A stretch of DNA of 64,000 nt, from contig NZ_CP028105.1 of NCBI RefSeq assembly GCF_003019675.1, positions 2,496,282 through 2,560,281 of the forward strand, written 5' to 3'. A program made the translations under genes and the position numbers. The DNA is from Fusobacterium ulcerans. Lineage in GTDB: Bacteria > Fusobacteriota > Fusobacteriia > Fusobacteriales > Fusobacteriaceae. The notes beneath the pieces were generated by a model. That model had not been told where the DNA came from. It searched no databases and saw nothing but the letters and a program-made list of their open reading frames with translations. Shown in pieces: positions 1 through 64,000 of this stretch; positions within the stretch are counted from its first letter, which is position 1, and every line of letters starts with the position of its first letter.

Positions 1-10
1 ATCTAGGCAT

Positions 11-86
11 TGGTGGAGATAAGCGGGATCGAACCGCTGACCTACGCAGTGCAAGTGCGTCGCTCTCCCAACTGAGCTATATCCCC
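11..86 (-). tRNA. tRNA-Ala (anticodon TGC)
   Basis: The reverse strand folds as a full 76-nt cloverleaf ending in an encoded CCA. The acceptor stem pairs seven bases (one G-T), the D arm carries AGCTCAGTTGGGAGAGC, the anticodon loop CTTGCAC places TGC at the anticodon, and the T arm has GGTTCGATCC. A TGC anticodon with a G3-T70 wobble in the acceptor stem fits alanine tRNA. It lies alone at the left edge; other tRNA or rRNA genes could follow outside the window. Confidence 0.97.
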
Positions 87-183
87 GAATGTTCAAAAGC
101 TGGAAGGAAAGATCAAACTTACTATATTTAGATTAAAAGAATGACATTCTTCACCTAAATCATTCCTGCTTGACACAAGAATT

Positions 184-212
184 ATAATACCATATATTTT
201 CTTTTTATGCAA
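184..212 (-). promoter_or_regulatory. Sigma-70 promoter of the tRNA
   Basis: On the reverse strand TTGCAT is followed after 17 nt by TATTAT. The start site would lie near 177, about 90 nt before the mature tRNA 5' end, so a 5' leader would be removed by RNase P. It sits just downstream of the convergently read end of the cysteine desulfurase gene on the same strand. Confidence 0.6.
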
Positions 213-228
213 TACTTTTTTTAAAAAA

Positions 229-1401
229 TTAAATATTCTTAAAATCTGAAACGATATTTTTAAGAGTATTAATAGCGTAGGTAATATCTTCCTCTGTGTT
301 AAAATACCCAAAAGAGAACCTGACTCCCCCATTTTCACCAGAGTGCATAGACTCATGAGCTAAAGGGGCGCAGTGAATCCCAGCTCTAGTAAGTATGCTG
401 TATTCTTCATCTAGATAGGCAGCAAGGTCCCCGGAATCTACTCCTTTTATATTTAGTGTAACTACTGGACCTCTTTTTTCCGGACCATAAATTATTATCT
501 CTTCTATATTTTTGATGCCTTCTATAAATTTTTCAGTAAGGCTGTATTCATGCTTTCTTATATTTTCCAAACCAATGGAATTTATAAAATCTATTCCAGC
601 TCCAAGGCTTACAATTCCAGGAGTATTTAAAGTTCCTGCTTCTAAAGCTTCCGGCATAGAATGAGGCTGTCTTTTCATTTTTGAGAAACTTCCAGTACCA
701 CCTTCAATTATAGGAGAAAAGGGAATTCCCTCTCTGATGTATATTCCTCCAGTTCCCTGTATTCCAAATAAAGATTTATGTCCAGTGAAGCAAAGTATAT
801 CTATTTTCATCTCTTCAACATCTATATCTAAGAAACCAGCACTTTGTGATACATCTACTATTGTGAGGATATTTCTTTTTCTGGCTTCTGTAGTAATAGG
901 CAGCAGATCAATTATTGCTCCAGTAACATTAGACATATGTGTGAGGACAACTGCTTTTGTCTCTGGCTTCATAGCAGCTATAATATCTTCAGAATGGATA
1001 TTGCCGTCTTCAGAAGGCTCGATAATGGAAACATGGGCATTATTCTCATCTTTTTCATAAAAAACAGGTCTTAAAACAGAATTGTGTTCAAGAGAAGTAG
1101 TAATTATATGAGAATCTTTTGGAACAGCACCTTTTACAGCAAAATTCAAAGCATATGTTGAATTATAAGTGAAAGCTATCTGAAGGGGATTCTTGATGTT
1201 AAAAAGAGAAGCAACTTTTTCTCTTGTTTCATAAATGGCTTGGGAAGCTTCTACTGCCATTCTATGTCCTCCTCTTCCGGGATTTGCTCCATATAATCTG
1301 ACTGCTTTTTCAACACATTTATATACAGATTCAGGTTTTGGAAAAGAGGTTGCAGAGTTATCAAAATAATAAATTTTTTTATCTATAGTAATCATCTCCA
1401 T
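229..1401 (-). CDS. Cysteine desulfurase family protein (class V aminotransferase fold)
   Basis: A 390-residue PLP enzyme of the NifS/Csd family, cytosolic. Visible signatures are the N-terminal YYFDNSATSFPKP, the PLP lysine in CFTGHKS (K209) and a cysteine in RAGIHCAP (C344) at the place of the catalytic loop cysteine that takes sulfur from L-cysteine. The short active-site loop and overall length resemble the subgroup of standalone class V desulfurases found in clostridia and enterococci rather than IscS. No iscU, nifU or sufU is adjacent, so the sulfur acceptor is unknown. Start is either ATG 1401 or ATG 1395; the GGAG lies between the two and does not decide. It is monocistronic, divergent from the flavoprotein at 1534. 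Confidence 0.88.
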   Translation of the reverse strand: MEMITIDKKIYYFDNSATSFPKPESVYKCVEKAVRLYGANPGRGGHRMAVEASQAIYETREKVASLFNIKNPLQIAFTYNSTYALNFAVKGAVPKDSHIITTSLEHNSVLRPVFYEKDENNAHVSIIEPSEDGNIHSEDIIAAMKPETKAVVLTHMSNVTGAIIDLLPITTEARKRNILTIVDVSQSAGFLDIDVEEMKIDILCFTGHKSLFGIQGTGGIYIREGIPFSPIIEGGTGSFSKMKRQPHSMPEALEAGTLNTPGIVSLGAGIDFINSIGLENIRKHEYSLTEKFIEGIKNIEEIIIYGPEKRGPVVTLNIKGVDSGDLAAYLDEEYSILTRAGIHCAPLAHESMHSGENGGVRFSFGYFNTEEDITYAINTLKNIVSDFKNI

Positions 1402-1533
1402 GAGTATTTATATTGGTTTTTAATATTATATCACTATAAAAAAGAAAATGGAAATTATAATAATGAAAAGGAAAAAGCTGTTTCAGATTGAATAATAATA
1501 AAAGAAAACATACATTAAGAGAGGGGATGTATT

Positions 1534-2877
1534 ATGAAAAAAATAATAATAGTAGGGGGAGTAGCTGCTGGAATGAGTGCTGCTTCAAAAGCTAAAAGAG
1601 AGAAAAAAGACCTTGAAATAACAGTATATGAGATGACGGATATAATTTCTTGGGGAAGCTGCGGGCTTCCATATTATGTAGGAAATTTTTATAATGATTC
1701 TCAAAGAATGATAGCTAAACCTTTAGAGCAGTTTCAAAAAGAGGGAATAACTGTCAAAATGAAGCATGAAGTTATTGGAGCAGACATTGAAAAGAAAGAA
1801 GTTTCAGTAAAAAATTTAGAAACAGGAGAAGTATTTAAAGATAAATATGATGAACTGATAATTACTACTGGAGCATCAGCAGTAAAACCTCCAATTAAAA
1901 ATATAGATTTGGAAAATGTATTTACATTAAAAGAATTTACTGATGGTATAGTTTTGAAGAAAGCTATGATGAAACCAGAAAACAAGAGAGTAGTAATAAT
2001 AGGAGCGGGTTATATAGGGTTGGAGGCAGTAGAAGCAGCTGTTAATTTAAAAAAAGAAGTAAGAATAATTCAATTGGGAGATAGAGTTATTCCGGGGAGT
2101 TTTGATAAGGAAATAACTGATATAATGGAAGCTGAATTAAGAGGACATGAAGGAGTAAGCTTAAATTTAAATGAAGCTGTTTCTGAATTTGAAGGAAAAG
2201 ATGGAAAAATTTCTGGAGTAAAAACTAATAAAGGTTCATATTCAGCAGATATAGTTATCTTAGCAACTGGAGTAAGACCTAATACAAAATTTTTAGAGGG
2301 AACAGGAATTGAAACTCTAAAAAATGGAGCAATAGTTATAGATGGAAAAGGAAGAAGCAGTATAAAAGGGATATATGCAGCTGGAGACTGTGCAACTGTT
2401 TATCACAAGATAAAAAAAGAGAATGTATATATTCCATTAGCAACTACTTCAAATAAAATAGGAAGAGTAGTGGGAGAAAATCTTGCTGGAAAAGACAGAG
2501 AATTTAAAGGAACATTAGGTTCTGCTGCAATAAAAGTTCTGAATTTGGAAGCTGGAAGAACTGGTATATCATCAGATGAAGCTGAAAAAATGGGAATAAA
2601 TTATAAATCTGTATTTGTAGAGGATAAAAATCAGACTTCATACTATCCAGGACAGGAAGATCTATATGTAAAGCTTATATATGATGCAGATACTAAGAAA
2701 ATTCTGGGAGGACAACTTATTGGAAAAAAAGGAGCTGTACTGAGGGTAGATGTGCTGGCAGCAGCAATAGATAAAGGAATGACAACAGATGAGCTTGCTT
2801 ACCTTGATTTATGTTATGCTCCGCCATTTTCATTAACTTGGGATCCATTGAATGTAGCAGGAAATTTAGCTAAATAA
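1534..2877 (+). CDS. CoA-disulfide reductase-like FAD oxidoreductase
   Basis: A 447-residue class I pyridine nucleotide-disulfide oxidoreductase. It has the N-terminal FAD Rossmann motif VGGVAAGMSAA, a second NAD(P)H Rossmann motif IIGAGYIGLE near residue 156, and the FAD motif GIYAAGDCA. The single redox cysteine in SWGSCGLPYY (C43) marks the group that uses one cysteine (CoA-disulfide reductase, NADH peroxidase/oxidase, polysulfide reductase). There is no C-terminal rhodanese domain. The likely role is reduction of CoA disulfide or polysulfide, or of O2/peroxide as defence in an anaerobe; the sequence alone does not separate these. RBS GAGGGG precedes the ATG, and a strong terminator follows. 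Confidence 0.85.
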   Translation: MKKIIIVGGVAAGMSAASKAKREKKDLEITVYEMTDIISWGSCGLPYYVGNFYNDSQRMIAKPLEQFQKEGITVKMKHEVIGADIEKKEVSVKNLETGEVFKDKYDELIITTGASAVKPPIKNIDLENVFTLKEFTDGIVLKKAMMKPENKRVVIIGAGYIGLEAVEAAVNLKKEVRIIQLGDRVIPGSFDKEITDIMEAELRGHEGVSLNLNEAVSEFEGKDGKISGVKTNKGSYSADIVILATGVRPNTKFLEGTGIETLKNGAIVIDGKGRSSIKGIYAAGDCATVYHKIKKENVYIPLATTSNKIGRVVGENLAGKDREFKGTLGSAAIKVLNLEAGRTGISSDEAEKMGINYKSVFVEDKNQTSYYPGQEDLYVKLIYDADTKKILGGQLIGKKGAVLRVDVLAAAIDKGMTTDELAYLDLCYAPPFSLTWDPLNVAGNLAK

Positions 2878-2889
2878 TTATAAAAAATG

Positions 2890-2957
2890 AGTGGCTTTAA
2901 GCAGAGATATAATTTTTAAATTCTAAAAATTATACAGCTTAGGGTCGCTTTTTTTTA
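2890..2957 (+). terminator. Rho-independent terminator after the flavoprotein gene
   Basis: Arms 2890-2902 and 2937-2949 pair over 13 positions with G-T pairs; a second nested palindrome (ATAATTTTTA with TAAAAATTAT) extends the stem inward. It is followed by eight T. Confidence 0.85.
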
Positions 2958-2963
2958 TTGGAA

Positions 2964-2993
2964 TAAAAAAACAGCTGCCATGAGACAGCTGTT
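2964..2993 (-). terminator. Rho-independent terminator after the Na/Pi symporter gene
   Basis: AACAGCTG and CAGCTGTT form an 8-bp stem over an 8-nt loop, followed on the reverse strand by a run of T. It lies back to back with the plus-strand terminator at 2890. Confidence 0.85.
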
Positions 2994-3003
2994 AATAGTT
3001 AAA

Positions 3004-4635
3004 TTAAATTTTTGCAAAGTGCTCGATTATATTATAGATATGATCTGTTGCTCTTCTGTAGTAGTTTAGAATATCCATATATCCAGTACTTAATTTAGAA
3101 GGCATGATATCATTATTTGTAGCTTCATTGGCAAAATGCTCATTTCTCGCTTCTTTGTAAAGATTTTTTATGGCAGTGTACTTTTTAATAGAAACAATAA
3201 ATAATTCTTTGTTGTTTGTATCATAAGCTTTATTTATATCATCGAAGAAATCAAAAACCATACTATTGAGTTTTTGAAGAGTTTCTTTTTTTATGTCAGT
3301 AAGATGTATATCATCAGATTTTAATCTTCTCAATCCATTGGATACTCTGGCAAGATAATCACTGATAGTTTCATATTCATCACATGTGATAAGATTTCCT
3401 CTTGTTTCTTCTACATAAGATGCCTGCAATCCCTTATTCAGTATGGAGAAGTTTGCATCAGATACTTCTTTTTCATAAAGGTCGAGTTTGTATTCAATAT
3501 TGTTTATTTCTTCACAATAAGCTTCAAGCTTGGAATCATCATAATAAAGCTCTTCCAGTTTGAAGAATACTTCTTTTATATTAGAGGCCATTGCCAGTAC
3601 TTCAGTTTTTGTCTGACTGATAATAACGCTGGGAAGTGTTACCATTAGAGAACTTAAACGAGTAACTCTGACAATTCCATTATCATCATCTTTAACAATC
3701 TTACATAGAAACTTAGCAAGATATCCAACAAAAGGAATAAATAAAATAACATTGACTATATTGAAAATAGTATGTGCAGTAGCTATTGCTGTAGACATAT
3801 TTACAGTAGGATCAGAAAAATTTTCCAGCAGTTTTAAATACGGCTTGAATAATACTGTCGCCCACATAACCCCAACTATATTAATAAGAGTATGAGCATA
3901 AGCAGCTCTTTTAGCATTAGAGTTAGCTCCAATAGAAGCAAATAATGCAGTAACTGTTGTCCCAACATTTTCTCCCAGTACAAGAGCAACAGCAGTAGGA
4001 TAATCAATAAGTCCTTGTACAGCCAAAGTTATAGTAATTCCCAGAGTAGCAGCTGAAGATTGAACAACAGCAGTAAGAAGAGCACCAACCAGTGCAACTT
4101 TTATAACTCCTAAGAATGTATGTGCTTTGAACGAGTGAAATAATTCTATAAATTCAGGAAGTGTTCTCAGTGGACTTAATCCTGTACTCATCAATTCAAG
4201 TCCTAAAAAGATAAATCCAAATCCCATTATTGTAAGGGCTCTTGTTCTGCTCTTTTCACCTTTTAAAAACATAAATGTGATAGCAGCAAATCCGACTATT
4301 GGAAGTCCATACTTACCAATATTAAGGGCTAACAGCCAACCAGTAATAGTAGTTCCAACATTGGCTCCAAGAATAACTCCAAGTCCTTGCTGAAGAGTAA
4401 GAAGGGAAGCGTTTATAAAACCTATTGTCATAACAGTACTTACAGATGAAGATTGAGCCATTCCTGTTACGAATATCCCCATAATGATAGCCATTATCCT
4501 GTTAGTAGTAAGAGCTGCCAGAGTTTTTTTCAGTTTTTCTCCAGCAATTTTCTGCATTCCAGAAGACATATTTTCCATACCATAAAGGAAAAGTCCCAGT
4601 CCTCCTACCACCTTAAAAAAGACGTCTAAATACAT
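3004..4635 (-). CDS. Na+/phosphate cotransporter family protein with C-terminal PhoU-like domain
   Basis: A 543-residue inner-membrane protein of the Na/Pi cotransporter (NptA/YjbB) family. The first 320 residues hold two inverted PNaS repeats with the family QSSS motif (GMAQSSSVSTVM near residue 58; AVVQSSAATLG near 188) and the GANVGTT / GENVGTT pair. The last 200 residues are helical, as in PhoU, and contain several long amphipathic helices. It should use the Na+ gradient to move inorganic phosphate; YjbB homologues can act as exporters. The start ATG has an ideal AGGAGG seven bases upstream. Pho-box-like repeats upstream (4684-4711) suggest phosphate control. Confidence 0.9.
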   Translation of the reverse strand: MYLDVFFKVVGGLGLFLYGMENMSSGMQKIAGEKLKKTLAALTTNRIMAIIMGIFVTGMAQSSSVSTVMTIGFINASLLTLQQGLGVILGANVGTTITGWLLALNIGKYGLPIVGFAAITFMFLKGEKSRTRALTIMGFGFIFLGLELMSTGLSPLRTLPEFIELFHSFKAHTFLGVIKVALVGALLTAVVQSSAATLGITITLAVQGLIDYPTAVALVLGENVGTTVTALFASIGANSNAKRAAYAHTLINIVGVMWATVLFKPYLKLLENFSDPTVNMSTAIATAHTIFNIVNVILFIPFVGYLAKFLCKIVKDDDNGIVRVTRLSSLMVTLPSVIISQTKTEVLAMASNIKEVFFKLEELYYDDSKLEAYCEEINNIEYKLDLYEKEVSDANFSILNKGLQASYVEETRGNLITCDEYETISDYLARVSNGLRRLKSDDIHLTDIKKETLQKLNSMVFDFFDDINKAYDTNNKELFIVSIKKYTAIKNLYKEARNEHFANEATNNDIMPSKLSTGYMDILNYYRRATDHIYNIIEHFAKI

Positions 4636-4683
4636 TAATTTCCTCCTGAATTATTTAAAATTTTTTATTTAACAAAAGTCTAA

Positions 4684-4711
4684 TGTAAAAAATGTGTAAA
4701 AATTGTGTAAA
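4684..4711 (-). promoter_or_regulatory. Pho-box-like triple direct repeat upstream of the Na/Pi symporter
   Basis: On the reverse strand TTTACA occurs three times at exactly 11-bp spacing (positions 4711-4706, 4700-4695, 4689-4684). This matches the arrangement known for PhoP/PhoB sites (TT(A/T)ACA-like hexamers each 11 bp). A TTAAAT lies 11 bp past the last repeat, where a -10 would be in an activated promoter. The assignment to a PhoP/PhoB regulator is inference. Confidence 0.6.
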
Positions 4712-4845
4712 AAATTTTCAAGGATATCATAACATATTTTCTAAAATTCTTCAATTATACTCTTATTTATTTTTAATTTTGGTAATTTTTTTGAAAAAGT
4801 TTTGGAAATTACGGATAAAATATTTTAAAATATTCTCAGTTATGG

Positions 4846-4851
4846 TATAAT
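4846..4851 (+). promoter_or_regulatory. -10 element of the potABC promoter
   Basis: TATAAT with a weak TTTTAA 17 bp upstream, about 105 nt before the potA start. The leader in between contains a short stem (TTAGCAT with ATGCTGA around 4870-4900) of unknown role. The rest of 4636-4959 shows only AT-rich spacer besides the Pho-like repeats. Confidence 0.5.
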
Positions 4852-4959
4852 TAAAGATGTGATTTTTGCTTAGCATGATATCTGGAGATAAATGCTGAAA
4901 ATATTATTGAGAGTAACAATCAAAACAAAAAATAGATTAAAATTGGAGGTAAAAAAAGA

Positions 4960-6093
4960 TTGGGAAAAAAAGATATTAAAATTGAAAATATCAATAAAAG
5001 TTATGATGGAGTTCAAGTATTAAAGAACATCAATTTAAATATAGAAGACGGAGAGTTTTTCTCTATTTTAGGACCTTCAGGATGTGGGAAAACTACACTT
5101 TTGAGAATGATTGCTGGATTTATAGAACCTGACAGTGGAGCTATTTATCTGGGAGATGAGGATATTATATCACTTCCTCCTAATAAAAGAAATGTAAATA
5201 CTATATTTCAAAAATATGCTTTATTTCCACATTTAAGTGTATATGAAAATGTAGCGTTTCCTTTGAGAATAAAAAAAGTAGATGAAGCAACCATAGATGA
5301 AGAGGTAAAGAAATTTATCAAAATGGTAGGGCTTAGTGAACATATATATAAAAAACCAAATCAATTATCTGGTGGACAGCAGCAGAGGGTTTCAATAGCA
5401 AGAGCTTTGATAAACAAACCGGGAGTACTTCTTTTGGATGAACCGCTATCAGCTCTTGATGCTAAATTGAGACAGAATCTTTTGATAGAATTAGATACTA
5501 TTCACGATGAAGTAGGGATAACATTTATTTTTATTACACATGATCAGCAGGAGGCTCTTTCTATTTCTGACAGAATAGCTGTAATGAATGAGGGAAAAGT
5601 TCTTCAGGTAGGAACTCCAGCAGAAGTATATGAAGCTCCAGCAGATTCTTTTGTAGCAGATTTCATAGGAGAAAATAATTTCTTTGATGGAAGAATAGTC
5701 TCTATACAAAATGATACATATGCAACTCTTGTAAATGATGATCTGGGAGAACTTATTTTTGAAATGGACAAGCCTGCAAAAGTTGGAGATTATGTACAGG
5801 TATCAATAAGACCTGAAAAAATAAAATTATCTAAAACTATGCCTAAAAAATTACATGAAAATTATAATATATTGAAAGTTTATGTAGATGAGGTTATTTA
5901 TTCTGGATTCCAGAGTAAGTATTTCGTATGGCTGAATAACGATAAGAAAAATCCATTCAAGGTTTTCAAGCAACATGCTGTTTATTTTGATGATAATGAT
6001 GAAGGGGCTATCTGGTGGGATGAGGATGCCTACATATCTTGGGATGCCGATGATGGATTTTTAGTAGAGGTGAGAGCTGGTGAAGAAAAATAA
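4960..6093 (+). CDS. potA: Spermidine/putrescine ABC transporter ATP-binding protein PotA
   Basis: A 377-residue ABC ATPase. Walker A is GPSGCGKTT (about residue 38), the signature is LSGGQQQR and Walker B is VLLLDEPLSALD; the C-terminal 130 residues form the TOBE-type regulatory domain of the Pot/Mal subfamily. It energises polyamine import with PotB and PotC. It starts at TTG 4960 with GGAGG 10 bases upstream; no ATG in the frame gives a complete N-terminal strand. potB overlaps its last 14 bases. The C-terminal region is rich in Trp and Asp (WWDEDAYISWD), typical of PotA from this group. Confidence 0.92.
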   Translation: MGKKDIKIENINKSYDGVQVLKNINLNIEDGEFFSILGPSGCGKTTLLRMIAGFIEPDSGAIYLGDEDIISLPPNKRNVNTIFQKYALFPHLSVYENVAFPLRIKKVDEATIDEEVKKFIKMVGLSEHIYKKPNQLSGGQQQRVSIARALINKPGVLLLDEPLSALDAKLRQNLLIELDTIHDEVGITFIFITHDQQEALSISDRIAVMNEGKVLQVGTPAEVYEAPADSFVADFIGENNFFDGRIVSIQNDTYATLVNDDLGELIFEMDKPAKVGDYVQVSIRPEKIKLSKTMPKKLHENYNILKVYVDEVIYSGFQSKYFVWLNNDKKNPFKVFKQHAVYFDDNDEGAIWWDEDAYISWDADDGFLVEVRAGEEK

Positions 6094-6940
6094 ACTGGGA
6101 ACTTTGTACACTCTGCCAATAACTATATGGCTTATAATTTTCTTTATGATACCAATGGTTATTGTATTAGCCTATGCTTTCTTGAAAAAAGGAACTTATG
6201 GAGGAGTAGAATTAGAATTTTCTACAGCTAGTTTTTATATATTTACAGACAAAGTATTTTTGACTATACTTCTGAAAACAATATATATATCTGTAATGGT
6301 GACTATTTTCACAGTTCTCCTGTCTATACCTACATCTTATTATATAGCTAGATCTAAGTATAAAAAAGAACTGCTGTTTCTGGTAATTGTACCATTCTGG
6401 ACAAATTTTCTAATAAGAATATATGCATGGATAGCACTTCTTGGAAATAATGGATTCCTTAATTCAATTCTTATGAAACTGGGAATAATAAATGAACCAT
6501 TGCAGTTTCTTTATAATACAGGAGCAGTTATAGTAATATCAGTATATACCAGTCTGCCTTTTGCAATACTTCCTCTTTATGCAGTGATAGAAAAATTTGA
6601 TTTTTCTTTAATGGAAGCTGCAAGGGATTTAGGAGCTACAAATGGACAGGCATTTTTCAAAATATTTATGCCTAACATAAAACCCGGAATAGTAACAGCA
6701 GTCCTGTTTACATTTATTCCTACATTAGGTTCTTATGCTGTTCCAAAATTAGTTGGAGGAACACAAGCTACTATGCTAGGAAATATAATAGCACAACATC
6801 TGACAGTTACTAGAAACTGGCCTTTAGCATCAACTATATCAGGGGCATTGATATTGGTAACATCTATTGTAATTCTTATCTTTATGAAGCTGAGCAATAG
6901 AAAGATGAAACTTGATGAAGGAGTTGATGAAAATGAATAA
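6080..6940 (+). CDS. potB: Spermidine/putrescine ABC transporter permease PotB
   Basis: A 286-residue inner-membrane permease with about six membrane segments and the cytoplasmic EAA loop EAARDLGATNGQAFFKI that docks on PotA. It starts at GTG 6080 inside the end of potA, with GAGAGCTGG upstream, so translation is probably coupled. The first membrane segment (LPITIWLIIFFMIPMVIVL) follows a short positive N-terminus, as expected for PotB. Confidence 0.92.
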   Translation: MKKNKLGTLYTLPITIWLIIFFMIPMVIVLAYAFLKKGTYGGVELEFSTASFYIFTDKVFLTILLKTIYISVMVTIFTVLLSIPTSYYIARSKYKKELLFLVIVPFWTNFLIRIYAWIALLGNNGFLNSILMKLGIINEPLQFLYNTGAVIVISVYTSLPFAILPLYAVIEKFDFSLMEAARDLGATNGQAFFKIFMPNIKPGIVTAVLFTFIPTLGSYAVPKLVGGTQATMLGNIIAQHLTVTRNWPLASTISGALILVTSIVILIFMKLSNRKMKLDEGVDENE

Positions 6941-7706
6941 AAGAAGAACTTCACTATTTTTCTTTCTGCTTTCAATGCTGTTTTTCTATATTCCTTTGCT
7001 TATATTGATTGTTTACTCTTTCAATGAAGGAAAATCTATGGTTTGGAAAGGATTTTCTTTAAAGTGGTATGAAGAACTTTTCATGTATTCAGATAATATC
7101 TGGAAAGCTTTTAGATACAGTGTATTTATAGCTGTATTATCAGGAGTAATTTCTACAGTGATAGGAACATTGGGAGCTATTGGGCTTCAATGGTATGATT
7201 TTAAGGGAAAGAAAGCGTTGCAGCTTTTAACTTATATTCCATTGGTAATACCAGAGATAATACTGGGAGTATCACTTTTAATCTTGTTTGCTACAATAAA
7301 ATTTGAACTTGGATTAACAACTATATTTATAGCACATACTACATTTAATATACCTTTTGTGCTTTTTATAATTTTATCAAGATTAGAAGAATTTGATTAT
7401 TCTATAGTTGAAGCAGCTTATGATCTTGGGGCTACAGAGCTTCAAACTTTAAGAAAAGTAATAATTCCAGCTATTCTTCCTGGAATAGTATCTGGATTTT
7501 TAATATCTGTTACTCTGTCTTTTGATGATTTTGTAACTACTTTTTTCGTGGCAGGACCAGGATCTTCTACCCTTCCACTACGTATTTATTCTATGATCAG
7601 ATTGGGAGTTTCTCCTGTTATAAACGCACTTTCTGTACTACTGATAGGGATTTCTATAATATTAACTTTATCAACAAAAAGTTTACAAAAATATTTTGTT
7701 AAATAA
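6933..7706 (+). CDS. potC: Spermidine/putrescine ABC transporter permease PotC
   Basis: A 257-residue permease with six membrane segments and EAA loop EAAYDLGATELQTLRKV. The start is taken as ATG 6933 because AAGGAG ends nine bases before it; a TTG at 6912 would open the frame earlier but lacks an RBS. The ATG overlaps the potB stop codon (ATGAATAA). The operon ends here: the polyamine-binding subunit PotD, which often follows potC, is not in this window. Confidence 0.92.
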   Translation: MNKRRTSLFFFLLSMLFFYIPLLILIVYSFNEGKSMVWKGFSLKWYEELFMYSDNIWKAFRYSVFIAVLSGVISTVIGTLGAIGLQWYDFKGKKALQLLTYIPLVIPEIILGVSLLILFATIKFELGLTTIFIAHTTFNIPFVLFIILSRLEEFDYSIVEAAYDLGATELQTLRKVIIPAILPGIVSGFLISVTLSFDDFVTTFFVAGPGSSTLPLRIYSMIRLGVSPVINALSVLLIGISIILTLSTKSLQKYFVK

Positions 7707-7712
7707 TTAGGC

Positions 7713-7742
7713 TTGTAATAGTATATAAAAGTATAGTATAAT
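7713..7742 (+). promoter_or_regulatory. Promoter of the cyclophilin lipoprotein gene
   Basis: TTGTAA, 18 bp, TATAAT, about 50 nt before the RBS AGGAGG of the next gene. No terminator is visible between potC and this promoter. Confidence 0.55.
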
Positions 7743-7794
7743 TATATCATAGAATAGTGATTACATTCAAAATACAGGAGGATTATAGATTAAT

Positions 7795-8613
7795 ATGAAA
7801 AATATATTTAAGTTTTTATTAATGGTACTAGTTTTAGTGAGTGCAGTTTCATGTTCAAGCTTGAAAAAAATGCTTAATAGTCAAAATGTTGCAAAATATA
7901 ATGATATAAGAGCTACGTTTGTAACAACACAAGGGGAAATAAGTTTTTATCTTTATCCAGAGGCGGCACCTCTTACTGTAGCTAACTTTGTTAATCTGGC
8001 TAAAAGAGGATATTATGATAATACTAAAATACATCGTGCTGTAGAAAACTTTGTTGTTCAAGGAGGAGATCCTACTGAAACTGGAACTGGTGGACCAGGA
8101 TACTTTATCCCTGATGAAATAGTTAACTGGCTTGATTTCTTCCAACAAGGTATGCTTGCTATGGCTAATGCAGGACCTAACACAGGAGGATCACAATATT
8201 TCATGACTTTATATCCTGCTGAATGGTTAAATGGAAAACACACTATATTTGGTGAATATATAAGTGATTCTGATTTTGAAAAAATAAGAAAACTTGAAGT
8301 TGGAGATGTTATTAAAGAGATAAAATTTACTGGAGATGTTGATCTTATCCTTTCATTACATAAAGACCAAGTAGAGCAATGGAATGCAATATTAGATAAA
8401 GAATATCCAAATTTGAAAAAATATCCTATAAAAGATATTTCTTCTTATGGTGGAGAAGCTGCTGAATATCAAGAAGAATTACATAATATCTATACTAGAA
8501 AAAGTGATGAGGCAGATAATGAAAAAGAATACTTTATCCCAAGATTAATAAGAGCTACTGAAAAGAAAATAAAAGGAGTAGTTTCTTCTGATGAAGAATC
8601 AACAGAATTTTAA
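7795..8613 (+). CDS. Cyclophilin-type peptidyl-prolyl isomerase, lipoprotein
   Basis: A 272-residue protein with a lipoprotein signal: hydrophobic LLMVLVLVSAVSC ending at Cys20. Residues 40-170 are a cyclophilin domain with the family landmarks AAPLTVANFVNLAKRGYYD, FVVQGGDPTGTG-like, and GSQYFMTL. It should catalyse cis-trans isomerisation of prolyl bonds in the periplasm, anchored to a membrane. The C-terminal 90 residues are charged and not part of the core fold. Start ATG has AGGAGGATTATAGATTA upstream. It is a single-gene unit with its own promoter and terminator. Confidence 0.9.
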   Translation: MKNIFKFLLMVLVLVSAVSCSSLKKMLNSQNVAKYNDIRATFVTTQGEISFYLYPEAAPLTVANFVNLAKRGYYDNTKIHRAVENFVVQGGDPTETGTGGPGYFIPDEIVNWLDFFQQGMLAMANAGPNTGGSQYFMTLYPAEWLNGKHTIFGEYISDSDFEKIRKLEVGDVIKEIKFTGDVDLILSLHKDQVEQWNAILDKEYPNLKKYPIKDISSYGGEAAEYQEELHNIYTRKSDEADNEKEYFIPRLIRATEKKIKGVVSSDEESTEF

Positions 8614-8630
8614 TAAAAAATATTGAATTA

Positions 8631-8669
8631 AAAGGTGACTTCTATAGAAATATAGAAAGCACCTTTTTT
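8631..8669 (+). terminator. Rho-independent terminator after the cyclophilin gene
   Basis: AAAGGTG..CTTCTATA pairs with TATAGAA..CACCTTT with one small internal mismatch, followed by T6. The remaining 8670-8898 is AT-rich spacer before asrA with an AAAACAA-T-TTGTTTT palindrome at 8709-8723 of unknown meaning. Confidence 0.8.
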
Positions 8670-8898
8670 ATTTTTTGAAAAAATAAATTTAAAAAAATAA
8701 ACTATATCAAAACAATTTGTTTTTTTTATAGATATATAACAAAGTATTATAGTTACACAAAAAGTAGTATAAATAAGAAATAAAGATATAAATAGATGAA
8801 ATTTTGAAATTTGATAAAAAACAAATTATGTGTTATAAATTAGATAGGAATGTAACTATAGTAGAAATTAAATTTATTTTTAAAAAGGAAGTGGAGAA

Positions 8899-9936
8899 AT
8901 GGGCTATTTTGTATCTAATGAAAAATTTGACCAGATTATCAATAAAATGGGGGAGAAATATAGAGTATATGCTCCTAAAAGATTTGAAGGTCAAGGAAGA
9001 TATTCTGACACAGATGTAATAAGATATGATGAAATAACTTCAATAAAAGAAATTGTTCATGATGTTAAGTCGACTTATTCTGCAAAAGAAGTTTTAACAC
9101 CTCTTAATCAGACTATTATGTATTTTACTGAGGGAAAATATACAGAAAGTCAATTAAAAGATGAGAGAGATATCCTTATATTTGCAAGAGCTTGTGATAT
9201 TAATGCAATAAAAAGATTTGATGACATCTATTTAAAAAATGGCAGCTATGAGGATCCTTATTATAAAAGAGTAAGAGAGAAAACTAAATTTATTCTTATG
9301 GAATGTCCATCTAATGGATGGGATACATGCTTCTGCGTTTCTATGGGAACAAATAAAGCAGAAGAATATGTATTTGGAGTAAAATTCCTTGAAGAAGGAG
9401 TAATGCTGGAAAATAAAGAAAATGAATTTAATGAATATTTTAGTGAAAATGAAAAGAATGATTTTACTGTAACTCCAGTATCTCAAAATCAAAGAGAAGT
9501 AAAAATTCCAGAAATTAACTCTAAAGAAATAGAAAACAAGATAAAAACTTTAGATATGTGGAAAGAATACGACAAGAGATGTCTGGAATGTGGAAGCTGT
9601 ACAGTAGCTTGTTCAACTTGTACTTGCTTTACTACATATGATATAAATTATTCTTCAGATACAGATGCTGGAGAAAGAAGAAGAATGCACGCTTCATGCC
9701 ATATAGACGGATTTACTTCTATAGCTGGAGGACACTCTTTCAGAAATACTCCAGGAGATAAAATGAGATTCAAAGTTTTACATAAAATACATGATCATAA
9801 AGCTCTCTTTAAAGAGTATCAGATGTGTGTAGGATGTGGTAGATGCGATGAAAGATGTCCAGTAGGTATATCTTTTATCCATGCTGTTAATAGATTAGCC
9901 CAAGAGGTTGACAAACTTAATAAGGAGGTAAAATAA
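8899..9936 (+). CDS. asrA: Anaerobic sulfite reductase subunit A
   Basis: A 345-residue iron-sulfur protein. Two ferredoxin-like clusters lie in the C-terminal third: CLECGSCTVACSTC near residue 233 and CVGCGRCDERCP near 314. The arrangement and the following two genes match AsrABC, the NADH-linked enzyme that reduces sulfite to sulfide in the cytoplasm of Salmonella and clostridia; AsrA is thought to pass electrons from AsrB to the AsrC siroheme subunit. Start ATG 8899 has GGAAGTGGAG upstream. It opens a three-gene operon with tight spacing. Confidence 0.93.
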   Translation: MGYFVSNEKFDQIINKMGEKYRVYAPKRFEGQGRYSDTDVIRYDEITSIKEIVHDVKSTYSAKEVLTPLNQTIMYFTEGKYTESQLKDERDILIFARACDINAIKRFDDIYLKNGSYEDPYYKRVREKTKFILMECPSNGWDTCFCVSMGTNKAEEYVFGVKFLEEGVMLENKENEFNEYFSENEKNDFTVTPVSQNQREVKIPEINSKEIENKIKTLDMWKEYDKRCLECGSCTVACSTCTCFTTYDINYSSDTDAGERRRMHASCHIDGFTSIAGGHSFRNTPGDKMRFKVLHKIHDHKALFKEYQMCVGCGRCDERCPVGISFIHAVNRLAQEVDKLNKEVK

Positions 9937-9937
9937 A

Positions 9938-10747
9938 ATGGAAAATATTTTATTACCTGAACCACATAAAATTTTAAATATAACAAAAATGACTGACTTA
10001 GAATGGTTATTTCGTGTTGAGTATAAAGAAGTATCTAAAATACAATTTGGGCAGTTTATGCAGATATCTCTTCCTAAAGTAGGAGAATGTCCAATTTCTA
10101 TAACAAATTTTTCTGTTGAAGAGAACTGGATAGAATTTCTTATAAGAAAAGTGGGAATTGTAACTGATGAACTTTTTAAATTAAAACCCGGAACTATTAT
10201 GCCTATGAGAGGACCTTATGGAAAAGGATTTAATTTAGAAAACTATAAGGGAAAAAATGTAATTGTTGTAACTGGCGGTTCTGGTCTTGCTCCTGTCAGA
10301 AGCTTTATAGACTATATATATAAACATCCTGAAACAGTAAAATCATTGGAACTGCTGTTTGGATTTAAAGATATGGAATCTGTATTGTTCAAAGAGGATC
10401 TATTAAACTGGAGAGAAAAATTCCAATTAACTTTGACAGTTGATAAGGGATGCGGTATAGATGGAGAATGCGTTGGACTTGTAACTGAATATGTTCCACA
10501 ACTACAACTTTTACGTAAAGATTTCAATGATTTGGAAATAATAATTGTTGGACCTCCTGTAATGATGAAATATACAGCTCTTGAATTTAAAAAAATAGGA
10601 ATTCCTGATGAAAATATTTGGCTTTCTTTTGAAAGAAAAATGTCTTGTGCAATTGGGAAATGTGGACACTGTAGAATAGATGAAACTTATGTGTGCCTAG
10701 AAGGACCTGTATTTAACTATTCAAAAGCTAAAGATTTAGTCGATTAA
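9938..10747 (+). CDS. asrB: Anaerobic sulfite reductase subunit B (FAD/NAD-binding)
   Basis: A 269-residue ferredoxin reductase-like flavoprotein. The N-terminal half is the FAD barrel (MRGPYGKGFN), the second half the NAD domain (VVTGGSGLAPVRSFIDY; IIVGPPVMMKYT) and the C-terminus holds a cluster site CAIGKCGHCRIDETYVCLEGPVF. It oxidises NADH for sulfite reduction. It starts two bases after asrA; the RBS AAGGAGG lies inside the asrA end. It is a paralogue in fold of PyrK at 22881. Confidence 0.93.
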   Translation: MENILLPEPHKILNITKMTDLEWLFRVEYKEVSKIQFGQFMQISLPKVGECPISITNFSVEENWIEFLIRKVGIVTDELFKLKPGTIMPMRGPYGKGFNLENYKGKNVIVVTGGSGLAPVRSFIDYIYKHPETVKSLELLFGFKDMESVLFKEDLLNWREKFQLTLTVDKGCGIDGECVGLVTEYVPQLQLLRKDFNDLEIIIVGPPVMMKYTALEFKKIGIPDENIWLSFERKMSCAIGKCGHCRIDETYVCLEGPVFNYSKAKDLVD

Positions 10748-10765
10748 TTTTGAGGAGGAATAATC

Positions 10766-11806
10766 ATGAAACATGATATGAATATAAATAAATTGAAACT
10801 AAACTGTTTCCGCCAATCTAAAGTACCTGGAGAATTTATGCTTCAAATGCGTGTACCTGGAGGACTTGTTAAAGCAAAATATTTGAGTACAATTCAATAT
10901 ATTGCAGAGACTTGGGGAAATGGAACTTTCCACTTAGGAATGAGACAGACATTAAATGCTCCCGGAATAAAATATGAAAATATTCCTGAAGTAAACAAGT
11001 ATCTGGAAGAATATATTAAAGACATAGAAGTAGATATGTGTAATGTTTGTATGGAAGCTAATGAAGCTGGATATCCAACAATAGGAGCAAGAAATATAAT
11101 GGCTTGTATAGGTAACTCTCACTGTATAAAAGCAAATATAAATACTTTTGAGTTAGCTAAAAAAATAGAAAAAGAGATATTCCCAAGCCATTACCATATA
11201 AAAATAGCAATAGCAGGATGTCCTAATGACTGTGCTAAGGGACATTTTAATGATTTTGGTATACTTGGAGTTACAAAACCAATTTATCTGAAAGATAGAT
11301 GTATTGGATGTGGAAGATGTGTAAAAATGTGTGAACATGCTGCTACAAGAGTACTTAAATTAGTAAATAATAAAGTAGAAAAAGACGCCTGCTGTTGTGT
11401 AGGATGCGGAGAATGTGTGGAAGCCTGTCCAGCATCAGCATGGGTAAGACCTACTAAGAAATTCTACAGAGTAATAGTTGGAGGTAGAACAGGAAAACAA
11501 TATCCAAGAATGGGAAAAATGTTTTTGAACTGGGTTACAGAAGATGTAGTAATTAAAGTAATTCAAAACTGGCAAAACTTCTCTGCTAATGTTCTTCACC
11601 ATGAACCTGTATATATTCATGGAGGACATCTTATTGACAGAGCTGGATATGCAAAGTTCAAAGATTTAATTTTAAAAGATGTAGAATTGAATCCAGAAGC
11701 ATTAGTGGCACAAAGAATTTTATGGGCTGAAACTGAATACAGATCCAATATAAATTTAAGAGCTGTAGGAGATATTCCAAGTCCGGGAGAAGATTATACA
11801 AAATAA
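10766..11806 (+). CDS. asrC: Anaerobic sulfite reductase subunit C (siroheme/4Fe-4S)
   Basis: A 346-residue member of the nitrite/sulfite reductase family. The siroheme-cluster ligands are in CIGNSHCIKA (near residue 116) and AIAGCPNDCAKGH (near 152); two extra ferredoxin clusters follow in CIGCGRCVKMCEHAA and CCVGCGECVEACPASAW, as in AsrC. It carries out the six-electron reduction of sulfite to sulfide. RBS GAGGAGG precedes the ATG. A strong terminator ends the operon. Confidence 0.94.
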   Translation: MKHDMNINKLKLNCFRQSKVPGEFMLQMRVPGGLVKAKYLSTIQYIAETWGNGTFHLGMRQTLNAPGIKYENIPEVNKYLEEYIKDIEVDMCNVCMEANEAGYPTIGARNIMACIGNSHCIKANINTFELAKKIEKEIFPSHYHIKIAIAGCPNDCAKGHFNDFGILGVTKPIYLKDRCIGCGRCVKMCEHAATRVLKLVNNKVEKDACCCVGCGECVEACPASAWVRPTKKFYRVIVGGRTGKQYPRMGKMFLNWVTEDVVIKVIQNWQNFSANVLHHEPVYIHGGHLIDRAGYAKFKDLILKDVELNPEALVAQRILWAETEYRSNINLRAVGDIPSPGEDYTK

Positions 11807-11817
11807 TTATAAATAAG

Positions 11818-11857
11818 AAAAAGCTTTAGAACCAGTTAAAAGGTCTAAAGCTTTTTT
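11818..11857 (+). terminator. Rho-independent terminator of asrABC
   Basis: AAAAGCTTTAGA pairs perfectly with TCTAAAGCTTTT over a 13-nt loop, followed by T. From here to 12118 (about 260 nt) the sequence is AT-rich spacer with no feature I can support beyond the RBS of the next gene. Confidence 0.9.
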
Positions 11858-12118
11858 GTTTTTAAAGAGGAAAAATAGAAAAATTCAATATACTGTTTAA
11901 AGGAATTAGAAGATATTAATAGTAATAGAATAATATTAGAGTTAAAAATAATCTAAAACTTGTTATGAAAGTATAAATTGAGAATAGATTATTTTATTAT
12001 TTATATAAAATAAAATTATAAACTGAATAACATGTGAAATTATTAAAAATATCCATATTAGAAAAAATAGGTTTTTAAATAAGCGATATTTTATAAACTT
12101 AATCAAGGAGGAAAAAAT

Positions 12119-13528
12119 ATGAAAAAATTAAGTAGTATTAAAGATATAAACGGAAAAGAATATTCATTTGATCAAAGTGGGAAGAAAACTTATTTAAAAG
12201 CATGGGCTTCTTGGTGCCCTATTTGTTTATCAGGTTTAGAAGAATTAAATGGAATGAGTAAAAATACAACAGAATTTGAAATAGCAGCTATAGTTTTCCC
12301 AGGAAAAAATGGAGAAAAGGAAACAAAAGAGTTTAAAGAATGGTATAACTCTTTAGGGTATGAGAATATCAAAGTACTTATTGATGAACAAGGGGAGCTG
12401 TTAAAAATAGTAGATATAAAAGCTTATCCCACATCAATATTTGTAAATGAAAAAGGGGAAATAGAAAAATATTATCCTGGACAGCTTTCAAAGGCAGATA
12501 TAGAAAAAGCTTTAGATATTAAAAGTGAAATAACTACGAAAAACACAATAGAAATAAATAAAAAAATGATAAAAAATTCCCAAAACATCAAAGAGATATA
12601 TTTAGCAGGAGGATGTTTCTGGGGTGTAGAAGCCTATATGAAAAGAATATATGGTGTAGTAAATGCTGTATCTGGGTATGCTAATGGAAAAACTGAAAAT
12701 CCAAAATATGAAGATGTAGTCTACAGAAATACAGGACATGCAGAAACAGTTCGAGTAACTTATGATGCAGATAAAATAAATCTTTCAACTTTGTTAAAAT
12801 ATTACTTTAAGATTATTGATCCAACTACTTTAAATCAGCAAGGAAATGATAGAGGAAGTCAATATCGAACTGGAGTATACTTTCTAAATGAAGAAGATAA
12901 AAAAATAATAGATCAGGAGCTGAAAGAATTACAAAAAGCATATACAAATAAAATTGTCGTGGAATCTGAAAGCTTAAAAAACTTTTTTACAGCAGAAGAT
13001 TATCATCAAGATTACTTAAAGAAAAATCCAAATGGTTATTGTCATATTGACCTTTCAAAAGCTGATGAAATAATAGTTGATAAAAATAGATATTCTAAAT
13101 TAACAGAACAGGAATTAAGAGAAAAATTAACAACAGAACAATATAATATCACTCAAAATGCCAACACAGAAATGTCATTTTCAAATGAATATTGGAATTT
13201 TTTTGAAGATGGGATATATGTTGATATTACAACAGGGGAACCTCTATTTTCTTCAAAGGATAAATATAATTCAATGTGTGGCTGGCCAAGTTTTACTAAG
13301 CCGATAACTCCAGAGGTTGTAACATATCATGAAGATAAAAGCTTTAATATGATTAGAACAGAGGTAAAAAGCAGAGCAGGAGAAGCTCATCTAGGACATG
13401 TTTTCGAAGATGGACCTAAGGATAAAGGGGGATTAAGATTTTGTATAAATAGTGCATCTATAAAATTTATACCTCTATCAGACATGGAGGTAGAAGGATA
13501 TGGGTATTTAATTCCACTGGTAGAATAA
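12119..13528 (+). CDS. Thioredoxin-like / MsrA / MsrB trifunctional methionine sulfoxide reductase
   Basis: A 469-residue three-domain fusion. Residues 1-130 are a TlpA/thioredoxin-like domain with WCPIC (C33, C36). Residues 155-310 are MsrA with [11 protein letters not shown] (catalytic C166) and [13 protein letters not shown]. Residues 325-469 are MsrB with CGWPSF and the catalytic cysteine in RFCINSAS (C442); the zinc CxxC pairs of many MsrBs are absent. MsrA reduces the S and MsrB the R sulfoxide; the N-terminal domain probably recycles both. The order is that of Neisseria PilB/MsrAB, but no signal peptide or membrane anchor is visible, so this protein should act in the cytoplasm. The ATG has AAGGAGG upstream; single-gene unit. 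Confidence 0.93.
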
Positions 13529-13593
13529 ATGAATATAAACAGTGAACTTTTAATTAAAAATAAAATATTTAGCTGACTTAAAATTTTTCAGTA

Positions 13594-13646
13594 ATAAAAA
13601 AAGGTGACTATCAAGCAAAATACAATTTTGACTTTTTGTCACCTTT
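13594..13646 (-). terminator. Terminator of the aminotransferase gene
   Basis: AAAGGTGAC and GTCACCTTT pair over a long loop; on the reverse strand T7 follows. It sits between convergent genes and might also slow plus-strand transcripts from 12119, though no T run follows in that direction. Confidence 0.75.
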
Positions 13647-13652
13647 AATATA

Positions 13653-14846
13653 TTATTTATCTTTATTATACTCTTCAAGAGCTCTTTTTAAAACTATCAT
13701 AGCATTTTCAATATCATCAACATTAGTACAGAAAGATAGTCTTACTTCCTGCTCTCCTTTACCTTCTGTCTTATAGAATCCAGGTCCGGGAGCTATAAGA
13801 AGAGTTTTGTTTTCATAAGAATAATCTGTAAGAAGCCATTTAGCAAATTTTTCAGCATTGTCTACTGGAAGTTTTGCAAAGATATAGAAAGCTCCCTCAG
13901 GTTTAGAACAGACAACACCAGGTATTCTAGAAAGATAACCATAGATAAGGTCTCTTCTGCTCTTATACTTTAATTTAACATCTTCTAAATAATTATCCAT
14001 AGTATTTATCAGATTAGCAGCTGCATGCTGCTCTATAGTAGAAACACAAAGTCTTGCCTGACAGAACTTCAGGATATAATTCATAAGATCGTGATTTTTA
14101 CTTGCAATAAGTCCTATTCTAGCTCCACAAGCACTGTAGTGCTTAGAGATACTGTCTACTAATACCACTCTGTCTTTAAGATCTTCAAGCTGCATAATAG
14201 AAGTATATGGAGTATCATCATATACAAATTGCCTGTAAACTTCATCAGCTATGATATATAAATCATATTTCTTAGCTATTTCTCCAATCATTTTTATTTC
14301 TTCTTCAGTATATATAGTTCCAGTAGGATTTACAGGATTAGAAAACATTATAGCTCTTGTAGTAGGAGTAATCAATGCTTCGATTTCTTCTCTTGGAGGC
14401 AAATGAAAGTTGTTTTCTATTGTAGTAGAAATAGGTTTTACCTTTGCTCCTGAAAAAATAGAGAAACTTGAGTAATTTGAATAAAAAGGTTCAGGAACTA
14501 AAACTTCATCTCCTTCATTACAAATTGACATAAGTGTAAAAAGGATAGCTTCACTTCCACCTTGAGTGATAAGAATGTCTTCTTTCTCAAGATTGATACC
14601 ACTAGCTTTGTAACTTTTTACAAAACTTTCGATAAGCTGAGGGATTCCCCTGGAATCAGAATAAGTAACGATTTTTTCCTTGTAGCTATGAAGCCCTTCA
14701 AAGAAAGAATCAGGAGTAACTATATTAGGCTGCCCAATGTTAAGCTTATATACTTTAATTCCTTTTTTAGACGCTTCATCCGCAAGGGGAATCAACTTTC
14801 TTATTGGTGAAAAATTCATGTCTAAAGCTCTTGTTGATATATTCAT
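13653..14846 (-). CDS. Class I/II PLP-dependent aminotransferase
   Basis: A 397-residue fold-type I aminotransferase. Key parts are NIGQPNIVTP, GGSEAILFTLMS (phosphate-binding region), NPVNPTGTIY, ADEVYRQF and the PLP lysine in DSISKHYSACGARIG (K235). It is closest in style to aspartate/aromatic aminotransferases of subgroup I-gamma; the substrate cannot be told from sequence. It starts at ATG 14846 with GGAGGGGATAATATG upstream. It is preceded on the same strand by the symporter gene, but a terminator separates them. Confidence 0.9.
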   Translation of the reverse strand: MNISTRALDMNFSPIRKLIPLADEASKKGIKVYKLNIGQPNIVTPDSFFEGLHSYKEKIVTYSDSRGIPQLIESFVKSYKASGINLEKEDILITQGGSEAILFTLMSICNEGDEVLVPEPFYSNYSSFSIFSGAKVKPISTTIENNFHLPPREEIEALITPTTRAIMFSNPVNPTGTIYTEEEIKMIGEIAKKYDLYIIADEVYRQFVYDDTPYTSIMQLEDLKDRVVLVDSISKHYSACGARIGLIASKNHDLMNYILKFCQARLCVSTIEQHAAANLINTMDNYLEDVKLKYKSRRDLIYGYLSRIPGVVCSKPEGAFYIFAKLPVDNAEKFAKWLLTDYSYENKTLLIAPGPGFYKTEGKGEQEVRLSFCTNVDDIENAMIVLKRALEEYNKDK

Positions 14847-14980
14847 ATTATCCCCTCCATCATATATATTTTTTATTTTAGTTAACTTTTTTATTTTATC
14901 ATATTTATGAAAAAAATACTATTAAAATTAATAAATAGAAGAAAAATTTTTCAAAACCCTTGTAATAATGCCAATTAAAT

Positions 14981-15011
14981 AAAAAAATTGACCAGAAAAT
15001 TCTCTGGTCAA
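14981..15011 (-). terminator. Terminator of the symporter gene
   Basis: TTGACCAGA and TCTGGTCAA form a 9-bp stem over a 6-nt loop, followed on the reverse strand by T7. Confidence 0.88.
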
Positions 15012-15035
15012 TAGGCATATACCATATATATTTAA

Positions 15036-16205
15036 CTAAGCTTTTTGCTTTTCTTTTTTAAATACTCCATTTAGGATAAGAGCAAGTGCTCCATCTCCAA
15101 CAACATTACAAGCAGTACCGAAACTATCTTGAAGAGCAAATATAGTAAGCATTAAAGCAACTCCATTTTCATCAAATCCTAATACAGAGATGATGATACC
15201 AAGAGAAGCCATAACAGTTCCACCAGGAACTCCAGGCGCTCCTACAGCAAAGATTCCTAAAAGAACTATGAACAGAACCATTGTTCCAAATGCTGGAAGA
15301 TGTCCATACAGTACTTGAGAAACTGTCATAACAAAGAATACTTCTGTAAGAACAGAACCGCATAGATGAACAGTAGCTCCCAAAGGAATAGCAAAGTCAG
15401 CTATATCTTCATCTAAAGCACCAGATTTTTTAGCACAGCTCAATGCTACTGGAAGTGTAGCAGCTGAAGACATAGTTCCTACTGCTGTTAAATAAGCTGG
15501 TCCATAGAATTTTAAAAGATTGAATGGATTTTTTCCAGAAACAGCTCCTCCAATAGAGTAAAGAACTGTAAGCCAGATAAAATGTCCGATAAGAACTATT
15601 ATAACTACTTTTAAGAAAACTGGAAGCTGTTTAGTAATTCCACCTTCATATGCAAGTGTAGCAAAAGTAGAAGCAATAAAGAATGGAAGTATAGGTATAA
15701 TAATCATATAAACTATTTTAAGCATAATATTATTAAACTCGTCTAAAAGTCTTTCAAAGTTTTCAGATTGTGTCCAAACAACAGCAAGACCTAAGAAAAG
15801 AGCTAGAACTAAAGCAGTCATAACTGTGAATGGAGGTGGAATCTCCACTTTGAAAATAAGTTCAGGAAGATGTTTTAAACCTTCTACATTTGGAACTATG
15901 TGCATTTTAGGTATAAGGATAAATCCTGCTACCATTGAGAACAATGCAGCTCCTACAGATGAAAAGTATGCAAGCATAAGCATAAGTCCAAGCATTTTGC
16001 TGGCATTAGATTTCATTTTAGTTATAGCTGGAGCTATAAATCCTAAAATGATTAGTGGAACAGTAAATGATATTAACTGTCCAAGAATAAATTTGATAGA
16101 TTGAATCACACCAATGACAGTTTCGTTGCAGTATAATCCAACTACTAATCCGATCCCTACTCCAAGGATCAGTTTTAAAATCAGACTATCTTTGATTTTT
16201 CCCAT
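15036..16205 (-). CDS. Dicarboxylate/amino acid:cation symporter (DAACS family)
   Basis: A 389-residue inner-membrane protein of the GltP/DctA/GltPh family with about eight membrane helices. The first hairpin region holds GTMSSAATLPVALSCAKK (serine-rich HP1) and the C-terminal transport core has GAPGVPGGTVMASLG and TACNVVGDGALALI. It should take up glutamate, aspartate, serine or a C4-dicarboxylate with Na+ or H+. The substrate-binding motif near the end (DSFGTACNVVGDG) resembles the Na+-dependent subfamily. RBS AGGAG lies seven bases before ATG 16205. Confidence 0.92.
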   Translation of the reverse strand: MGKIKDSLILKLILGVGIGLVVGLYCNETVIGVIQSIKFILGQLISFTVPLIILGFIAPAITKMKSNASKMLGLMLMLAYFSSVGAALFSMVAGFILIPKMHIVPNVEGLKHLPELIFKVEIPPPFTVMTALVLALFLGLAVVWTQSENFERLLDEFNNIMLKIVYMIIIPILPFFIASTFATLAYEGGITKQLPVFLKVVIIVLIGHFIWLTVLYSIGGAVSGKNPFNLLKFYGPAYLTAVGTMSSAATLPVALSCAKKSGALDEDIADFAIPLGATVHLCGSVLTEVFFVMTVSQVLYGHLPAFGTMVLFIVLLGIFAVGAPGVPGGTVMASLGIIISVLGFDENGVALMLTIFALQDSFGTACNVVGDGALALILNGVFKKEKQKA

Positions 16206-16287
16206 GATATTCTCCTTTGTAAATATGATTTTATAACAAAAACATCAATAAAAAGAATATATTGTGTTGTTTTTGTTTGTCATAATT

Positions 16288-16316
16288 AAGATATCATATT
16301 TTATATTAAAAATCAA
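16288..16316 (-). promoter_or_regulatory. Promoter of the DAACS symporter gene
   Basis: On the reverse strand TTGATT, 17 bp, TATCTT, about 75 nt before the start codon. The stretch 16317-16450 behind it has no other recognisable feature. Confidence 0.5.
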
Positions 16317-16450
16317 ATAAAATTTATTAAAAACATACTTTAAATGAAAGTATTTATAAAAAATGTACGCTGTATTTATAAGATTTATTATTAAATGATG
16401 TTTTTAATTAGAGGGAGGGGGAAATTAATATATACTGTATATACCTTTAA

Positions 16451-16488
16451 ATAAAAAAAGAGAGTTCAAAACTTAATGAACTCTCTTT
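16451..16488 (-). terminator. Terminator of the P-type ATPase gene
   Basis: AAAGAGAGTTC and GAACTCTCTTT form an 11-bp stem with a 10-nt loop, followed on the reverse strand by T7. Confidence 0.9.
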
Positions 16489-16510
16489 TGATAAAAGATT
16501 ACAATTAATA

Positions 16511-19105
16511 TTATTTCTTATATTTAATAAACTTAGATATTTGAATAATTAAAGTTGGAATAAATGCTAATAGATATATGTATAATAAATCATTAGTACT
16601 TAATGGTGCAACTTGGAATATTGAGTGGAAAACTGGGAAAATAAGAATTCCATTCAATAGTATAAATCCTATAACAAAAGCTGCTATAGAAAACATATTA
16701 GAAAATAATCCTAATCCAATTATAGAGCTTCCTCCTCTACAGTTAAATCCATGGAATAATCTAGCTAGGCACAGAACACTGAAAGCCATTGTACTTCCTT
16801 TCAGAGTATTTCCACCTTGATATCCCATATAGAAAGCCAGCATTACAAATACAGCAATTAATAATCCTTCAATAAGTATTTTTCCAGCAAGTTCTTTTGT
16901 AAGGATAGGCTCCTTTGGATCACGAGGTTTTTCTGTAAGAACATCTCCGTGAGAAGGCTCCATTCCAATAGCAATAGCTGGCAGGCTGTCAGTAAGCAGG
17001 TTGATAAACAACAGATGTACTGGAGCAAAAATTACAGGAAGACCTGCAAGAGATGAATACAATACAGCAAGAATACCAGCAGTGTTACCTGACAGAAGGA
17101 ATCTTATTGAATTTTTAATATTAGAATAAATATTTCTACCAGTAGTAATAGCTTTTACTATTGTAGAGAAGTTGTCATCAGTAAGAATCATAGAAGCTGC
17201 ATCTTTTGAAACTTCAGTTCCTGTGATACCCATAGCAATACCGATATCAGCTCTTTTTAATGCAGGAGCATCATTTACTCCATCTCCAGTCATAGCACAT
17301 ATTTTACCAAGTGTCTGCCATGCTGTTACTATTCTTATTTTATGTTCAGGGGAAACTCTTGCATAGACAGAAGTTGAAGCAACTTTATTGATAAGTTCCT
17401 CATCACTCATTTTTTCAACTTCAATACCTTCCAGAACATTGTCTCCATCTTGATAAATACCAATTTCTTTAGCAATAGTTGTAGCAGTAATTTTGTGATC
17501 TCCTGTTATCATTACAGGTTTGATTCCAGCTGTTATACATTTCTCAACTGCTGCTTTAGACTCTTCTCTAGGTGGATCGATCATACCAACAAGTCCAATG
17601 AATATAAATTTATCTTCATCTTCTCTAGTTATTTCTTTCTTTTCATCAAGTACTTTATAAGCAAATGTTAATACTCTTAAACCAGTTTCAGCAAACATAG
17701 TATTGATATTTTCTATATTTTCAATATCAGTTTTAGTAATTTCTCTCACTTCATTATTAACAAGAATATGAGTAGTTCTAGGAAGAACTGAATCTAAAGC
17801 TCCTTTAGTAAGCATTAATATCTCATTGTCAATCTCATGAACTGTACTCATAAGTTTTCTGTCTGAATCAAATGGAATTTCTGAAATACGAGGATATTTT
17901 TCTTTTAATTCTTTACTGCTCATATTGTAATTTATTTCAGAAAGATTTATCAGAGCAATTTCTGTAGGATCTCCTATTTCACTTGTAGCATCATTACATA
18001 GGATGCTTTCTTTAAGGATAAGAGATTCACCAGTATCTTTTGTATCCAGTCCTTTTTCATTATAAACTTTGTTATTTATATATACCTGTTTTACAGTCAT
18101 TTTGTTTTGTGTAAGAGTTCCAGTTTTATCAGAACATATTACAGAAACACAACCAAGAGATTCAACAGATTTTAGATTCTTTATAATAGCATTCTCTTTA
18201 GAAAGTTTTTGTGTACCAAGAGCCAGAACTATAGTAACAATAGAACTTAAAGCTTCTGGTATAGCAGCCACAGCAAGAGCCACAGCAAACATCAGAGAAT
18301 CAAGCATTTTTACACCATGGAATACATTTATTGCAAATACAATTATACAAAGAATGATTATTCCTATTGAAAGTTTTTTACCAAAATTATCAAGAGATAC
18401 TTGAAGCGGTGTAGATTTTTCTTTTGTAGCCTCTAATAGAGAAGCTATTTTACCAAGTTCAGTTTTCATACCAGTAGAAGTAACTATGACAACACCTCTA
18501 CCATAACTTACCAAACTTCCAGAGAACACCATATTTTTTTGATCTCCAAGAGCAAGTTCTCCATCAGCCATTACATCACTTGTTTTTTCTACACTTTCAG
18601 ATTCTCCAGTAAGAGAACTTTCATTTACCAGAAGTGAGAAGCTTTCAATAATTCTACCATCTGCTGGAACTAAGTCTCCTGCTTCAATGAAGACAATATC
18701 TCCGGGAACAAGATATTTAGATAAAATTTCTACCTTTTCTCCATCTCTCAAAACTTTTGATTTTGGAGCTGACAAACTTTTCAGACTGCTGATAGATTCC
18801 TCAGCTTTCAGATGCTGTACAGTTCCAAGTATAGCATTGATAATAATAACAACAAGAATAACAATAGTACTTTCTTCATTACCAGAAATAAGTGAAATAA
18901 TAGAAGCAATAATAAGAATGATAACTAAGAAATCTTTAAACTGAGAAATAAATACAGCAAAGGTACTTAGTTTCTTTTCTTCATTAAGCTGGTTATATCC
19001 ATATTTCTCGATAGAAGTTTCTACCTGACCTGTTGAAAGTCCTTTTTCATTAGAATCGAACTCTTTTAAAATTTCGTCTTTCGACTTTGAAAAATAATTT
19101 TTCAT
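16511..19105 (-). CDS. P-type cation ATPase (Ca2+/Mn2+ type, PMCA/YoaB-like)
   Basis: An 864-residue P2-type ATPase, inner membrane. Visible parts: N-terminal cation-ATPase domain, LTGES actuator loop (165-169), transmembrane M4 motif AAIPEALSS (P283-E284), phosphorylation site CSDKTGTLTQNK (D326), KGALD-type nucleotide site, MITGDH, GDGVNDAPALK and about ten membrane helices. The PEALSS motif is that of Ca2+-type pumps. The upstream yybP-ykoY riboswitch points to Mn2+ export, as for Lactococcus YoaB; both ions may be moved. Start is ATG 19105, with GGAGGG seven bases upstream; an in-frame earlier ATG at 19153 has no RBS and lies in the riboswitch leader. Confidence 0.9.
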   Translation of the reverse strand: MKNYFSKSKDEILKEFDSNEKGLSTGQVETSIEKYGYNQLNEEKKLSTFAVFISQFKDFLVIILIIASIISLISGNEESTIVILVVIIINAILGTVQHLKAEESISSLKSLSAPKSKVLRDGEKVEILSKYLVPGDIVFIEAGDLVPADGRIIESFSLLVNESSLTGESESVEKTSDVMADGELALGDQKNMVFSGSLVSYGRGVVIVTSTGMKTELGKIASLLEATKEKSTPLQVSLDNFGKKLSIGIIILCIIVFAINVFHGVKMLDSLMFAVALAVAAIPEALSSIVTIVLALGTQKLSKENAIIKNLKSVESLGCVSVICSDKTGTLTQNKMTVKQVYINNKVYNEKGLDTKDTGESLILKESILCNDATSEIGDPTEIALINLSEINYNMSSKELKEKYPRISEIPFDSDRKLMSTVHEIDNEILMLTKGALDSVLPRTTHILVNNEVREITKTDIENIENINTMFAETGLRVLTFAYKVLDEKKEITREDEDKFIFIGLVGMIDPPREESKAAVEKCITAGIKPVMITGDHKITATTIAKEIGIYQDGDNVLEGIEVEKMSDEELINKVASTSVYARVSPEHKIRIVTAWQTLGKICAMTGDGVNDAPALKRADIGIAMGITGTEVSKDAASMILTDDNFSTIVKAITTGRNIYSNIKNSIRFLLSGNTAGILAVLYSSLAGLPVIFAPVHLLFINLLTDSLPAIAIGMEPSHGDVLTEKPRDPKEPILTKELAGKILIEGLLIAVFVMLAFYMGYQGGNTLKGSTMAFSVLCLARLFHGFNCRGGSSIIGLGLFSNMFSIAAFVIGFILLNGILIFPVFHSIFQVAPLSTNDLLYIYLLAFIPTLIIQISKFIKYKK

Positions 19106-19167
19106 GACACCCTCCATAAGACTATATAATAATATTCCTAAAATTACTATCAATTCCTGCTTTTACA

Positions 19168-19227
19168 TAAAAAAAAGACTTTCAATACAGAGAATTGATA
19201 ATCAATAATCTCTGTATTAAAAGTCTT
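19168..19227 (-). terminator. Riboswitch expression-platform terminator
   Basis: Arms 19209-19227 and 19175-19193 pair over 19 positions with one mismatch/wobble, followed on the reverse strand by T7. Its first arm (positions 19214-19223) is also the partner of the aptamer P1 strand at 19303-19312, so the two folds exclude each other. Confidence 0.85.
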
Positions 19228-19312
19228 GTTACCTTCAAGGTATATAGTACCAGAGAGCCTCATAGGCTTCGTGATGTTGATACTATAATTTTCAACTACT
19301 CCCTTTTAATAC
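19214..19312 (-). ncRNA. yybP-ykoY family (Mn2+-sensing) riboswitch
   Basis: The reverse strand reads AAAAGGGAGTAGTTG, the hallmark 5' side of this family, then TATCAACATCAC and finally ACCTTGAAGGTAAC. P1 is a perfect 10-bp helix: GTATTAAAAG (19312-19303) with CTTTTAATAC (19223-19214). The 3' strand of P1 is shared with the terminator arm, so ligand binding that stabilises P1 would prevent termination: an ON switch for Mn2+. The downstream gene is the P-type ATPase. Family membership comes from recalled consensus, the switching logic from the complementarity itself. Confidence 0.85.
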
Positions 19313-19322
19313 TTATATGTAG

Positions 19323-19351
19323 ATCATATACTAAAAAAATAGTTTTGTCAA
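19323..19351 (-). promoter_or_regulatory. Promoter of the riboswitch-ATPase transcript
   Basis: On the reverse strand a perfect -35 TTGACA, 17 bp, then TATGAT. It lies only about 14 nt beyond the pyrE stop codon with no terminator between, so pyr read-through could also enter the riboswitch. Confidence 0.8.
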
Positions 19352-19364
19352 TAGAGAAAGAAAA

Positions 19365-19988
19365 TTATCTTCCCCAAGTATCAGTGTTCTTGTTCCAAGA
19401 CGAAGCTATTTCTGCTTCTTCTTCAGTAAGGTATTTTTCTTCTCTAGCTAATTCAAGAAGAGCTGAGAAGTTTGATAATGATTCCCATGGAATATTATTA
19501 TCAGCAAAGTTTTTAAATGCTTTATCAAATTCATAAGAGAATATAGAAACAACTTCAACAGAAGCAGCTCCTTCATTTCTTGCAGCTTCTACAGCTTTGA
19601 TAGAACTTCCTCCTGTAGAGATAAGGTCTTCAATAACTATTACTTTTTTACCAGTAAAGTCAGCACCTTCAATTTGTCTTCCAGCACCATGTGCTTTCTT
19701 TTCTCCTCTGATATAACTCATAGGTTTATTCATTTCCCAAGCTATAAATGCAGCCCAAGGGATACCAGCAGTAGCAGTACCAGCTACTACATCGAAATCT
19801 TTTTCAGATAATTTTTTTACAAATTCATCTACAACAACTTTTCTTTCAACAGGATATCCTATCATTTTTCTGTTGTCGCAATAGATTGGACTTTTGATAC
19901 CAGATACAAATGTAAATGGTTCTTTTACATTTAATTTTACCGCTCCTGTTTGTAATAATGATTTAGCTACTTCTTTTGCTCTACTCAT
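19365..19988 (-). CDS. pyrE: Orotate phosphoribosyltransferase
   Basis: A 207-residue type I phosphoribosyltransferase. The PRPP motif is VIVIEDLISTGGSS and the N-terminal region has FVSGIKSPIYCDNR, typical of PyrE. It joins orotate and PRPP to OMP in the cytosol. Last gene of the pyr cluster; its ATG overlaps the pyrC end by eight bases. No terminator follows before the next promoter. Confidence 0.95.
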   Translation of the reverse strand: MSRAKEVAKSLLQTGAVKLNVKEPFTFVSGIKSPIYCDNRKMIGYPVERKVVVDEFVKKLSEKDFDVVAGTATAGIPWAAFIAWEMNKPMSYIRGEKKAHGAGRQIEGADFTGKKVIVIEDLISTGGSSIKAVEAARNEGAASVEVVSIFSYEFDKAFKNFADNNIPWESLSNFSALLELAREEKYLTEEEAEIASSWNKNTDTWGR

Positions 19989-21198
19989 AATATTTTACTT
20001 CCCTCCCGTATAATCCGTTAAATTTACCATTTGAATAAACTACCTGACCTCTCAGTATAGTTGTTAAAACTTTTCCGCCTTTATTGCAATTTTCATATGG
20101 AGTCCATCCAGCTTTTGTTATTACTTTATCATCCTTTACAGGAGAATTATCAGTAATATCTATAATAACAAGATCTCCATCATATCCAGCAGCTATATTA
20201 CCTTTATTTTTTATTTTAAAGATATCAGCTGGTTTATTACACATTACCTCTATAAGTCTTTTTAAAGTTATCTTTCCATCTTTTACTCCATTTAACATCA
20301 TTTCAAGAGAATTTTCTACACTTGGAACTCCAAAAGTAAGTTTTGCAAGTTTCTCTTCAATAAGATGAGGAGCATGATCTGTACCGATAGTATCAAGAGT
20401 ACCATCAGCCAGTGCAGCCCAAAGAGCATCATTGTCAGATTTTTCTTTCAGTTCAGGCTTCATTCTAAGAAGAAGCTGGCTTCTTTCAGTCTTACTTACA
20501 TCATCTGTATTCAGGAAAAGATGGTGAGGAGTAACTTCACCAAATACCTTTGCTCCTCTTGCTTTAGCAGCTTTTAAAAGTTCTATTTCACTTGCTTTAG
20601 ATAAGTGGCAAAGATAAAGTTCCTTATCATATTTCTCGCAAAATTCAATAGCCTTTGCTACCATTTCCTCTTCTGCATGTACAGATATTATTTTTGATTC
20701 TCTGAATATATTTTCAACAGTTTTTTCATCATCTATAAGCATATCTCCAGTAGACATATTAAGAAATATTTTAGTAGATGCTGTTTCATTTATTATATCT
20801 TTGATTTCACTGCTGTTATCTTTTTTACTTCCTCCAAAATGGAATCCATAATCAACATATGCTCTTCCATTCATAAGAGCTTTTTTATCAGCAAGAGCCT
20901 CTTTTGTAACAGTTACTGGAATAGTATTAGGCATATCTATAAATGTAGTAACACCACCTCTGGCACAAGCCATGCTTCCAGTAGTGAAATCTTCTTTTTG
21001 AGTAAGACCAGGATCTCTCATGTGAGTGTGAACATCTACTATACCAGGAAGTACATATTTCTCTTCTGCATCTATTATTTCTTCAGCAGGAGCAAAGATA
21101 TTCTTTTCTATTTTAGTGATAACTCCATTTTCAATCAATATATCAGTGATGATATCTTTTCCATCTTTATCAATGATCTTACAATTTTTGACTAGCAT
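19981..21198 (-). CDS. pyrC: Dihydroorotase
   Basis: A 405-residue type I dihydroorotase of the amidohydrolase fold. Metal ligands appear in GIVDVHTHMRDPGLTQKED (HxH) and the later GTDHAPH. The carboxylated lysine of other members is expected near residue 150 (SSTKIFLN region). It cyclises carbamoyl aspartate to dihydroorotate. Start ATG 21198 overlaps the pyrF stop by seven bases, so translation is likely coupled. Confidence 0.95.
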   Translation of the reverse strand: MLVKNCKIIDKDGKDIITDILIENGVITKIEKNIFAPAEEIIDAEEKYVLPGIVDVHTHMRDPGLTQKEDFTTGSMACARGGVTTFIDMPNTIPVTVTKEALADKKALMNGRAYVDYGFHFGGSKKDNSSEIKDIINETASTKIFLNMSTGDMLIDDEKTVENIFRESKIISVHAEEEMVAKAIEFCEKYDKELYLCHLSKASEIELLKAAKARGAKVFGEVTPHHLFLNTDDVSKTERSQLLLRMKPELKEKSDNDALWAALADGTLDTIGTDHAPHLIEEKLAKLTFGVPSVENSLEMMLNGVKDGKITLKRLIEVMCNKPADIFKIKNKGNIAAGYDGDLVIIDITDNSPVKDDKVITKAGWTPYENCNKGGKVLTTILRGQVVYSNGKFNGLYGREVKYYE

Positions 21199-21917
21199 AG
21201 TCCAGCCTCTTTCATTCCCTCTTCAATTTCAGCAGCTACTAATTTAGCAGCATTTGCTGGGTCTTCGTTTTTAGTTATAGGTCTTCCGATAACTAAGAAG
21301 TCACATCCGTTTATTATTGCATCTTTTGGAGTCATAATTCTTTTCTGATCGTTTGTTGCTGACCATCTAGGTCTAACACCTGGACATACAGTTTTGAAAT
21401 CTTTTCCGCAAGCTTCTTTTATAAGTTTAGCTTCCCAAGGAGAACATACTACCCCATCAAGTCCAGCAGTTTTTCCTAATTTAGCCCAGTTTAATGCTAA
21501 CTCTGCAAGAGATAATTTAGATTGGAAAGTTTCCTCTACATCTTCAGCAGAAAGACTTGTAAGAACAGTAACTCCAATAACTATATTTTCAGGATTTACA
21601 GCTTTTACTTCTTCAACTACTTTTGACATCATTTTTCTTCCACCACTTGCATGTACATTGAACATAAATACATTTTGCTTAGCAGCAAAAACTGATGCCA
21701 TTGCTGTTGTATTTGGAATGTCATGGAATTTAAGATCAAGGAATATTTTTTTACCTTTAGAAGCAAGGTAGTTTATCATTTCACCTTTTGAGTTTAAGAA
21801 AAGTTCAAGTCCAACTTTATAGAAAGTAGCTCCGTCACCAATTTTTTCAACTAAATTTTTAGCAGCTTCCATAGTAGGAAAGTCAAGTGCTATTATCATT
21901 CTGTCTTTTGCGTTCAT
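21192..21917 (-). CDS. pyrF: Orotidine 5'-phosphate decarboxylase
   Basis: A 241-residue TIM-barrel decarboxylase. The catalytic DxKxxD motif is in FLDLKFHDIPNT, with VCPGVRPRW near the phosphate site, typical of the bacterial type. It makes UMP from OMP. The start is taken at ATG 21917 because GGAGG ends six bases before it; an in-frame ATG five codons earlier contains that RBS. 24 nt separate it from pyrD. Confidence 0.95.
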   Translation of the reverse strand: MNAKDRMIIALDFPTMEAAKNLVEKIGDGATFYKVGLELFLNSKGEMINYLASKGKKIFLDLKFHDIPNTTAMASVFAAKQNVFMFNVHASGGRKMMSKVVEEVKAVNPENIVIGVTVLTSLSAEDVEETFQSKLSLAELALNWAKLGKTAGLDGVVCSPWEAKLIKEACGKDFKTVCPGVRPRWSATNDQKRIMTPKDAIINGCDFLVIGRPITKNEDPANAAKLVAAEIEEGMKEAGLC

Positions 21918-21941
21918 ATCTTCCTCCAACATTTATTTTAA

Positions 21942-22859
21942 TTATCTGTGTGCTATACCAACAAGTTCATTTATATTTTCAATATTATTTTCTTCACAGT
22001 ATTTTTGTAATCCTTCAGCTACTTCCACAGGAAGAACAGGATTAAAGAATATACCAGTTCCAAGAGATACCATAGAAGCTCCAGCCATTATAAATTCAAG
22101 AGCATCCTCTGTACTAGAGATTCCACCCATACCAACTATTGGAATATTTACAGCTTTATATACTTGGTACACCATTCTTAAAGCTACTGGTTTAACAGCA
22201 GGTCCTGAGAATCCTCCAAATGTATTTCCTAAAAGAGGTTTTTTAGTTTTAAGATCAATTACCATTCCTAAAAGAGTATTGATAAGAGATACAGCATCTG
22301 CTCCATTCTCTTCTACAACTTTAGCTATATATGCAATATCAGTAACATTAGGAGATAATTTTACTACAAGAGGTTTAGTAGTTACTTTTCTTACTTCTCT
22401 TGTAACTCTTCCTGCAACTTCTGGATTAGCTCCAAAAGCCATTCCTCCATCTTTTACATTTGGACAAGATATATTTAATTCTATTATATCTACTTCTTTT
22501 ATCTGCTCTACTCTTTTAGCTATTTCTATATATTCCTCAACAGTTTTTCCATTGATATTTGCTATTATATTAGTAGTGATGCCAGCTTCTTTCATATCTT
22601 TTAAGATATGAGTTTCAAAATAGTCAATTCCGGGATTTTCAAGTCCTACACAATTCAGCATTCCACCAGGAGTTTCAGCTATTCTTGTTCCATAGTTTCC
22701 ATCTCTAGGCTCCATAGTAAGCCCTTTTACAACTATTCCTCCAAGTACATTTGGATCAAAATAATCTCTATATTCAAGTCCGAATCCAAAACATCCAGAT
22801 GATGTGACAATAGGATTCTTAAAATCGACACCTAAGAATTTAGTTTCCAGTCTATTCAT
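21942..22859 (-). CDS. pyrD: Dihydroorotate dehydrogenase, class 1B catalytic subunit
   Basis: A 305-residue FMN TIM-barrel enzyme. It carries NCVGLENPGID, the catalytic cysteine region LNISCPNVKDGG (class 1 uses Cys), and GMGGISSTEDALEFIMAGA near the FMN phosphate. Together with PyrK just upstream it forms the NAD-linked class 1B enzyme used by anaerobes, instead of a quinone-linked class 2 enzyme. RBS GGAGG precedes ATG 22859. Confidence 0.95.
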   Translation of the reverse strand: MNRLETKFLGVDFKNPIVTSSGCFGFGLEYRDYFDPNVLGGIVVKGLTMEPRDGNYGTRIAETPGGMLNCVGLENPGIDYFETHILKDMKEAGITTNIIANINGKTVEEYIEIAKRVEQIKEVDIIELNISCPNVKDGGMAFGANPEVAGRVTREVRKVTTKPLVVKLSPNVTDIAYIAKVVEENGADAVSLINTLLGMVIDLKTKKPLLGNTFGGFSGPAVKPVALRMVYQVYKAVNIPIVGMGGISSTEDALEFIMAGASMVSLGTGIFFNPVLPVEVAEGLQKYCEENNIENINELVGIAHR

Positions 22860-22880
22860 TTTTTTCCTCCAGATTAAATA

Positions 22881-23684
22881 TTAATTACCACAACAAGTTT
22901 CTGTTCTTTCAGCAGGTTCAAGGTCAACAATAGTCTCAGATTTAAAAACAGGACCATCATGACATACTTTTTTCATTCCTTCTTTAGTTTTGATAGAGCA
23001 TCCTACACAGGCTTTTACTCCACAAGCCATTCTTTCTTCCAGTGATATTTCACATTCTGTATTGTATTTTGATGAAGTTTTTGCTACTGCTTCCATCATT
23101 TTATGAGGTCCGCAAGTGAAAACCATATCAAATTTTTTACTGTTCATAAGCTCTTCCATTTTAACTATAACAGTTCCCTTAGTTCCAGCAGAACCATCAT
23201 CAGTAGTTATATGAAGATCAGCACCATCAAAGTTAAAGTTAGAAAGGATTTCAACAGCATCAGCATTTCTTCCTCCAGCTATGAAAGTAACCTCATTGTT
23301 TTTCTTTAATACTTCTACAAGAAGCTTCATAGGAGCCATTCCCATTCCACCACCAACTACTAGAAGTTTTTTACCTGTCATATCAGTAGAAAATCCATGT
23401 CCAAGAGGTCCTTGGATGTTTATACTTTCTCCAGCTTTCATCTCAGCAAATTCTTTTGTTCCTCCACCTTTTACCTCATAGTAAAATTCAAGCTCCATTT
23501 TATTTTTATCTACATAGTGAAGACTGATTGGTCTTCTTAAGATGTGAAGCTTGTTCTTGCATTGAATCATAAAGAACTGCCCAGCTTTTGATACTGGAAT
23601 GCTTTTTTCAGCTTTTAATCTCATAAGATAATTTTGTCCTGCAATGTGTTTATTTTCTAAAATTAGACAATCTTCTAAAAACAT
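22881..23684 (-). CDS. pyrK: Dihydroorotate dehydrogenase electron transfer subunit
   Basis: A 267-residue FAD/2Fe-2S protein of the ferredoxin reductase fold. FAD binding: LHILRRPISLHYVD; NAD side: VVGGGMGMAPMKLL; cluster cysteines in CGVKACVGCSIKT and VCHDGPVF. It passes electrons from PyrD to NAD+. The C-terminal tail ends in CCGN, an extra Cys pair of unknown meaning. 21 nt separate it from pyrD. Confidence 0.94.
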   Translation of the reverse strand: MFLEDCLILENKHIAGQNYLMRLKAEKSIPVSKAGQFFMIQCKNKLHILRRPISLHYVDKNKMELEFYYEVKGGGTKEFAEMKAGESINIQGPLGHGFSTDMTGKKLLVVGGGMGMAPMKLLVEVLKKNNEVTFIAGGRNADAVEILSNFNFDGADLHITTDDGSAGTKGTVIVKMEELMNSKKFDMVFTCGPHKMMEAVAKTSSKYNTECEISLEERMACGVKACVGCSIKTKEGMKKVCHDGPVFKSETIVDLEPAERTETCCGN

Positions 23685-23713
23685 TTTTCCTCCTACAAAT
23701 CATATATATTAAA

Positions 23714-24778
23714 TTATTTTATTTCCTTACCGCAATAGTAGCAGAATTTCCCATAATCCTTTACTACTACTTTATTTGGTGTTTCTTCAAAATGAGTTAC
23801 ACATTTATGATTAGAACATACAATTTTATCATTTGCTACTACATTTTTTTCTTCTTTAACAGGGGCAGTGGATTTTTTTACTCCCAGTGCAAGAGCAAAC
23901 ATAGCTTCTCTCACAGGTACTCCATTGGCAGCCTGTTTAAAATATAGAGCATGTTTTGTATCATCTAAATCTACGCTTATTTCATCAACCCTAGGAAGCG
24001 GATGCATAACAATCATATGATCCTGACATTTTCCAACTATTGTTTCTTTTGATATTTTATATACTCCGCTGACTTTGTTAAATTCCTCAATATCCTCAAA
24101 TCTTTCTTTTTGGATTCTTGTCATGTAAAGAACATCTATTTCAGAAAGAATAGGCTCATATTCAGAGCAGATACAATATTTCATTCCTTTTTCATCAAGC
24201 TCTTTTGTGATATATTCAGGTATCTGGATAGAATCTGGAGCTACAAAGTAGAACTCAGCATCAAACATTTCAAGTGCTTTAGTAAGAGAATGAACTGTTC
24301 TTCCATATTTAAGATCCCCAACAAAAGCTATTTTGACACCTTCTATTTTTTCCAGTTCTTTTTTTATTGTGAAAAGGTCTAAAAGTGTCTGGCTTGGATG
24401 TTCATTAGAACCATCTCCAGCATTGATTACAGGATTTTTTGAAACTTCAGAGGCGAATTTAGGTCCACCTTCTATATTATGTCTCATAACAATGATATCA
24501 GAATAAGCTTCTACCATTTTTACTGTATCTCTTAGAGATTCTCCTTTTTTAACAGAAGTAGCATCTGGAGAATCAAAACCTAGAACTTTTCCTCCAATTC
24601 TATATGCAGCAGAAGTGAAAGATAATCTTGTTCTAGTAGATGGTTCAAAGAAAAGGCTTCCCACTATTTTCTCATCTATTAATTTAGGCTCTGGTTTTTC
24701 AGATAATTCAAGAGCTAAATTCAAAACTTCTAAGACTTCCTCTTTTGTCAAATCTTTTATTGATATAAAATCTTTCAT
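23714..24778 (-). CDS. pyrB: Aspartate carbamoyltransferase fused to a PyrI-type zinc domain
   Basis: A 354-residue fusion. Residues 1-305 are the catalytic chain, with the carbamoyl phosphate motif FEPSTRTRLSF, NAGDGSNEHPSQTLLDL and HPLPRVDEI. After a linker (APVKEEKN) the last 37 residues form a four-cysteine zinc site, C321/C326 (CSNHKC) and C346/C349 (CYYC), like the zinc domain of E. coli PyrI. The nucleotide-binding allosteric domain of PyrI is missing, so ATP/CTP control is not expected. Start ATG 24778 follows GGAGGG; an in-frame ATG at 24826 lies just after the attenuator. First structural gene of the pyr cluster. Confidence 0.92.
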   Translation of the reverse strand: MKDFISIKDLTKEEVLEVLNLALELSEKPEPKLIDEKIVGSLFFEPSTRTRLSFTSAAYRIGGKVLGFDSPDATSVKKGESLRDTVKMVEAYSDIIVMRHNIEGGPKFASEVSKNPVINAGDGSNEHPSQTLLDLFTIKKELEKIEGVKIAFVGDLKYGRTVHSLTKALEMFDAEFYFVAPDSIQIPEYITKELDEKGMKYCICSEYEPILSEIDVLYMTRIQKERFEDIEEFNKVSGVYKISKETIVGKCQDHMIVMHPLPRVDEISVDLDDTKHALYFKQAANGVPVREAMFALALGVKKSTAPVKEEKNVVANDKIVCSNHKCVTHFEETPNKVVVKDYGKFCYYCGKEIK

Positions 24779-24803
24779 ATTACCCTCCCATGAATACAAT
24801 AAT

Positions 24804-24850
24804 ATAAAAAAGGGAATGAAAATCACAAAATGATGTGACTTCCATTCCCT
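24804..24850 (-). terminator. pyr operon attenuator (leader terminator)
   Basis: Arms 24834-24850 and 24811-24827 form a 17-bp stem (two G-T pairs) with a six-nt loop, then T6. It sits between the pyr promoter and pyrB, so it can only act as an attenuator. The stop codon of the leader ORF lies in its 3' arm. Confidence 0.88.
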
Positions 24851-24951
24851 ATAATAAAAATGTTTTTTAAAATATTTAAAAATAGAAAAATAAAATAAAA
24901 GAATCCTAAGATAAAAACTGATATATTCAATTTATCATCAAATATCTTCAT
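24823..24951 (-). CDS. Leader peptide of the pyr operon (pyrL-like, 42 codons)
   Basis: A 42-codon ORF starting MKIFDDKLNISVFILG and ending GNGSHIIL. AAGGAGGC lies ten bases before the ATG. The middle is Phe/Ile/Leu-rich only because the RNA there (about 24851-24903) is a long U-rich tract. The TGA stop (24823-24825) falls inside the 3' arm of the attenuator. This is the architecture of E. coli pyrBI: at low UTP, RNA polymerase stalls in the U tract, the ribosome catches up and covers the hairpin, and transcription continues into pyrB. The peptide itself is probably without function. I found it by reading; sequence identity with E. coli pyrL is not claimed. Confidence 0.75.
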   Translation of the reverse strand: MKIFDDKLNISVFILGFFYFIFLFLNILKNIFIIGNGSHIIL

Positions 24952-24986
24952 ATATCCATAGCCTCCTTATATTTTTCTATATCTTG

Positions 24987-25018
24987 ATTATAATATCATA
25001 CTTTTTAGAAAAATTCAA
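24987..25018 (-). promoter_or_regulatory. pyr operon promoter
   Basis: On the reverse strand TTGAAT, 17 bp, TATTAT, with an overlapping TATAAT three bases on. It starts 13 nt after the stop of the thiamine-binding protein gene, so read-through from that gene would also meet the attenuator. Confidence 0.6.
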
Positions 25019-25031
25019 GAGAAAATTCATG

Positions 25032-26006
25032 TTATTTTTTTAAAATTTCTATCAATTCTGATTTGTATCTATCAAGATTATTAACGAGGTCTTTTACTTG
25101 TTCATCACTAAGCTTTACAGTCTTTTCTGTAGTTGGAACAAACTTAAATTCTTCAGTAAGAGGAGTTTCAATAACTGGGAACATATAGTTCTTTTTAGGA
25201 ACCAGACTTTGAAATTCTTCACTAAGAATATATTCCATAAATTTTTTAGCTCCCTCTTTTGTTTCTTTTTTATTTACAAGAGATGCACCTTCTAAATACA
25301 TAAAAGTTCCATCTTCTAAAAGGAAGCTGCTGAATCTGCTTTGTTCTTCATCTTGTGAAAAGAAAAGATTGCTTGTAGCATATCCAACCATCATAGGAGC
25401 TTCACCAGCTGTAAATTTAGCAAATGCTTCACTCCAACCGGGTTCAGCTGTATATATGGCAGGTTTTAAAGCAGTCCAGAAATCTTTCCAGTCTTTTCCA
25501 TAGAGAGCTATACTCCATAGAAGAGCTTCTTCCCCAGTAGATGAAGTAGCAGGATTTTCAACTAAAAGCTGTTTTTCCAGTTTTCCAAGTTCTGTAAGAT
25601 TTTTTGGAGGAACAGGGATTTTTTTTGTATCATAGTTGATAGCAAGAAGTCCATAGTCAAAAGGAGTTACATATCCTTCTTTATCCATTATAAAGTCATT
25701 ACTCTTTATATTAGAAGTATTTTTAGGGATATAAGGAGTGATAAGATTTTCCTTTTTTGCTATTTCAGTGCTTAAAGAAGTCAGTCCAATAACAACGTCT
25801 GCCTTAGGATTTTTTTCTTCAAGTTTAAGTCTTGATACAAGTCCATCAATAGATATGAATTTAATATCCACTCCAGTTTTTTCTTTAAATATTGGAGCAA
25901 AAGTTTTTCCTATCCATTTTGTAGAGCTGGGTCCGTAAACTACTATTTCTTCTGAAAAAGAAGAGACAGACAATAATAAAAATAATGATAAAACAAATTT
26001 TTTCAT
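25032..26006 (-). CDS. Thiamine ABC transporter substrate-binding protein (TbpA/ThiB-like)
   Basis: A 324-residue periplasmic binding protein. The signal peptide is MKKFVLSLFLLLSVSSFS with cleavage near residue 18. The body has the extracellular solute-binding fold with IVVYGPSSTKW, NPATSSTGEEALLW and PGWSEAFAKF, as in the thiamine-binding TbpA. The TPP riboswitch directly upstream supports thiamine or a precursor as ligand. No permease (ThiP) or ATPase (ThiQ) gene is adjacent; partners must be elsewhere. RBS AGGAGG precedes ATG 26006. Confidence 0.88.
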   Translation of the reverse strand: MKKFVLSLFLLLSVSSFSEEIVVYGPSSTKWIGKTFAPIFKEKTGVDIKFISIDGLVSRLKLEEKNPKADVVIGLTSLSTEIAKKENLITPYIPKNTSNIKSNDFIMDKEGYVTPFDYGLLAINYDTKKIPVPPKNLTELGKLEKQLLVENPATSSTGEEALLWSIALYGKDWKDFWTALKPAIYTAEPGWSEAFAKFTAGEAPMMVGYATSNLFFSQDEEQSRFSSFLLEDGTFMYLEGASLVNKKETKEGAKKFMEYILSEEFQSLVPKKNYMFPVIETPLTEEFKFVPTTEKTVKLSDEQVKDLVNNLDRYKSELIEILKK

Positions 26007-26033
26007 AACATCCTCCTAGAAATTTTGGGAGCA

Positions 26034-26071
26034 ATAAAAAAAGCTGCCTGAGAAAGATAACAAGACAACTT
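26034..26071 (-). terminator. Terminator of the TPP riboswitch expression platform
   Basis: Arms 26061-26071 and 26041-26050 pair over about nine positions with G-T pairs, followed on the reverse strand by T7. It lies between the aptamer and the start codon, which fits an OFF switch at high TPP. Confidence 0.7.
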
Positions 26072-26077
26072 CAAAAC

Positions 26078-26155
26078 ATTTCCTACGCTGGCATTATCCA
26101 AATCAGGTTTGACGGTCGAAATAAAATTTCCTCTCAGCTTTTCAGCTCCCGTATG
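26078..26155 (-). ncRNA. TPP riboswitch (THI element)
   Basis: The reverse strand reads ACGGGAGCTGAAAAGCTGAG, then ACCTGATTTGGATAATGCC and AGCGTAGGAAA: the conserved CTGAGA and CCTGAT..GGATAATGCCAGCGTAGG segments of the thiamine pyrophosphate aptamer. A terminator lies 7-40 nt downstream, ahead of the thiamine-binding protein gene. Confidence 0.96.
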
Positions 26156-26215
26156 ATAATATTTAATTATACAAACTAACTATACACTTGAATATAAGGT
26201 TTGTCAAATAACTGC

Positions 26216-26244
26216 TTTATATTTTTTATTCTTTGTTGTATAAT
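26216..26244 (+). promoter_or_regulatory. Promoter of the small outer-membrane protein gene
   Basis: TTTATA, 17 bp, TATAAT, about 50 nt before the start codon at 26295. Confidence 0.5.
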
Positions 26245-26294
26245 CTAATATATCATATAAAAAATAAAAAGTAAAAGAATTTAAGGAGGATTTT

Positions 26295-26798
26295 ATGAAA
26301 AAAATACTACTGATGATATTTTTTGCAGTTTCAATGTCAGCTTTTGCCGTAGATGGTTATTTAAGAATAGGAGCAATAACTGAAACTAATTCATACAATC
26401 ATGAGAGCGGGTCATTTGAAAATTATGCACCAACATTTAGTTTTGAGGCAACTCAGGATTTTCTTCTTGCTGATTTGGGAGCAGGGATAGCATATAATGG
26501 GAAAACTGGAGGTACTGATATAGGAACAGTTCCAGTATATCTTGTAGCAAGATGGAATCTTCTTCCAGTATTTTTCGAACCATACATTGTATTAAAAGCT
26601 GGTAGAGTGCTTATGACAAATGAAAGTGTAAGAAATTCAAGTCCAGATGGAAAAGGATATATAGCTGGAGGATTTGGAGTAGACTTTATGCCGTTCCAAG
26701 CAGAGCTTCTTTATTCAGAAACAAAAATAGATGGAGACAGAAGAGGATCAGATAGATTGAAACAATTATCTTTAGTTTTTGGATATAGAATATTCTAA
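26295..26798 (+). CDS. Small outer-membrane beta-barrel protein
   Basis: A 167-residue secreted protein with signal peptide MKKILLMIFFAVSMSAFA (cleavage after AFA). The mature part alternates polar and apolar residues in strand-sized blocks (GYLRIGAITET, FSFEATQDFLLADLGAGIAY, LPVFFEPYIVLKAGR) and ends LSLVFGYRIF, a terminal phenylalanine as outer-membrane barrels need for the Bam machinery. Size suggests an eight-stranded barrel. Function unknown. RBS AAGGAGG; 13 nt before the next gene. Confidence 0.75.
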   Translation: MKKILLMIFFAVSMSAFAVDGYLRIGAITETNSYNHESGSFENYAPTFSFEATQDFLLADLGAGIAYNGKTGGTDIGTVPVYLVARWNLLPVFFEPYIVLKAGRVLMTNESVRNSSPDGKGYIAGGFGVDFMPFQAELLYSETKIDGDRRGSDRLKQLSLVFGYRIF

Positions 26799-26811
26799 TC
26801 TGGAGGAAAAA

Positions 26812-27405
26812 ATGTATAGAACAGAGGTAACATCCAAAAAGATATCTATGGAGGAATTGAAAAAAGATTACTGTGATAGAGAAAAGTTTGAAAAATTCTG
26901 TAAGGAATGCAGAAACTATGGAAGTACATGGTCATGTCCTCCCTATAATTTTGATGTAGAAGATTATCTAAAAAATTACAGCTACATATATCTTGTAGGA
27001 GTTAAAATTATTTTTGATGAAGAGACTTTGGATAAAGTAAATACAAAAGAGAAAATAAATGACTATACTACAGAAACTCTTAAATATATGAAGGATAAAA
27101 TAATGATGGAGCTTTTGAGAGTGGAGAAAAGGTATGAAGGAAGTAAAAGTCTTTCTGCTGGGGGCTGTAAAATATGTGATGACTGTTCTAGAAAAAATAA
27201 TACTCAATGCCAGCATCCTGATATGATGAGATATTCTCTTGAATCAATGGGATTTGATGTAGGAGGAATTTCAAGCAGGTTATTGGATTATGAATTGAAA
27301 TGGGCAACAGAGACTCGTCTGCCTGAATATTTTTCTTTAGTTACAGGACTTATGACTAAAAGAGAGATAGAGGGATTTGAAAAGGAACTTAGAATGTTAA
27401 AGTAA
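26812..27405 (+). CDS. DUF2284 family cysteine-rich (metal-binding) protein
   Basis: A 197-residue protein with the DUF2284 layout: N-terminal FCKECRNYGSTWSCPPYNFD and central GGCKICDDCSRKNNTQCQHP, so up to eight cysteines likely bind a metal or Fe-S cluster. The biochemical role is unknown. The start is ATG 26812, since GGAGG lies seven bases before it; an in-frame TTG at 26779 would overlap the previous gene. It probably shares a transcript with the barrel protein. Confidence 0.85.
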   Translation: MYRTEVTSKKISMEELKKDYCDREKFEKFCKECRNYGSTWSCPPYNFDVEDYLKNYSYIYLVGVKIIFDEETLDKVNTKEKINDYTTETLKYMKDKIMMELLRVEKRYEGSKSLSAGGCKICDDCSRKNNTQCQHPDMMRYSLESMGFDVGGISSRLLDYELKWATETRLPEYFSLVTGLMTKREIEGFEKELRMLK

Positions 27406-27467
27406 ATGATATCTGCTCTAAGCAGCTGAAAATATTTAAAATATCAAAAAGAGAGAAAAGTGAAATT

Positions 27468-27510
27468 GAGCTGAGAAGGACAAAAAAATTCTATCTTAGC
27501 TCTTTTCTTA
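27468..27510 (+). terminator. Terminator after the DUF2284 gene
   Basis: GAGCTGAGA pairs with TCTTAGCTC (one G-T) over a 17-nt loop, followed by TTTTCTTATATTTTTT. Confidence 0.7.
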
Positions 27511-27574
27511 TATTTTTTAAAATACTAAATTTCAATTTAGATAAAAGATATATAAAAACTTCTGGGGGGCTTTT

Positions 27575-29578
27575 ATGAAAAATATTCAAAAACATTTCAT
27601 CCTTGTAATTATGGTAGTGGTATGTATTATTTTATGGAATCAAATTGTAGTTATGAAATATGGAACAACTCTTCCAACATATTTGAAATATTCATCACCT
27701 ATTACAGAAAGGGAAAAGGATTATTTGAAGGTTCATAGCCCAATTCGGCTGGGAAGTGATATTACCGCTCCTCCAATTTCCTACTATGATAAAGCTACAG
27801 GAGAGTATGCTGGACTGATTGTTGATTATGTAAATTTTCTGTCAATTGAAACAGCAACACCTATTACTATAAATATGTATACTTTTTACAATTTAGTGGA
27901 AGCTTTGAGAGAGCAGAAAATTGATGTATGTGATATGTTTCCCAGTGAAAGCAGAGCAAAGGAATTTGATTTTTCTATTCGGATATATCGGTTGAAAACT
28001 GTAGTTATTTCTCCAAAGGATGGAAGTAATATACTGGATATTATGGAGTTGTCAGGAAAAAAGATAGCAATTCCAAAAGGAGATTTAGCAGCAGAGTATA
28101 TCAATAATTTTTTAAAAGAAGAAAGAAAACCAATGGTTCAATTTGTTCCAGTTAATGATACAAAAACAGTTCTGGAACTTTTGCAGCAGGGGGTTGTTGA
28201 TGCTGCAATAGGAGATGAAGTTGTTATTTCTACTTATTGGAAAGAGTACAATGTTTATGAAACTCAGAAATACAATGTGATTCTTTTATATGAAAAGGAT
28301 GTAGTATTGGCTGTGAATAAAGATTCTGATCTGCTGCTGACAGTACTTAATAAGGGTATTTTACAGATGAAGAAAAATCAGATAGTGCCAAAGGTTCAAC
28401 AGAAATGGTTTGGAATTTCCGAGTCTATAAGAGGAGAAAAAAGAGAGCTGGAGTCATTTATTAATATTGCAATTATTTTGCTTATATGTTTAATTGGACT
28501 TTATATATGGAATTATTTTCTTAAAAGAAGAGTGTTGGAGAAAACAAAAGAAATTGAAGAAAATAAGAAAAATATCAGTATGATATTGAATAATCTGGAT
28601 ATAGCTCTGTTTATTATAAATGAAGCCTGTGTAGTGATAGAATGCAACCAAGCCTTTTTGACTTTACTTTCTCAAAGCAGGAAGGATGTAGTGGAAAAAA
28701 GCCTTTTTGAATTTTCTTTTTTATCTGAACTATTGGAAATATCAAAATATTCTCAATGGAAGGAAGATATTAGCCTTAAATTTAGAAAAACAATAAAAAG
28801 CAGATGTTATGAAGTTAAACTATCTCCTTATATTTCAAGAGAAGAAAAGCTTAGAATTTTAAGTATAGAAGATATAACAGAAAAACTTATTATAGAGAGA
28901 AAGCTCCATCAAGAAAATAAAATGATAACTATAGGACAGATATCAGCTGGTTTGGCACATGAAATAAGAAATCCTCTTGGAACAATAAGAAATGGAATTT
29001 ATCTTATTAAAATGAAAGTATCTAATAAATCCCAAGAAAAAGCTATCAGTATGATGGAAAATTCAATTCAAAGGGTTAATAATTTGATTGAACACTTACT
29101 TAGATTTTCAAGAACAGCATCAGATAAATGTACTCAGGAAAACATTGAAACAATAGTAAGTAATATAATGACTTTAATGGAAACAAAGTTAAAAGCTAAA
29201 AAAATTCAATATCATGTTAATTTAGAGGGGAATTTTACAGTAACTCTAAATATAGAGGCTGTTAATATTATTTTAATTAATCTTATTGAAAATGCAATTG
29301 ATGCTTTTTTAGCTGATAAAGAGGACAATTTAATACAAATTTCTATTTCTACTACAGAGGATTCTCTTCGTTTTTTAATTGAAGATAATGGAGTGGGAAT
29401 ATCAGAAGAAGCACTTCCTTATATTTTTGATCCTTTTTATACAACAAAAGGAGAAGGACATGGTACAGGGCTGGGGCTATATCTTGTATATAATGAAGTT
29501 AAAAAATATAATGGAGATATCTCAGTTGAAAGTCAATATGGGATAGGTACAAAGTTTTTTATTTCTATTCATTTTTAA
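27575..29578 (+). CDS. Sensor histidine kinase with periplasmic SBP-3 domain
   Basis: A 667-residue membrane sensor. An N-terminal helix (residues 8-28) is followed by a periplasmic solute-binding domain of the amino-acid type (about 50-285, RLGSDITAPPISYYDKATGEY), a second helix (about 295-315), a PAS domain (330-430), HisKA with phosphoacceptor H462 (GLAHEIRNPLG) and HATPase with NLIENAIDA, DNGVGI and GTGLGLY. The SBP domain suggests direct sensing of an amino acid or similar small molecule. It is followed 13 nt later by its NtrC-type partner. Start ATG has GGGGGG upstream. Confidence 0.93.
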   Translation: MKNIQKHFILVIMVVVCIILWNQIVVMKYGTTLPTYLKYSSPITEREKDYLKVHSPIRLGSDITAPPISYYDKATGEYAGLIVDYVNFLSIETATPITINMYTFYNLVEALREQKIDVCDMFPSESRAKEFDFSIRIYRLKTVVISPKDGSNILDIMELSGKKIAIPKGDLAAEYINNFLKEERKPMVQFVPVNDTKTVLELLQQGVVDAAIGDEVVISTYWKEYNVYETQKYNVILLYEKDVVLAVNKDSDLLLTVLNKGILQMKKNQIVPKVQQKWFGISESIRGEKRELESFINIAIILLICLIGLYIWNYFLKRRVLEKTKEIEENKKNISMILNNLDIALFIINEACVVIECNQAFLTLLSQSRKDVVEKSLFEFSFLSELLEISKYSQWKEDISLKFRKTIKSRCYEVKLSPYISREEKLRILSIEDITEKLIIERKLHQENKMITIGQISAGLAHEIRNPLGTIRNGIYLIKMKVSNKSQEKAISMMENSIQRVNNLIEHLLRFSRTASDKCTQENIETIVSNIMTLMETKLKAKKIQYHVNLEGNFTVTLNIEAVNIILINLIENAIDAFLADKEDNLIQISISTTEDSLRFLIEDNGVGISEEALPYIFDPFYTTKGEGHGTGLGLYLVYNEVKKYNGDISVESQYGIGTKFFISIHF

Positions 29579-29591
29579 AAAGGAGAATTAG

Positions 29592-30965
29592 ATGCTTGCA
29601 GATTATAAAATTTTAATTGTAGATGATGAAGCAGATTACAGAGAGATGTTTTCTCTCATATTAGAGGAGAAAGGGTATTGTATTTATCTGGCTGCCTGTA
29701 TCGCAGAAGCGAGAGAAATCATCAAGAATCATAAAATTGACATGGTAGTAACAGATCTGATTATGAAAAATGAAACAGGGATAGAGCTTCTTCATTGGAT
29801 AAAAAAATATGATGCTGAGATAGGAGTTATCATTGTTACTGCATATGGAACAGTTGAAACAGCAGTTCAGGCGATACAGAATGGGGCATATAATTATTTT
29901 ATTAAAAGTAATGATCCGGGAACTTTACTTTTGGATATTGAGAGGTTTTTGCAATTAAAACAACTTAAATTAGAAAATAGTTTACTAAAAAATCAAACTA
30001 AGGAAATGTCTCTGCTTGAATCTAATAATGCTGATATGCAGAACATATTGGATATATGCAAAAGAGTTGCAAAAAGTAATATATCTGTTTTAATTCTTGG
30101 AGAATCTGGAGTAGGAAAAGAAGTAATAGCCAGATATATACATGAAAAAAGTGAAAGAAATACCTTTCCATTTGTTCCTGTTAATTGTCAAGAATATTCA
30201 GAAGGAGTTTTGGAATCAGAATTGTTTGGACATGAAAAGGGTTCTTTTACAGGAGCAATTAAACAAAAAATAGGAAAATTTGAAGAAGCCAGCCACGGAA
30301 CATTATTTCTTGATGAAATTGCAGATGTTTCAATGAACACACAGGTAAAGCTGTTAAGAGTACTGGAAGACAAAAAAATAGAACGTGTTGGCGGAGATAA
30401 AAAAATGGATGTCAATATCAGATTAATTTCAGCAACCAACAAAAATATTTATGAAGCTGTTAAGAGTGGGATTCTTCGAGAGGATTTCTTATACAGAATT
30501 AATGGAATTGTTATCTGTGTTCCTCCTCTTCGAGAACGTCCAGAGGATATTGAAAGTTTTATTCATTTCTTTGTTAAAAAATTTGAAATGGAATTGAAGA
30601 AAAAAATAGAATATATAGATGAGGAAACAATGAATTTTTTAAAAAACTATCATTATCCGGGTAATATTAGAGAATTAAAAAATATAATTGAACGTTTGAT
30701 AGTTTTAGCAGAGGGATCTGCTATTCATTTTAAAAATGCAAAAAGGTATTTACAACACACAGAAGAAGATGCAGTTTCACATTCTGATGAAAACTTACGA
30801 GATGCAAGAGAGCAGTTTGAAATAGAATTTATACGTTCTAAAATCAAAGATTGCAAAGGAAATTTATCTAAGGCTGCGGCTGCTTTGGATATCAGCAAAC
30901 GTCAGTTAAATAATAAAATTTTAGAATACAATCTTAGAGAATGGATTCAATCACTCAAAGATTGA
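29592..30965 (+). CDS. Sigma-54-dependent response regulator (NtrC family)
   Basis: A 457-residue activator. Receiver 1-120 with acidic pair VDDE and phosphoacceptor D55 (VTDLIM); AAA+ domain about 140-380 with Walker A GESGVGKE, the sigma-54 contact loop GSFTGA (about 217-222) and Walker B TLFLDEIADV; C-terminal Fis-type helix-turn-helix (GNLSKAAAALDISKRQLNNKI). It should remodel sigma-54 polymerase at the promoter of the NhaC gene just downstream (31185) after phosphorylation by the kinase upstream. RBS AAAAAGGAG. Confidence 0.95.
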   Translation: MLADYKILIVDDEADYREMFSLILEEKGYCIYLAACIAEAREIIKNHKIDMVVTDLIMKNETGIELLHWIKKYDAEIGVIIVTAYGTVETAVQAIQNGAYNYFIKSNDPGTLLLDIERFLQLKQLKLENSLLKNQTKEMSLLESNNADMQNILDICKRVAKSNISVLILGESGVGKEVIARYIHEKSERNTFPFVPVNCQEYSEGVLESELFGHEKGSFTGAIKQKIGKFEEASHGTLFLDEIADVSMNTQVKLLRVLEDKKIERVGGDKKMDVNIRLISATNKNIYEAVKSGILREDFLYRINGIVICVPPLRERPEDIESFIHFFVKKFEMELKKKIEYIDEETMNFLKNYHYPGNIRELKNIIERLIVLAEGSAIHFKNAKRYLQHTEEDAVSHSDENLRDAREQFEIEFIRSKIKDCKGNLSKAAAALDISKRQLNNKILEYNLREWIQSLKD

Positions 30966-31085
30966 TACACCTTTCTTTGATATATAAAATATAATAAAAA
31001 AATTTAAATTCAGCTTAAAAGAAAAAATATATTATAAAAATATTTTATATATTTAAAAATATAATTTGTCAAAGAATAAATAAGC

Positions 31086-31122
31086 AGGAAATATATTTCT
31101 CAAATTAGGAAATATATTTCCT
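31086..31122. promoter_or_regulatory. Paired upstream activator palindromes (NtrC-type UAS)
   Basis: AGGAAATATATTTCCT at 31107-31122 is a perfect 16-bp palindrome; a near copy (14 of 16) lies at 31086-31101, 21 bp away centre to centre, that is two helical turns. They lie 63-99 bp before the -24 element, where enhancer sites of sigma-54 activators sit. Because each is palindromic the pair can also fold as a 15-bp hairpin followed by T5, so a terminator for the regulator gene is an alternative or additional role. Confidence 0.6.
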
Positions 31123-31184
31123 GTTTTTGCTTAAATTTAATAATATTTTTTCTGCTGTTTAAAGAAAAACGCATCTTTTCCTAT

Positions 31185-31200
31185 TGGCATAATAATTGCT
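31185..31200 (+). promoter_or_regulatory. Sigma-54 promoter of the NhaC-family gene
   Basis: TGGCATAATAATTGCT matches TGGCA-N6-TTGCW with the GG and GC at the right spacing. The start codon follows 50 nt later. It is directly downstream of a sigma-54 activator gene. Confidence 0.85.
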
Positions 31201-31249
31201 GTATATTATGCTGAACATTATGCATAATAAAAATAAAGGAGGGAAAGAT

Positions 31250-32701
31250 ATGAGGACAGCAAGAAAACCTAAAATTTGGGAGGCTTTAGTTCCTATTGTA
31301 GGAATGGCAGTAATTATTGTTTATTCCATGCTTGTATTAAAGGTAGATCCACATATTCCTATTGTAATTTCAACTATACTGGCAGGGGCTATGGCATTGA
31401 AAGTAGGATGCAGCTGGTTTGAAATAAGAAATGGAATGATTGAAAGTGTTTACAGAGCTGTAGAGGCTTTGATTATCGTTATGATTGTAGGAATGTTAAT
31501 TGGGTCATGGGTTTTAGCAGGATCTGTTCCAGCAATGATTTATTATGGATTGGAATTGATTTCACCAAAGTTTTTTCTGCCTACTGGATGTATCTTATGT
31601 GCAATTGTATCTGTTGCAACTGGAAGTGCTTGGACTTCTGGAGGAACAATAGGAGTAGCTCTTATGGGAATTGGAACAGGTTTGGGAATCAACCCTGCAC
31701 TTACAGCAGGAATGGTTATTTCAGGAGCATATTTTGGAGATAAAGTTTCTCCATTGTCAGACAGTACCAATGTTGCTGCTGCTACTGCGGAAACTGATTT
31801 ATATATGCATGTAAGATCAATGATGTATACAACTGTTCCAAGTTTTTTAATAGCACTTTTACTGTATTTGATTATAGGATTAAGATATGATACTTCATCA
31901 ATAAATTTGGAGAATATAAAATTGATAAAAGATGCACTTTCTACAACTTTTGTTATTAGCCCATGGTTATTGATACCTCCAATAGTAGTATTGATAACTG
32001 CTGTAAAAAAAGTTCCAGCTATTCCTTCATTGCTGCTTGCTGCAACAGTTGGAAGTGTATTTGCTATGATTTTTCAAAATGCAAGCCTTGTAGATGTTTT
32101 GGATGTTCTGCAAAATGGATATGTAGGAGAAACTAATGTAGAAATTGTAAATAAGCTACTTACTCGAGGTGGAGTCAATGGAATGCTGTGGACAATTTCC
32201 CTTATAATTTTTGCTCTATGTTTTGGAGGGATTTTGGAAAAGGCGAAATTTACTGAAGTAATTCTGGAAAAAGTAATAAAATATATTCATTCAGTTGGAA
32301 GCCTTGTGGCTACAACTATTGTGACTGGAATTCTTTGTGATTTTGTTCTTACAGATCAATATCTAGCAAATATTATTCCAGGAAGAATGTATTATAAAGT
32401 ATATGATGATATGGGACTGGAAAGATATTATCTCTCTAGAACATTGGAAGATGGAGGTTCGCTCTGGTCACCTATGTTCCCATGGAATGGTTGTGGAGCA
32501 TATCAATCTGCAACTTTAGGTGTTCCTACATTCTCTTATTTTCCTTATGCGTTTTTAAATTTAATAAATCCAATAGTATCTATTATTATGGCTTACTTAG
32601 GAATAGCAGTATTCAGAAAGAAACTTCAAGATCAAGATATTGAAATTATTGAGGTAGAAAATTTAAATGAATTAGATGCAATTAGAAATGAAATGGAATA
32701 A
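31250..32701 (+). CDS. NhaC family Na+/H+ antiporter-type transporter
   Basis: A 483-residue inner-membrane protein with about 11-12 helices. The conserved core is TGSAWTSGGTIGVALMGIG, GAYFGDKVSPLSDSTNVAAA and ending YFPYAFLNLINP, typical of the NhaC/MleN/YuiF group. Members exchange Na+/H+ or organic anions and amino acids (for example malate/lactate). Control by a sigma-54 two-component pair whose sensor has an amino acid-type binding domain favours an amino-acid or carboxylate exchanger over pH homeostasis; this is inference. Start ATG 31250 has AAGGAGGG; earlier in-frame starts lie inside the sigma-54 promoter. Confidence 0.88.
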   Translation: MRTARKPKIWEALVPIVGMAVIIVYSMLVLKVDPHIPIVISTILAGAMALKVGCSWFEIRNGMIESVYRAVEALIIVMIVGMLIGSWVLAGSVPAMIYYGLELISPKFFLPTGCILCAIVSVATGSAWTSGGTIGVALMGIGTGLGINPALTAGMVISGAYFGDKVSPLSDSTNVAAATAETDLYMHVRSMMYTTVPSFLIALLLYLIIGLRYDTSSINLENIKLIKDALSTTFVISPWLLIPPIVVLITAVKKVPAIPSLLLAATVGSVFAMIFQNASLVDVLDVLQNGYVGETNVEIVNKLLTRGGVNGMLWTISLIIFALCFGGILEKAKFTEVILEKVIKYIHSVGSLVATTIVTGILCDFVLTDQYLANIIPGRMYYKVYDDMGLERYYLSRTLEDGGSLWSPMFPWNGCGAYQSATLGVPTFSYFPYAFLNLINPIVSIIMAYLGIAVFRKKLQDQDIEIIEVENLNELDAIRNEME

Positions 32702-32733
32702 AAGAATAACAGGGGGAGTATTCATATATTCTT

Positions 32734-32767
32734 TAACTGCATCCCTTTTACATTAGGGATGCAGTTA
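32734..32767. terminator. Bidirectional terminator between nhaC-like and cobO genes
   Basis: TAACTGCATCCC and GGGATGCAGTTA form a perfect 12-bp stem with a 10-nt loop, flanked by AT-rich sequence on both sides, between two convergent genes. Confidence 0.75.
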
Positions 32768-32775
32768 TTATTATT

Positions 32776-33294
32776 TTATCTCTCTATTCCGTCTCTAGCC
32801 ATTACCCCTATATTGTAATAATGCTTTATCTCTTTCATTTCAGTAACAAGATCAGCACGATCTATAATTGCCTGAGGAGCATATCTTCCTGTAAGGACAA
32901 GCTCAACATTTTCAGGCTTTAATTCCATAAGAGCCAATATTTCATCTTCAGTTACCAAACCAAAGAAATGAGCTACACAGATTTCATCTAATATTACAAG
33001 TTCATAATCTCCACATATAAGAGCCTCTTTAGCCCTTTTCAAGCCAGCCTTAGCCTTGTCGATATCTATCTGCTGTACATGATCTTTTGAGATTATACAG
33101 TTTTCCGTTCCGAATCTTTCAATAATTATATTATCTAATTTAGCAAATGTTCTAAGCTCTCCATATTCCTGTCCTTTCATAAACTGACCTATATAGACAT
33201 GATAGTCATTTCCAAGTGCTCTTACAGCTAAACCAAGAGCAGCAGTAGTTTTTCCCTTTCCGTTTCCTGTATATATTTGAGTGTATCTTTTCAT
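32776..33294 (-). CDS. cobO: Cob(I)alamin adenosyltransferase (BtuR/CobO type)
   Basis: A 172-residue P-loop protein of the BtuR/CobO/CobP family: IYTGNGKGKTTAALGLAVRA (Walker A) near the N-terminus, GQFMKG, and VILDEICVAHFFGL (Walker B). It transfers the adenosyl group of ATP to cob(I)alamin. The start is ATG 33294, with GGAGG eight bases upstream; an ATG at 33336 is out of reach of any RBS. It stands alone, so it probably serves salvaged corrinoid rather than a local biosynthetic operon. Confidence 0.92.
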   Translation of the reverse strand: MKRYTQIYTGNGKGKTTAALGLAVRALGNDYHVYIGQFMKGQEYGELRTFAKLDNIIIERFGTENCIISKDHVQQIDIDKAKAGLKRAKEALICGDYELVILDEICVAHFFGLVTEDEILALMELKPENVELVLTGRYAPQAIIDRADLVTEMKEIKHYYNIGVMARDGIER

Positions 33295-33448
33295 AATAAT
33301 TCCTCCTTTGGAAAAAGTTATGTAGAGAATCTGCATATTTAAAGAATATCATAAAAAGCAAGACATAACAAGGGATTATATTACTTTGACTTTTTGGAGG
33401 ATAAATTATATAATTTTTTATATGAGTCTTTAAAAAGGAGTGATGCAA

Positions 33449-33649
33449 ATGACTAGAGAGAAATATTTTAAAGATTTAAAAAAGAGAATTGATGAAGTCT
33501 TTTTGGATTTCAATAAGTCAGGAAAAGAAAAAAAGATAGAGCTTGAAGAGATAAAAGAAATACTTTTAAATGAAAATGTAAGAGATGAATATTATGAAGA
33601 CTTAAAAAAATATATTGAAATAAAACTGGAAGCAATTGGAGTTTTATAA
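33449..33649 (+). CDS. Small charged hypothetical protein
   Basis: A 66-residue acidic/basic helical protein (MTREKYFKDLKKRIDEVF) without signal peptide or recognisable motif. AAAAAGGAG lies eight bases before ATG 33449; GTG 33440 and ATG 33443 are in frame but too close to the RBS. Two thirds of residues are charged and predicted helical. It begins the accessory stretch that runs to 38.8 kb. Function unknown. Confidence 0.55.
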   Translation: MTREKYFKDLKKRIDEVFLDFNKSGKEKKIELEEIKEILLNENVRDEYYEDLKKYIEIKLEAIGVL

Positions 33650-33731
33650 ATAAGACAAAATGAAAAGTGAAACTCTTATCATTTAACAAGAAAATTTGTT
33701 TTGAGAGTGAAAAAAGCAAAAATATTTTAAA

Positions 33732-33762
33732 AAAATGACGAACTTTTTCGCTGAAAATGACG
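33732..33762. repeat. Direct repeat AAAATGACG, 22 bp apart
   Basis: AAAATGACGAA at 33732 and AAAATGACGGA at 33754 are spaced by two helical turns, with a small CGAA-cttt-TTCG dyad between. It could be a regulator site for the small ORF at 33839. The rest of 33650-33819 is AT-rich spacer. Confidence 0.4.
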
Positions 33763-33819
33763 GAATTTTCTTGAAAAAAATAAATAAAAAAATATTTAAA
33801 AAATAAACCGTTTGAGAGG

Positions 33820-33843
33820 GACATCAGGAGAAATCTTGATGTC
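33820..33843 (+). terminator. Hairpin with T-rich tail overlapping a small ORF start
   Basis: GACATCA pairs with TGATGTC over a 10-nt loop, followed by TTTTATTTT. It would terminate transcripts coming from 33449. The RBS and ATG of the next small ORF are inside the loop and 3' arm, so it could also limit that ORF's translation. Confidence 0.5.
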
Positions 33844-34126
33844 TTTTATTTTGCTCCTTAATCCAAATACTGTAAATGCTATACCGTGTATAGTTTCATC
33901 GGATACGAAGAGAACCGATACGAATCCTACCGCACGCGGTCAGGTGAACACTAATAATAACAGTCTTAATAATAACAAAAAGAATAATAATAACATAAAA
34001 GATAAAAAGATAAATAATACACACACAGAGGTGGAAGAAAAAGTTGGTGATAGAGCAGAACATAAAAATGAAATCAAGAAAGAAAAATTAAGTGATGCGC
34101 CTATGGAGATACAGGATATAAAATGA
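33839..34126 (+). CDS. Asn/Lys-rich hypothetical small protein
   Basis: A 95-residue ORF, start ATG 33839 with GGAG eight bases upstream. It begins with a short apolar stretch (MSFILLLNPNTVNAIPCIV) that might be a weak signal peptide, then turns into low-complexity Asn/Lys/Glu sequence. Bases around 33900-33940 (CCGCACGCGG) are richer in GC than the surroundings. No family recognised; it may be a decayed gene. ATGA at its end overlaps the start of a further 32-codon ORF (34123-34221). Confidence 0.35.
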   Translation: MSFILLLNPNTVNAIPCIVSSDTKRTDTNPTARGQVNTNNNSLNNNKKNNNNIKDKKINNTHTEVEEKVGDRAEHKNEIKKEKLSDAPMEIQDIK

Positions 34127-34270
34127 GGTGGCAAAATATTTTAAAAAACATAGAAATACAATATGCTACAAGTTGGAAGAGGGAGACATACTCTATCGGA
34201 AAATTGGAACAAGTATTTTAATCTACACTAGAAGCCTGATTTTTTTACTGGAATAATTTTGAGTACTTCA

Positions 34271-34300
34271 CGAATCGTCATAAATCGTCACAATTCATCA
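34271..34300. repeat. Three tandem 10-bp repeats
   Basis: CGAATCGTCA, TAAATCGTCA and CAATTCATCA follow each other without gap (shared pattern YRAWTCRTCA). Helical-turn phasing suggests cooperative protein binding upstream of the coiled-coil gene at 34367. Confidence 0.5.
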
Positions 34301-34321
34301 CTGGTTTATTTTTTCTCAAAA

Positions 34322-34336
34322 AGGTATCATATACCT
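34322..34336. promoter_or_regulatory. Operator-like dyad AGGTAT-N3-ATACCT
   Basis: Six-base arms around CAT, 30 bp before the start codon at 34367, hence in the leader of that gene. Confidence 0.35.
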
Positions 34337-34366
34337 ATGGAAAAAACAAACACAGGAGGTAGCAAA

Positions 34367-34684
34367 ATGGCAACAGAAGACAATCAAGTAATATTAGCAG
34401 TGGTGCAAAAGGAAATTACAAAGGTGGAAAGTTCTATCAAAAGAGAAAAAGCTATATTGAAAAATATAGATGACATCACAGCAACTATTGAACACATAGC
34501 TGAACAGATAGAAGCAGGAACACCACTTCCAGAAAATTCAGCATATGAATCATATGGGGAATGGCAGACAAGCGCAGAAAAAGAGATCAAGTCTTATCAC
34601 TCTTCACTGGAAACTATCGACAAGTACAGAAGCTTACTGGCAGCGTATCACTTCTATGTGAAAAATAATACTCCAGAGGCTTAA
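34367..34684 (+). CDS. Small helical hypothetical protein
   Basis: A 105-residue protein (MATEDNQVILAVVQKEITKV) with two long amphipathic stretches that look like coiled coils, no signal peptide and no cysteine. AGGAGG lies seven bases before ATG 34367. Immediately behind, in 34715-34792, another reading frame spells a short coiled-coil tail (KRIEERMTRIEEQLMKQNGC) after a stop codon, perhaps the remnant of a second gene. It precedes the autotransporter. No family recognised. Confidence 0.55.
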   Translation: MATEDNQVILAVVQKEITKVESSIKREKAILKNIDDITATIEHIAEQIEAGTPLPENSAYESYGEWQTSAEKEIKSYHSSLETIDKYRSLLAAYHFYVKNNTPEA

Positions 34685-34842
34685 CCACAAATTAAAAAAT
34701 AGGACAGTCTTTCAAAAACTGATGGAATCAAAAGAATCGAAGAGAGAATGACAAGGATAGAAGAACAGTTGATGAAACAAAATGGGTGTTGAAGAAAAAA
34801 TGAAAAAAATCATCCCTTTAAAAAAAGAATAAAAATAAAAAA

Positions 34843-34873
34843 GGTCCTCAGTATAAATTTACTGGGGATTTTT
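34843..34873 (+). terminator. Terminator after the small helical protein
   Basis: GGTCCTCAGTA pairs with TACTGGGGATT (11 pairs including three G-T) followed by T4-5. Confidence 0.75.
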
Positions 34874-34904
34874 GTATTTAAGAGTACTTTAAAAAAGTTC
34901 TCTT

Positions 34905-35084
34905 TTATATACTTTTGCGAACACTTGCATTTTTGTTTATACCAAAAATTTCTTTAACTCATAATTTAATACACTATACTTACATGATAGATAATATATT
35001 ATTTTCTCAAAAAAGTCAATATTTTAAATTTAAATAATATTCTCTAAAATTAATAAATAAATAGGTATTCGCAAAAGTATATAA
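34905..35084. repeat. 17-bp perfect inverted repeats bracketing a promoter (invertible-element candidate)
   Basis: TTATATACTTTTGCGAA at 34905-34921 is repeated in inverse orientation at 35068-35084 with no mismatch; 146 bp lie between. The enclosed DNA holds a strong promoter that reads left (see 34991-35019). After inversion it would read right, toward the autotransporter at 35202. A second TTGCGAACA copy at 35086 makes a TTCGCAA-N10-TTGCGAA dyad on the right side. No recombinase gene is in the window. Inversion is inference. Confidence 0.6.
34991..35019 (-). promoter_or_regulatory. Strong sigma-70 promoter inside the inverted repeats, reading left
   Basis: On the reverse strand TTGACT, 17 bp, TATTAT. 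In this orientation it leads only into the convergent end of the small helical gene, with no minus-strand gene to express. Confidence 0.7.
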
Positions 35085-35109
35085 TTGCGAACAGCAAAAG
35101 GGGGTCATT

Positions 35110-35137
35110 TTGACAATAAAGTCCTATAAAATGTAAA
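35110..35137 (+). promoter_or_regulatory. Possible basal promoter of the autotransporter gene
   Basis: TTGACA followed after 16 bp by TGTAAA, outside the inverted repeats; the -10 is poor. The -35 sits in a GTCA-TTT-TGAC dyad (35104-35114), perhaps an operator. Confidence 0.4.
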
Positions 35138-35201
35138 AATGAAAATTGCAGACATGTTTTATATTTATTAAAATTTATATATTTTTTTTATGGAGGGAAA
35201 G

Positions 35202-38129
35202 ATGATAGAAAAGATTATGAAGGCTGTAAAAAGCGGTAACAAAAAAAGGGGAAGAAATATTACAGTAGGAGCAGTAGTGGGAATGCTTCTATCTTGTACA
35301 GCTGTAATGGGGACAGATGTATCAGGGTTAGAAATAACAAAAGATAGTGACATAATAATATTTAAAGGTGAAAATGGAAATGAATTTGATCCAGAAAAAT
35401 TAGAGGGGAATCCATATCCTGATAATACTTGGGCTAATAATACTTATACAAATAATTCTTCAATAGTTGGAGAAAATGCAAGTGGTAATGCTTATGGAGT
35501 AAAAGTAAGCGAATCAATAAGCATTGTAAATAATGGGGAAATAAGAGGAAGTTCTGAAAATGGTCATACTTATGGAATAGGTATATCAGAAGATATAGAA
35601 ATAAAAAAATTAGAAAATAATGGAATGATAATTAGTTATAGTGAAAGCAATGGAGATAGTCATGGAATAACAATTGGAATGATTGGAAAGTCAGCTAAAG
35701 TAACAGAACTAATAAATAGAGGCTTTATAAATGCAACTAGTACTGAAGGGGAAAGTTATGGAATATCTACTTTTGCGTCAGTAGAAATAGATAATTTAAT
35801 AAATGACGGTCTTATAAGAGGAACTACTAGAGCTACTGGAGAGAAAAATGGTTATGGAATAAAAGTTTTTTTTGGTAGTAAAGTAAATAGTTTAACAAAT
35901 GATGGTCTGGTAATTGGAACTGCTGTAGGTGGAGAAGGTTATGGAATAGAGATTAAAAACAGTAAAGACTTCTCAGACTCATCAGCAGTAAATGTAGAGA
36001 ATATAAAAAACAATGGAATTATAAGTGGAACTAGTACTGATAATGATGGTTATGGAATACTTATTGGTGACTCAGTAGATGGAGGACTAGTAAGTGTGGG
36101 AAAAATATTAAACAATGGAATTATAAGTGGAAGTAGTTCTGTTGAGGATCATAATAAGTATGGTTATGGAATATTCGTTGGATCTAATCACGGTGGTGGT
36201 CCAGGAATAGTAGGGCAAATAGAAAATAATGGAATTATAAGTGGAAATGGATTTGTTGAGAGTGTTTCTAGTTCTGGAATATCTACTGAATCAGATTCAA
36301 AAATAAGTGAAATGGTAAATAAAGGAATTATCTATGGAAAAAAGTATGCTATTTCTGTAGCGCCTGGAACAATAGAGAGTGCAAAAAATTATGGAATTCT
36401 TGTATCTAATAATGCTGATGGAGATGTAGTAAATAGTTATTTGGAGATAATTGCTCCTGGTGAGTCTCCAAGTAGTGGAGCCTCAATAGAAAATTATGGA
36501 TTAGCTTTCTTGGTTGATGGTGATGTATATAAAGCAAAAGATAATTATGGAGTTCCCTATAATAAATTTGGGGAGAAACAAACAGTTGGTGAATATACTA
36601 TCATAAATGCTAAGAACACTGGCAATAATGATGATATAAAAACTGTAAGTATGAAATTAAAAAACGGAATTCTATTCCATGATAATTCTGATACTTCGAG
36701 AATAAAAGATTTCTCTTCAGAAAAGAAATATATTTTAAATGGAATAGAAGATACTCTAAAAGTTTCTGGTATGGAAAATGAATTAAATAACAGTGTAATC
36801 AATGCATATAAAACAGCAGTAGTTATAAATGAAAACATGTCAATGCTTACTCTTGATAATACAGTAGTAAATGGAGGAGTTGCAGATGGTAGTACAACAA
36901 TAAGTATAACTGAAAATGGAAGTACTCTTACTGTAAAAGGTGACTCTGTAATAAATACTAGAGATAAAGGGGTTGCTATAACAGTAGATGGAAATGACAA
37001 TGCTGTTGTTTTAGAAGGAAATGCAATAGTTAATGGAAAAATGGAAGCTGCTGGAAAGGATAATATTCTTGCTCTTTATGGAAAAACAAAAGGAAGTATG
37101 AATATGTTTCATGATATATCTGGATTTGCTGATATGAATATAGACAACAATGTAACATTCTCTGAAGAGATGACAGTAACAGGGACTGATAGAGTGACAG
37201 TGGAAGGAACAGGGGTATTAAATCTTAGATTGAAAAAAGAAACTCCAGTAACATCACCATATGGTACTGATACACCACCTACAGCAACTCATGCTTTTTC
37301 AGGTAGAAGTGGTAAACACAAAATGACGATAGAGGGATCAGGTGAAGTAGGAACTTTAAATTTCATAACAAATGGAATAGGAAGAGAAATATTAGTTGAT
37401 ATGGAAAACATAAAACTTGAAAATATGCAGATAAGAGCAAGTTCAATTATAGATAAAGCTGAATTTGATGGAAATTACATACGTTTAGGAGCAGGTTCAG
37501 ATTTAAATGGAATTGTAAATCCAAAAGAAGTAAAAAGATATGGTCAATTAAATAAAATATACAAAAGTATTTACAACAGCAGAGAAGAAAATATTGATGG
37601 ATTGAGAGATATATTAAGTCTATCAACTTATCTTGGAAAAAATTATGATTACAATAATATTACAGATGAAGAACAGCTTCTAAGTCTTGTAACTTACTTA
37701 AACAGTGTCTATACTGGAACTCCTTACTCATACAGTTCAGAGTTATCAAGAAGATCAGTGGGAATGTTCAGAGATATAGTTGTTGATAATATTTTCAGAC
37801 CAGAGACAAATAAATGGTTGATAATGGGTGGACTTACTCACGCTGATGGAGGCACTAAAGATACATACTATGGAAGAAATTATCATGGATTTGATACTGG
37901 AACATCAGATACAAGTGCAGATATGAAATTGACTGGAGCATATATGCTGGCTAAATATGGATATTCAGAAAATACTTCTCTAGGTTTAACACTTGGAGGA
38001 AATAAAAGTGAAGCAGAACTAGATATGGCAAAGGTAAAAGGAAACAGCGGGTATTTAGGTGCATTTGCTGAAAACTATAGAGGAAACTTGACATTGAAAG
38101 TAGGAGCAGGGGTAGGTTACAAGTTTTAA
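35202..38129 (+). CDS. Autotransporter (type Va) with truncated barrel
   Basis: A 975-residue surface protein. Residues 1-40 form an extended signal peptide (KKRGRNITVGAVVGMLLSCT). The passenger (about 50-700) is built of repeated beta-helix rungs such as NNGIISGTSTDNDGYGI, rich in Asn, Gly and Ser. The last 115 residues match the first strands of an autotransporter barrel (KWLIMGGLTHADGG, YHGFDTGTSDTSAD, LGLTLGGNKSEAEL, GNLTLKVGAGVGYKF), but a stop follows where some 150 more residues are expected. Either the gene is a deletion derivative, or the short barrel needs a partner. Start ATG 35202 has GGAGGG; possibly phase-variable (34905-35084). Barrel completeness judged by family knowledge. 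Confidence 0.8.
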   Translation: MIEKIMKAVKSGNKKRGRNITVGAVVGMLLSCTAVMGTDVSGLEITKDSDIIIFKGENGNEFDPEKLEGNPYPDNTWANNTYTNNSSIVGENASGNAYGVKVSESISIVNNGEIRGSSENGHTYGIGISEDIEIKKLENNGMIISYSESNGDSHGITIGMIGKSAKVTELINRGFINATSTEGESYGISTFASVEIDNLINDGLIRGTTRATGEKNGYGIKVFFGSKVNSLTNDGLVIGTAVGGEGYGIEIKNSKDFSDSSAVNVENIKNNGIISGTSTDNDGYGILIGDSVDGGLVSVGKILNNGIISGSSSVEDHNKYGYGIFVGSNHGGGPGIVGQIENNGIISGNGFVESVSSSGISTESDSKISEMVNKGIIYGKKYAISVAPGTIESAKNYGILVSNNADGDVVNSYLEIIAPGESPSSGASIENYGLAFLVDGDVYKAKDNYGVPYNKFGEKQTVGEYTIINAKNTGNNDDIKTVSMKLKNGILFHDNSDTSRIKDFSSEKKYILNGIEDTLKVSGMENELNNSVINAYKTAVVINENMSMLTLDNTVVNGGVADGSTTISITENGSTLTVKGDSVINTRDKGVAITVDGNDNAVVLEGNAIVNGKMEAAGKDNILALYGKTKGSMNMFHDISGFADMNIDNNVTFSEEMTVTGTDRVTVEGTGVLNLRLKKETPVTSPYGTDTPPTATHAFSGRSGKHKMTIEGSGEVGTLNFITNGIGREILVDMENIKLENMQIRASSIIDKAEFDGNYIRLGAGSDLNGIVNPKEVKRYGQLNKIYKSIYNSREENIDGLRDILSLSTYLGKNYDYNNITDEEQLLSLVTYLNSVYTGTPYSYSSELSRRSVGMFRDIVVDNIFRPETNKWLIMGGLTHADGGTKDTYYGRNYHGFDTGTSDTSADMKLTGAYMLAKYGYSENTSLGLTLGGNKSEAELDMAKVKGNSGYLGAFAENYRGNLTLKVGAGVGYKF

Positions 38130-38161
38130 CTAAATAAAAAAATATTAAATTAGTAGTGAAG

Positions 38162-38182
38162 GGCTGGCTGATATAGCCAGTC
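38162..38182 (+). terminator. Hairpin after the autotransporter gene
   Basis: GGCTGGCT pairs with AGCCAGTC (one G-T) over five bases, then TTTCGCTT; a weak terminator or a processing site between the autotransporter and the HU-like pair. Confidence 0.45.
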
Positions 38183-38211
38183 TTTCGCTTAAATATAATA
38201 AAGGGGAAGAT

Positions 38212-38502
38212 ATGACAGAAGGGGAGTTTATAAGATTTTACAAGACAAGAAATAAAATCAAAAGTCATAGAGAAGTAAGAGAAAAAATAGAATTATTTTG
38301 GAATGTACTTTTGAAAGCACTGGAAGAAGATAAAAAAGTAACATTCAAAGAATGGGGAGTATTTGAAAGAAAAGAAATGAAACCTAGAAAAGTGTTAGTG
38401 CCAATGTGGGAAAAACCAACTTATACAGAACCAAGAGAAGCAATTAAGTTTAGAGCAGGGAAAGGACTTATGAAAATAGCTAACGGTGACACAGATGAAT
38501 AA
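38212..38502 (+). CDS. Divergent HU/IHF-like DNA-binding protein, first of pair
   Basis: A 96-residue basic protein. The second half follows the HU pattern: KKVTFKEWGVFERKEMKPRK (beta-sheet saddle), an arm VPMWEKPTYTEP in place of the usual NPQTG tip, and IKFRAGKGLMKIANG as the C-terminal strand/helix. The N-terminal helix pair is more basic than in HU. It probably bends DNA as a dimer, perhaps with the protein encoded next. RBS AAGGGG; overlaps the next gene by eight bases. Confidence 0.7.
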   Translation: MTEGEFIRFYKTRNKIKSHREVREKIELFWNVLLKALEEDKKVTFKEWGVFERKEMKPRKVLVPMWEKPTYTEPREAIKFRAGKGLMKIANGDTDE

Positions 38503-38761
38503 AAGAAAAATGGCTAAATTATATGTGAAAATGAGTCCAGAGAAATTGTCAATAACTGATGCAATAGAAGAGATAACTGAAGTTCTTGAAACGATAAAGG
38601 AAGCAATAGCCCTAGATGGAGAGGTAAGATTTCTAAAAAGAGGAGCATTTGAAATACTCACAAGACAGCCAAGAGTAGTATCTAATCCTGTGACAAGAGA
38701 AAGGATGACAGTATATCCTAAAAAGACAGTGAGGTTCAGAGCATCCAAAAATATGAAATAA
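38495..38761 (+). CDS. Divergent HU/IHF-like DNA-binding protein, second of pair
   Basis: An 88-residue protein with the HU core: helix region SITDAIEEITEVLETIKEAI, GEVRFLKRGAFEILTRQPR, the arm SNPVTRERMTVYPKK (close to the NP..TG tip of HU) and VRFRASKNMK. The ATG lies in the ATGAATAA overlap with the previous stop, so the two are translated together and may form a heterodimer like IHF. A GTG at 38486 is an alternative start. Confidence 0.72.
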   Translation: MNKRKMAKLYVKMSPEKLSITDAIEEITEVLETIKEAIALDGEVRFLKRGAFEILTRQPRVVSNPVTRERMTVYPKKTVRFRASKNMK

Positions 38762-38768
38762 TTGATTG

Positions 38769-38796
38769 AAGGCAGAGAGAAAATCTCTGCCTTTTG
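38769..38796 (+). terminator. Terminator of the HU-like pair
   Basis: AAGGCAGAGA and TCTCTGCCTT form a 10-bp stem with a 5-nt loop, then T. Confidence 0.9.
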
Positions 38797-38826
38797 ACCC
38801 TAAATTTAATTTCTAAATTATTTATT

Positions 38827-39867
38827 TTACCACCAGTTTTTTCTTTTAAAATATAAAATCATTCCTGCAACAACAATAAACATTAATCCTAAAATAAAGT
38901 AATATCCATATTCCCAAGATAGTTCTGGCATATACTTAAAATTCATTCCATAAAGTCCAGCTAAAAAACTCAAAGGAATAAAAATAGTAGATATAGTTGT
39001 CAATATTTTCATAATTTCATTCATACTGTTTCCTATAGATGAATGGCAAAGCTGAATTAAATCATTACTTCTGTTATAGATTATTTCTATACTTTCATAA
39101 ATTATGGTGCTATGATCATGAAGATCCTTTAAATATATATTCATGCTTTCATCAAAATAATCAATATTTGAAATTTTTATTAAGATTTCTTTAATCGGTA
39201 TAACATTTCTTTTAAATTTTGAAATTTCTTTCTTTAAACTTATAATTTCTTCTATGATTTTTTGAGAGGGATTATTTACTATTTTTTCTTCTAAAACTTC
39301 TATTCTTTCTTCAAAATTTTCTAAAATTAAAAAGTAATTATCTACAATAATGTCAAAAAGTGCATACATCAAATAATTTTCTTTTTTATTCCTTAGCTTT
39401 CCTATTCCATTTTCTATTCTTTCTTGTAAGTTATTAAAAATATTTCCAGTTTTTTCTTGAAAAGTTATTAAATACCCTTCTCCTAAAATAAAAGAAATCT
39501 GTTCATATTCAATTTCATCACTTTTTTTATTTAGATATATCATTTTTAAAAAGAATGATATATATTTTTCTCTTTCTTCAAATTTTGGACGTTGATTTAT
39601 ATTTAATATATCTTCCAATATTAAATTATCTATTTCATAAAAAACGCCTATTTTTTTTATTAATTCAACATCATGTACACCTTCAATAACTATCCAATTT
39701 ACAAAATCTTTTTCATTAAAAAAAGATAATTTATCAAGAGAATTGTCAATTACTTTTTTTACAGTTTCCTTATTATATGAATAAAGAATGATTTTTATCT
39801 TTTCATCTTTTAACTCTCCTGTATATATAAGAGTTCCTGGTGCAAGTCCAACTTTTTTATTTTTCAT
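38827..39867 (-). CDS. corA: CorA-type Mg2+ transporter
   Basis: A 346-residue protein with a long cytoplasmic alpha/beta and helical part and two C-terminal membrane helices. The pore signature YGMNFKYMPELSW (GMN plus the MPEL loop) is complete and the C-terminal end is basic (KRKNWW). Imports Mg2+ (also Co2+, Ni2+) as a pentamer. RBS GGAGGG precedes ATG 39867. The roughly 190-nt leader (39868-40060) has a TATAAT at 40038-40043 on the reverse strand and no riboswitch I recognise. Confidence 0.92.
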   Translation of the reverse strand: MKNKKVGLAPGTLIYTGELKDEKIKIILYSYNKETVKKVIDNSLDKLSFFNEKDFVNWIVIEGVHDVELIKKIGVFYEIDNLILEDILNINQRPKFEEREKYISFFLKMIYLNKKSDEIEYEQISFILGEGYLITFQEKTGNIFNNLQERIENGIGKLRNKKENYLMYALFDIIVDNYFLILENFEERIEVLEEKIVNNPSQKIIEEIISLKKEISKFKRNVIPIKEILIKISNIDYFDESMNIYLKDLHDHSTIIYESIEIIYNRSNDLIQLCHSSIGNSMNEIMKILTTISTIFIPLSFLAGLYGMNFKYMPELSWEYGYYFILGLMFIVVAGMILYFKRKNWW

Positions 39868-40059
39868 ACGAACCCTCCATTAATACAATATACATACAAT
39901 AATTATATGTATCAAAATTTATAATAAAATAAAACAATAACTTCTAACCTATAACCCTTCTTGAAGTCTTATAAAATAAGGAAATTTAGCCATCTGAATC
40001 TTTTTTAGTCATAGACCTTTTATATGGTATAACAGATATTATAACATCTTTTAAATTAC

Positions 40060-40124
40060 AAAAAAAGGCTATAAACAAAACTTATTTGTTTACAGCCTTA
40101 AAAAGGCAGAAATTAATCTGCCCT
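40060..40124 (-). terminator. Tandem terminators after the gene at 40130
   Basis: First hairpin at 40102-40123 (GGCAGA with TCTGCC) flanked by A and T runs, working both ways; second hairpin GGCTGTAAACAAA with TTTGTTTATAGCC (40067-40097, reverse strand), followed by T6. Confidence 0.8.
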
Positions 40125-40129
40125 TTTTT

Positions 40130-40510
40130 TTAATATATTGCTTCCTGTTTAATTATTTTATTATATGCAAGAATTACTTTACTCCATTTTTCAAACTTAT
40201 TTTTTACAACATCTAATGTAAGTCTTTCTTCAGATAGTGCAATTAAGTGGAATAAAACAAAACCAGATGTGTCAGCCCAGTGGATGTGATAATCTTTTAA
40301 ATCAAAGTTGAAAAATGTTTCTGTTAATCTATCTTTTATTTCCTTTGCTGAATAGTCAGGAGAGTGATAATCTACATTAATGAGTTCTTCTCCCCATATA
40401 TTAGAGGATAATTTCCATCTGTACATAGATTTTTGCTCTATCTTGATAGTATAATAATCTTTTTCCTGCCAATCTGTAAATCTCACTTCAAATTCTTTTG
40501 TCATAGCCAT
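40130..40510 (-). CDS. Hypothetical cytosolic protein, 126 aa
   Basis: MAMTKEFEVRFTDWQEKDYY begins a soluble protein rich in aromatic residues (several Trp and Tyr), without signal peptide or membrane segment. No family recognised. AGGAGGTGGTGTT precedes ATG 40510. Its promoter (40534-40562) contains a palindrome that looks like an operator, and tandem terminators close the unit: a tightly defined monocistronic gene. Confidence 0.75.
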   Translation of the reverse strand: MAMTKEFEVRFTDWQEKDYYTIKIEQKSMYRWKLSSNIWGEELINVDYHSPDYSAKEIKDRLTETFFNFDLKDYHIHWADTSGFVLFHLIALSEERLTLDVVKNKFEKWSKVILAYNKIIKQEAIY

Positions 40511-40533
40511 AACACCACCTCCTGTTATTACTT

Positions 40534-40562
40534 TATATACTTCATAAAGTATGTTCTGTCAA
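40534..40562 (-). promoter_or_regulatory. Promoter of the 126-aa protein gene with internal dyad
   Basis: On the reverse strand TTGACA, 17 bp, TATATA. ATACTT-CATA-AAGTAT (40537-40552) lies in the spacer and -10, as a repressor site would. Confidence 0.7.
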
Positions 40563-40590
40563 TTGCAAATTTAGAAATAATTGGTATAAT
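40563..40590 (+). promoter_or_regulatory. Promoter of the helicase gene operon
   Basis: TTGCAA, 16 bp, TATAAT. Its -35 directly abuts the -35 of the divergent promoter (40557-40562). The following 40591-40826 is an AT-rich leader of about 230 nt with no clear element. Confidence 0.6.
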
Positions 40591-40826
40591 AAGGAGAGGA
40601 ATATTTTCCTAAAAACTTCTTAAAAATATAATAACAAATCATTTGTGGAAGCTGTTTTCAAGTAAAAAATATAAAATAATTTTTTTCTAAGGAAAATTCA
40701 AAGATTATATCTTAGAGATAGATGTCATCATAACGTGAAAAAAAAGGGTTTATATTTTTGAGAAAAAGAGGTATTATATATAAGGGGAAATTGTCTGTAA
40801 ATAGTTTAGTGATGAAAGGAAAATTG

Positions 40827-43310
40827 ATGGATATAAATGAGAAAATATCTCTAAATGCAAGAGAAATAATGAAACTGGAAATAGAAGAGGCTGGAGGAAA
40901 TGAGGTATTTTTTAGAGGTATTCCAAATGAGAATGGAATAGTCACAGAAGTAGAGGTACTTGCAAGAGGGAACAAGTATTCTGTTCCAGCTATAATCAAA
41001 GCCATGAAAAAAGGAGAGGTTTTAATTCATAACCACCCCTCTGGTTTTTTATACCCATCTGATGCAGATGTGGAAATTGCTTCTATGTATTCCAACAGAA
41101 TGGCAGGAGCATCATATATTGTAAATAATGGACTTACAGATGTCTATGTAATTGTGGAACTTTTTTCTGACAGTAATGTAGAGATAGATATAACACCATA
41201 TTTTGAAAAAACAGGATTATTATCTCAAACTTTCAAAGGATTTGAGTACAGAGATGAACAGCTGCATATGGCTAAACATATTGAAGCTGGATTAAATAAT
41301 GAAAAAAAAGTAATAGTGGAAGCTGGAACAGGAACAGGGAAAACTCTGGCGTATCTTATTCCTAGTGTAGAGTGGGCTATAAAAAATAAAAAAAGAGTAG
41401 TAATATCTACTAATACAATAAATCTTCAAGAGCAGCTTTTAAATAAAGATATACCTATAGCTAAAAAAGTAGTACAGGGCGATTTTAGATATATCCTTGT
41501 AAAAGGAAGAGGGAACTATCTTTGCAATAGAAAATATTTTAATCTGGCTTTGGGAGAAAATGTGAATTTTGAAGAGTTTTCAAATTCACAAAAAACTCAA
41601 TTTAAAGAAATAATATCATGGGGTAAAAAGACTGAAAAAGGAGATAAGTCAGAACTTCCTTTTGAGGTGGATAACAGTGTATGGGAATTATTTCAAAGTG
41701 AAACAGATATTTGTGCAGGAGCAAAGTGCCCTTATAAAGGGGAATGTTTTTTCTTGAAATCTCGTGAAGAGAAGAAAAATGCAGATATTCTTATAACAAA
41801 CCATCATATGTATTTTTCTGATTTAGCCATCAGAAAAGAGATAGGATTTAATACAGAATATTCAATACTTCCAGAATATGGACTGGTAGTGTTTGATGAA
41901 GCTCATAATATAGAGAAAGTAGCAAGGGATTATTTTTCTTATGAAGCATCAAAATACAGTTTTACAAAAATAATGAATCAGATATTTGCAACAGAAGGAA
42001 AGAAAAAAAATACAGGAAGTCTGGATGTATTATTGAATTATATAAAGAATACCTCTATGGACAGCAGAAGTATTTTAGAAAAAGAAATTAAAGATATTAA
42101 AATAAAACATAAGTCTTTGTTTTTAGAGGGAAGAGAGTATTTCAATCATATAATAGAAGTGTTTTCAAAGGGGCAAATGGGAACATTTACCTTTAGAGCC
42201 AAAAAAGAAGAGATGGAAAATTCTCCTTTTCTCAGCAGTCTCATAGATTTTAGAGAAAAATTTACTTCTGAATACAACTCATATATGAGAAAAGTAAGAA
42301 GTTTAATAAAGGAATTAAGAGATGAAGAAGATGAACAGGGAACTATAAATGATTTTGTAAAGTACACAGACAGACTGGAAAACTTTTTTAATAATTTTAG
42401 ATTTATAAATGATTTTGATGATGAAGAATTTATCTATTGGATAGAAGTAAACAGTAGAAAGAGCAATTCCAAGCTTGTGGCTACACCTCTTAAAATAGAT
42501 AGTGAACTTCAGAAAAATCTATATATTAATTTAAAGCAGATAATATTTACATCTGCTACTATTGCTATAGGAAGCGATTTTTCATATTTTAAAGAATCAA
42601 TAGGATTAGAAGAAGATACTTTAGATAAAGTAATACATTCTCCATTTGATTATGATAAACAAATGAAAGTGTATATTCCTGATGATATTCCTAATCCATC
42701 TGACAGAGATTTTGTAGATGAAATTTCAGAGTTTTTAAAAGCTCTATTGATAAAGTCTAGAGGAAAAACTTTTGTTTTATTTACTTCGTATTCAGCATTG
42801 AATTATGTTTATTATTTATTGAGAGATGATCTGGAAGCTAATGGAATAGAATTATTTATACATGGAATGGCACCAAGAACTCATTTAGTAAATATGTATG
42901 TGAATGGGCGAAATCCTGTTCTTTTTGGAACAGACTCTTTTTGGGAAGGAGTGGACATCAAAGGAAAACAATTAAGTTCAGTAATAATAGTAAAACTTCC
43001 TTTTAAAGTTCCCAGCGACCCTGTAACTGAAGCAATAATAGAGAATATAACAGCTCAGGGAAAAAATTCTTTTATAGAATATCAGATACCAGAAGCTGTA
43101 ATAAAGTTCAAGCAGGGAATAGGAAGATTAATAAGAAGTAAGACAGATCATGGAACTGTGACTATATTAGATAACAGAGTTATTAACAAAAGATATGGAA
43201 GATATTTTATGGAGTCTATTCCAACTAAAAATATTAAAATTGTTGGTAAATCAGCTGTATTAAAAGATATGGAAGCTGACATCAAAGGTGGGTACAATGA
43301 AGAAATTTAA
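40827..43310 (+). CDS. DinG/XPD-family helicase with N-terminal JAMM (RadC-like) domain
   Basis: An 827-residue fusion. Residues 1-130 contain a JAMM metal site: VLIHNHPSGFLYPSDAD (H68 onward, HxHPSG..PSxxD) with an upstream Glu in NEVFFRG, as in RadC/JAB proteins. The rest is a superfamily 2 DinG-type helicase: Walker A EAGTGTGKT (about 167), Fe-S cysteines in RGNYLCNR, ICAGAKCPYKGECFF, DEAH box VVFDEAHN (about 357), and GTDSFWEGVDIKG with QGIGRLIRS. It should unwind DNA 5'-3' in repair. Start ATG 40827 has AAAGGA six bases upstream; the frame stays open to TTG 40758. The next gene starts within its end. Confidence 0.87.
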   Translation: MDINEKISLNAREIMKLEIEEAGGNEVFFRGIPNENGIVTEVEVLARGNKYSVPAIIKAMKKGEVLIHNHPSGFLYPSDADVEIASMYSNRMAGASYIVNNGLTDVYVIVELFSDSNVEIDITPYFEKTGLLSQTFKGFEYRDEQLHMAKHIEAGLNNEKKVIVEAGTGTGKTLAYLIPSVEWAIKNKKRVVISTNTINLQEQLLNKDIPIAKKVVQGDFRYILVKGRGNYLCNRKYFNLALGENVNFEEFSNSQKTQFKEIISWGKKTEKGDKSELPFEVDNSVWELFQSETDICAGAKCPYKGECFFLKSREEKKNADILITNHHMYFSDLAIRKEIGFNTEYSILPEYGLVVFDEAHNIEKVARDYFSYEASKYSFTKIMNQIFATEGKKKNTGSLDVLLNYIKNTSMDSRSILEKEIKDIKIKHKSLFLEGREYFNHIIEVFSKGQMGTFTFRAKKEEMENSPFLSSLIDFREKFTSEYNSYMRKVRSLIKELRDEEDEQGTINDFVKYTDRLENFFNNFRFINDFDDEEFIYWIEVNSRKSNSKLVATPLKIDSELQKNLYINLKQIIFTSATIAIGSDFSYFKESIGLEEDTLDKVIHSPFDYDKQMKVYIPDDIPNPSDRDFVDEISEFLKALLIKSRGKTFVLFTSYSALNYVYYLLRDDLEANGIELFIHGMAPRTHLVNMYVNGRNPVLFGTDSFWEGVDIKGKQLSSVIIVKLPFKVPSDPVTEAIIENITAQGKNSFIEYQIPEAVIKFKQGIGRLIRSKTDHGTVTILDNRVINKRYGRYFMESIPTKNIKIVGKSAVLKDMEADIKGGYNEEI

Positions 43311-45369
43311 TTTATTTGGCTTAAAATTTATGTTTGAAATAAAGAGAAGCGACAGGAATGATGCTGAGATATATTCAAGTTCATACAGCTTGAGAGAAAA
43401 AATCTTGTATCTAATTCTTGTAATGTTTGTAATTGCTTTTAGTTCAAAGATATCTCTATTGTCACGTAATAATAACTATAAAGTGGGAGATGTAGTAATT
43501 TCAGATATATATGCTCCTAAGACTATAGTTTTTAGAGACCAGAGTGCTAAAGAGAAAATAGTAGAAGAAATGATTGTGAAATCAGGAAAGGAGTATATTT
43601 ATTCTGCTGATGCAGGAAGAATATATCTTGAAACTTTTGATGATTTCTTTAATGATGTATATTCTATGAAAGAAAAAGAGCACAATGAAGTAGATTTTAA
43701 AAGTCTTGAAAAAAATACAGGAAGAAAAATATCTGAAAATATGATTCAAGAAATACTTCGTTTAGATGTAAAAGATATAAAAAAATTACAAAAGGAAACA
43801 AGAAGTTTTCTTGAAGGACTTTATGAGAATGGAATTGTACAGGAAAAATCAATTATTAAGTACAATCCTCCTTATGATGAGAAAATAAAAAAACTTCCAG
43901 AACTAAATAAACTGGTAGTTGAGACATTTGCAACTCCAAACTATATTTATGATGAGGATAAGACTAAAAGATCACTTCAAGAGAAAGTTTCTCAAATAAA
44001 TGATCAGTATATAGAGATTAAAGCAGGAACTTTAGTAGGTAAAAAAGGTGAAATTCTAAATGAGAGAAGAATAAAGATTTTAGAGGCATGCGGTGTTTAT
44101 TCTTATAAGAAAAGTACAGGAATAATACTTGCAAATCTTACTTATCTTTTTATAATTGCTACACTGTTTTATACAGTAGTATTTAATAAACATAAAAAAG
44201 AAATATTGAATAAAAATTATTATAGAAGTGTTTTCTTGATAATAACAGCGTTTTTCTTGGTATTCAGATTTATAAATAATGATTTGATTTATCTGGTGCC
44301 TATTGATACAGCATTGTTTTTACTAATACTGCTGACGAATACAAGATTTGCAACATTGATGTTTTCATTTATGATGTTGTTTTTAATGCCGATTATTGAT
44401 TATGATCTTATATTCCTTGTAGTATATGTAGCTTCTTTATCATTTGGAGCATATCTAGTAAGGAAAGTAAATACAAGAGCAGGATTGATAGCAGTAGGAA
44501 TCCAGCTTTCTATATTGAAGATAACACTGTTCCTTTTATTAAGTGCATTTTCGCAGGTGGAGACATTTGGAGCAGCTTTAAAATCAGGAGAAATGGTATT
44601 AGCTGGATTGATTTCTGGAATGATAACAATAGCTCTTTTACCATATTTTGAAAAGACATTTAATATATTAACTCTTTTCAAACTGCTGGAATTGGGAGAC
44701 CTTTCTCATCCGTTGTTGAAAAAATTATCAATGGAAGCACCAGGAACATTCCATCACTCTATGATGGTGGCGACTTTGTCTGAAAATGCAGCAGCAGCAG
44801 TTGGAGCAAATGCAATTTTTACAAGGGTAGCATCATATTACCATGATATAGGAAAATGCAAGAGACCAAAATTCTATGTGGAAAATCAACAGAATGGGGA
44901 AAATCCTCATAATAAAGTATCGCCGTTTATGAGTAATCTAATAATAACATCTCATACAAAAGATGGAGCAGAGATGGCAAAGCAGTATCAGATTCCTAAA
45001 GAGATAAGAGATATAATGTATGAACATCAGGGAACAACATTTTTGGCATATTTCTATAATAAAGCTAAAAGTCTTGATCCAAGTGTAACTAAAGAGGAAT
45101 TCAGATACAGCGGACCTAAGCCGAGAAGTAAGGAATCAGCTATTATTATGCTGGCAGACTCGATAGAAGCAGCTGTGAGATCAATAGATGATAAAACACC
45201 AAGAGCTATGGAAGAGATGATTAGAAAGATAATCAGCAGTAAAATAGAGGATAATCAACTTTCAGAAGCTGATTTGACATTTAAAGAGATAGAAATAATT
45301 ATACAAACATTTATCAAATCTCTTATAAGTATACACCATGTAAGAATTAAATATCCGGGGCAGAAATAA
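43297..45369 (+). CDS. 7TM-HD phosphohydrolase (PgpH/YqfF-like, c-di-AMP phosphodiesterase)
   Basis: A 690-residue membrane protein. A first helix (about 30-50) is followed by an extracytoplasmic 7TMR-HDED domain, six further helices (about 275-460) and a cytoplasmic HD domain with GTFHHSMMVA, ASYYHDIGK (HD about 516), HTKDGAEMA and EHQGTT. PgpH of Listeria hydrolyses c-di-AMP; the order with ybeY and dgkA is that of Firmicutes. Start is ATG 43297 with AAAGGTGG upstream, overlapping the helicase end by 14 bases. Confidence 0.9.
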   Translation: MKKFNLFGLKFMFEIKRSDRNDAEIYSSSYSLREKILYLILVMFVIAFSSKISLLSRNNNYKVGDVVISDIYAPKTIVFRDQSAKEKIVEEMIVKSGKEYIYSADAGRIYLETFDDFFNDVYSMKEKEHNEVDFKSLEKNTGRKISENMIQEILRLDVKDIKKLQKETRSFLEGLYENGIVQEKSIIKYNPPYDEKIKKLPELNKLVVETFATPNYIYDEDKTKRSLQEKVSQINDQYIEIKAGTLVGKKGEILNERRIKILEACGVYSYKKSTGIILANLTYLFIIATLFYTVVFNKHKKEILNKNYYRSVFLIITAFFLVFRFINNDLIYLVPIDTALFLLILLTNTRFATLMFSFMMLFLMPIIDYDLIFLVVYVASLSFGAYLVRKVNTRAGLIAVGIQLSILKITLFLLLSAFSQVETFGAALKSGEMVLAGLISGMITIALLPYFEKTFNILTLFKLLELGDLSHPLLKKLSMEAPGTFHHSMMVATLSENAAAAVGANAIFTRVASYYHDIGKCKRPKFYVENQQNGENPHNKVSPFMSNLIITSHTKDGAEMAKQYQIPKEIRDIMYEHQGTTFLAYFYNKAKSLDPSVTKEEFRYSGPKPRSKESAIIMLADSIEAAVRSIDDKTPRAMEEMIRKIISSKIEDNQLSEADLTFKEIEIIIQTFIKSLISIHHVRIKYPGQK

Positions 45370-45395
45370 TCAAATAAAGATATAAGGAGAAAAAT

Positions 45396-45863
45396 ATGGA
45401 TTTAGTTGTAGATATGTCGCTAGAGATAGAGGGATATGACACCCTTGTTAATGAAGAAGAGATGAAAAAGTATATCAAAGAAGCTCTTGAGAGTGAATTT
45501 GAAAGTGACAGACCAGTATATCTGTCTATTCTTTTTACAGGAAATGAGGAAATACAAGTAATCAATAAACAATATAGAGGAAAGGATCAACCAACAGATG
45601 TAATATCTTTTGCATATCATGAGACAGAGGATTTTGATATAGGTCCTTATGATACACTGGGAGATATAGTTATCTCTATGGAAAGAGTAGATGAGCAGGC
45701 AGCAGAATATAACCACTCTCCTAAAAGGGAACTGTATTATGTACTGACTCACGGATTACTTCATCTGTTAGGGTATGATCATATAGAGGAAGATGATAAA
45801 AAAGAGATGCGTGCAAGGGAAGAAGAGATCCTTGGACAATTCGGCTACACAAGAGAGATGTGA
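45396..45863 (+). CDS. ybeY: Endoribonuclease YbeY (16S rRNA maturation)
   Basis: A 155-residue UPF0054 metalloprotein. The zinc motif HGLLHLLGYDH (HxxxHxxGxDH) is complete, followed by DDKKEM. It takes part in 16S rRNA 3'-end processing and ribosome quality control. RBS AAGGAG precedes ATG 45396. It sits between pgpH-like and dgkA-like genes, a conserved order. Confidence 0.95.
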   Translation: MDLVVDMSLEIEGYDTLVNEEEMKKYIKEALESEFESDRPVYLSILFTGNEEIQVINKQYRGKDQPTDVISFAYHETEDFDIGPYDTLGDIVISMERVDEQAAEYNHSPKRELYYVLTHGLLHLLGYDHIEEDDKKEMRAREEEILGQFGYTREM

Positions 45864-45867
45864 TATT

Positions 45868-46581
45868 ATGAATAAGGACTGGAAAAAAAAGGGAGTGACG
45901 GAAAGCTTCAACGTTGCTTTTGAAGGATTGTTTGAAGCTATAAGAAGTGAAAGACATATGAAATTTCACTGTTTTTGTACAATAATAGTATTGATACTTT
46001 CATTATTTTTAGATTTAGGAAAATATGAAACTCTTTCTTTAATAATAAGTATAAGTTTGATGTGGGTAGCAGAACTTTTCAATACAGCAATAGAAAGCTG
46101 TGTAGATATGGTAACAAAGGAATATCATCCATTGGCTAAAAGAGCGAAGGATATAGCTGCAAGTGCTGTACTGGTTACAGCACTTAATGCTCTTCTTGTG
46201 GGATATATAATTTTTGAAAAAAAGATAACATTTCAATTGAGAAATGCTTTCTATATCTTTAAAAATTCATATCAGCATACAGCTCTTTCTATTTTTGTTC
46301 TTGTAATAATAATTGTAATCTGTCTAAAACTTTTATTTAAAAAAGGAACTCCTTTAAGAGGAGGAATCCCAAGTGGGCATAGTGCTCTTGCCAGTTCTAT
46401 TTTCACAATAATCACATTTTTAACAAATAATCCTAAAGTATTTTTTCTTTCTTTGATACTTGTAGTTCTTGTAATGCATTCGAGAATAGAAGGAAAAATA
46501 CATACCCTTTTTGAAACTGTAATAGGAGCCCTTTTAGGGTGGGGAGTTACTTACTTGATATTATTACTTCTAAAAATGTAG
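45868..46581 (+). CDS. DgkA-type lipid kinase fused to PAP2 phosphatase
   Basis: A 237-residue membrane fusion. Residues 1-120 are a prokaryotic diacylglycerol/undecaprenol kinase (SFNVAFEGLFEAIRSERHMK, AELFNTAIESCVDMV). Residues 130-237 are PAP2: KKGTPLRGGIPSGHSALA and MHSRIEGKIHTLFETVIGA. In Gram-positive bacteria the DgkA homologue is undecaprenol kinase, so one chain may both add and remove phosphate on the lipid carrier. The start ATG 45868 lies five bases after the ybeY stop; its RBS would be GAGAGATG in that gene's end. Confidence 0.9.
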   Translation: MNKDWKKKGVTESFNVAFEGLFEAIRSERHMKFHCFCTIIVLILSLFLDLGKYETLSLIISISLMWVAELFNTAIESCVDMVTKEYHPLAKRAKDIAASAVLVTALNALLVGYIIFEKKITFQLRNAFYIFKNSYQHTALSIFVLVIIIVICLKLLFKKGTPLRGGIPSGHSALASSIFTIITFLTNNPKVFFLSLILVVLVMHSRIEGKIHTLFETVIGALLGWGVTYLILLLLKM

Positions 46582-46592
46582 GTGGTAAAATT

Positions 46593-48119
46593 ATGCATAC
46601 AGCAAAAGAATATATCATGCTCAGCATTTTATCCTATTGTAATTTTAATGAATCTGAATATGGTAAAACCATTCTTGAAGTTTTTCAGCAGGATACAGCA
46701 AAGAGCATTTTTAATGGAACATTCATTATAATAGAACCTAAATATGATAGATTCTTTTTGGAGTACTTTAAAGATATTTTAAGTGAATGGAAAATTTATT
46801 ATGTAGATAACAGAACAGCACAAAATCCTTCATCTACAAATACAGGATTTTACTCTGTTGTATTTAAAAAGCAGGAAGATTATGTAGTAGCTTTTAGAGG
46901 AAGTGAAAAGTATCCTCTTGAAGATGCCTATAAGGATTTCATAGAAACAGATCTTGCACTGGGGCTTGGAAAAATACCTCAGCAGTTTTATGAAGGAGTA
47001 GAGGTATATTATAAACTTATTAGAGATTTTAAAGTACCACATGACAGAATTTCTCTGACTGGACACTCTCTGGGAGGGGGAATAGCTCAATATGTAGTGC
47101 TTATGGTAGATAAATACTCTAAGTATATTCCAAGAACATATATCTGGAATGGTGTAGGAATAAATAGAGATGGAATCATATCAGTGCTGGACTTTATAAA
47201 TTTAGATAAAATATTAGCTGAAAATACAGATCTGACTTTAGAAGAGAGAGAGCAATTTAAAGAATTTGCCCCTTCATATTTAGAGTTTTTATCAAAAGAG
47301 CTGAAAAAAATAGGAGCTATAAAAGATGATAAGACAAGTCTCGTAAATAGATATGATGATGTTTATTTTAATATAGATGAGACTTTTGTTAAAAATCTCC
47401 TAAAGACTACAAATCTGGAAAAATGTTTTATGAAGCTGCCTCTTTCAAGGAGGAGAGAGCTTTTGCTTGAAAAGAATTTTTTTGATGCTGTTTTTCAGCT
47501 TGATAATATGGGAGAGCTTCTTGAAAAAGCTGAAAAATTTATTGAAAGAGTAAAAAATAATGTGGTTTATGAAAGCAGAGTATTTAATTTTGGGCACTCT
47601 AAAGATTTAACAAATTCTCTGTTTAAACACGTGGGATCTTCCTATCTCATAGATAACAACTTTCACAAAAGAACATTTAAGAAATACAATTTCCTGAATA
47701 ATTTATTGCTGCTGACAAAGTCTATACAGGATCATCATTTTGAGGATGTATTTCTTCCTTTCATAGAAGATGAAGGAGAAAAGAGAGGCAGTTTTTCAAA
47801 TAAATTGAGTCTGAATTTTATAGCAAGCACTATAAGAAAGCTTATTACTATGGAGTATTGTCTTGCTAAAGAATTTTTAGCTGATTATTACAGCATGGTT
47901 AAAATAAATGAACAAAATTTTACCAGAATAAAAAATCAAATGATACATGGGTTAGAAAATATGGGGGCTGAGCTTCCATATAAAAAACATATTATCCATC
48001 AGATAAATGAAATGGATATGGAGACTTTTTCTAAAACATGGGAAAAAACAAAGGCAAAACTTCCTAGTCCCTACAGGCTTCAAGATATTTTTGACGTCTT
48101 TGTGTTTGAACCATATTAA
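46593..48119 (+). CDS. Lipase class 3 / DUF2974-like alpha/beta hydrolase
   Basis: A 508-residue protein without signal peptide. Between residues 90 and 160 it shows the lipase-3 pattern VVAFRGSEKYPLEDAYKDF and the nucleophile elbow ISLTGHSLGGGIAQY (Ser about 156). The C-terminal 300 residues are charged and helical and unassigned. It may act on membrane lipids from the cytosol. The start ATG 46593 has GGTGG upstream, 11 bases after the dgkA stop, so it belongs to the helicase-pgpH-ybeY-dgkA transcript. Confidence 0.8.
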   Translation: MHTAKEYIMLSILSYCNFNESEYGKTILEVFQQDTAKSIFNGTFIIIEPKYDRFFLEYFKDILSEWKIYYVDNRTAQNPSSTNTGFYSVVFKKQEDYVVAFRGSEKYPLEDAYKDFIETDLALGLGKIPQQFYEGVEVYYKLIRDFKVPHDRISLTGHSLGGGIAQYVVLMVDKYSKYIPRTYIWNGVGINRDGIISVLDFINLDKILAENTDLTLEEREQFKEFAPSYLEFLSKELKKIGAIKDDKTSLVNRYDDVYFNIDETFVKNLLKTTNLEKCFMKLPLSRRRELLLEKNFFDAVFQLDNMGELLEKAEKFIERVKNNVVYESRVFNFGHSKDLTNSLFKHVGSSYLIDNNFHKRTFKKYNFLNNLLLLTKSIQDHHFEDVFLPFIEDEGEKRGSFSNKLSLNFIASTIRKLITMEYCLAKEFLADYYSMVKINEQNFTRIKNQMIHGLENMGAELPYKKHIIHQINEMDMETFSKTWEKTKAKLPSPYRLQDIFDVFVFEPY

Positions 48120-48155
48120 TTAAAAAATATTTTGTAACTTTAGGAGGATTTTTTT

Positions 48156-49676
48156 ATGAAGTTTATTATTATCCTATTATTTTCTTTGCTGTTTCCAGCA
48201 TGTAATGGAACTAAAACAGAAACTAATGAGAGCAAGAAAGAAACACCGAAGGTGGAAAAAACATTGAAAGTAGCTTTTGGATATAAGCCTCGTTCTTTTG
48301 ACCCCCACAGACATACAGACAGTTCTACTTTGGCTGTTACAAAGCAGATATACAGCAATCTTTTTTCTCTTGATGAAAATGGTGATCTGGTTCCTGAGCT
48401 TGTGGAAAAGTATGAAACACTCCCTGATAATTCTATTATTTTAACTTTGAAAAAAGGTGTCTTTTTCCAAGATGGAAGTGAAATGAAAGCCAAAGATGCA
48501 GCAGCCAGCTTGAAAAGAAATTTGGACATACCTATATCAAAAGTATTAGTGGAATCAATAAAAGATTTAGAAGTATTAGATGATTATAGACTTAAAATAA
48601 TTCAAAGCAATGCACCTACAATTCTTCTTCATAACTTTGCTCATTCTTCAATAGCTATAGTAAAAGAAGTACCAGCTAATGAAGAGAGAATAAACATAGT
48701 GGGAACAGGGGCATATAAAATAAAAAAATGGGGAATAGGAGAAAAGGTAGAACTGGAAGCTTTTGATAAGTTTTTCCAAGGGGAGCCTAAAATAAAAAAT
48801 CTGGTATTTATGACTATCCCAGAAAATTCTAATAGATTGATAGCTCTGGAAACAGGAGAGATAGATATAGCATACGATATATCATCAACTGATGTTAAAG
48901 GACTTTTAAAAGATGAGAACCTTAAACTTGTAAGCAAGTCTTCTTTAGGAACAGACTTTATATCAATAAATACTAAAAAGATAACTGACAAGAGAGTAAG
49001 ACAGGCGATAGAGCTGGGAGTAAATAAAGAGGATATATCTACAGCTGTTTTTGAAGGAATGACAGAGTTAGCTCCATCACTTTTAGCTCCAAGCGTATTT
49101 GGCTATGATAAAAATGTAAAATTAAAACCTTATGATCCAGAAAAAGCCAGAGAGCTTTTAAAAGAGGCTGGATATGAAAATGGGCTTAAATTAGAATTAT
49201 GGATATATGAAGAGCCTACAAGAATGCAGATGGCACAGGTTATTCAATCTAATTTAAAAGAGATAGGAATAGATGTTTCAATACAGGTACTTGAACTTTC
49301 TTCATTTCTTCAATTTACTGCAAATGGGCAGCATGATATGCTTATAGGGCTATGGTATGTAAGTACAGGAGATGCTGATTATGGATATTATCCTCTTCTA
49401 CATTCTACTTCTGCTGGAGCTGTTGGAAACAGAAGCTTCTTTGCAAATGAAGAATTTGATCATCTTTTAGATGAAGCAAGAACTACTTCTTCAGTAGAAA
49501 AAAGAGAAGAGAATTATGCAAAGGCACAGGACATCCTGTCAGAAGAGGTACCTCTTTTCCCGCTGGATTATAAAGTATATATTATTGGAATGAATAAAAA
49601 AGTAGATGGGTTTATATTTAATGCCAACGGGAATCATATTCTCTATAAAACAGATATCATAGAAGAATCAAAATAA
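48156..49676 (+). CDS. Peptide/nickel-type ABC transporter substrate-binding lipoprotein
   Basis: A 506-residue family 5 solute-binding protein. The signal is MKFIIILLFSLLFPAC with lipid cysteine C16. Landmarks are SFDPHRHTDSSTLAVTKQIY, LKKGVFFQDGSEMKAKDA and GTGAYKIKKW. It should bind oligopeptides or a similar ligand in the periplasm; permease and ATPase genes are not adjacent. RBS AGGAGG. The following 49677-49954 is AT-rich spacer with nothing I can support. Confidence 0.9.
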   Translation: MKFIIILLFSLLFPACNGTKTETNESKKETPKVEKTLKVAFGYKPRSFDPHRHTDSSTLAVTKQIYSNLFSLDENGDLVPELVEKYETLPDNSIILTLKKGVFFQDGSEMKAKDAAASLKRNLDIPISKVLVESIKDLEVLDDYRLKIIQSNAPTILLHNFAHSSIAIVKEVPANEERINIVGTGAYKIKKWGIGEKVELEAFDKFFQGEPKIKNLVFMTIPENSNRLIALETGEIDIAYDISSTDVKGLLKDENLKLVSKSSLGTDFISINTKKITDKRVRQAIELGVNKEDISTAVFEGMTELAPSLLAPSVFGYDKNVKLKPYDPEKARELLKEAGYENGLKLELWIYEEPTRMQMAQVIQSNLKEIGIDVSIQVLELSSFLQFTANGQHDMLIGLWYVSTGDADYGYYPLLHSTSAGAVGNRSFFANEEFDHLLDEARTTSSVEKREENYAKAQDILSEEVPLFPLDYKVYIIGMNKKVDGFIFNANGNHILYKTDIIEESK

Positions 49677-49954
49677 AAGAGCAATAGATTAAAAATTGAT
49701 CAAAAATTTCTTGAATAAATTGTATTATAATATAATTTATAGATATAAATGAGAAAGAAAATAAGTAAAATTAAATTTATAAAGTAATTGGTTGATTTTA
49801 GATAGAAAAATTTTAGAATTTCAATAGAAAAATAATTTCCAAGAGAAAGAAGTAGTTCTTTTATTAGAAAAAATGTTAAAAAATTGGTCATTCTACATTA
49901 AAAATAATCCATAACATAAATTTTATATATCTTCTTATTGCAAATAAAAAAACA

Positions 49955-49983
49955 TTGTGTTACTATTAAATTAAAGCTACAAT
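49955..49983 (+). promoter_or_regulatory. Promoter of the thl-crt-hbd genes
   Basis: TTGTGT, 17 bp, TACAAT, about 60 nt before the thiolase start. Confidence 0.6.
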
Positions 49984-50044
49984 AAAACTCACTTTATCAA
50001 AATCTGAGTTTTGACACTTGATGAATGAATGGAGGAATAAGATT

Positions 50045-51226
50045 ATGGCAAAAAAAATAGTTTTAGCAGGAGCATGTCGTACAGCAATTGGATCTATGGG
50101 TGGAGCATTAAGCGGAGTTGCAGCAGCAGATTTAGGTGCACTAGTAATAAAAGAAGCTTTAAACAGAGCAGGAGTTCCTGCTGAAAAAGTAGATCATGTA
50201 TATATGGGATGTGTAATTCAAGCAGGTTTGGGTCAAAATGTGGCTCGTCAATCTTCTCTAAAGGCAGGGTTACCAATAGAAACTCCTGCGGTAACAATCA
50301 ATGTAGTTTGTGGTTCAGGATTAAATGCAGTAAATATGGCAGCAGCAATGATTCAAGCTGGAGAAGCTGATATCGTTGTAGCTGGAGGAACTGAAAATAT
50401 GTCAGCTGCTCCTTATTTATTAAATAAAGCTCGTTTTGGATACCGTTTAGGAAATTCAGAAATTGTTGACTCAATGGTAAATGATGCTTTATGGGATGCA
50501 TTCAATAATTATCATATGGGTGTAACAGCAGAAAATATTTGTGATCAATGGGGATTAACAAGAGAGCAATTAGATGAGTTTGCAGCAGCAAGTCAGCAAA
50601 AAGCTGTAAAAGCTCAAGAAGCTGGAAGATTTGATGCAGAAATAGTTCCAGTAGTTATAAAAGGTAAAAAAGGTGACGTTGTAGTTACTAAAGATGAAGG
50701 ACCAAGAGCTGGTACTACAGCTGAAGGAATTTCTAAATTAAGACCTGCATTCAAAAAAGATGGAATGGTTACAGCAGCTAATGCTTCAAGTATCAATGAT
50801 GGTGCAGCAGCAATAGTTGTAATGAGTGAAGAAAAAGCTAAAGAACTTGGAGTTACTCCAATGGCTACTTGGGTAGCTGGAGCTCTAGGTGGAGTAGATC
50901 CAAAAATCATGGGAATCGGACCAGTAGCTTCTACTAAAAAAGTATTGGCAAAAACTGGAATGACAATAAATGATTTCGATCTAATCGAAGCTAATGAAGC
51001 TTTCGCAGCTCAATCACTTGCAGTAGGACATGATCTTGGATTTGATACAGCTAAGTTAAATGTAAACGGAGGAGCTATTGCTCTAGGACATCCAGTAGGA
51101 GCTTCAGGATGCCGTATCCTTGTAACACTTCTTCATGAAATGGCTAAACGTGATGCTAAAACTGGTCTAGCTACACTTTGTATCGGTGGTGGAATGGGAT
51201 GCTCTACTATCGTTAAGAGAGACTAA
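50045..51226 (+). CDS. thlA: Acetyl-CoA acetyltransferase (thiolase)
   Basis: A 393-residue biosynthetic thiolase. The acyl cysteine is C89 ([14 protein letters not shown]), the His site [14 protein letters not shown] and the second Cys [12 protein letters not shown] near the C-terminus. It condenses two acetyl-CoA to acetoacetyl-CoA, first step of butyrate formation; crt and hbd follow. ATG 50045 follows GGAGG; codon choice in this gene favours well-translated forms (CGT for Arg in places), consistent with high expression. Confidence 0.95.
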
Positions 51227-51268
51227 TCTTATTCTTAATTTAAAATATAACATTCAATTTTAATATAT

Positions 51269-51294
51269 GAGGGTGGCCGGCGTACGCCATCCTC
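51269..51294 (+). other. GC-rich intercistronic hairpin between thl and crt
   Basis: GAGGGTGGC pairs with GCCATCCTC (one G-T) around a loop that itself holds the palindrome GGCGTACGCC. No T run follows, so it is more likely an RNA stability or processing element than a terminator. Confidence 0.55.
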
Positions 51295-51325
51295 TAATTT
51301 AATGAAATTATGGGAGGTTTGTTTA

Positions 51326-52102
51326 ATGAATTATATTACATATGAACAAGAAGGATTTGTAGGAATCATAACTATCAATCGTCCAAAAGCTTTAAATGCA
51401 CTTAACAGTGAAGTTTTAAAAGAATTAGATGCTTGCTTAGATGGAGTAAACCTAGAAACAACTAGAGCTCTTATTCTTACTGGAGCAGGAGAAAAATCAT
51501 TTGTTGCTGGTGCAGATATCGGAGAAATGAGTACTTTAACTAAGGCTGAAGGAGAAGCTTTTGGAAAAATAGGAAATGATGTTTTCAGAAAACTAGAAAC
51601 TTTTCCAATTCCTGTAATAGCTGCTATAAACGGATTCGCACTTGGTGGAGGATGTGAAATCTCTATGAGCTGTGATATCAGAATCTGTTCTGACAATGCA
51701 TTATTTGGACAACCAGAAGTAGGATTAGGAATTACTCCAGGATTTGGAGGAACTCAAAGACTTGCTCGTATCATAGGTGTAGGAAAAGCTAAAGAAATGA
51801 TATATGCTGCAACTAATGTAAAAGCTGATGAAGCTTTAAGAATTGGATTAGTAAATGCTGTATATCCTTTAGAAGAATTAATGCCAGCAGCTAAAAAATT
51901 AGCTGGAAAAATAGCTAGAAATGCTCCTATCGCAGTTCGTGCTTGTAAAAAAGCTATAAATGAAGGACTTGATGTAGATATGGATAAAGCAATAGTTATT
52001 GAAGAAAAACTATTTGGAAGCTGTTTTGAAAGTGAAGATCAAAAAGAAGGAATGGCAGCATTCTTAGAAAAAAGAAAAGTAGAAGGATTCAAAAATAAAT
52101 AA
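51326..52102 (+). CDS. crt: Enoyl-CoA hydratase / 3-hydroxybutyryl-CoA dehydratase (crotonase)
   Basis: A 258-residue crotonase-fold enzyme. Oxyanion-hole segments AGADIGEMS and FALGGGCEISMSCD, and both catalytic glutamates (GGGCE and GQPEVGLGITPGFGGTQ) are present. It dehydrates 3-hydroxybutyryl-CoA to crotonyl-CoA. The start is ATG 51326 with GGGAGG upstream; an ATG at 51302 lacks an RBS. Confidence 0.94.
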   Translation: MNYITYEQEGFVGIITINRPKALNALNSEVLKELDACLDGVNLETTRALILTGAGEKSFVAGADIGEMSTLTKAEGEAFGKIGNDVFRKLETFPIPVIAAINGFALGGGCEISMSCDIRICSDNALFGQPEVGLGITPGFGGTQRLARIIGVGKAKEMIYAATNVKADEALRIGLVNAVYPLEELMPAAKKLAGKIARNAPIAVRACKKAINEGLDVDMDKAIVIEEKLFGSCFESEDQKEGMAAFLEKRKVEGFKNK

Positions 52103-52192
52103 TAATAAAAGTCTTTAATTTTTCAATTATAGAGTATCTCTATACATAATTTAATTGAATTAAAATATAATCAATTTTAGGAGGATGTAATT

Positions 52193-53032
52193 ATGAAAGT
52201 AGGAATAATCGGAGCAGGAACAATGGGATCAGGTATTGCACAAGCTTTTGCACAAACTGAAGGATATTCAGTAGCTCTTTGCGATATCAATGAAGAATTT
52301 GCAGCAAAAGGGAAAGCTAAAATAGCTAAAGGATTTGAAAAAAGAGTAGCTAAAGGAAAAATGGAACAAGCAGCAGCAGATGCTATCCTAGCTAAAATAA
52401 CTACTGGAACAAAAGAAATCTGTGGAGATTGCGATTTAATAATTGAAGCTGCAATCGAAAACATGGCTATTAAAAAACAAACATTTAAAGAATTACAAGC
52501 TATTTGTAAAGCAGATGCTATGTTCGCTACAAATACTTCTTCTCTATCAATAACTGAAATTGGTGCAGGATTAGACAGACCAGTTATCGGAATGCACTTC
52601 TTTAACCCAGCTCCAGTAATGAAACTTGTAGAAGTTATTGCAGGATTAAACACTCCAGCTGAAATGGTAGAAAAAGTAAAAGCTATATCTGAAGAAATTG
52701 GAAAAACTCCAGTTCAAGTAGAAGAAGCTGCTGGATTCGTAGTAAACAGAGTATTAATTCCTATGATTAATGAAGCTGTTGGAATCTATGCTGAAGGTGT
52801 TGCTTCTGTAGAAGGAATCGACGCTGCTATGAAATTAGGAGCTAACCATCCAATGGGACCTCTAGCTCTAGGAGATTTAATAGGACTAGATGTATGTCTT
52901 GCTATTATGGAAGTTCTTCAATCTGAAACTGGTGACTCTAAATACAGACCTCATCCATTACTAAGAAAAATGGTTAGAGGTGGAAAACTTGGACAAAAAA
53001 CTGGTGTAGGATTCTACGATTACACTAAATAA
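52193..53032 (+). CDS. hbd: 3-hydroxybutyryl-CoA dehydrogenase
   Basis: A 279-residue enzyme. N-terminal NAD motif [16 protein letters not shown], catalytic His in [16 protein letters not shown], and C-terminal [18 protein letters not shown]. Reduces acetoacetyl-CoA. Third gene of the butyrate set; butyryl-CoA dehydrogenase and Etf genes are not here. RBS AGGAGG. A strong terminator follows. Confidence 0.95.
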
Positions 53033-53048
53033 TTGAATATAAATAGAG

Positions 53049-53079
53049 ATGGCTCTGAAATTTCAGAGCCATTTTTTTA
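53049..53079 (+). terminator. Terminator after hbd
   Basis: ATGGCTCTGAAA and TTTCAGAGCCAT form a perfect 12-bp palindrome (the loop comes from its centre), followed by T7. Confidence 0.92.
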
Positions 53080-53196
53080 TATCAGATATTTATTTGCTGT
53101 AACTATTGATAAATATTTTATAAAAATTTTCTGCATTTAATCCCTCTTCAAAGATTTAATGTGTAGATATTAAATTAAGACGTTTTACAGAATGGA

Positions 53197-53218
53197 ATTG
53201 TTATGAAAAAATAACAAT
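53197..53218. promoter_or_regulatory. Operator-like inverted repeat ATTGTTAT-N6-ATAACAAT
   Basis: Eight-base perfect arms in the 360-nt region before the reductase gene, 150 bp upstream of its promoter. The rest of 53080-53368 is AT-rich spacer. Confidence 0.4.
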
Positions 53219-53368
53219 ATCATTTCAGTCCAATTATATAACTTTATTCCAATGGATACAATATAAAATTGATTTAAAGATATTAAATGAAAAAAATAAG
53301 AAATAATAAAGTATGATAAAAGTTCTATCAATTTATTATTTTTACACACAAATATATTTTTTTTAATA

Positions 53369-53397
53369 TTGACATTTGATCTTAAATGGGGTATATA
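53369..53397 (+). promoter_or_regulatory. Promoter of the flavin reductase gene
   Basis: TTGACA, 17 bp, TATATA, about 40 nt before the start codon. Confidence 0.7.
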
Positions 53398-53439
53398 GGA
53401 TATTAATAAACGGTTTGATTATGAAAAAGGAGGTAAAGA

Positions 53440-55206
53440 ATGGGGAAAAAAAGTTTTTTTAGTTTAATATTTTCTTTACTGCTGATTTTAAGCTGTACGG
53501 TATTTTCAGCAGAGGCTGTTTTTAAACCTGGGAAATATTTAGGAAGCTATGAGGGGTATGGAGGACCTGTAAAAGTAGAAGTAACTACATCAAAAGACAA
53601 AATTGAAAGTGTAGTTATTGTAGAACACAAAGAAAGCAAAGGAATAAGTGATCATGCTATTGAGAGCCTTCCAAAAGAAATTGTGGCTAATCAAAGTGTT
53701 GCTGTAGACTATGTAGCTGGGGCTTCAAAATCAAGTAAGGCTATAATAGAAGCAACAAAAGAAGCATTAAAGTTTTCTGGAGTATCTATAGCTGCTATAT
53801 CTAAACCAGTAGCAAAAAAAGCTGTAGAAAATGTAATATTGGATAAAGAAGCAGAAGTAATAGTAGTTGGAGCAGGAGGAGCTGGCCTTGCTGCTGGAGT
53901 ATCTGCTTATGAAAATGGTGCTAAATCAGTTATCATACTTGAGAAAATGCCAATAATAGGTGGAAATACTGTTCGTGCTGGTGGAGCATATAATGCTGTT
54001 AACCCTAAGAAACAAAAAGCACAAGGAATAGAAGATTCAATAGATAAACATTTCACACAAACTTATGAAGGTGGAAATAAAGTTGCTAATCAAAAATTAG
54101 TTAGAACTCTTGTAGAAAATGCTATGGATGGAGTAGACTGGCTTGAAGGATTAGGAATGAAATGGAATGAAAAAATAGGTTCAGTTGTAGGTTCAATGTG
54201 GCCAAGAACTAATCAGGCAACTGATCCATTAGGAACTGGGTATATAAATACTCTTGAAAAAGCATTTTTACAACATGGCGGAAAAATTTATACAAATACT
54301 AAAGTTACAGGAATTATAAATAAAAACGGAAGAGTAACTGGAGTAACTGCTGTAGGAGCAGATGGAAAAGAAGTAGAATTTGTTGGAAAAAAAGGAATAA
54401 TTCTGGCAAGTGGTGGATATGCTGCTAACAGTGAAATGGTTCGTGAATTCCTATCAGATGGTGTTTATACAAAAGATAAACTTCCTGCTGGAATAGAAAA
54501 TACAAATCATCCGGGAGCAACTGGAGAGGTTATTAAAATGGCTTTAGATGCTGGTGCTGATGTTATAGATATGAAGCATATTCAATTGCTTCCAATGCCG
54601 GCTGACAGATTTGGACCAACTATCAACGTAGAGAACGTTATCTTTGTAAATAAAGATGGAAATCGTTATGTAAGAGAAGATGGAAGAAGAGATGAAATAA
54701 GTTTGGCTACTTTTGCTCAAAAAGATGGTCAATACTATATGATAAACGATTCTAAAATAATACCTCCGGACAGAAAAACTACTTCTGCTGAGGATTTAGA
54801 TGAACTTATTAGAAAAAATACAGTAGTAGAAGCTGCTACTCTTGAAGAGTTAGCTAAGAAAATAAATGTTCCAGCAGCAGCACTTACTGCAACTATAAAG
54901 AAATTTAATGAATCTGTTGATAAAAAATCAGATGAATTTGGAAGAGATATTTGGGAAAATAAAATAGATAAAGGACCTTTCTATGCAACATTACGTTTCC
55001 CTGCATTACATCACACTATGGGTGGAGTAAAAATAAATGAGAATGCAGAAGTAATAGGAAAAGACGGAAAGGCTGTACCTGGATTATTTGCAGCTGGAGA
55101 AGTTACTGGTGGAATACATGGTGCTAACAGACTTGGTGGAAATGCCATAGCTGACATCATTGTTTTTGGAAGAATTGCTGGTAAAAATGCTGCTAATGCA
55201 AAATAA
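53440..55206 (+). CDS. Periplasmic FMN/FAD fumarate reductase-like flavoprotein
   Basis: A 588-residue secreted protein. Signal peptide about 1-24 (FFSLIFSLLLILSC..FSAEA). Residues 28-115 are an FMN_bind domain with the attachment-type motif YVAGASKSSKAI; residues 130-588 are an FAD_binding_2 domain with VVGAGGAGLAAG, EKMPIIGGNT, LHHTMGGVKIN and GGIHGANRLGGNA. Related enzymes reduce fumarate, urocanate or similar enoates as anaerobic electron acceptors; the substrate is not decided by sequence. Active-site Arg candidates lie in the GANRLGGN region. RBS AAGGAGG. Confidence 0.9.
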   Translation: MGKKSFFSLIFSLLLILSCTVFSAEAVFKPGKYLGSYEGYGGPVKVEVTTSKDKIESVVIVEHKESKGISDHAIESLPKEIVANQSVAVDYVAGASKSSKAIIEATKEALKFSGVSIAAISKPVAKKAVENVILDKEAEVIVVGAGGAGLAAGVSAYENGAKSVIILEKMPIIGGNTVRAGGAYNAVNPKKQKAQGIEDSIDKHFTQTYEGGNKVANQKLVRTLVENAMDGVDWLEGLGMKWNEKIGSVVGSMWPRTNQATDPLGTGYINTLEKAFLQHGGKIYTNTKVTGIINKNGRVTGVTAVGADGKEVEFVGKKGIILASGGYAANSEMVREFLSDGVYTKDKLPAGIENTNHPGATGEVIKMALDAGADVIDMKHIQLLPMPADRFGPTINVENVIFVNKDGNRYVREDGRRDEISLATFAQKDGQYYMINDSKIIPPDRKTTSAEDLDELIRKNTVVEAATLEELAKKINVPAAALTATIKKFNESVDKKSDEFGRDIWENKIDKGPFYATLRFPALHHTMGGVKINENAEVIGKDGKAVPGLFAAGEVTGGIHGANRLGGNAIADIIVFGRIAGKNAANAK

Positions 55207-55230
55207 AAATTGAATAAAAAAACTTAGATC

Positions 55231-55348
55231 AGTGGGTAACGAAAAACTAGATTAAGTTTTAGAAATTTGGAAATTAGAAAGATTTGTGAGTTCTTTCTAG
55301 TGGAAAAATTCTAAAATTATATTTCTATTTATAAGTTACCCACTTTTG
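55231..55348 (+). terminator. Long hairpin after the flavin reductase gene
   Basis: AGTGGGTAAC at 55231 pairs perfectly with GTTACCCACT at 55335, followed by T4; about 94 nt in between contain further partial pairing. Likely a terminator with a structured loop. Confidence 0.6.
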
Positions 55349-55498
55349 TATGCCTATTTTTGAAAACATTTATATTGTTTAAAGAAAAAGTAAAAAAATA
55401 CTTTAATTTTTTTTAGAAATATACTATACTTATCTTAAAGAATATTTTTATCTATATATAAGCTGGAAATTTATTAATTTATAAAATGGAGGAATCAG

Positions 55499-56179
55499 AT
55501 GGAAAAAGTTTATCAAGGAAAGACTAAAGATGTCTACAAATTAGAAAACGGGAATTTCTTACTTGAATTCAAAGATGACTGTACAGGAAAAGATGGGGTA
55601 TTTGATCCAGGTGAAAACACAGTTGGATTAAAGATAGAAGGAATCGGAAAAGCTAATTTAAAAATGTCAGTTCATTTCTTTGAAATATTAAACAAAGCAG
55701 GAGTGAAAACTCACTATATATCTGCAAACGTAGACAAAGGAACTATGGAAGTAGTACCAGCAAGACCTTTTGGAAAAGGACTTGAAGTAATATGCCGTTT
55801 CAAAGCTGTAGGAAGCTTCTATCGTCGTTATAACGAGTATGTAGTGGAAGGTGGAGATTTACCTGCTTATGTAGAAACTACATTTAAAAATGATGCTTTA
55901 GGAGATCCTCTTGTAACTAAAGATGGATTGGTAGTTCTTAATGTAATGACTCCAGAACAATATGATTCAATGAAAGAAAGAACACAACAAATTTCTAGAA
56001 TAGTAAGAGATACTTTAGCTGAAAAAGGATTGACTCTTTATGATATTAAATTTGAGTTTGGAATAGATAAAAATGGAGAAGTTATACTTATAGATGAGAT
56101 AGCTTCTGGAAATATGCGTGTATATAAGAGTGGAAAAATAGTTGATCCTATGGATTTAACTGAAATGATGTTTGCATAA
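55499..56179 (+). CDS. purC: Phosphoribosylaminoimidazole-succinocarboxamide synthase
   Basis: A 226-residue SAICAR synthetase. [14 protein letters not shown] forms the nucleotide loop, GSFYRRY and [24 protein letters not shown] are the conserved C-terminal part. It catalyses step eight of IMP synthesis. It is alone here, without other pur genes; no purine riboswitch is visible in the 150-nt leader. RBS GGAGG. Confidence 0.95.
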
Positions 56180-56309
56180 AATAAATTAAAATTCTGCTTT
56201 TATTTTTTGAAATAATGTGCTAAAATAATTATGGTCCATTGTACAAGAAGATGTGTCTCTTTTGTAGCTTAACTTAAACAAATTAAAATTACTTCTTGTC
56301 ACCACTCGG

Positions 56310-56338
56310 TTGACATTTTGTTTAATTTATGATATCAT
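56310..56338 (+). promoter_or_regulatory. Promoter of rpsT
   Basis: TTGACA, 17 bp, TATCAT, about 45 nt before the TTG start. The sequence 56180-56309 before it has no clear feature. Confidence 0.7.
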
Positions 56339-56383
56339 CTTATGGAAAAATATAATTTTTAAAATTTCTAGGAGGTTTTTAAT

Positions 56384-56644
56384 TTGGCACATTCAAGATC
56401 AGCTAAAAAGAGAATATTAGTAGCAGAGAGAAACAGAGAAAGAAATCAAGCGGTAAAATCTAGAGTTAAAACTATGACTAAAAAAGTTTTAACAACTGTA
56501 GATACTAAAGATGTAGAAGCTTCAAATGCAGCTTTATCAGTAGCTTACAAAGAGTTAGATAAAGCAGTAAGCAAAGGAATCATGAAGAAAAATACAGCAT
56601 CTAGAAAGAAAGCAAGATTAGCTGCTAAAGTAAACGCACTATAA
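56384..56644 (+). CDS. rpsT: 30S ribosomal protein S20
   Basis: An 86-residue basic helical protein (AHSRSAKKRILVAERNRERN; MKKNTASRKKARLAAKVNA). Start is TTG 56384 with AGGAGG eight bases upstream; no ATG is available. E. coli rpsT also starts with UUG, where the weak start takes part in autoregulation. Monocistronic with its own promoter and terminator. Confidence 0.96.
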   Translation: MAHSRSAKKRILVAERNRERNQAVKSRVKTMTKKVLTTVDTKDVEASNAALSVAYKELDKAVSKGIMKKNTASRKKARLAAKVNAL

Positions 56645-56659
56645 TTACTAGTATGTTTG

Positions 56660-56689
56660 AGGGTATCCAGATGTGGATATCCTTTTTTC
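56660..56689 (+). terminator. Terminator of rpsT
   Basis: AGGGTATCC pairs with GGATATCCT (one G-T), 6-nt loop, then T6. It overlaps false upstream starts of kdsC. Confidence 0.88.
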
Positions 56690-56720
56690 TTTACAAAAAA
56701 ATATTCAGAAGGAGCAGAGA

Positions 56721-57227
56721 ATGATAAAATTGATAGTATTGGATGTAGATGGAACTTTAACTAACGGCAAGCTCTATATGGATGATAAAGATAACAGTCT
56801 GAAGGCATTTGATGTGAAAGACGGATTTGCAATAGCTCAATGGATAAAACATGGAGGAATTGCAGCTATTATCACTGGGAAAACTTCTGTAATAGTTAAA
56901 AGAAGAGTAGAAGAATTAGGGATACAGGAATTAGTACAGGGAGCTGGAAATAAAGTAGCTGAATTAAAAAAAATATTAGATAAATACCAAATATCACTAG
57001 AAGAAACTGCTTATATGGGTGATGATATAAATGATTTGGGAGTAATGTCTATTGTAGGGATGTCAGCAGCTCCTAAAAATGCAGTGAAAGAAGTTCTGGA
57101 CAGAGTAAATTTTATCTCTTCAAAAAATGGTGGAGATGGTGCTGTGAGAGAATTTTTTGAAAAAGTAATGAAAGAAAATGGTATGTGGGAAAAAGTAGTG
57201 GAAAGATATTTAAACGAAGGAAAATAA
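56721..57227 (+). CDS. kdsC: 3-deoxy-D-manno-octulosonate 8-phosphate phosphatase
   Basis: A 168-residue HAD phosphatase of the KdsC type. HAD motif I LDVDGTLTNG, motif II IITGK, motif III KP-like region and motif IV GDDINDLGVM. It removes phosphate from Kdo-8-P for lipopolysaccharide, in keeping with a Gram-negative envelope. Start ATG 56721 with AAGGAG; kdsA/kdsB are not adjacent. Confidence 0.9.
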   Translation: MIKLIVLDVDGTLTNGKLYMDDKDNSLKAFDVKDGFAIAQWIKHGGIAAIITGKTSVIVKRRVEELGIQELVQGAGNKVAELKKILDKYQISLEETAYMGDDINDLGVMSIVGMSAAPKNAVKEVLDRVNFISSKNGGDGAVREFFEKVMKENGMWEKVVERYLNEGK

Positions 57228-57246
57228 AAAACATAGCATAAATAAA

Positions 57247-57276
57247 AACAGAACTCAATGTAGAGTTCTGTTTTTT
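57247..57276 (+). terminator. Terminator of kdsC
   Basis: AACAGAACTC and GAGTTCTGTT, 6-nt loop, then T. Confidence 0.9.
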
Positions 57277-57296
57277 CAATATTTTTAATTTTATTT

Positions 57297-57617
57297 TTAA
57301 GCTGTTATAACGTCCAAGTGCGAGAATTTTTCACAAAGTTCTTTGTAATTTTGTTTTAAGTATTTGAATTCTTCTTTTAGCTCCTTAGAAGCATTTTCAA
57401 CTGATATAAGGCTTTTTACATCTTTACCACATTCTTTTACTATATTAGAAAAAAGAACATAAAGGAAAGCTAATGTGGTAGCTTTTATACCATTGAAGTC
57501 TATAACAACACTATCTCCTTTTTTTATTTTCCTAGCAACCATAGAACATAATTGTAGAGCTTTCTTAGGAGATACAAGGACAGAAGTTTCAAAAATTTTG
57601 CTTAATACAAGATTCAT
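57297..57617 (-). CDS. STAS-like domain protein (DUF4325 type)
   Basis: A 106-residue cytosolic protein. VVIDFNGIKATTLAFLYVLFSNIVKE is the strand-helix core of the STAS-like DUF4325 fold, which in other bacteria occurs with anti-sigma or ATPase partners. No partner is adjacent. Start ATG 57617 has AAGGAGG upstream; the frame stays open further but without RBS. Confidence 0.65.
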   Translation of the reverse strand: MNLVLSKIFETSVLVSPKKALQLCSMVARKIKKGDSVVIDFNGIKATTLAFLYVLFSNIVKECGKDVKSLISVENASKELKEEFKYLKQNYKELCEKFSHLDVITA

Positions 57618-57736
57618 GATAGAACCCTCCTTTGTTATTATTATAATAAATCTTCCCTCACTTATATTATATATAGAAATCATAAAAAAGTCAAACAATA
57701 AAAATTCACATTTTACTATAAAATAGTATCTTTGTT

Positions 57737-58207
57737 TTAATCTGGGTAAATAGCTTTTCCCTTTAATTTACCATCTGGATGGTAATACTTCCATGTACCA
57801 ATAGGAATACCGTTTTTAAAATATCCTTGAACTTGAAGATTTCCATTTTCATGATAAAGAAAATATTCTCCATTGTCACTTCCATTGATATAAGAAGTCT
57901 GCATAACTTTTAAACCATTTTCCTGGTAAATAACATACTTTCCATTTAGTTTTCCATCTTTCCAGTTCTCTATAGATTTAAGAGCTCCATTTGGGAAAAA
58001 AGTTACCCACTTGCCATCAGGTTTTCCATCAGTATAATAGTTTCTATCTTTTTTATCTATTACCTTTCCTGTAAAGGGAGTATCTTCATTGAAATAATAT
58101 GTAATACCATTTTCTTCTCTCATTCTTGAAGTATCTGCTGTTTTAGGAGCAGAGAAACTAACTAAAGATATTGCTAAAAGCATTGATAAAATTAAAGTTT
58201 TTTTCAT
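57737..58207 (-). CDS. Secreted MORN-repeat protein (YwqK family)
   Basis: A 156-residue protein with signal peptide MKKTLILSMLLAISLVSFSA. The mature part is a chain of repeats of the form G..NG.WK.YYPNG.L (PDGKWVTFFPNGALKS, LNGKYVIYQENGLKV, GTWKYYHPDGKLKG), typical of the YwqK/MORN group. Often labelled antitoxin by homology, but a secreted form without toxin partner makes that unlikely. ATG 58207 has TAGGTGATTG upstream. Confidence 0.8.
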   Translation of the reverse strand: MKKTLILSMLLAISLVSFSAPKTADTSRMREENGITYYFNEDTPFTGKVIDKKDRNYYTDGKPDGKWVTFFPNGALKSIENWKDGKLNGKYVIYQENGLKVMQTSYINGSDNGEYFLYHENGNLQVQGYFKNGIPIGTWKYYHPDGKLKGKAIYPD

Positions 58208-58336
58208 AATCAATCACCTACTCTTCTATTTTACCGTGTTTTAAAAAAAAATCAATAGATATTTGCATTGAAATAAAAAAAATAAAGTGGTAGACTGAAG
58301 GTAGAGTAATAAATTTGTTGAAATGGAGGTACAGAA

Positions 58337-59761
58337 ATGAGTTTAGAGATAATAGAAAAAATAGAGAAAATATATTCAAAAACAGTGACTCTTGTTAGCG
58401 AAGGTGATTTAAAATTTTGTGAATATATTTCAGATAAAAATAAAATATTTATAAAAAAAATGATGGAAAAGAATTCTTTTACAGGTAAAAAAGGAGATAA
58501 AGTAGAAGTTTCATTTTTAGAGGGGGATTCTTTAATAACAATACTGTTTTTAGGAACAGGAAAGAAAGAAAATTTAAACAGAGATATTATGAGAGATGTA
58601 ATATATAATGGTCTAAAAGATGTAACTGGAGATATCCTTATTGGAAGTGAAGATAAAGAGTTAATAGATCTTGAAATAATTGGAGAAGTAGCAGAGCATA
58701 TAGATTACAAATTTGATAAATATATGAGTGAGAAAAAAGATAAAAAATTAAATATCAGCTATTTTATGGAAAAAAATGATGTTGATGTTATAGAAGGAAA
58801 AGAATTAGGAAAAATAATTAATATAGTAAGAGATTTAATTAATGAGCCTGCCTGTGTGATAACTCCAGAAAAACTAGCTGAAGAGGCTGAGAAGTTAGGT
58901 AAAGAGTTTGGATTTGAAGTAGAGATACTTGATGAAAAAGAAGCAGAGAAATTAGAGATGAAAGCATTTCTAGCTGTGGGAAGAGCATCAGTCAACAGAC
59001 CAAAAGTTATTGTAATGAGATATCAAGGTGATACAGCAAGCAAGGAAAGAATAGGACTGGTAGGAAAAGGACTTACTTATGATACAGGAGGGCTTTCTTT
59101 GAAACCTACTTCAAGTATGCTGGATATGAAAACAGATATGGGAGGAGCTGCTACTGTAATAGGGACTATGTGTGCTCTTGCTAAAATGAAAATAAAGAAA
59201 AATGTAACAGCAGTGGTAGCTGCCTGTGAAAATGCAATAGGATCAAATGCTTACAGACCTGGAGATATTATTGGAAGCATGAATGGTAAAACAATAGAGG
59301 TAACTAATACAGATGCTGAAGGAAGACTGACTCTGGCTGATGCTTTAACTTATATAATAAGAAAAGAAAATGTAGATGAGGTAATTGATGCAGCCACTTT
59401 AACAGGGGCAATAATGGTGGCTCTTGGAGATAATGTAACTGGAGTATTTTCAAATTCAGATGTAAACTATAAAAAACTGGAAACAGCTGGAAAATACTGG
59501 GGAGAAAAATATTGGCAGATGCCGATTTTTGAAGAGTATAGAGATATAATAAAATCTGATGTAGCTGATTTGAAAAATAGTGCTGGAAGATTGGCAGGTT
59601 CTATTACAGCAGCTAAATTTTTAGAAGAGTTTGTAGAGGATAAACCATGGATGCATCTGGATATAGCAGGGACAGCATTTAGTGAAAAAAATGGAAAGTA
59701 TTTTAAAAAAGGTGCAACTGGGCAGGTAGTCAGAACATTATATTCATATATAAAAGGATAA
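58337..59761 (+). CDS. pepA: Leucyl aminopeptidase (M17)
   Basis: A 474-residue M17 peptidase. The catalytic region has GLTYDTGGLSLKP, MKTDMGGAATV and NTDAEGRLTLADAL, which provide the two-metal site; the N-terminal 150 residues are the variable domain. It removes N-terminal residues from peptides in the cytosol as a hexamer. RBS GGAGG. Unlike E. coli PepA there is no sign of a DNA-binding role. Confidence 0.94.
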   Translation: MSLEIIEKIEKIYSKTVTLVSEGDLKFCEYISDKNKIFIKKMMEKNSFTGKKGDKVEVSFLEGDSLITILFLGTGKKENLNRDIMRDVIYNGLKDVTGDILIGSEDKELIDLEIIGEVAEHIDYKFDKYMSEKKDKKLNISYFMEKNDVDVIEGKELGKIINIVRDLINEPACVITPEKLAEEAEKLGKEFGFEVEILDEKEAEKLEMKAFLAVGRASVNRPKVIVMRYQGDTASKERIGLVGKGLTYDTGGLSLKPTSSMLDMKTDMGGAATVIGTMCALAKMKIKKNVTAVVAACENAIGSNAYRPGDIIGSMNGKTIEVTNTDAEGRLTLADALTYIIRKENVDEVIDAATLTGAIMVALGDNVTGVFSNSDVNYKKLETAGKYWGEKYWQMPIFEEYRDIIKSDVADLKNSAGRLAGSITAAKFLEEFVEDKPWMHLDIAGTAFSEKNGKYFKKGATGQVVRTLYSYIKG

Positions 59762-59768
59762 AAAAGTA

Positions 59769-59798
59769 TTTACCAATAAAAGATAAATGTGATATAAT
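59769..59798 (+). promoter_or_regulatory. Promoter of the 25-residue peptide gene
   Basis: TTTACC, 18 bp, TATAAT, starting seven bases after the pepA stop; the transcript would begin near 59805. Confidence 0.6.
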
Positions 59799-59861
59799 AG
59801 AAAAAATATCTAAATATAAAATAAAAATATATAATACATTGTGGGAATTTTGGAGGAAAGG

Positions 59862-59939
59862 ATGGAAAATAGTTATTCTTTGCAGCTTATGATTGTCATT
59901 ACATTAATGATGGTTTATAAGATTTCATTTATGATTTAA
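59862..59939 (+). CDS. 25-residue single-span membrane peptide
   Basis: A short ORF beginning MENSYSLQLMIVITLMMVYK and ending ISFMI, with an ideal TTTTGGAGGAAAGG before its ATG. Nearly the whole chain is apolar, so it should span a membrane once. With its own promoter (59769) and terminator (59941) the transcript is about 200 nt. It may be a regulatory or toxin-like small membrane protein; no relative recognised, and no antisense RNA is evident. Confidence 0.6.
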   Translation: MENSYSLQLMIVITLMMVYKISFMI

Positions 59940-59940
59940 A

Positions 59941-60001
59941 AAAGAAAAAGGAAGAGACAAAAAGGAAAAATCCTGTTTTGTATCTTCCTTTTTCTTTTGT
60001 C
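59941..60001 (+). terminator. Terminator of the small peptide transcript
   Basis: AAAGAAAAAGGAAGA pairs perfectly with TCTTCCTTTTTCTTT; a second pairing (GACAAAA with TGTTTTGT) lies inside. Confidence 0.85.
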
Positions 60002-60064
60002 TATTTTTATAAGAAAAAGTAGAATTTGAATACTAAAGAAGAAAGAGTAAAAAAATATTAATTA

Positions 60065-60748
60065 TCATATTAATCTATATGGAATAGATGAAACTTTTTC
60101 TCCAGAATGATAGATAACATTTCTTAATGTGGAAATTATCTGTTCTCTTAAAACTTTTTTAAAGCTGGGAGGATAGTAGCCTATTTTAGCTTTTTTTAAA
60201 GCTTCTTTTTGAATATCATTTGGAGAAACAAGAGGATAAAAACCAATTATAAAGCAACTTAGTATTTCTAAGAATTTTCTGATTTGAACTTCTTCTAAAC
60301 TTGGAAATGCAGTTTTTATAATTTTTATAAATTTAATTTGACAATAATTAAGTTCTTCTTTAAATTGTATAAGTTTTTCTTCAGAAGCATTTTTTTCAAG
60401 ATTAGTATATAAGATTGAAAATAGTTTTAAAAATCTATCCTGCTTTTCTATTTCTTTAGCTAATATTTCAGAGAATTCATCAGTTTTTTTTGAAAAATCT
60501 CTATTTATTTTTATTTTTAATTCAACTAATAATTTATTGAATTCATCTATCATAACTAATAAAAATATTTCTTCTTTAGAAGAGACATATTTATAAAGGT
60601 TTCCTCTTGTAAAATTGGTTCCTTTAGCAATATCAGCCAAAGTAATTTCATGAAAATCATGAATATCAAATAACTTAGTAGCAGCGTCTTTTATTTGCTG
60701 AATTCTAATTTTTCTTTGTTCTTCCGTCTTAACTCTTTCAAAATCCAT
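60065..60748 (-). CDS. TetR family transcriptional regulator
   Basis: A 227-residue regulator. The N-terminal helix-turn-helix is KDAATKLFDIHDFHEITLADIAKGTNFTRGNLYKYVSSKEE, a clear TetR DNA-binding domain; the ligand domain is unassigned. Divergent from hutG-gltS; the operator at 60920 lies at their start site, so it probably represses them. ATG 60748 has AAGGAGTG upstream. Confidence 0.9.
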   Translation of the reverse strand: MDFERVKTEEQRKIRIQQIKDAATKLFDIHDFHEITLADIAKGTNFTRGNLYKYVSSKEEIFLLVMIDEFNKLLVELKIKINRDFSKKTDEFSEILAKEIEKQDRFLKLFSILYTNLEKNASEEKLIQFKEELNYCQIKFIKIIKTAFPSLEEVQIRKFLEILSCFIIGFYPLVSPNDIQKEALKKAKIGYYPPSFKKVLREQIISTLRNVIYHSGEKVSSIPYRLI

Positions 60749-60881
60749 TTTACACTCCTTAAAGTATTTTAAATTTCATTATAATTATAACATATATTTT
60801 GAATTTTAAAAAATATGTTTGTTATTAATACGAATGGTATATATTTTATATGATATAATTGCTAAAAAATCATATTTTTCC

Positions 60882-60910
60882 TTGAAAATAAAAAAAATAT
60901 GTGTTATTAT
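60882..60910 (+). promoter_or_regulatory. Promoter of hutG-gltS
   Basis: TTGAAA, 17 bp, TATTAT. The start site would fall near 60917, just before the palindrome. Confidence 0.7.
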
Positions 60911-60919
60911 AAAACAATT

Positions 60920-60938
60920 AAGTAACACGGTGTTACTT
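60920..60938. promoter_or_regulatory. TetR-type operator palindrome
   Basis: AAGTAACAC-G-GTGTTACTT: nine-base perfect arms around one base, covering about +3 to +21 of the hutG transcript. Size and position fit a TetR dimer site. Confidence 0.75.
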
Positions 60939-60966
60939 AGAAAACTAAAAAAGGAGATTTTAAATT

Positions 60967-61863
60967 ATGAAAGATTTGTGGCATGGAAGATTTGATAGTA
61001 ATGAAGATATTGATTTGAGAATTTGGCAAATTGTTAAACCTTTTGACGATGTTAGCAAAGAATATGGAATCTGCTTTGTAGGATATGATACAGATGATGG
61101 AATAAAAAGAAATCAGGGAAGAATAGGTGCTGAAAAAGGATCTAATGCAATAAGAAAAGCTATACAATCTTTTCCGATAGTAGAAAATTTAAAGATTTAT
61201 GATTATCAAAACTTAAAAAATAAAGTTTTAGAAGAAGCACAAAAAGAGTATTCATTAAAAATTTCTAATGTTATAAAGAAAGGAATTTTTCCAATAGGAT
61301 TGGGGGGAGGACATGATATAGCTTTTGCTTCTTATAGTGGAATTAGAAAAGCTTATCCTGATAAAAAAATAGGAATTGTAAATTTTGATACACATTTGGA
61401 TATGAGACCTTATGATAATGGAGCTACTTCTGGAACTTCATTTAAACAGATATTAGATGAAGACAAGAATGTGAAATATTCAATAGTCGGTTTTAAAAAA
61501 CAGGGAAATACTAAAAGATTAATAGATACAGCTAAAAATTATAATGTATTAATTTTGGACGAAGAAGATGATGAAAAATTTATAAATGATGAATTAAAAA
61601 AATATCTTGCAGATGCAGATATTCTGTATGTAACTTTTTGTATGGATGTGTTTAATGCTTCAGATGCTCCAGGAGTTTCAGCCCCAACAATAATGGGACT
61701 TGATCCTAAAAAAGGAAAAAGAATCTTAAGAGAAATTATGAATACTGGAAAAGTTGTCTGTATAGATTTTGCAGAAGTGAGTCCAGAATATGATATAGAC
61801 AGCAGGACAGCAAAACTTGCAGGAAGTCTCATATATGATATTATGAATAATTTAACAAAATAA
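60967..61863 (+). CDS. hutG: Formimidoylglutamase (arginase/ureohydrolase family)
   Basis: A 298-residue ureohydrolase. Mn-binding motifs are GLGGGHDIAF, NFDTHLDMRP and FCMDVFNASDAPGVSAP. The N-terminus (WHGRFDSN) and loop pattern fit HutG, which turns formimidoyl-glutamate into glutamate and formamide at the end of histidine degradation. It is paired with a glutamate carrier, consistent with that product. No hutHUI genes here; agmatinase or guanidino hydrolase activity is a less likely alternative. RBS AAAGGAG. Confidence 0.85.
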   Translation: MKDLWHGRFDSNEDIDLRIWQIVKPFDDVSKEYGICFVGYDTDDGIKRNQGRIGAEKGSNAIRKAIQSFPIVENLKIYDYQNLKNKVLEEAQKEYSLKISNVIKKGIFPIGLGGGHDIAFASYSGIRKAYPDKKIGIVNFDTHLDMRPYDNGATSGTSFKQILDEDKNVKYSIVGFKKQGNTKRLIDTAKNYNVLILDEEDDEKFINDELKKYLADADILYVTFCMDVFNASDAPGVSAPTIMGLDPKKGKRILREIMNTGKVVCIDFAEVSPEYDIDSRTAKLAGSLIYDIMNNLTK

Positions 61864-61890
61864 TAAAATATGAAATTTAGGAGGAAAAAC

Positions 61891-63114
61891 ATGGAATTTA
61901 GCTTAAATGATTTAGGAGTACTTTTTAAATTTGATATGGTTGGAACAATAGCAATGGGGTTGATATCTCTTTATATTGGAAGAAAACTAAAAGAAAGACT
62001 TTCATTTCTTGATAGATTTGGAATACCAGCAGCAGTTTTAGGAGGATTATTATTTGCTCTCATCCATCTATTAATGAGAAGCGTTCATATTGGAAGCATT
62101 ACATATGATACAACATTGCAAACACCTTTCATGGTAGTATTTTTTACAACTATTGGATTAGGTTCTTCAATTGAGGGATTAAAAAAAGGTGGAAAATTAT
62201 TGATTATATTTTGGCTTTTAAGTGGAGTTATGACTTTTATGCAGACAGTTATTGGAGTAGGAGTTGCTAAAGCAACAGGAATCAATCCATTACTAGGAGT
62301 TTTAGCAGGATCAGTATCAATGTCTGGTGGACATGGATCAGCAGGAGCTTTTGGACAAACAGTGGAAGGATTAGGGGTAACAGGAGCATTGACAGTTGCA
62401 CTTTCTGCTGCAACATTTGGTCTTGTAGCTGGAGGGCTTTTAGGATCACCTCTTGCTATACATTTAATAAAGAAATTTGACTTAAAACCTAAGGATGTTG
62501 TCAATGAAGATGAAGTTGGAATAAAAATTGATATAGAAAAAAGAGAAATAAATCTTAATTCTATGCTGCAACATATACTTATGCTGTCAATTATAATGAC
62601 AATAGGAATTTCTTTAAGCGGACTTTTAAAAAGCAAGCTGGGAATAGCCCTTCCTTCATATGTAGGAGCTATGTTCTGTGCTATTATTTTTAATAACCTT
62701 AATTTAAAAGCTAAATGGGTTGATATAGACAGAAACCTTGTAAATATATTAGGAGAAGCTTCTCTGAATATATTTCTATCTATGGCTTTAATATCATTAA
62801 AATTGTGGGAACTTGCAGCACTTGCAATTCCAATGGTTATAATATTAGGTTGTCAGGTAATATTTATGTGGCTGTACACAAGATTTATAGTATTTAAAGC
62901 AATGGGAAGCGATTATGATGCAGCAGTTATGGTTTCAGGAATGTGTGGTTCTGGATTAGGAGCGACAACAAATGCTATGATAAATATGGGAGAAGTGAGT
63001 GGAAAATATGGATATACAGTTAATCCTTATTTAGTAGTGCCACTGACTGGAGCATTTTTGATAGATATTTTTCAAATGCCGGTTATACTTACAGCAATTA
63101 ATTTATTTAAATAA
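61891..63114 (+). CDS. gltS: Sodium/glutamate symporter
   Basis: A 407-residue inner-membrane protein of the GltS family, with about ten helices and two pore loops (SVSMSGGHGSAGAFG and VSGMCGSGLGATTNAM). Moves glutamate with Na+. Its position behind hutG could mean export or uptake of the glutamate produced. Start ATG 61891 has TTAGGAGG; an earlier ATG at 61870 lacks one. Confidence 0.94.
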   Translation: MEFSLNDLGVLFKFDMVGTIAMGLISLYIGRKLKERLSFLDRFGIPAAVLGGLLFALIHLLMRSVHIGSITYDTTLQTPFMVVFFTTIGLGSSIEGLKKGGKLLIIFWLLSGVMTFMQTVIGVGVAKATGINPLLGVLAGSVSMSGGHGSAGAFGQTVEGLGVTGALTVALSAATFGLVAGGLLGSPLAIHLIKKFDLKPKDVVNEDEVGIKIDIEKREINLNSMLQHILMLSIIMTIGISLSGLLKSKLGIALPSYVGAMFCAIIFNNLNLKAKWVDIDRNLVNILGEASLNIFLSMALISLKLWELAALAIPMVIILGCQVIFMWLYTRFIVFKAMGSDYDAAVMVSGMCGSGLGATTNAMINMGEVSGKYGYTVNPYLVVPLTGAFLIDIFQMPVILTAINLFK

Positions 63115-63126
63115 AAAATTAGATTT

Positions 63127-63172
63127 ATACATCCTTAGACATTTAAATAGATGCTAAGGATGTATTTTTTTA
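63127..63172 (+). terminator. Terminator of hutG-gltS
   Basis: ATACATCCTTAG and CTAAGGATGTAT form a perfect 12-bp stem followed by T7. Confidence 0.9.
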
Positions 63173-63175
63173 TTT

Positions 63176-63607
63176 CTATTTTTTAGGATATAATATCATT
63201 TGAGTACATCTGAAAAGTGCAATTTTCTTTCCAGTTGCTTCATCTGTAACAACTGCATCCCACACTTGAGTGGTTTTTCCAAGATGCTGAGCAGTAGCAG
63301 TACAGCAGATTGCCCCTTTTGTAGTAGTTCCAAGATGATTACTTTTCAGCTCAATAGTTGTTAAACTTTCTGCTCCCTCTGGAAGATGAGCAAAAGAAGC
63401 ATATCCACATGTAGTATCAGCTAGAGTAATAACAGTTGCAGCATGAAGGTAGCCATTTGGAGCAATATGATATGGTTTTATAGCTAGTCTGCTTGTTAAA
63501 AAATTCTCTTTTAATTCAAGAATTTCAACTCCCATAAATTCTGGCAAAAATCCTTTTCCTTTTTTATTTAATGTTTCTATAGTTACATTTTTGTTTAAAT
63601 TGCTCAT
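63176..63607 (-). CDS. PaaI/YdiI-type hotdog thioesterase
   Basis: A 143-residue hotdog-fold protein. HIAPNGYLHAATVITLADTTCGYAS holds the active-site region (Gly-x-Leu-His-Ala ... Asp/Glu helix) and KSNHLGTT the second strand. It probably hydrolyses an acyl- or aryl-CoA. GGAGG lies 12 bases before ATG 63607, a rather long spacing. Nineteen bases separate it from the upstream membrane protein gene, so they may share a transcript. Confidence 0.82.
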   Translation of the reverse strand: MSNLNKNVTIETLNKKGKGFLPEFMGVEILELKENFLTSRLAIKPYHIAPNGYLHAATVITLADTTCGYASFAHLPEGAESLTTIELKSNHLGTTTKGAICCTATAQHLGKTTQVWDAVVTDEATGKKIALFRCTQMILYPKK

Positions 63608-63626
63608 TTGTTCGGCGGCCTCCTAT

Positions 63627-64000
63627 TTAAAGTTCATTTTTGTCTTTTATATTTGCAGTTTTAATAATTTCTATGATTATTGCAATTATCATTATCCAGT
63701 ACAGATTTGAAAATATTAGATTGAAATATGGCGAACTTGTAAATCTGTAAAATAAATCACCTGAAGTATACATATTTCCAAAGATAAGAAAAGAGAGGAT
63801 TAAAAAATTGGAAATAATATAGATTATCATTAAAATATTTTTTCTGAAGATTAATATTCTTAATATAGCTGATACAATTCTAAAAATATTTGAGAACGCA
63901 AAAGAATTTGGAATTAAAGGCATACCCATAGATAATATGATAAAGATAAATCCTTCTGGTCTTTTTTTTCTTACTCCATACAATCCTATCAGAATATTTA
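63627..64000 (-). CDS. Multi-spanning membrane protein, N-terminal part cut by window edge
   Basis: At least 124 residues with four apolar segments (GFIFIILSMGMPLIPNSFAF, NILMIIYIISNFLILSFLIF, LYWIMIIAIIIEII). The frame stays open through position 64000 (NILIGLYGVRKKRPEG), so the TTG at 63983 is not a likely start. No family recognised. Confidence 0.6.
   Translation of the reverse strand, partial: NILIGLYGVRKKRPEGFIFIILSMGMPLIPNSFAFSNIFRIVSAILRILIFRKNILMIIYIISNFLILSFLIFGNMYTSGDLFYRFTSSPYFNLIFSNLYWIMIIAIIIEIIKTANIKDKNEL

Follow-up and report, generated by a model that had tools for sequence, protein, structure and literature searches.

A probable translation-dependent attenuator before the pyrB operon of Fusobacterium ulcerans and similar leaders before pyrB and carA in Fusobacteriota

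The systems closest to the leader described here are the attenuators of E. coli pyrBI and rph-pyrE and the PyrR-controlled pyr leaders of Bacillus. In E. coli rph-pyrE, a translated frame, that of the full rph gene, ends beside a terminator and UTP-dependent coupling decides on read-through. Enterobacterial pyrBI carries reiterative addition of U as an added layer of control that is not essential to the attenuator. The pyr operons of Bacillus are likewise controlled by transcription attenuation, which needs both the PyrR protein and its RNA site (RF00515). In E. coli pyrBI, tight coupling across the leader keeps the terminator from forming (PMC5021804).

We analysed a 64,000-nucleotide stretch of the F. 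ulcerans genome (NZ_CP028105.1, positions 2,496,282 to 2,560,281; the window), in which a first-pass annotation had placed a pyrBI-style attenuator before a pyr cluster without giving its strand. All leader parts lie on the minus strand. The pyr promoter (25018-24990), read from the sequence, combines a -35 element TTGAAT, a 17-nt spacer and an extended -10 element TGaTATTAT, and is followed by a Shine-Dalgarno (SD) sequence AAGGAGG (24968-24962) and a leader ORF of 42 codons (24951-24823, ATG at 24951) that encodes MKIFDDKLNISVFILGFFYFIFLFLNILKNIFIIGNGSHIIL. The downstream part of the leader is a U-rich tract (approximately 24910-24851, 60% T), which we propose as a zone of UTP-dependent RNA polymerase pausing; among 12,099 coding windows of 60 nt from this genome, only 0.04% reach this T content. 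The tract runs into an intrinsic terminator (24850-24806) made up of a hairpin (24850-24811) and a T run to 24806. The hairpin consists of 17 contiguous pairs (6 G-C, 2 G-U) with a 6-nt loop and is followed by T6, its predicted folding energy is -25.5 kcal/mol (z -8.8) and it represents the only terminator-like site between 24600 and 25150, where 0.0 are expected. The leader stop codon TGA (24825-24823) falls within the 3' arm, and a second SD sequence, GGGAGGG (24789-24783), precedes pyrB. The promoter, the leader SD sequence, the ORF with its stop codon, the U-rich tract and the hairpin had been named in the first-pass annotation and all were confirmed.

The operon downstream has the order pyrB-pyrK-pyrD-pyrF-pyrC-pyrE, all on the minus strand and assigned with NCBIfam models: aspartate carbamoyltransferase (pyrB, 23714-24778), dihydroorotate dehydrogenase electron transfer subunit (pyrK, 22881-23684; 217.4 bits, slightly below the cut-off of 219), dihydroorotate dehydrogenase (pyrD, 21942-22859), orotidine-5'-phosphate decarboxylase (pyrF, 21192-21932), dihydroorotase (pyrC, 19981-21198) and orotate phosphoribosyltransferase (pyrE, 19365-19988). 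The PyrB protein of the window carries a C-terminal extension that resembles the metal-binding domain of PyrI (PF02748, 18.3 bits, below the cut-off of 23.4) without a full regulatory chain. In one Leptotrichia locus (L034), pyrB is followed by a 163-aa ORF that resembles a separate PyrI. On the upstream side, the only Rfam match above cut-off near the leader is a TPP riboswitch (26063-26162, minus strand) that precedes a thiB-like ABC transporter gene (25032-26006) near the pyr promoter.

The order of parts is that of E. coli pyrBI with its leader PyrL: promoter, SD sequence, ORF, T-containing tract, intrinsic hairpin and pyrB. The ORFs are of similar length (44 codons in PyrL, 42 here), as are the distances from start codon to hairpin (88 nt in pyrL, 101 nt here). 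The two leaders differ in that the E. coli stop codon lies 27 nt beyond the hairpin, whereas those of Fusobacteriota mostly fall within it, that the last 60 nt contain 28% T in pyrL and 60% here, and that the hairpin is AT-rich here, unlike that of pyrBI. By eye, no UUU of the sort used for reiterative transcription in enterobacterial pyrBI is seen at the predicted transcription start. The device is also found before carA in Fusobacteriota, whereas no terminator-like site was detected upstream of E. coli carA. In contrast to rph-pyrE, the frame is a dedicated leader ORF, and both the PyrR protein and the RNA site needed in Bacillus are absent. By this analogy the leader probably works like pyrBI; we make no claim of common descent with enterobacterial pyrL.

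A single ORF such as that of the window is open to the hairpin by chance with P of about 0.05 (dinucleotide shuffling), and since some 5% of shuffles do so, the window by itself is weak evidence. In leaders from across the Fusobacteriota, the leader start of each locus was picked from SD strength and position alone, blind to the stop. Among the 98 loci with a hairpin and an SD-chosen start, 91 ORFs run without a stop to the hairpin region, compared to 4.9 expected from dinucleotide shuffles. With one locus drawn per genus, about 15.8 of 18 reach the hairpin (1.0 expected), and 90 loci pass a bounded stop window (3.3 expected from mononucleotide shuffles). At the 90 loci that pass the stop-position filter, frames 0, +1 and +2 are open to the hairpin in 82, 0 and 3 cases; the filter favours frame 0, and the unfiltered count of 91 agrees with it. 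Chance is thus excluded by the comparative data, ORF reach and frames, rather than by the window alone. Stop codons lie between -7 and +61 nt relative to the start of the hairpin 5' arm (median +19.5), so that a terminating ribosome would cover a hairpin arm in nearly all leaders. Substitution rates in close pairs (0.088, 0.076 and 0.123 by codon position) are only mildly frame-like, and an indel-frame test on global alignments is uninformative because the U/A-rich leaders align too poorly between species.

The encoded peptides are not conserved. None of 3,364 cross-genus peptide pairs is similar (0 of 1,675 for the same gene, 0 of 1,689 for different genes), suggesting at the sequence level that the peptide is not the functional element. 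The leaders start out A-rich and become U-rich as they approach the hairpin; across most of the last 80 nt, T accounts for 51-63%. The terminator hairpins of the leaders folded have an average z of -6.0, and their stems, including homologues of the window hairpin in other genera, stay paired while the sequence changes between genera. The first-pass annotation had named conservation of the ORF and hairpin across Fusobacteriota, rather than of the peptide, as a check of its reading, and this is the pattern observed.

PyrB is present in 92 of 98 Fusobacteriota genomes, and the upstream region of most Fusobacteriaceae pyrB genes shows the succession of promoter, SD sequence, short ORF, U-rich tract, hairpin, T run, SD sequence and pyrB. 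The same layout precedes both carA copies of the F. ulcerans genome (C1:172314-173360 and 160306-161346, minus strand, 12 kb apart), each of which has its own leader ORF, U-rich tract and terminator, as well as most carA genes examined across the phylum. Several genera, such as genus 14 and most of genus 25, have pyrB behind carB and a single leader, located before carA. The pyrBI-style reading of the first-pass annotation thus gains support from conservation across the phylum but was too narrow, as carAB has the same device. By automatic criteria, 53 of 86 genomes, belonging to 16 genera, have at least one leader, and one of these genera (G097) is from a different family of the class. These counts are minimum values, given that the survey covered a part of the carA genes and that one leader, with a weak SD sequence, was recognized by eye (L072). 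Many leaders escaped a terminator search that required perfect stems and at least 3 G-C pairs, and folding-based detection or laxer rules were used instead. Hairpins located 5-6 nt past an upstream stop codon in genus 12, an arrangement similar to rph-pyrE, were not counted; at least one of these loci (L017) has a promoter-like site beyond the hairpin.

Across 464 kb of the F. ulcerans genome (366 genes), the layout is found only before pyrB and the two carA copies. The region upstream of pyrG (C1:1950431-1952005) contains a terminator-like hairpin with a T run, yet no SD-preceded ORF, and possibly reflects a different, CTP-related control. The layout is absent by eye from seven xanthine/uracil permease homologues. 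No leader was detected before pyrB in Leptotrichia (13 species, genus 21) and in one further genus; the Leptotrichia pyrB loci (L059, L061, L063, L066-L068, L071, L073, L074, L076-L078 and L080) have neither leader ORF nor PyrR. Two related genomes share a near-identical leader (90% peptide identity), which precedes pyrB in G089 (locus L055) and carA in G090 (locus L180); the pattern resembles a gain or loss of carAB downstream of a leader that stayed in place. Purine riboswitches lie close to carA on the opposite strand in genera 8 and 13 (L139:849-946 and L141:3217-3313).

The F. ulcerans genome contains neither PyrR RNA nor a protein of PyrR grade (28.5 bits against a cut-off of 138). PyrR proteins above cut-off are confined to a single Fusobacteriaceae genus (g4, genomes G016-G018), in which the PyrR gene and PyrR RNA immediately precede a divergent pyrB (35-38% identical; loci L091, L093 and L094). 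The three RNA matches score 62.3, 56.2 and 51.5 bits (gathering score 54), indicating that the search is able to see PyrR RNA in Fusobacteriota; no other leader tested gave a match. All three loci lack a leader ORF. With PyrR protein and RNA found only in this leaderless genus, the two systems look mutually exclusive, and the sequences point to an apparent replacement of the leader system by PyrR in genus g4. The earlier statement that no PyrR-type anti-antiterminator is visible at the leader holds: PyrR RNA and PyrR-grade protein are missing, and the hairpin is not preceded by any antiterminator or riboswitch-like structure.

Taken together, the anatomy of the leader, its conservation, frame specificity, unconserved peptide and the absence of PyrR and of other structure make it probable that the leader is a translation-dependent transcription attenuator of the E. 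coli pyrBI kind that senses UTP. We infer transcription and translation of the leader, coupling of the two processes and UTP as the signal. Transcription would begin some 7 nt after the -10 box, and a ribosome would then enter the leader ORF. If UTP is plentiful, RNA polymerase would leave the ribosome behind as it crosses the U-rich tract, the hairpin would fold and transcription would terminate before pyrB. When UTP is low, the polymerase would pause repeatedly in the U-rich tract and the ribosome would narrow the gap until it arrives at its stop codon, within or next to the hairpin, where it would cover one arm, block the terminator and allow the operon to be transcribed. The encoded peptide would be irrelevant, and carAB would be under the same device.

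An unlikely variant is that the leader is translation-dependent but reports translation rate, e.g. charging of Phe-, Ile- or Leu-tRNA or general translational capacity, instead of UTP. Phe makes up 18% of leader peptides compared to 4.5% in genes, and the feature that is conserved is ORF reach. The T bias is however also found in synonymous choices for Ile (.57 in leaders,.37 in genes), Val (.67 and.38) and Ser, the leaders share neither a conserved run of a single codon nor peptide similarity, and the targets found in the stretches scanned are pyrimidine genes. An antiterminator of the trp or his type was not found: no pairing partner for the terminator 5' arm was detected when this arm was present and the 3' arm absent (z -0.8). 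Considerably less probable is a Rho-based attenuator in which leader translation would shield the pyrimidine-rich tract from Rho rather than prevent the hairpin. Rho is encoded, the genome is purine-biased but the tract rich in pyrimidines, and B. subtilis Rho prefers pyrimidine-rich RNA (PMC13323073); against this, the leaders examined have a strong intrinsic hairpin followed by a T run and the tract, though U-rich, is poor in C, excess C being the first Rho feature reported. The notion of a plain terminator between the upstream gene and pyrB with a fortuitous ORF draws on the lack of an obvious terminator between the thiB-like gene and the pyr promoter and on the chance probability of the single ORF, and is very hard to reconcile with ORFs that reach the hairpin before both pyrB and carA, the specificity of the layout among the genes scanned and a promoter-like site at fixed distance: in 66 of 67 non-redundant leaders, its -10 element ends 29-46 nt upstream of the leader start. 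Control by a protein or ligand through an unrecognized PyrR-like or riboswitch aptamer, to which the outer stem sequence GGAAT/ATTCC, similar in many genera, might point, is just as improbable, as neither the window leader nor any other leader tested has an Rfam match of this kind outside genus g4, no significant structure precedes the hairpin in the leaders examined and the stem sequences differ in other genera.

In a UTP-sensing attenuator of the pyrBI kind, the ribosome has to catch up with RNA polymerase. At phylum level, however, Fusobacteria are placed among the bacteria with runaway, i.e. uncoupled, transcription (PMC13323073). Such a classification would weaken a coupling device unless pausing in the U-rich tract restores coupling. 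The genes of F. ulcerans are purine-biased (58% compared to 51% in E. coli) and its genome encodes both Rho and NusG. Taken as a gauge of coupling, the distance from stop codon to terminator is below 10 nt at 8 of 35 sites in this genome and 2 of 13 in E. coli. Plausibly, ribosome and polymerase are coupled only conditionally, through pausing in the U-rich tract at times of UTP shortage. A more far-reaching proposal, which we put forward tentatively and hold to be somewhat less likely true than false, is that conditional coupling is itself the regulated step in bacteria whose polymerase normally outruns ribosomes, with an exceptionally long and dense U tract that halts the polymerase solely under UTP shortage, and that pyrB and carAB form a phylum-wide regulon that takes the place of PyrR.

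We found no description of a fusobacterial attenuator of the pyrBI kind in the open-access literature; subscription literature was outside the search and priority is uncertain. The class of mechanism is already known, while its occurrence across the phylum and its use for carAB appear to be new. Overall, the comparison between genomes suggests that the Fusobacteriota have, across the phylum, an old alternative to PyrR, with the principle known from pyrBI extended to carAB.
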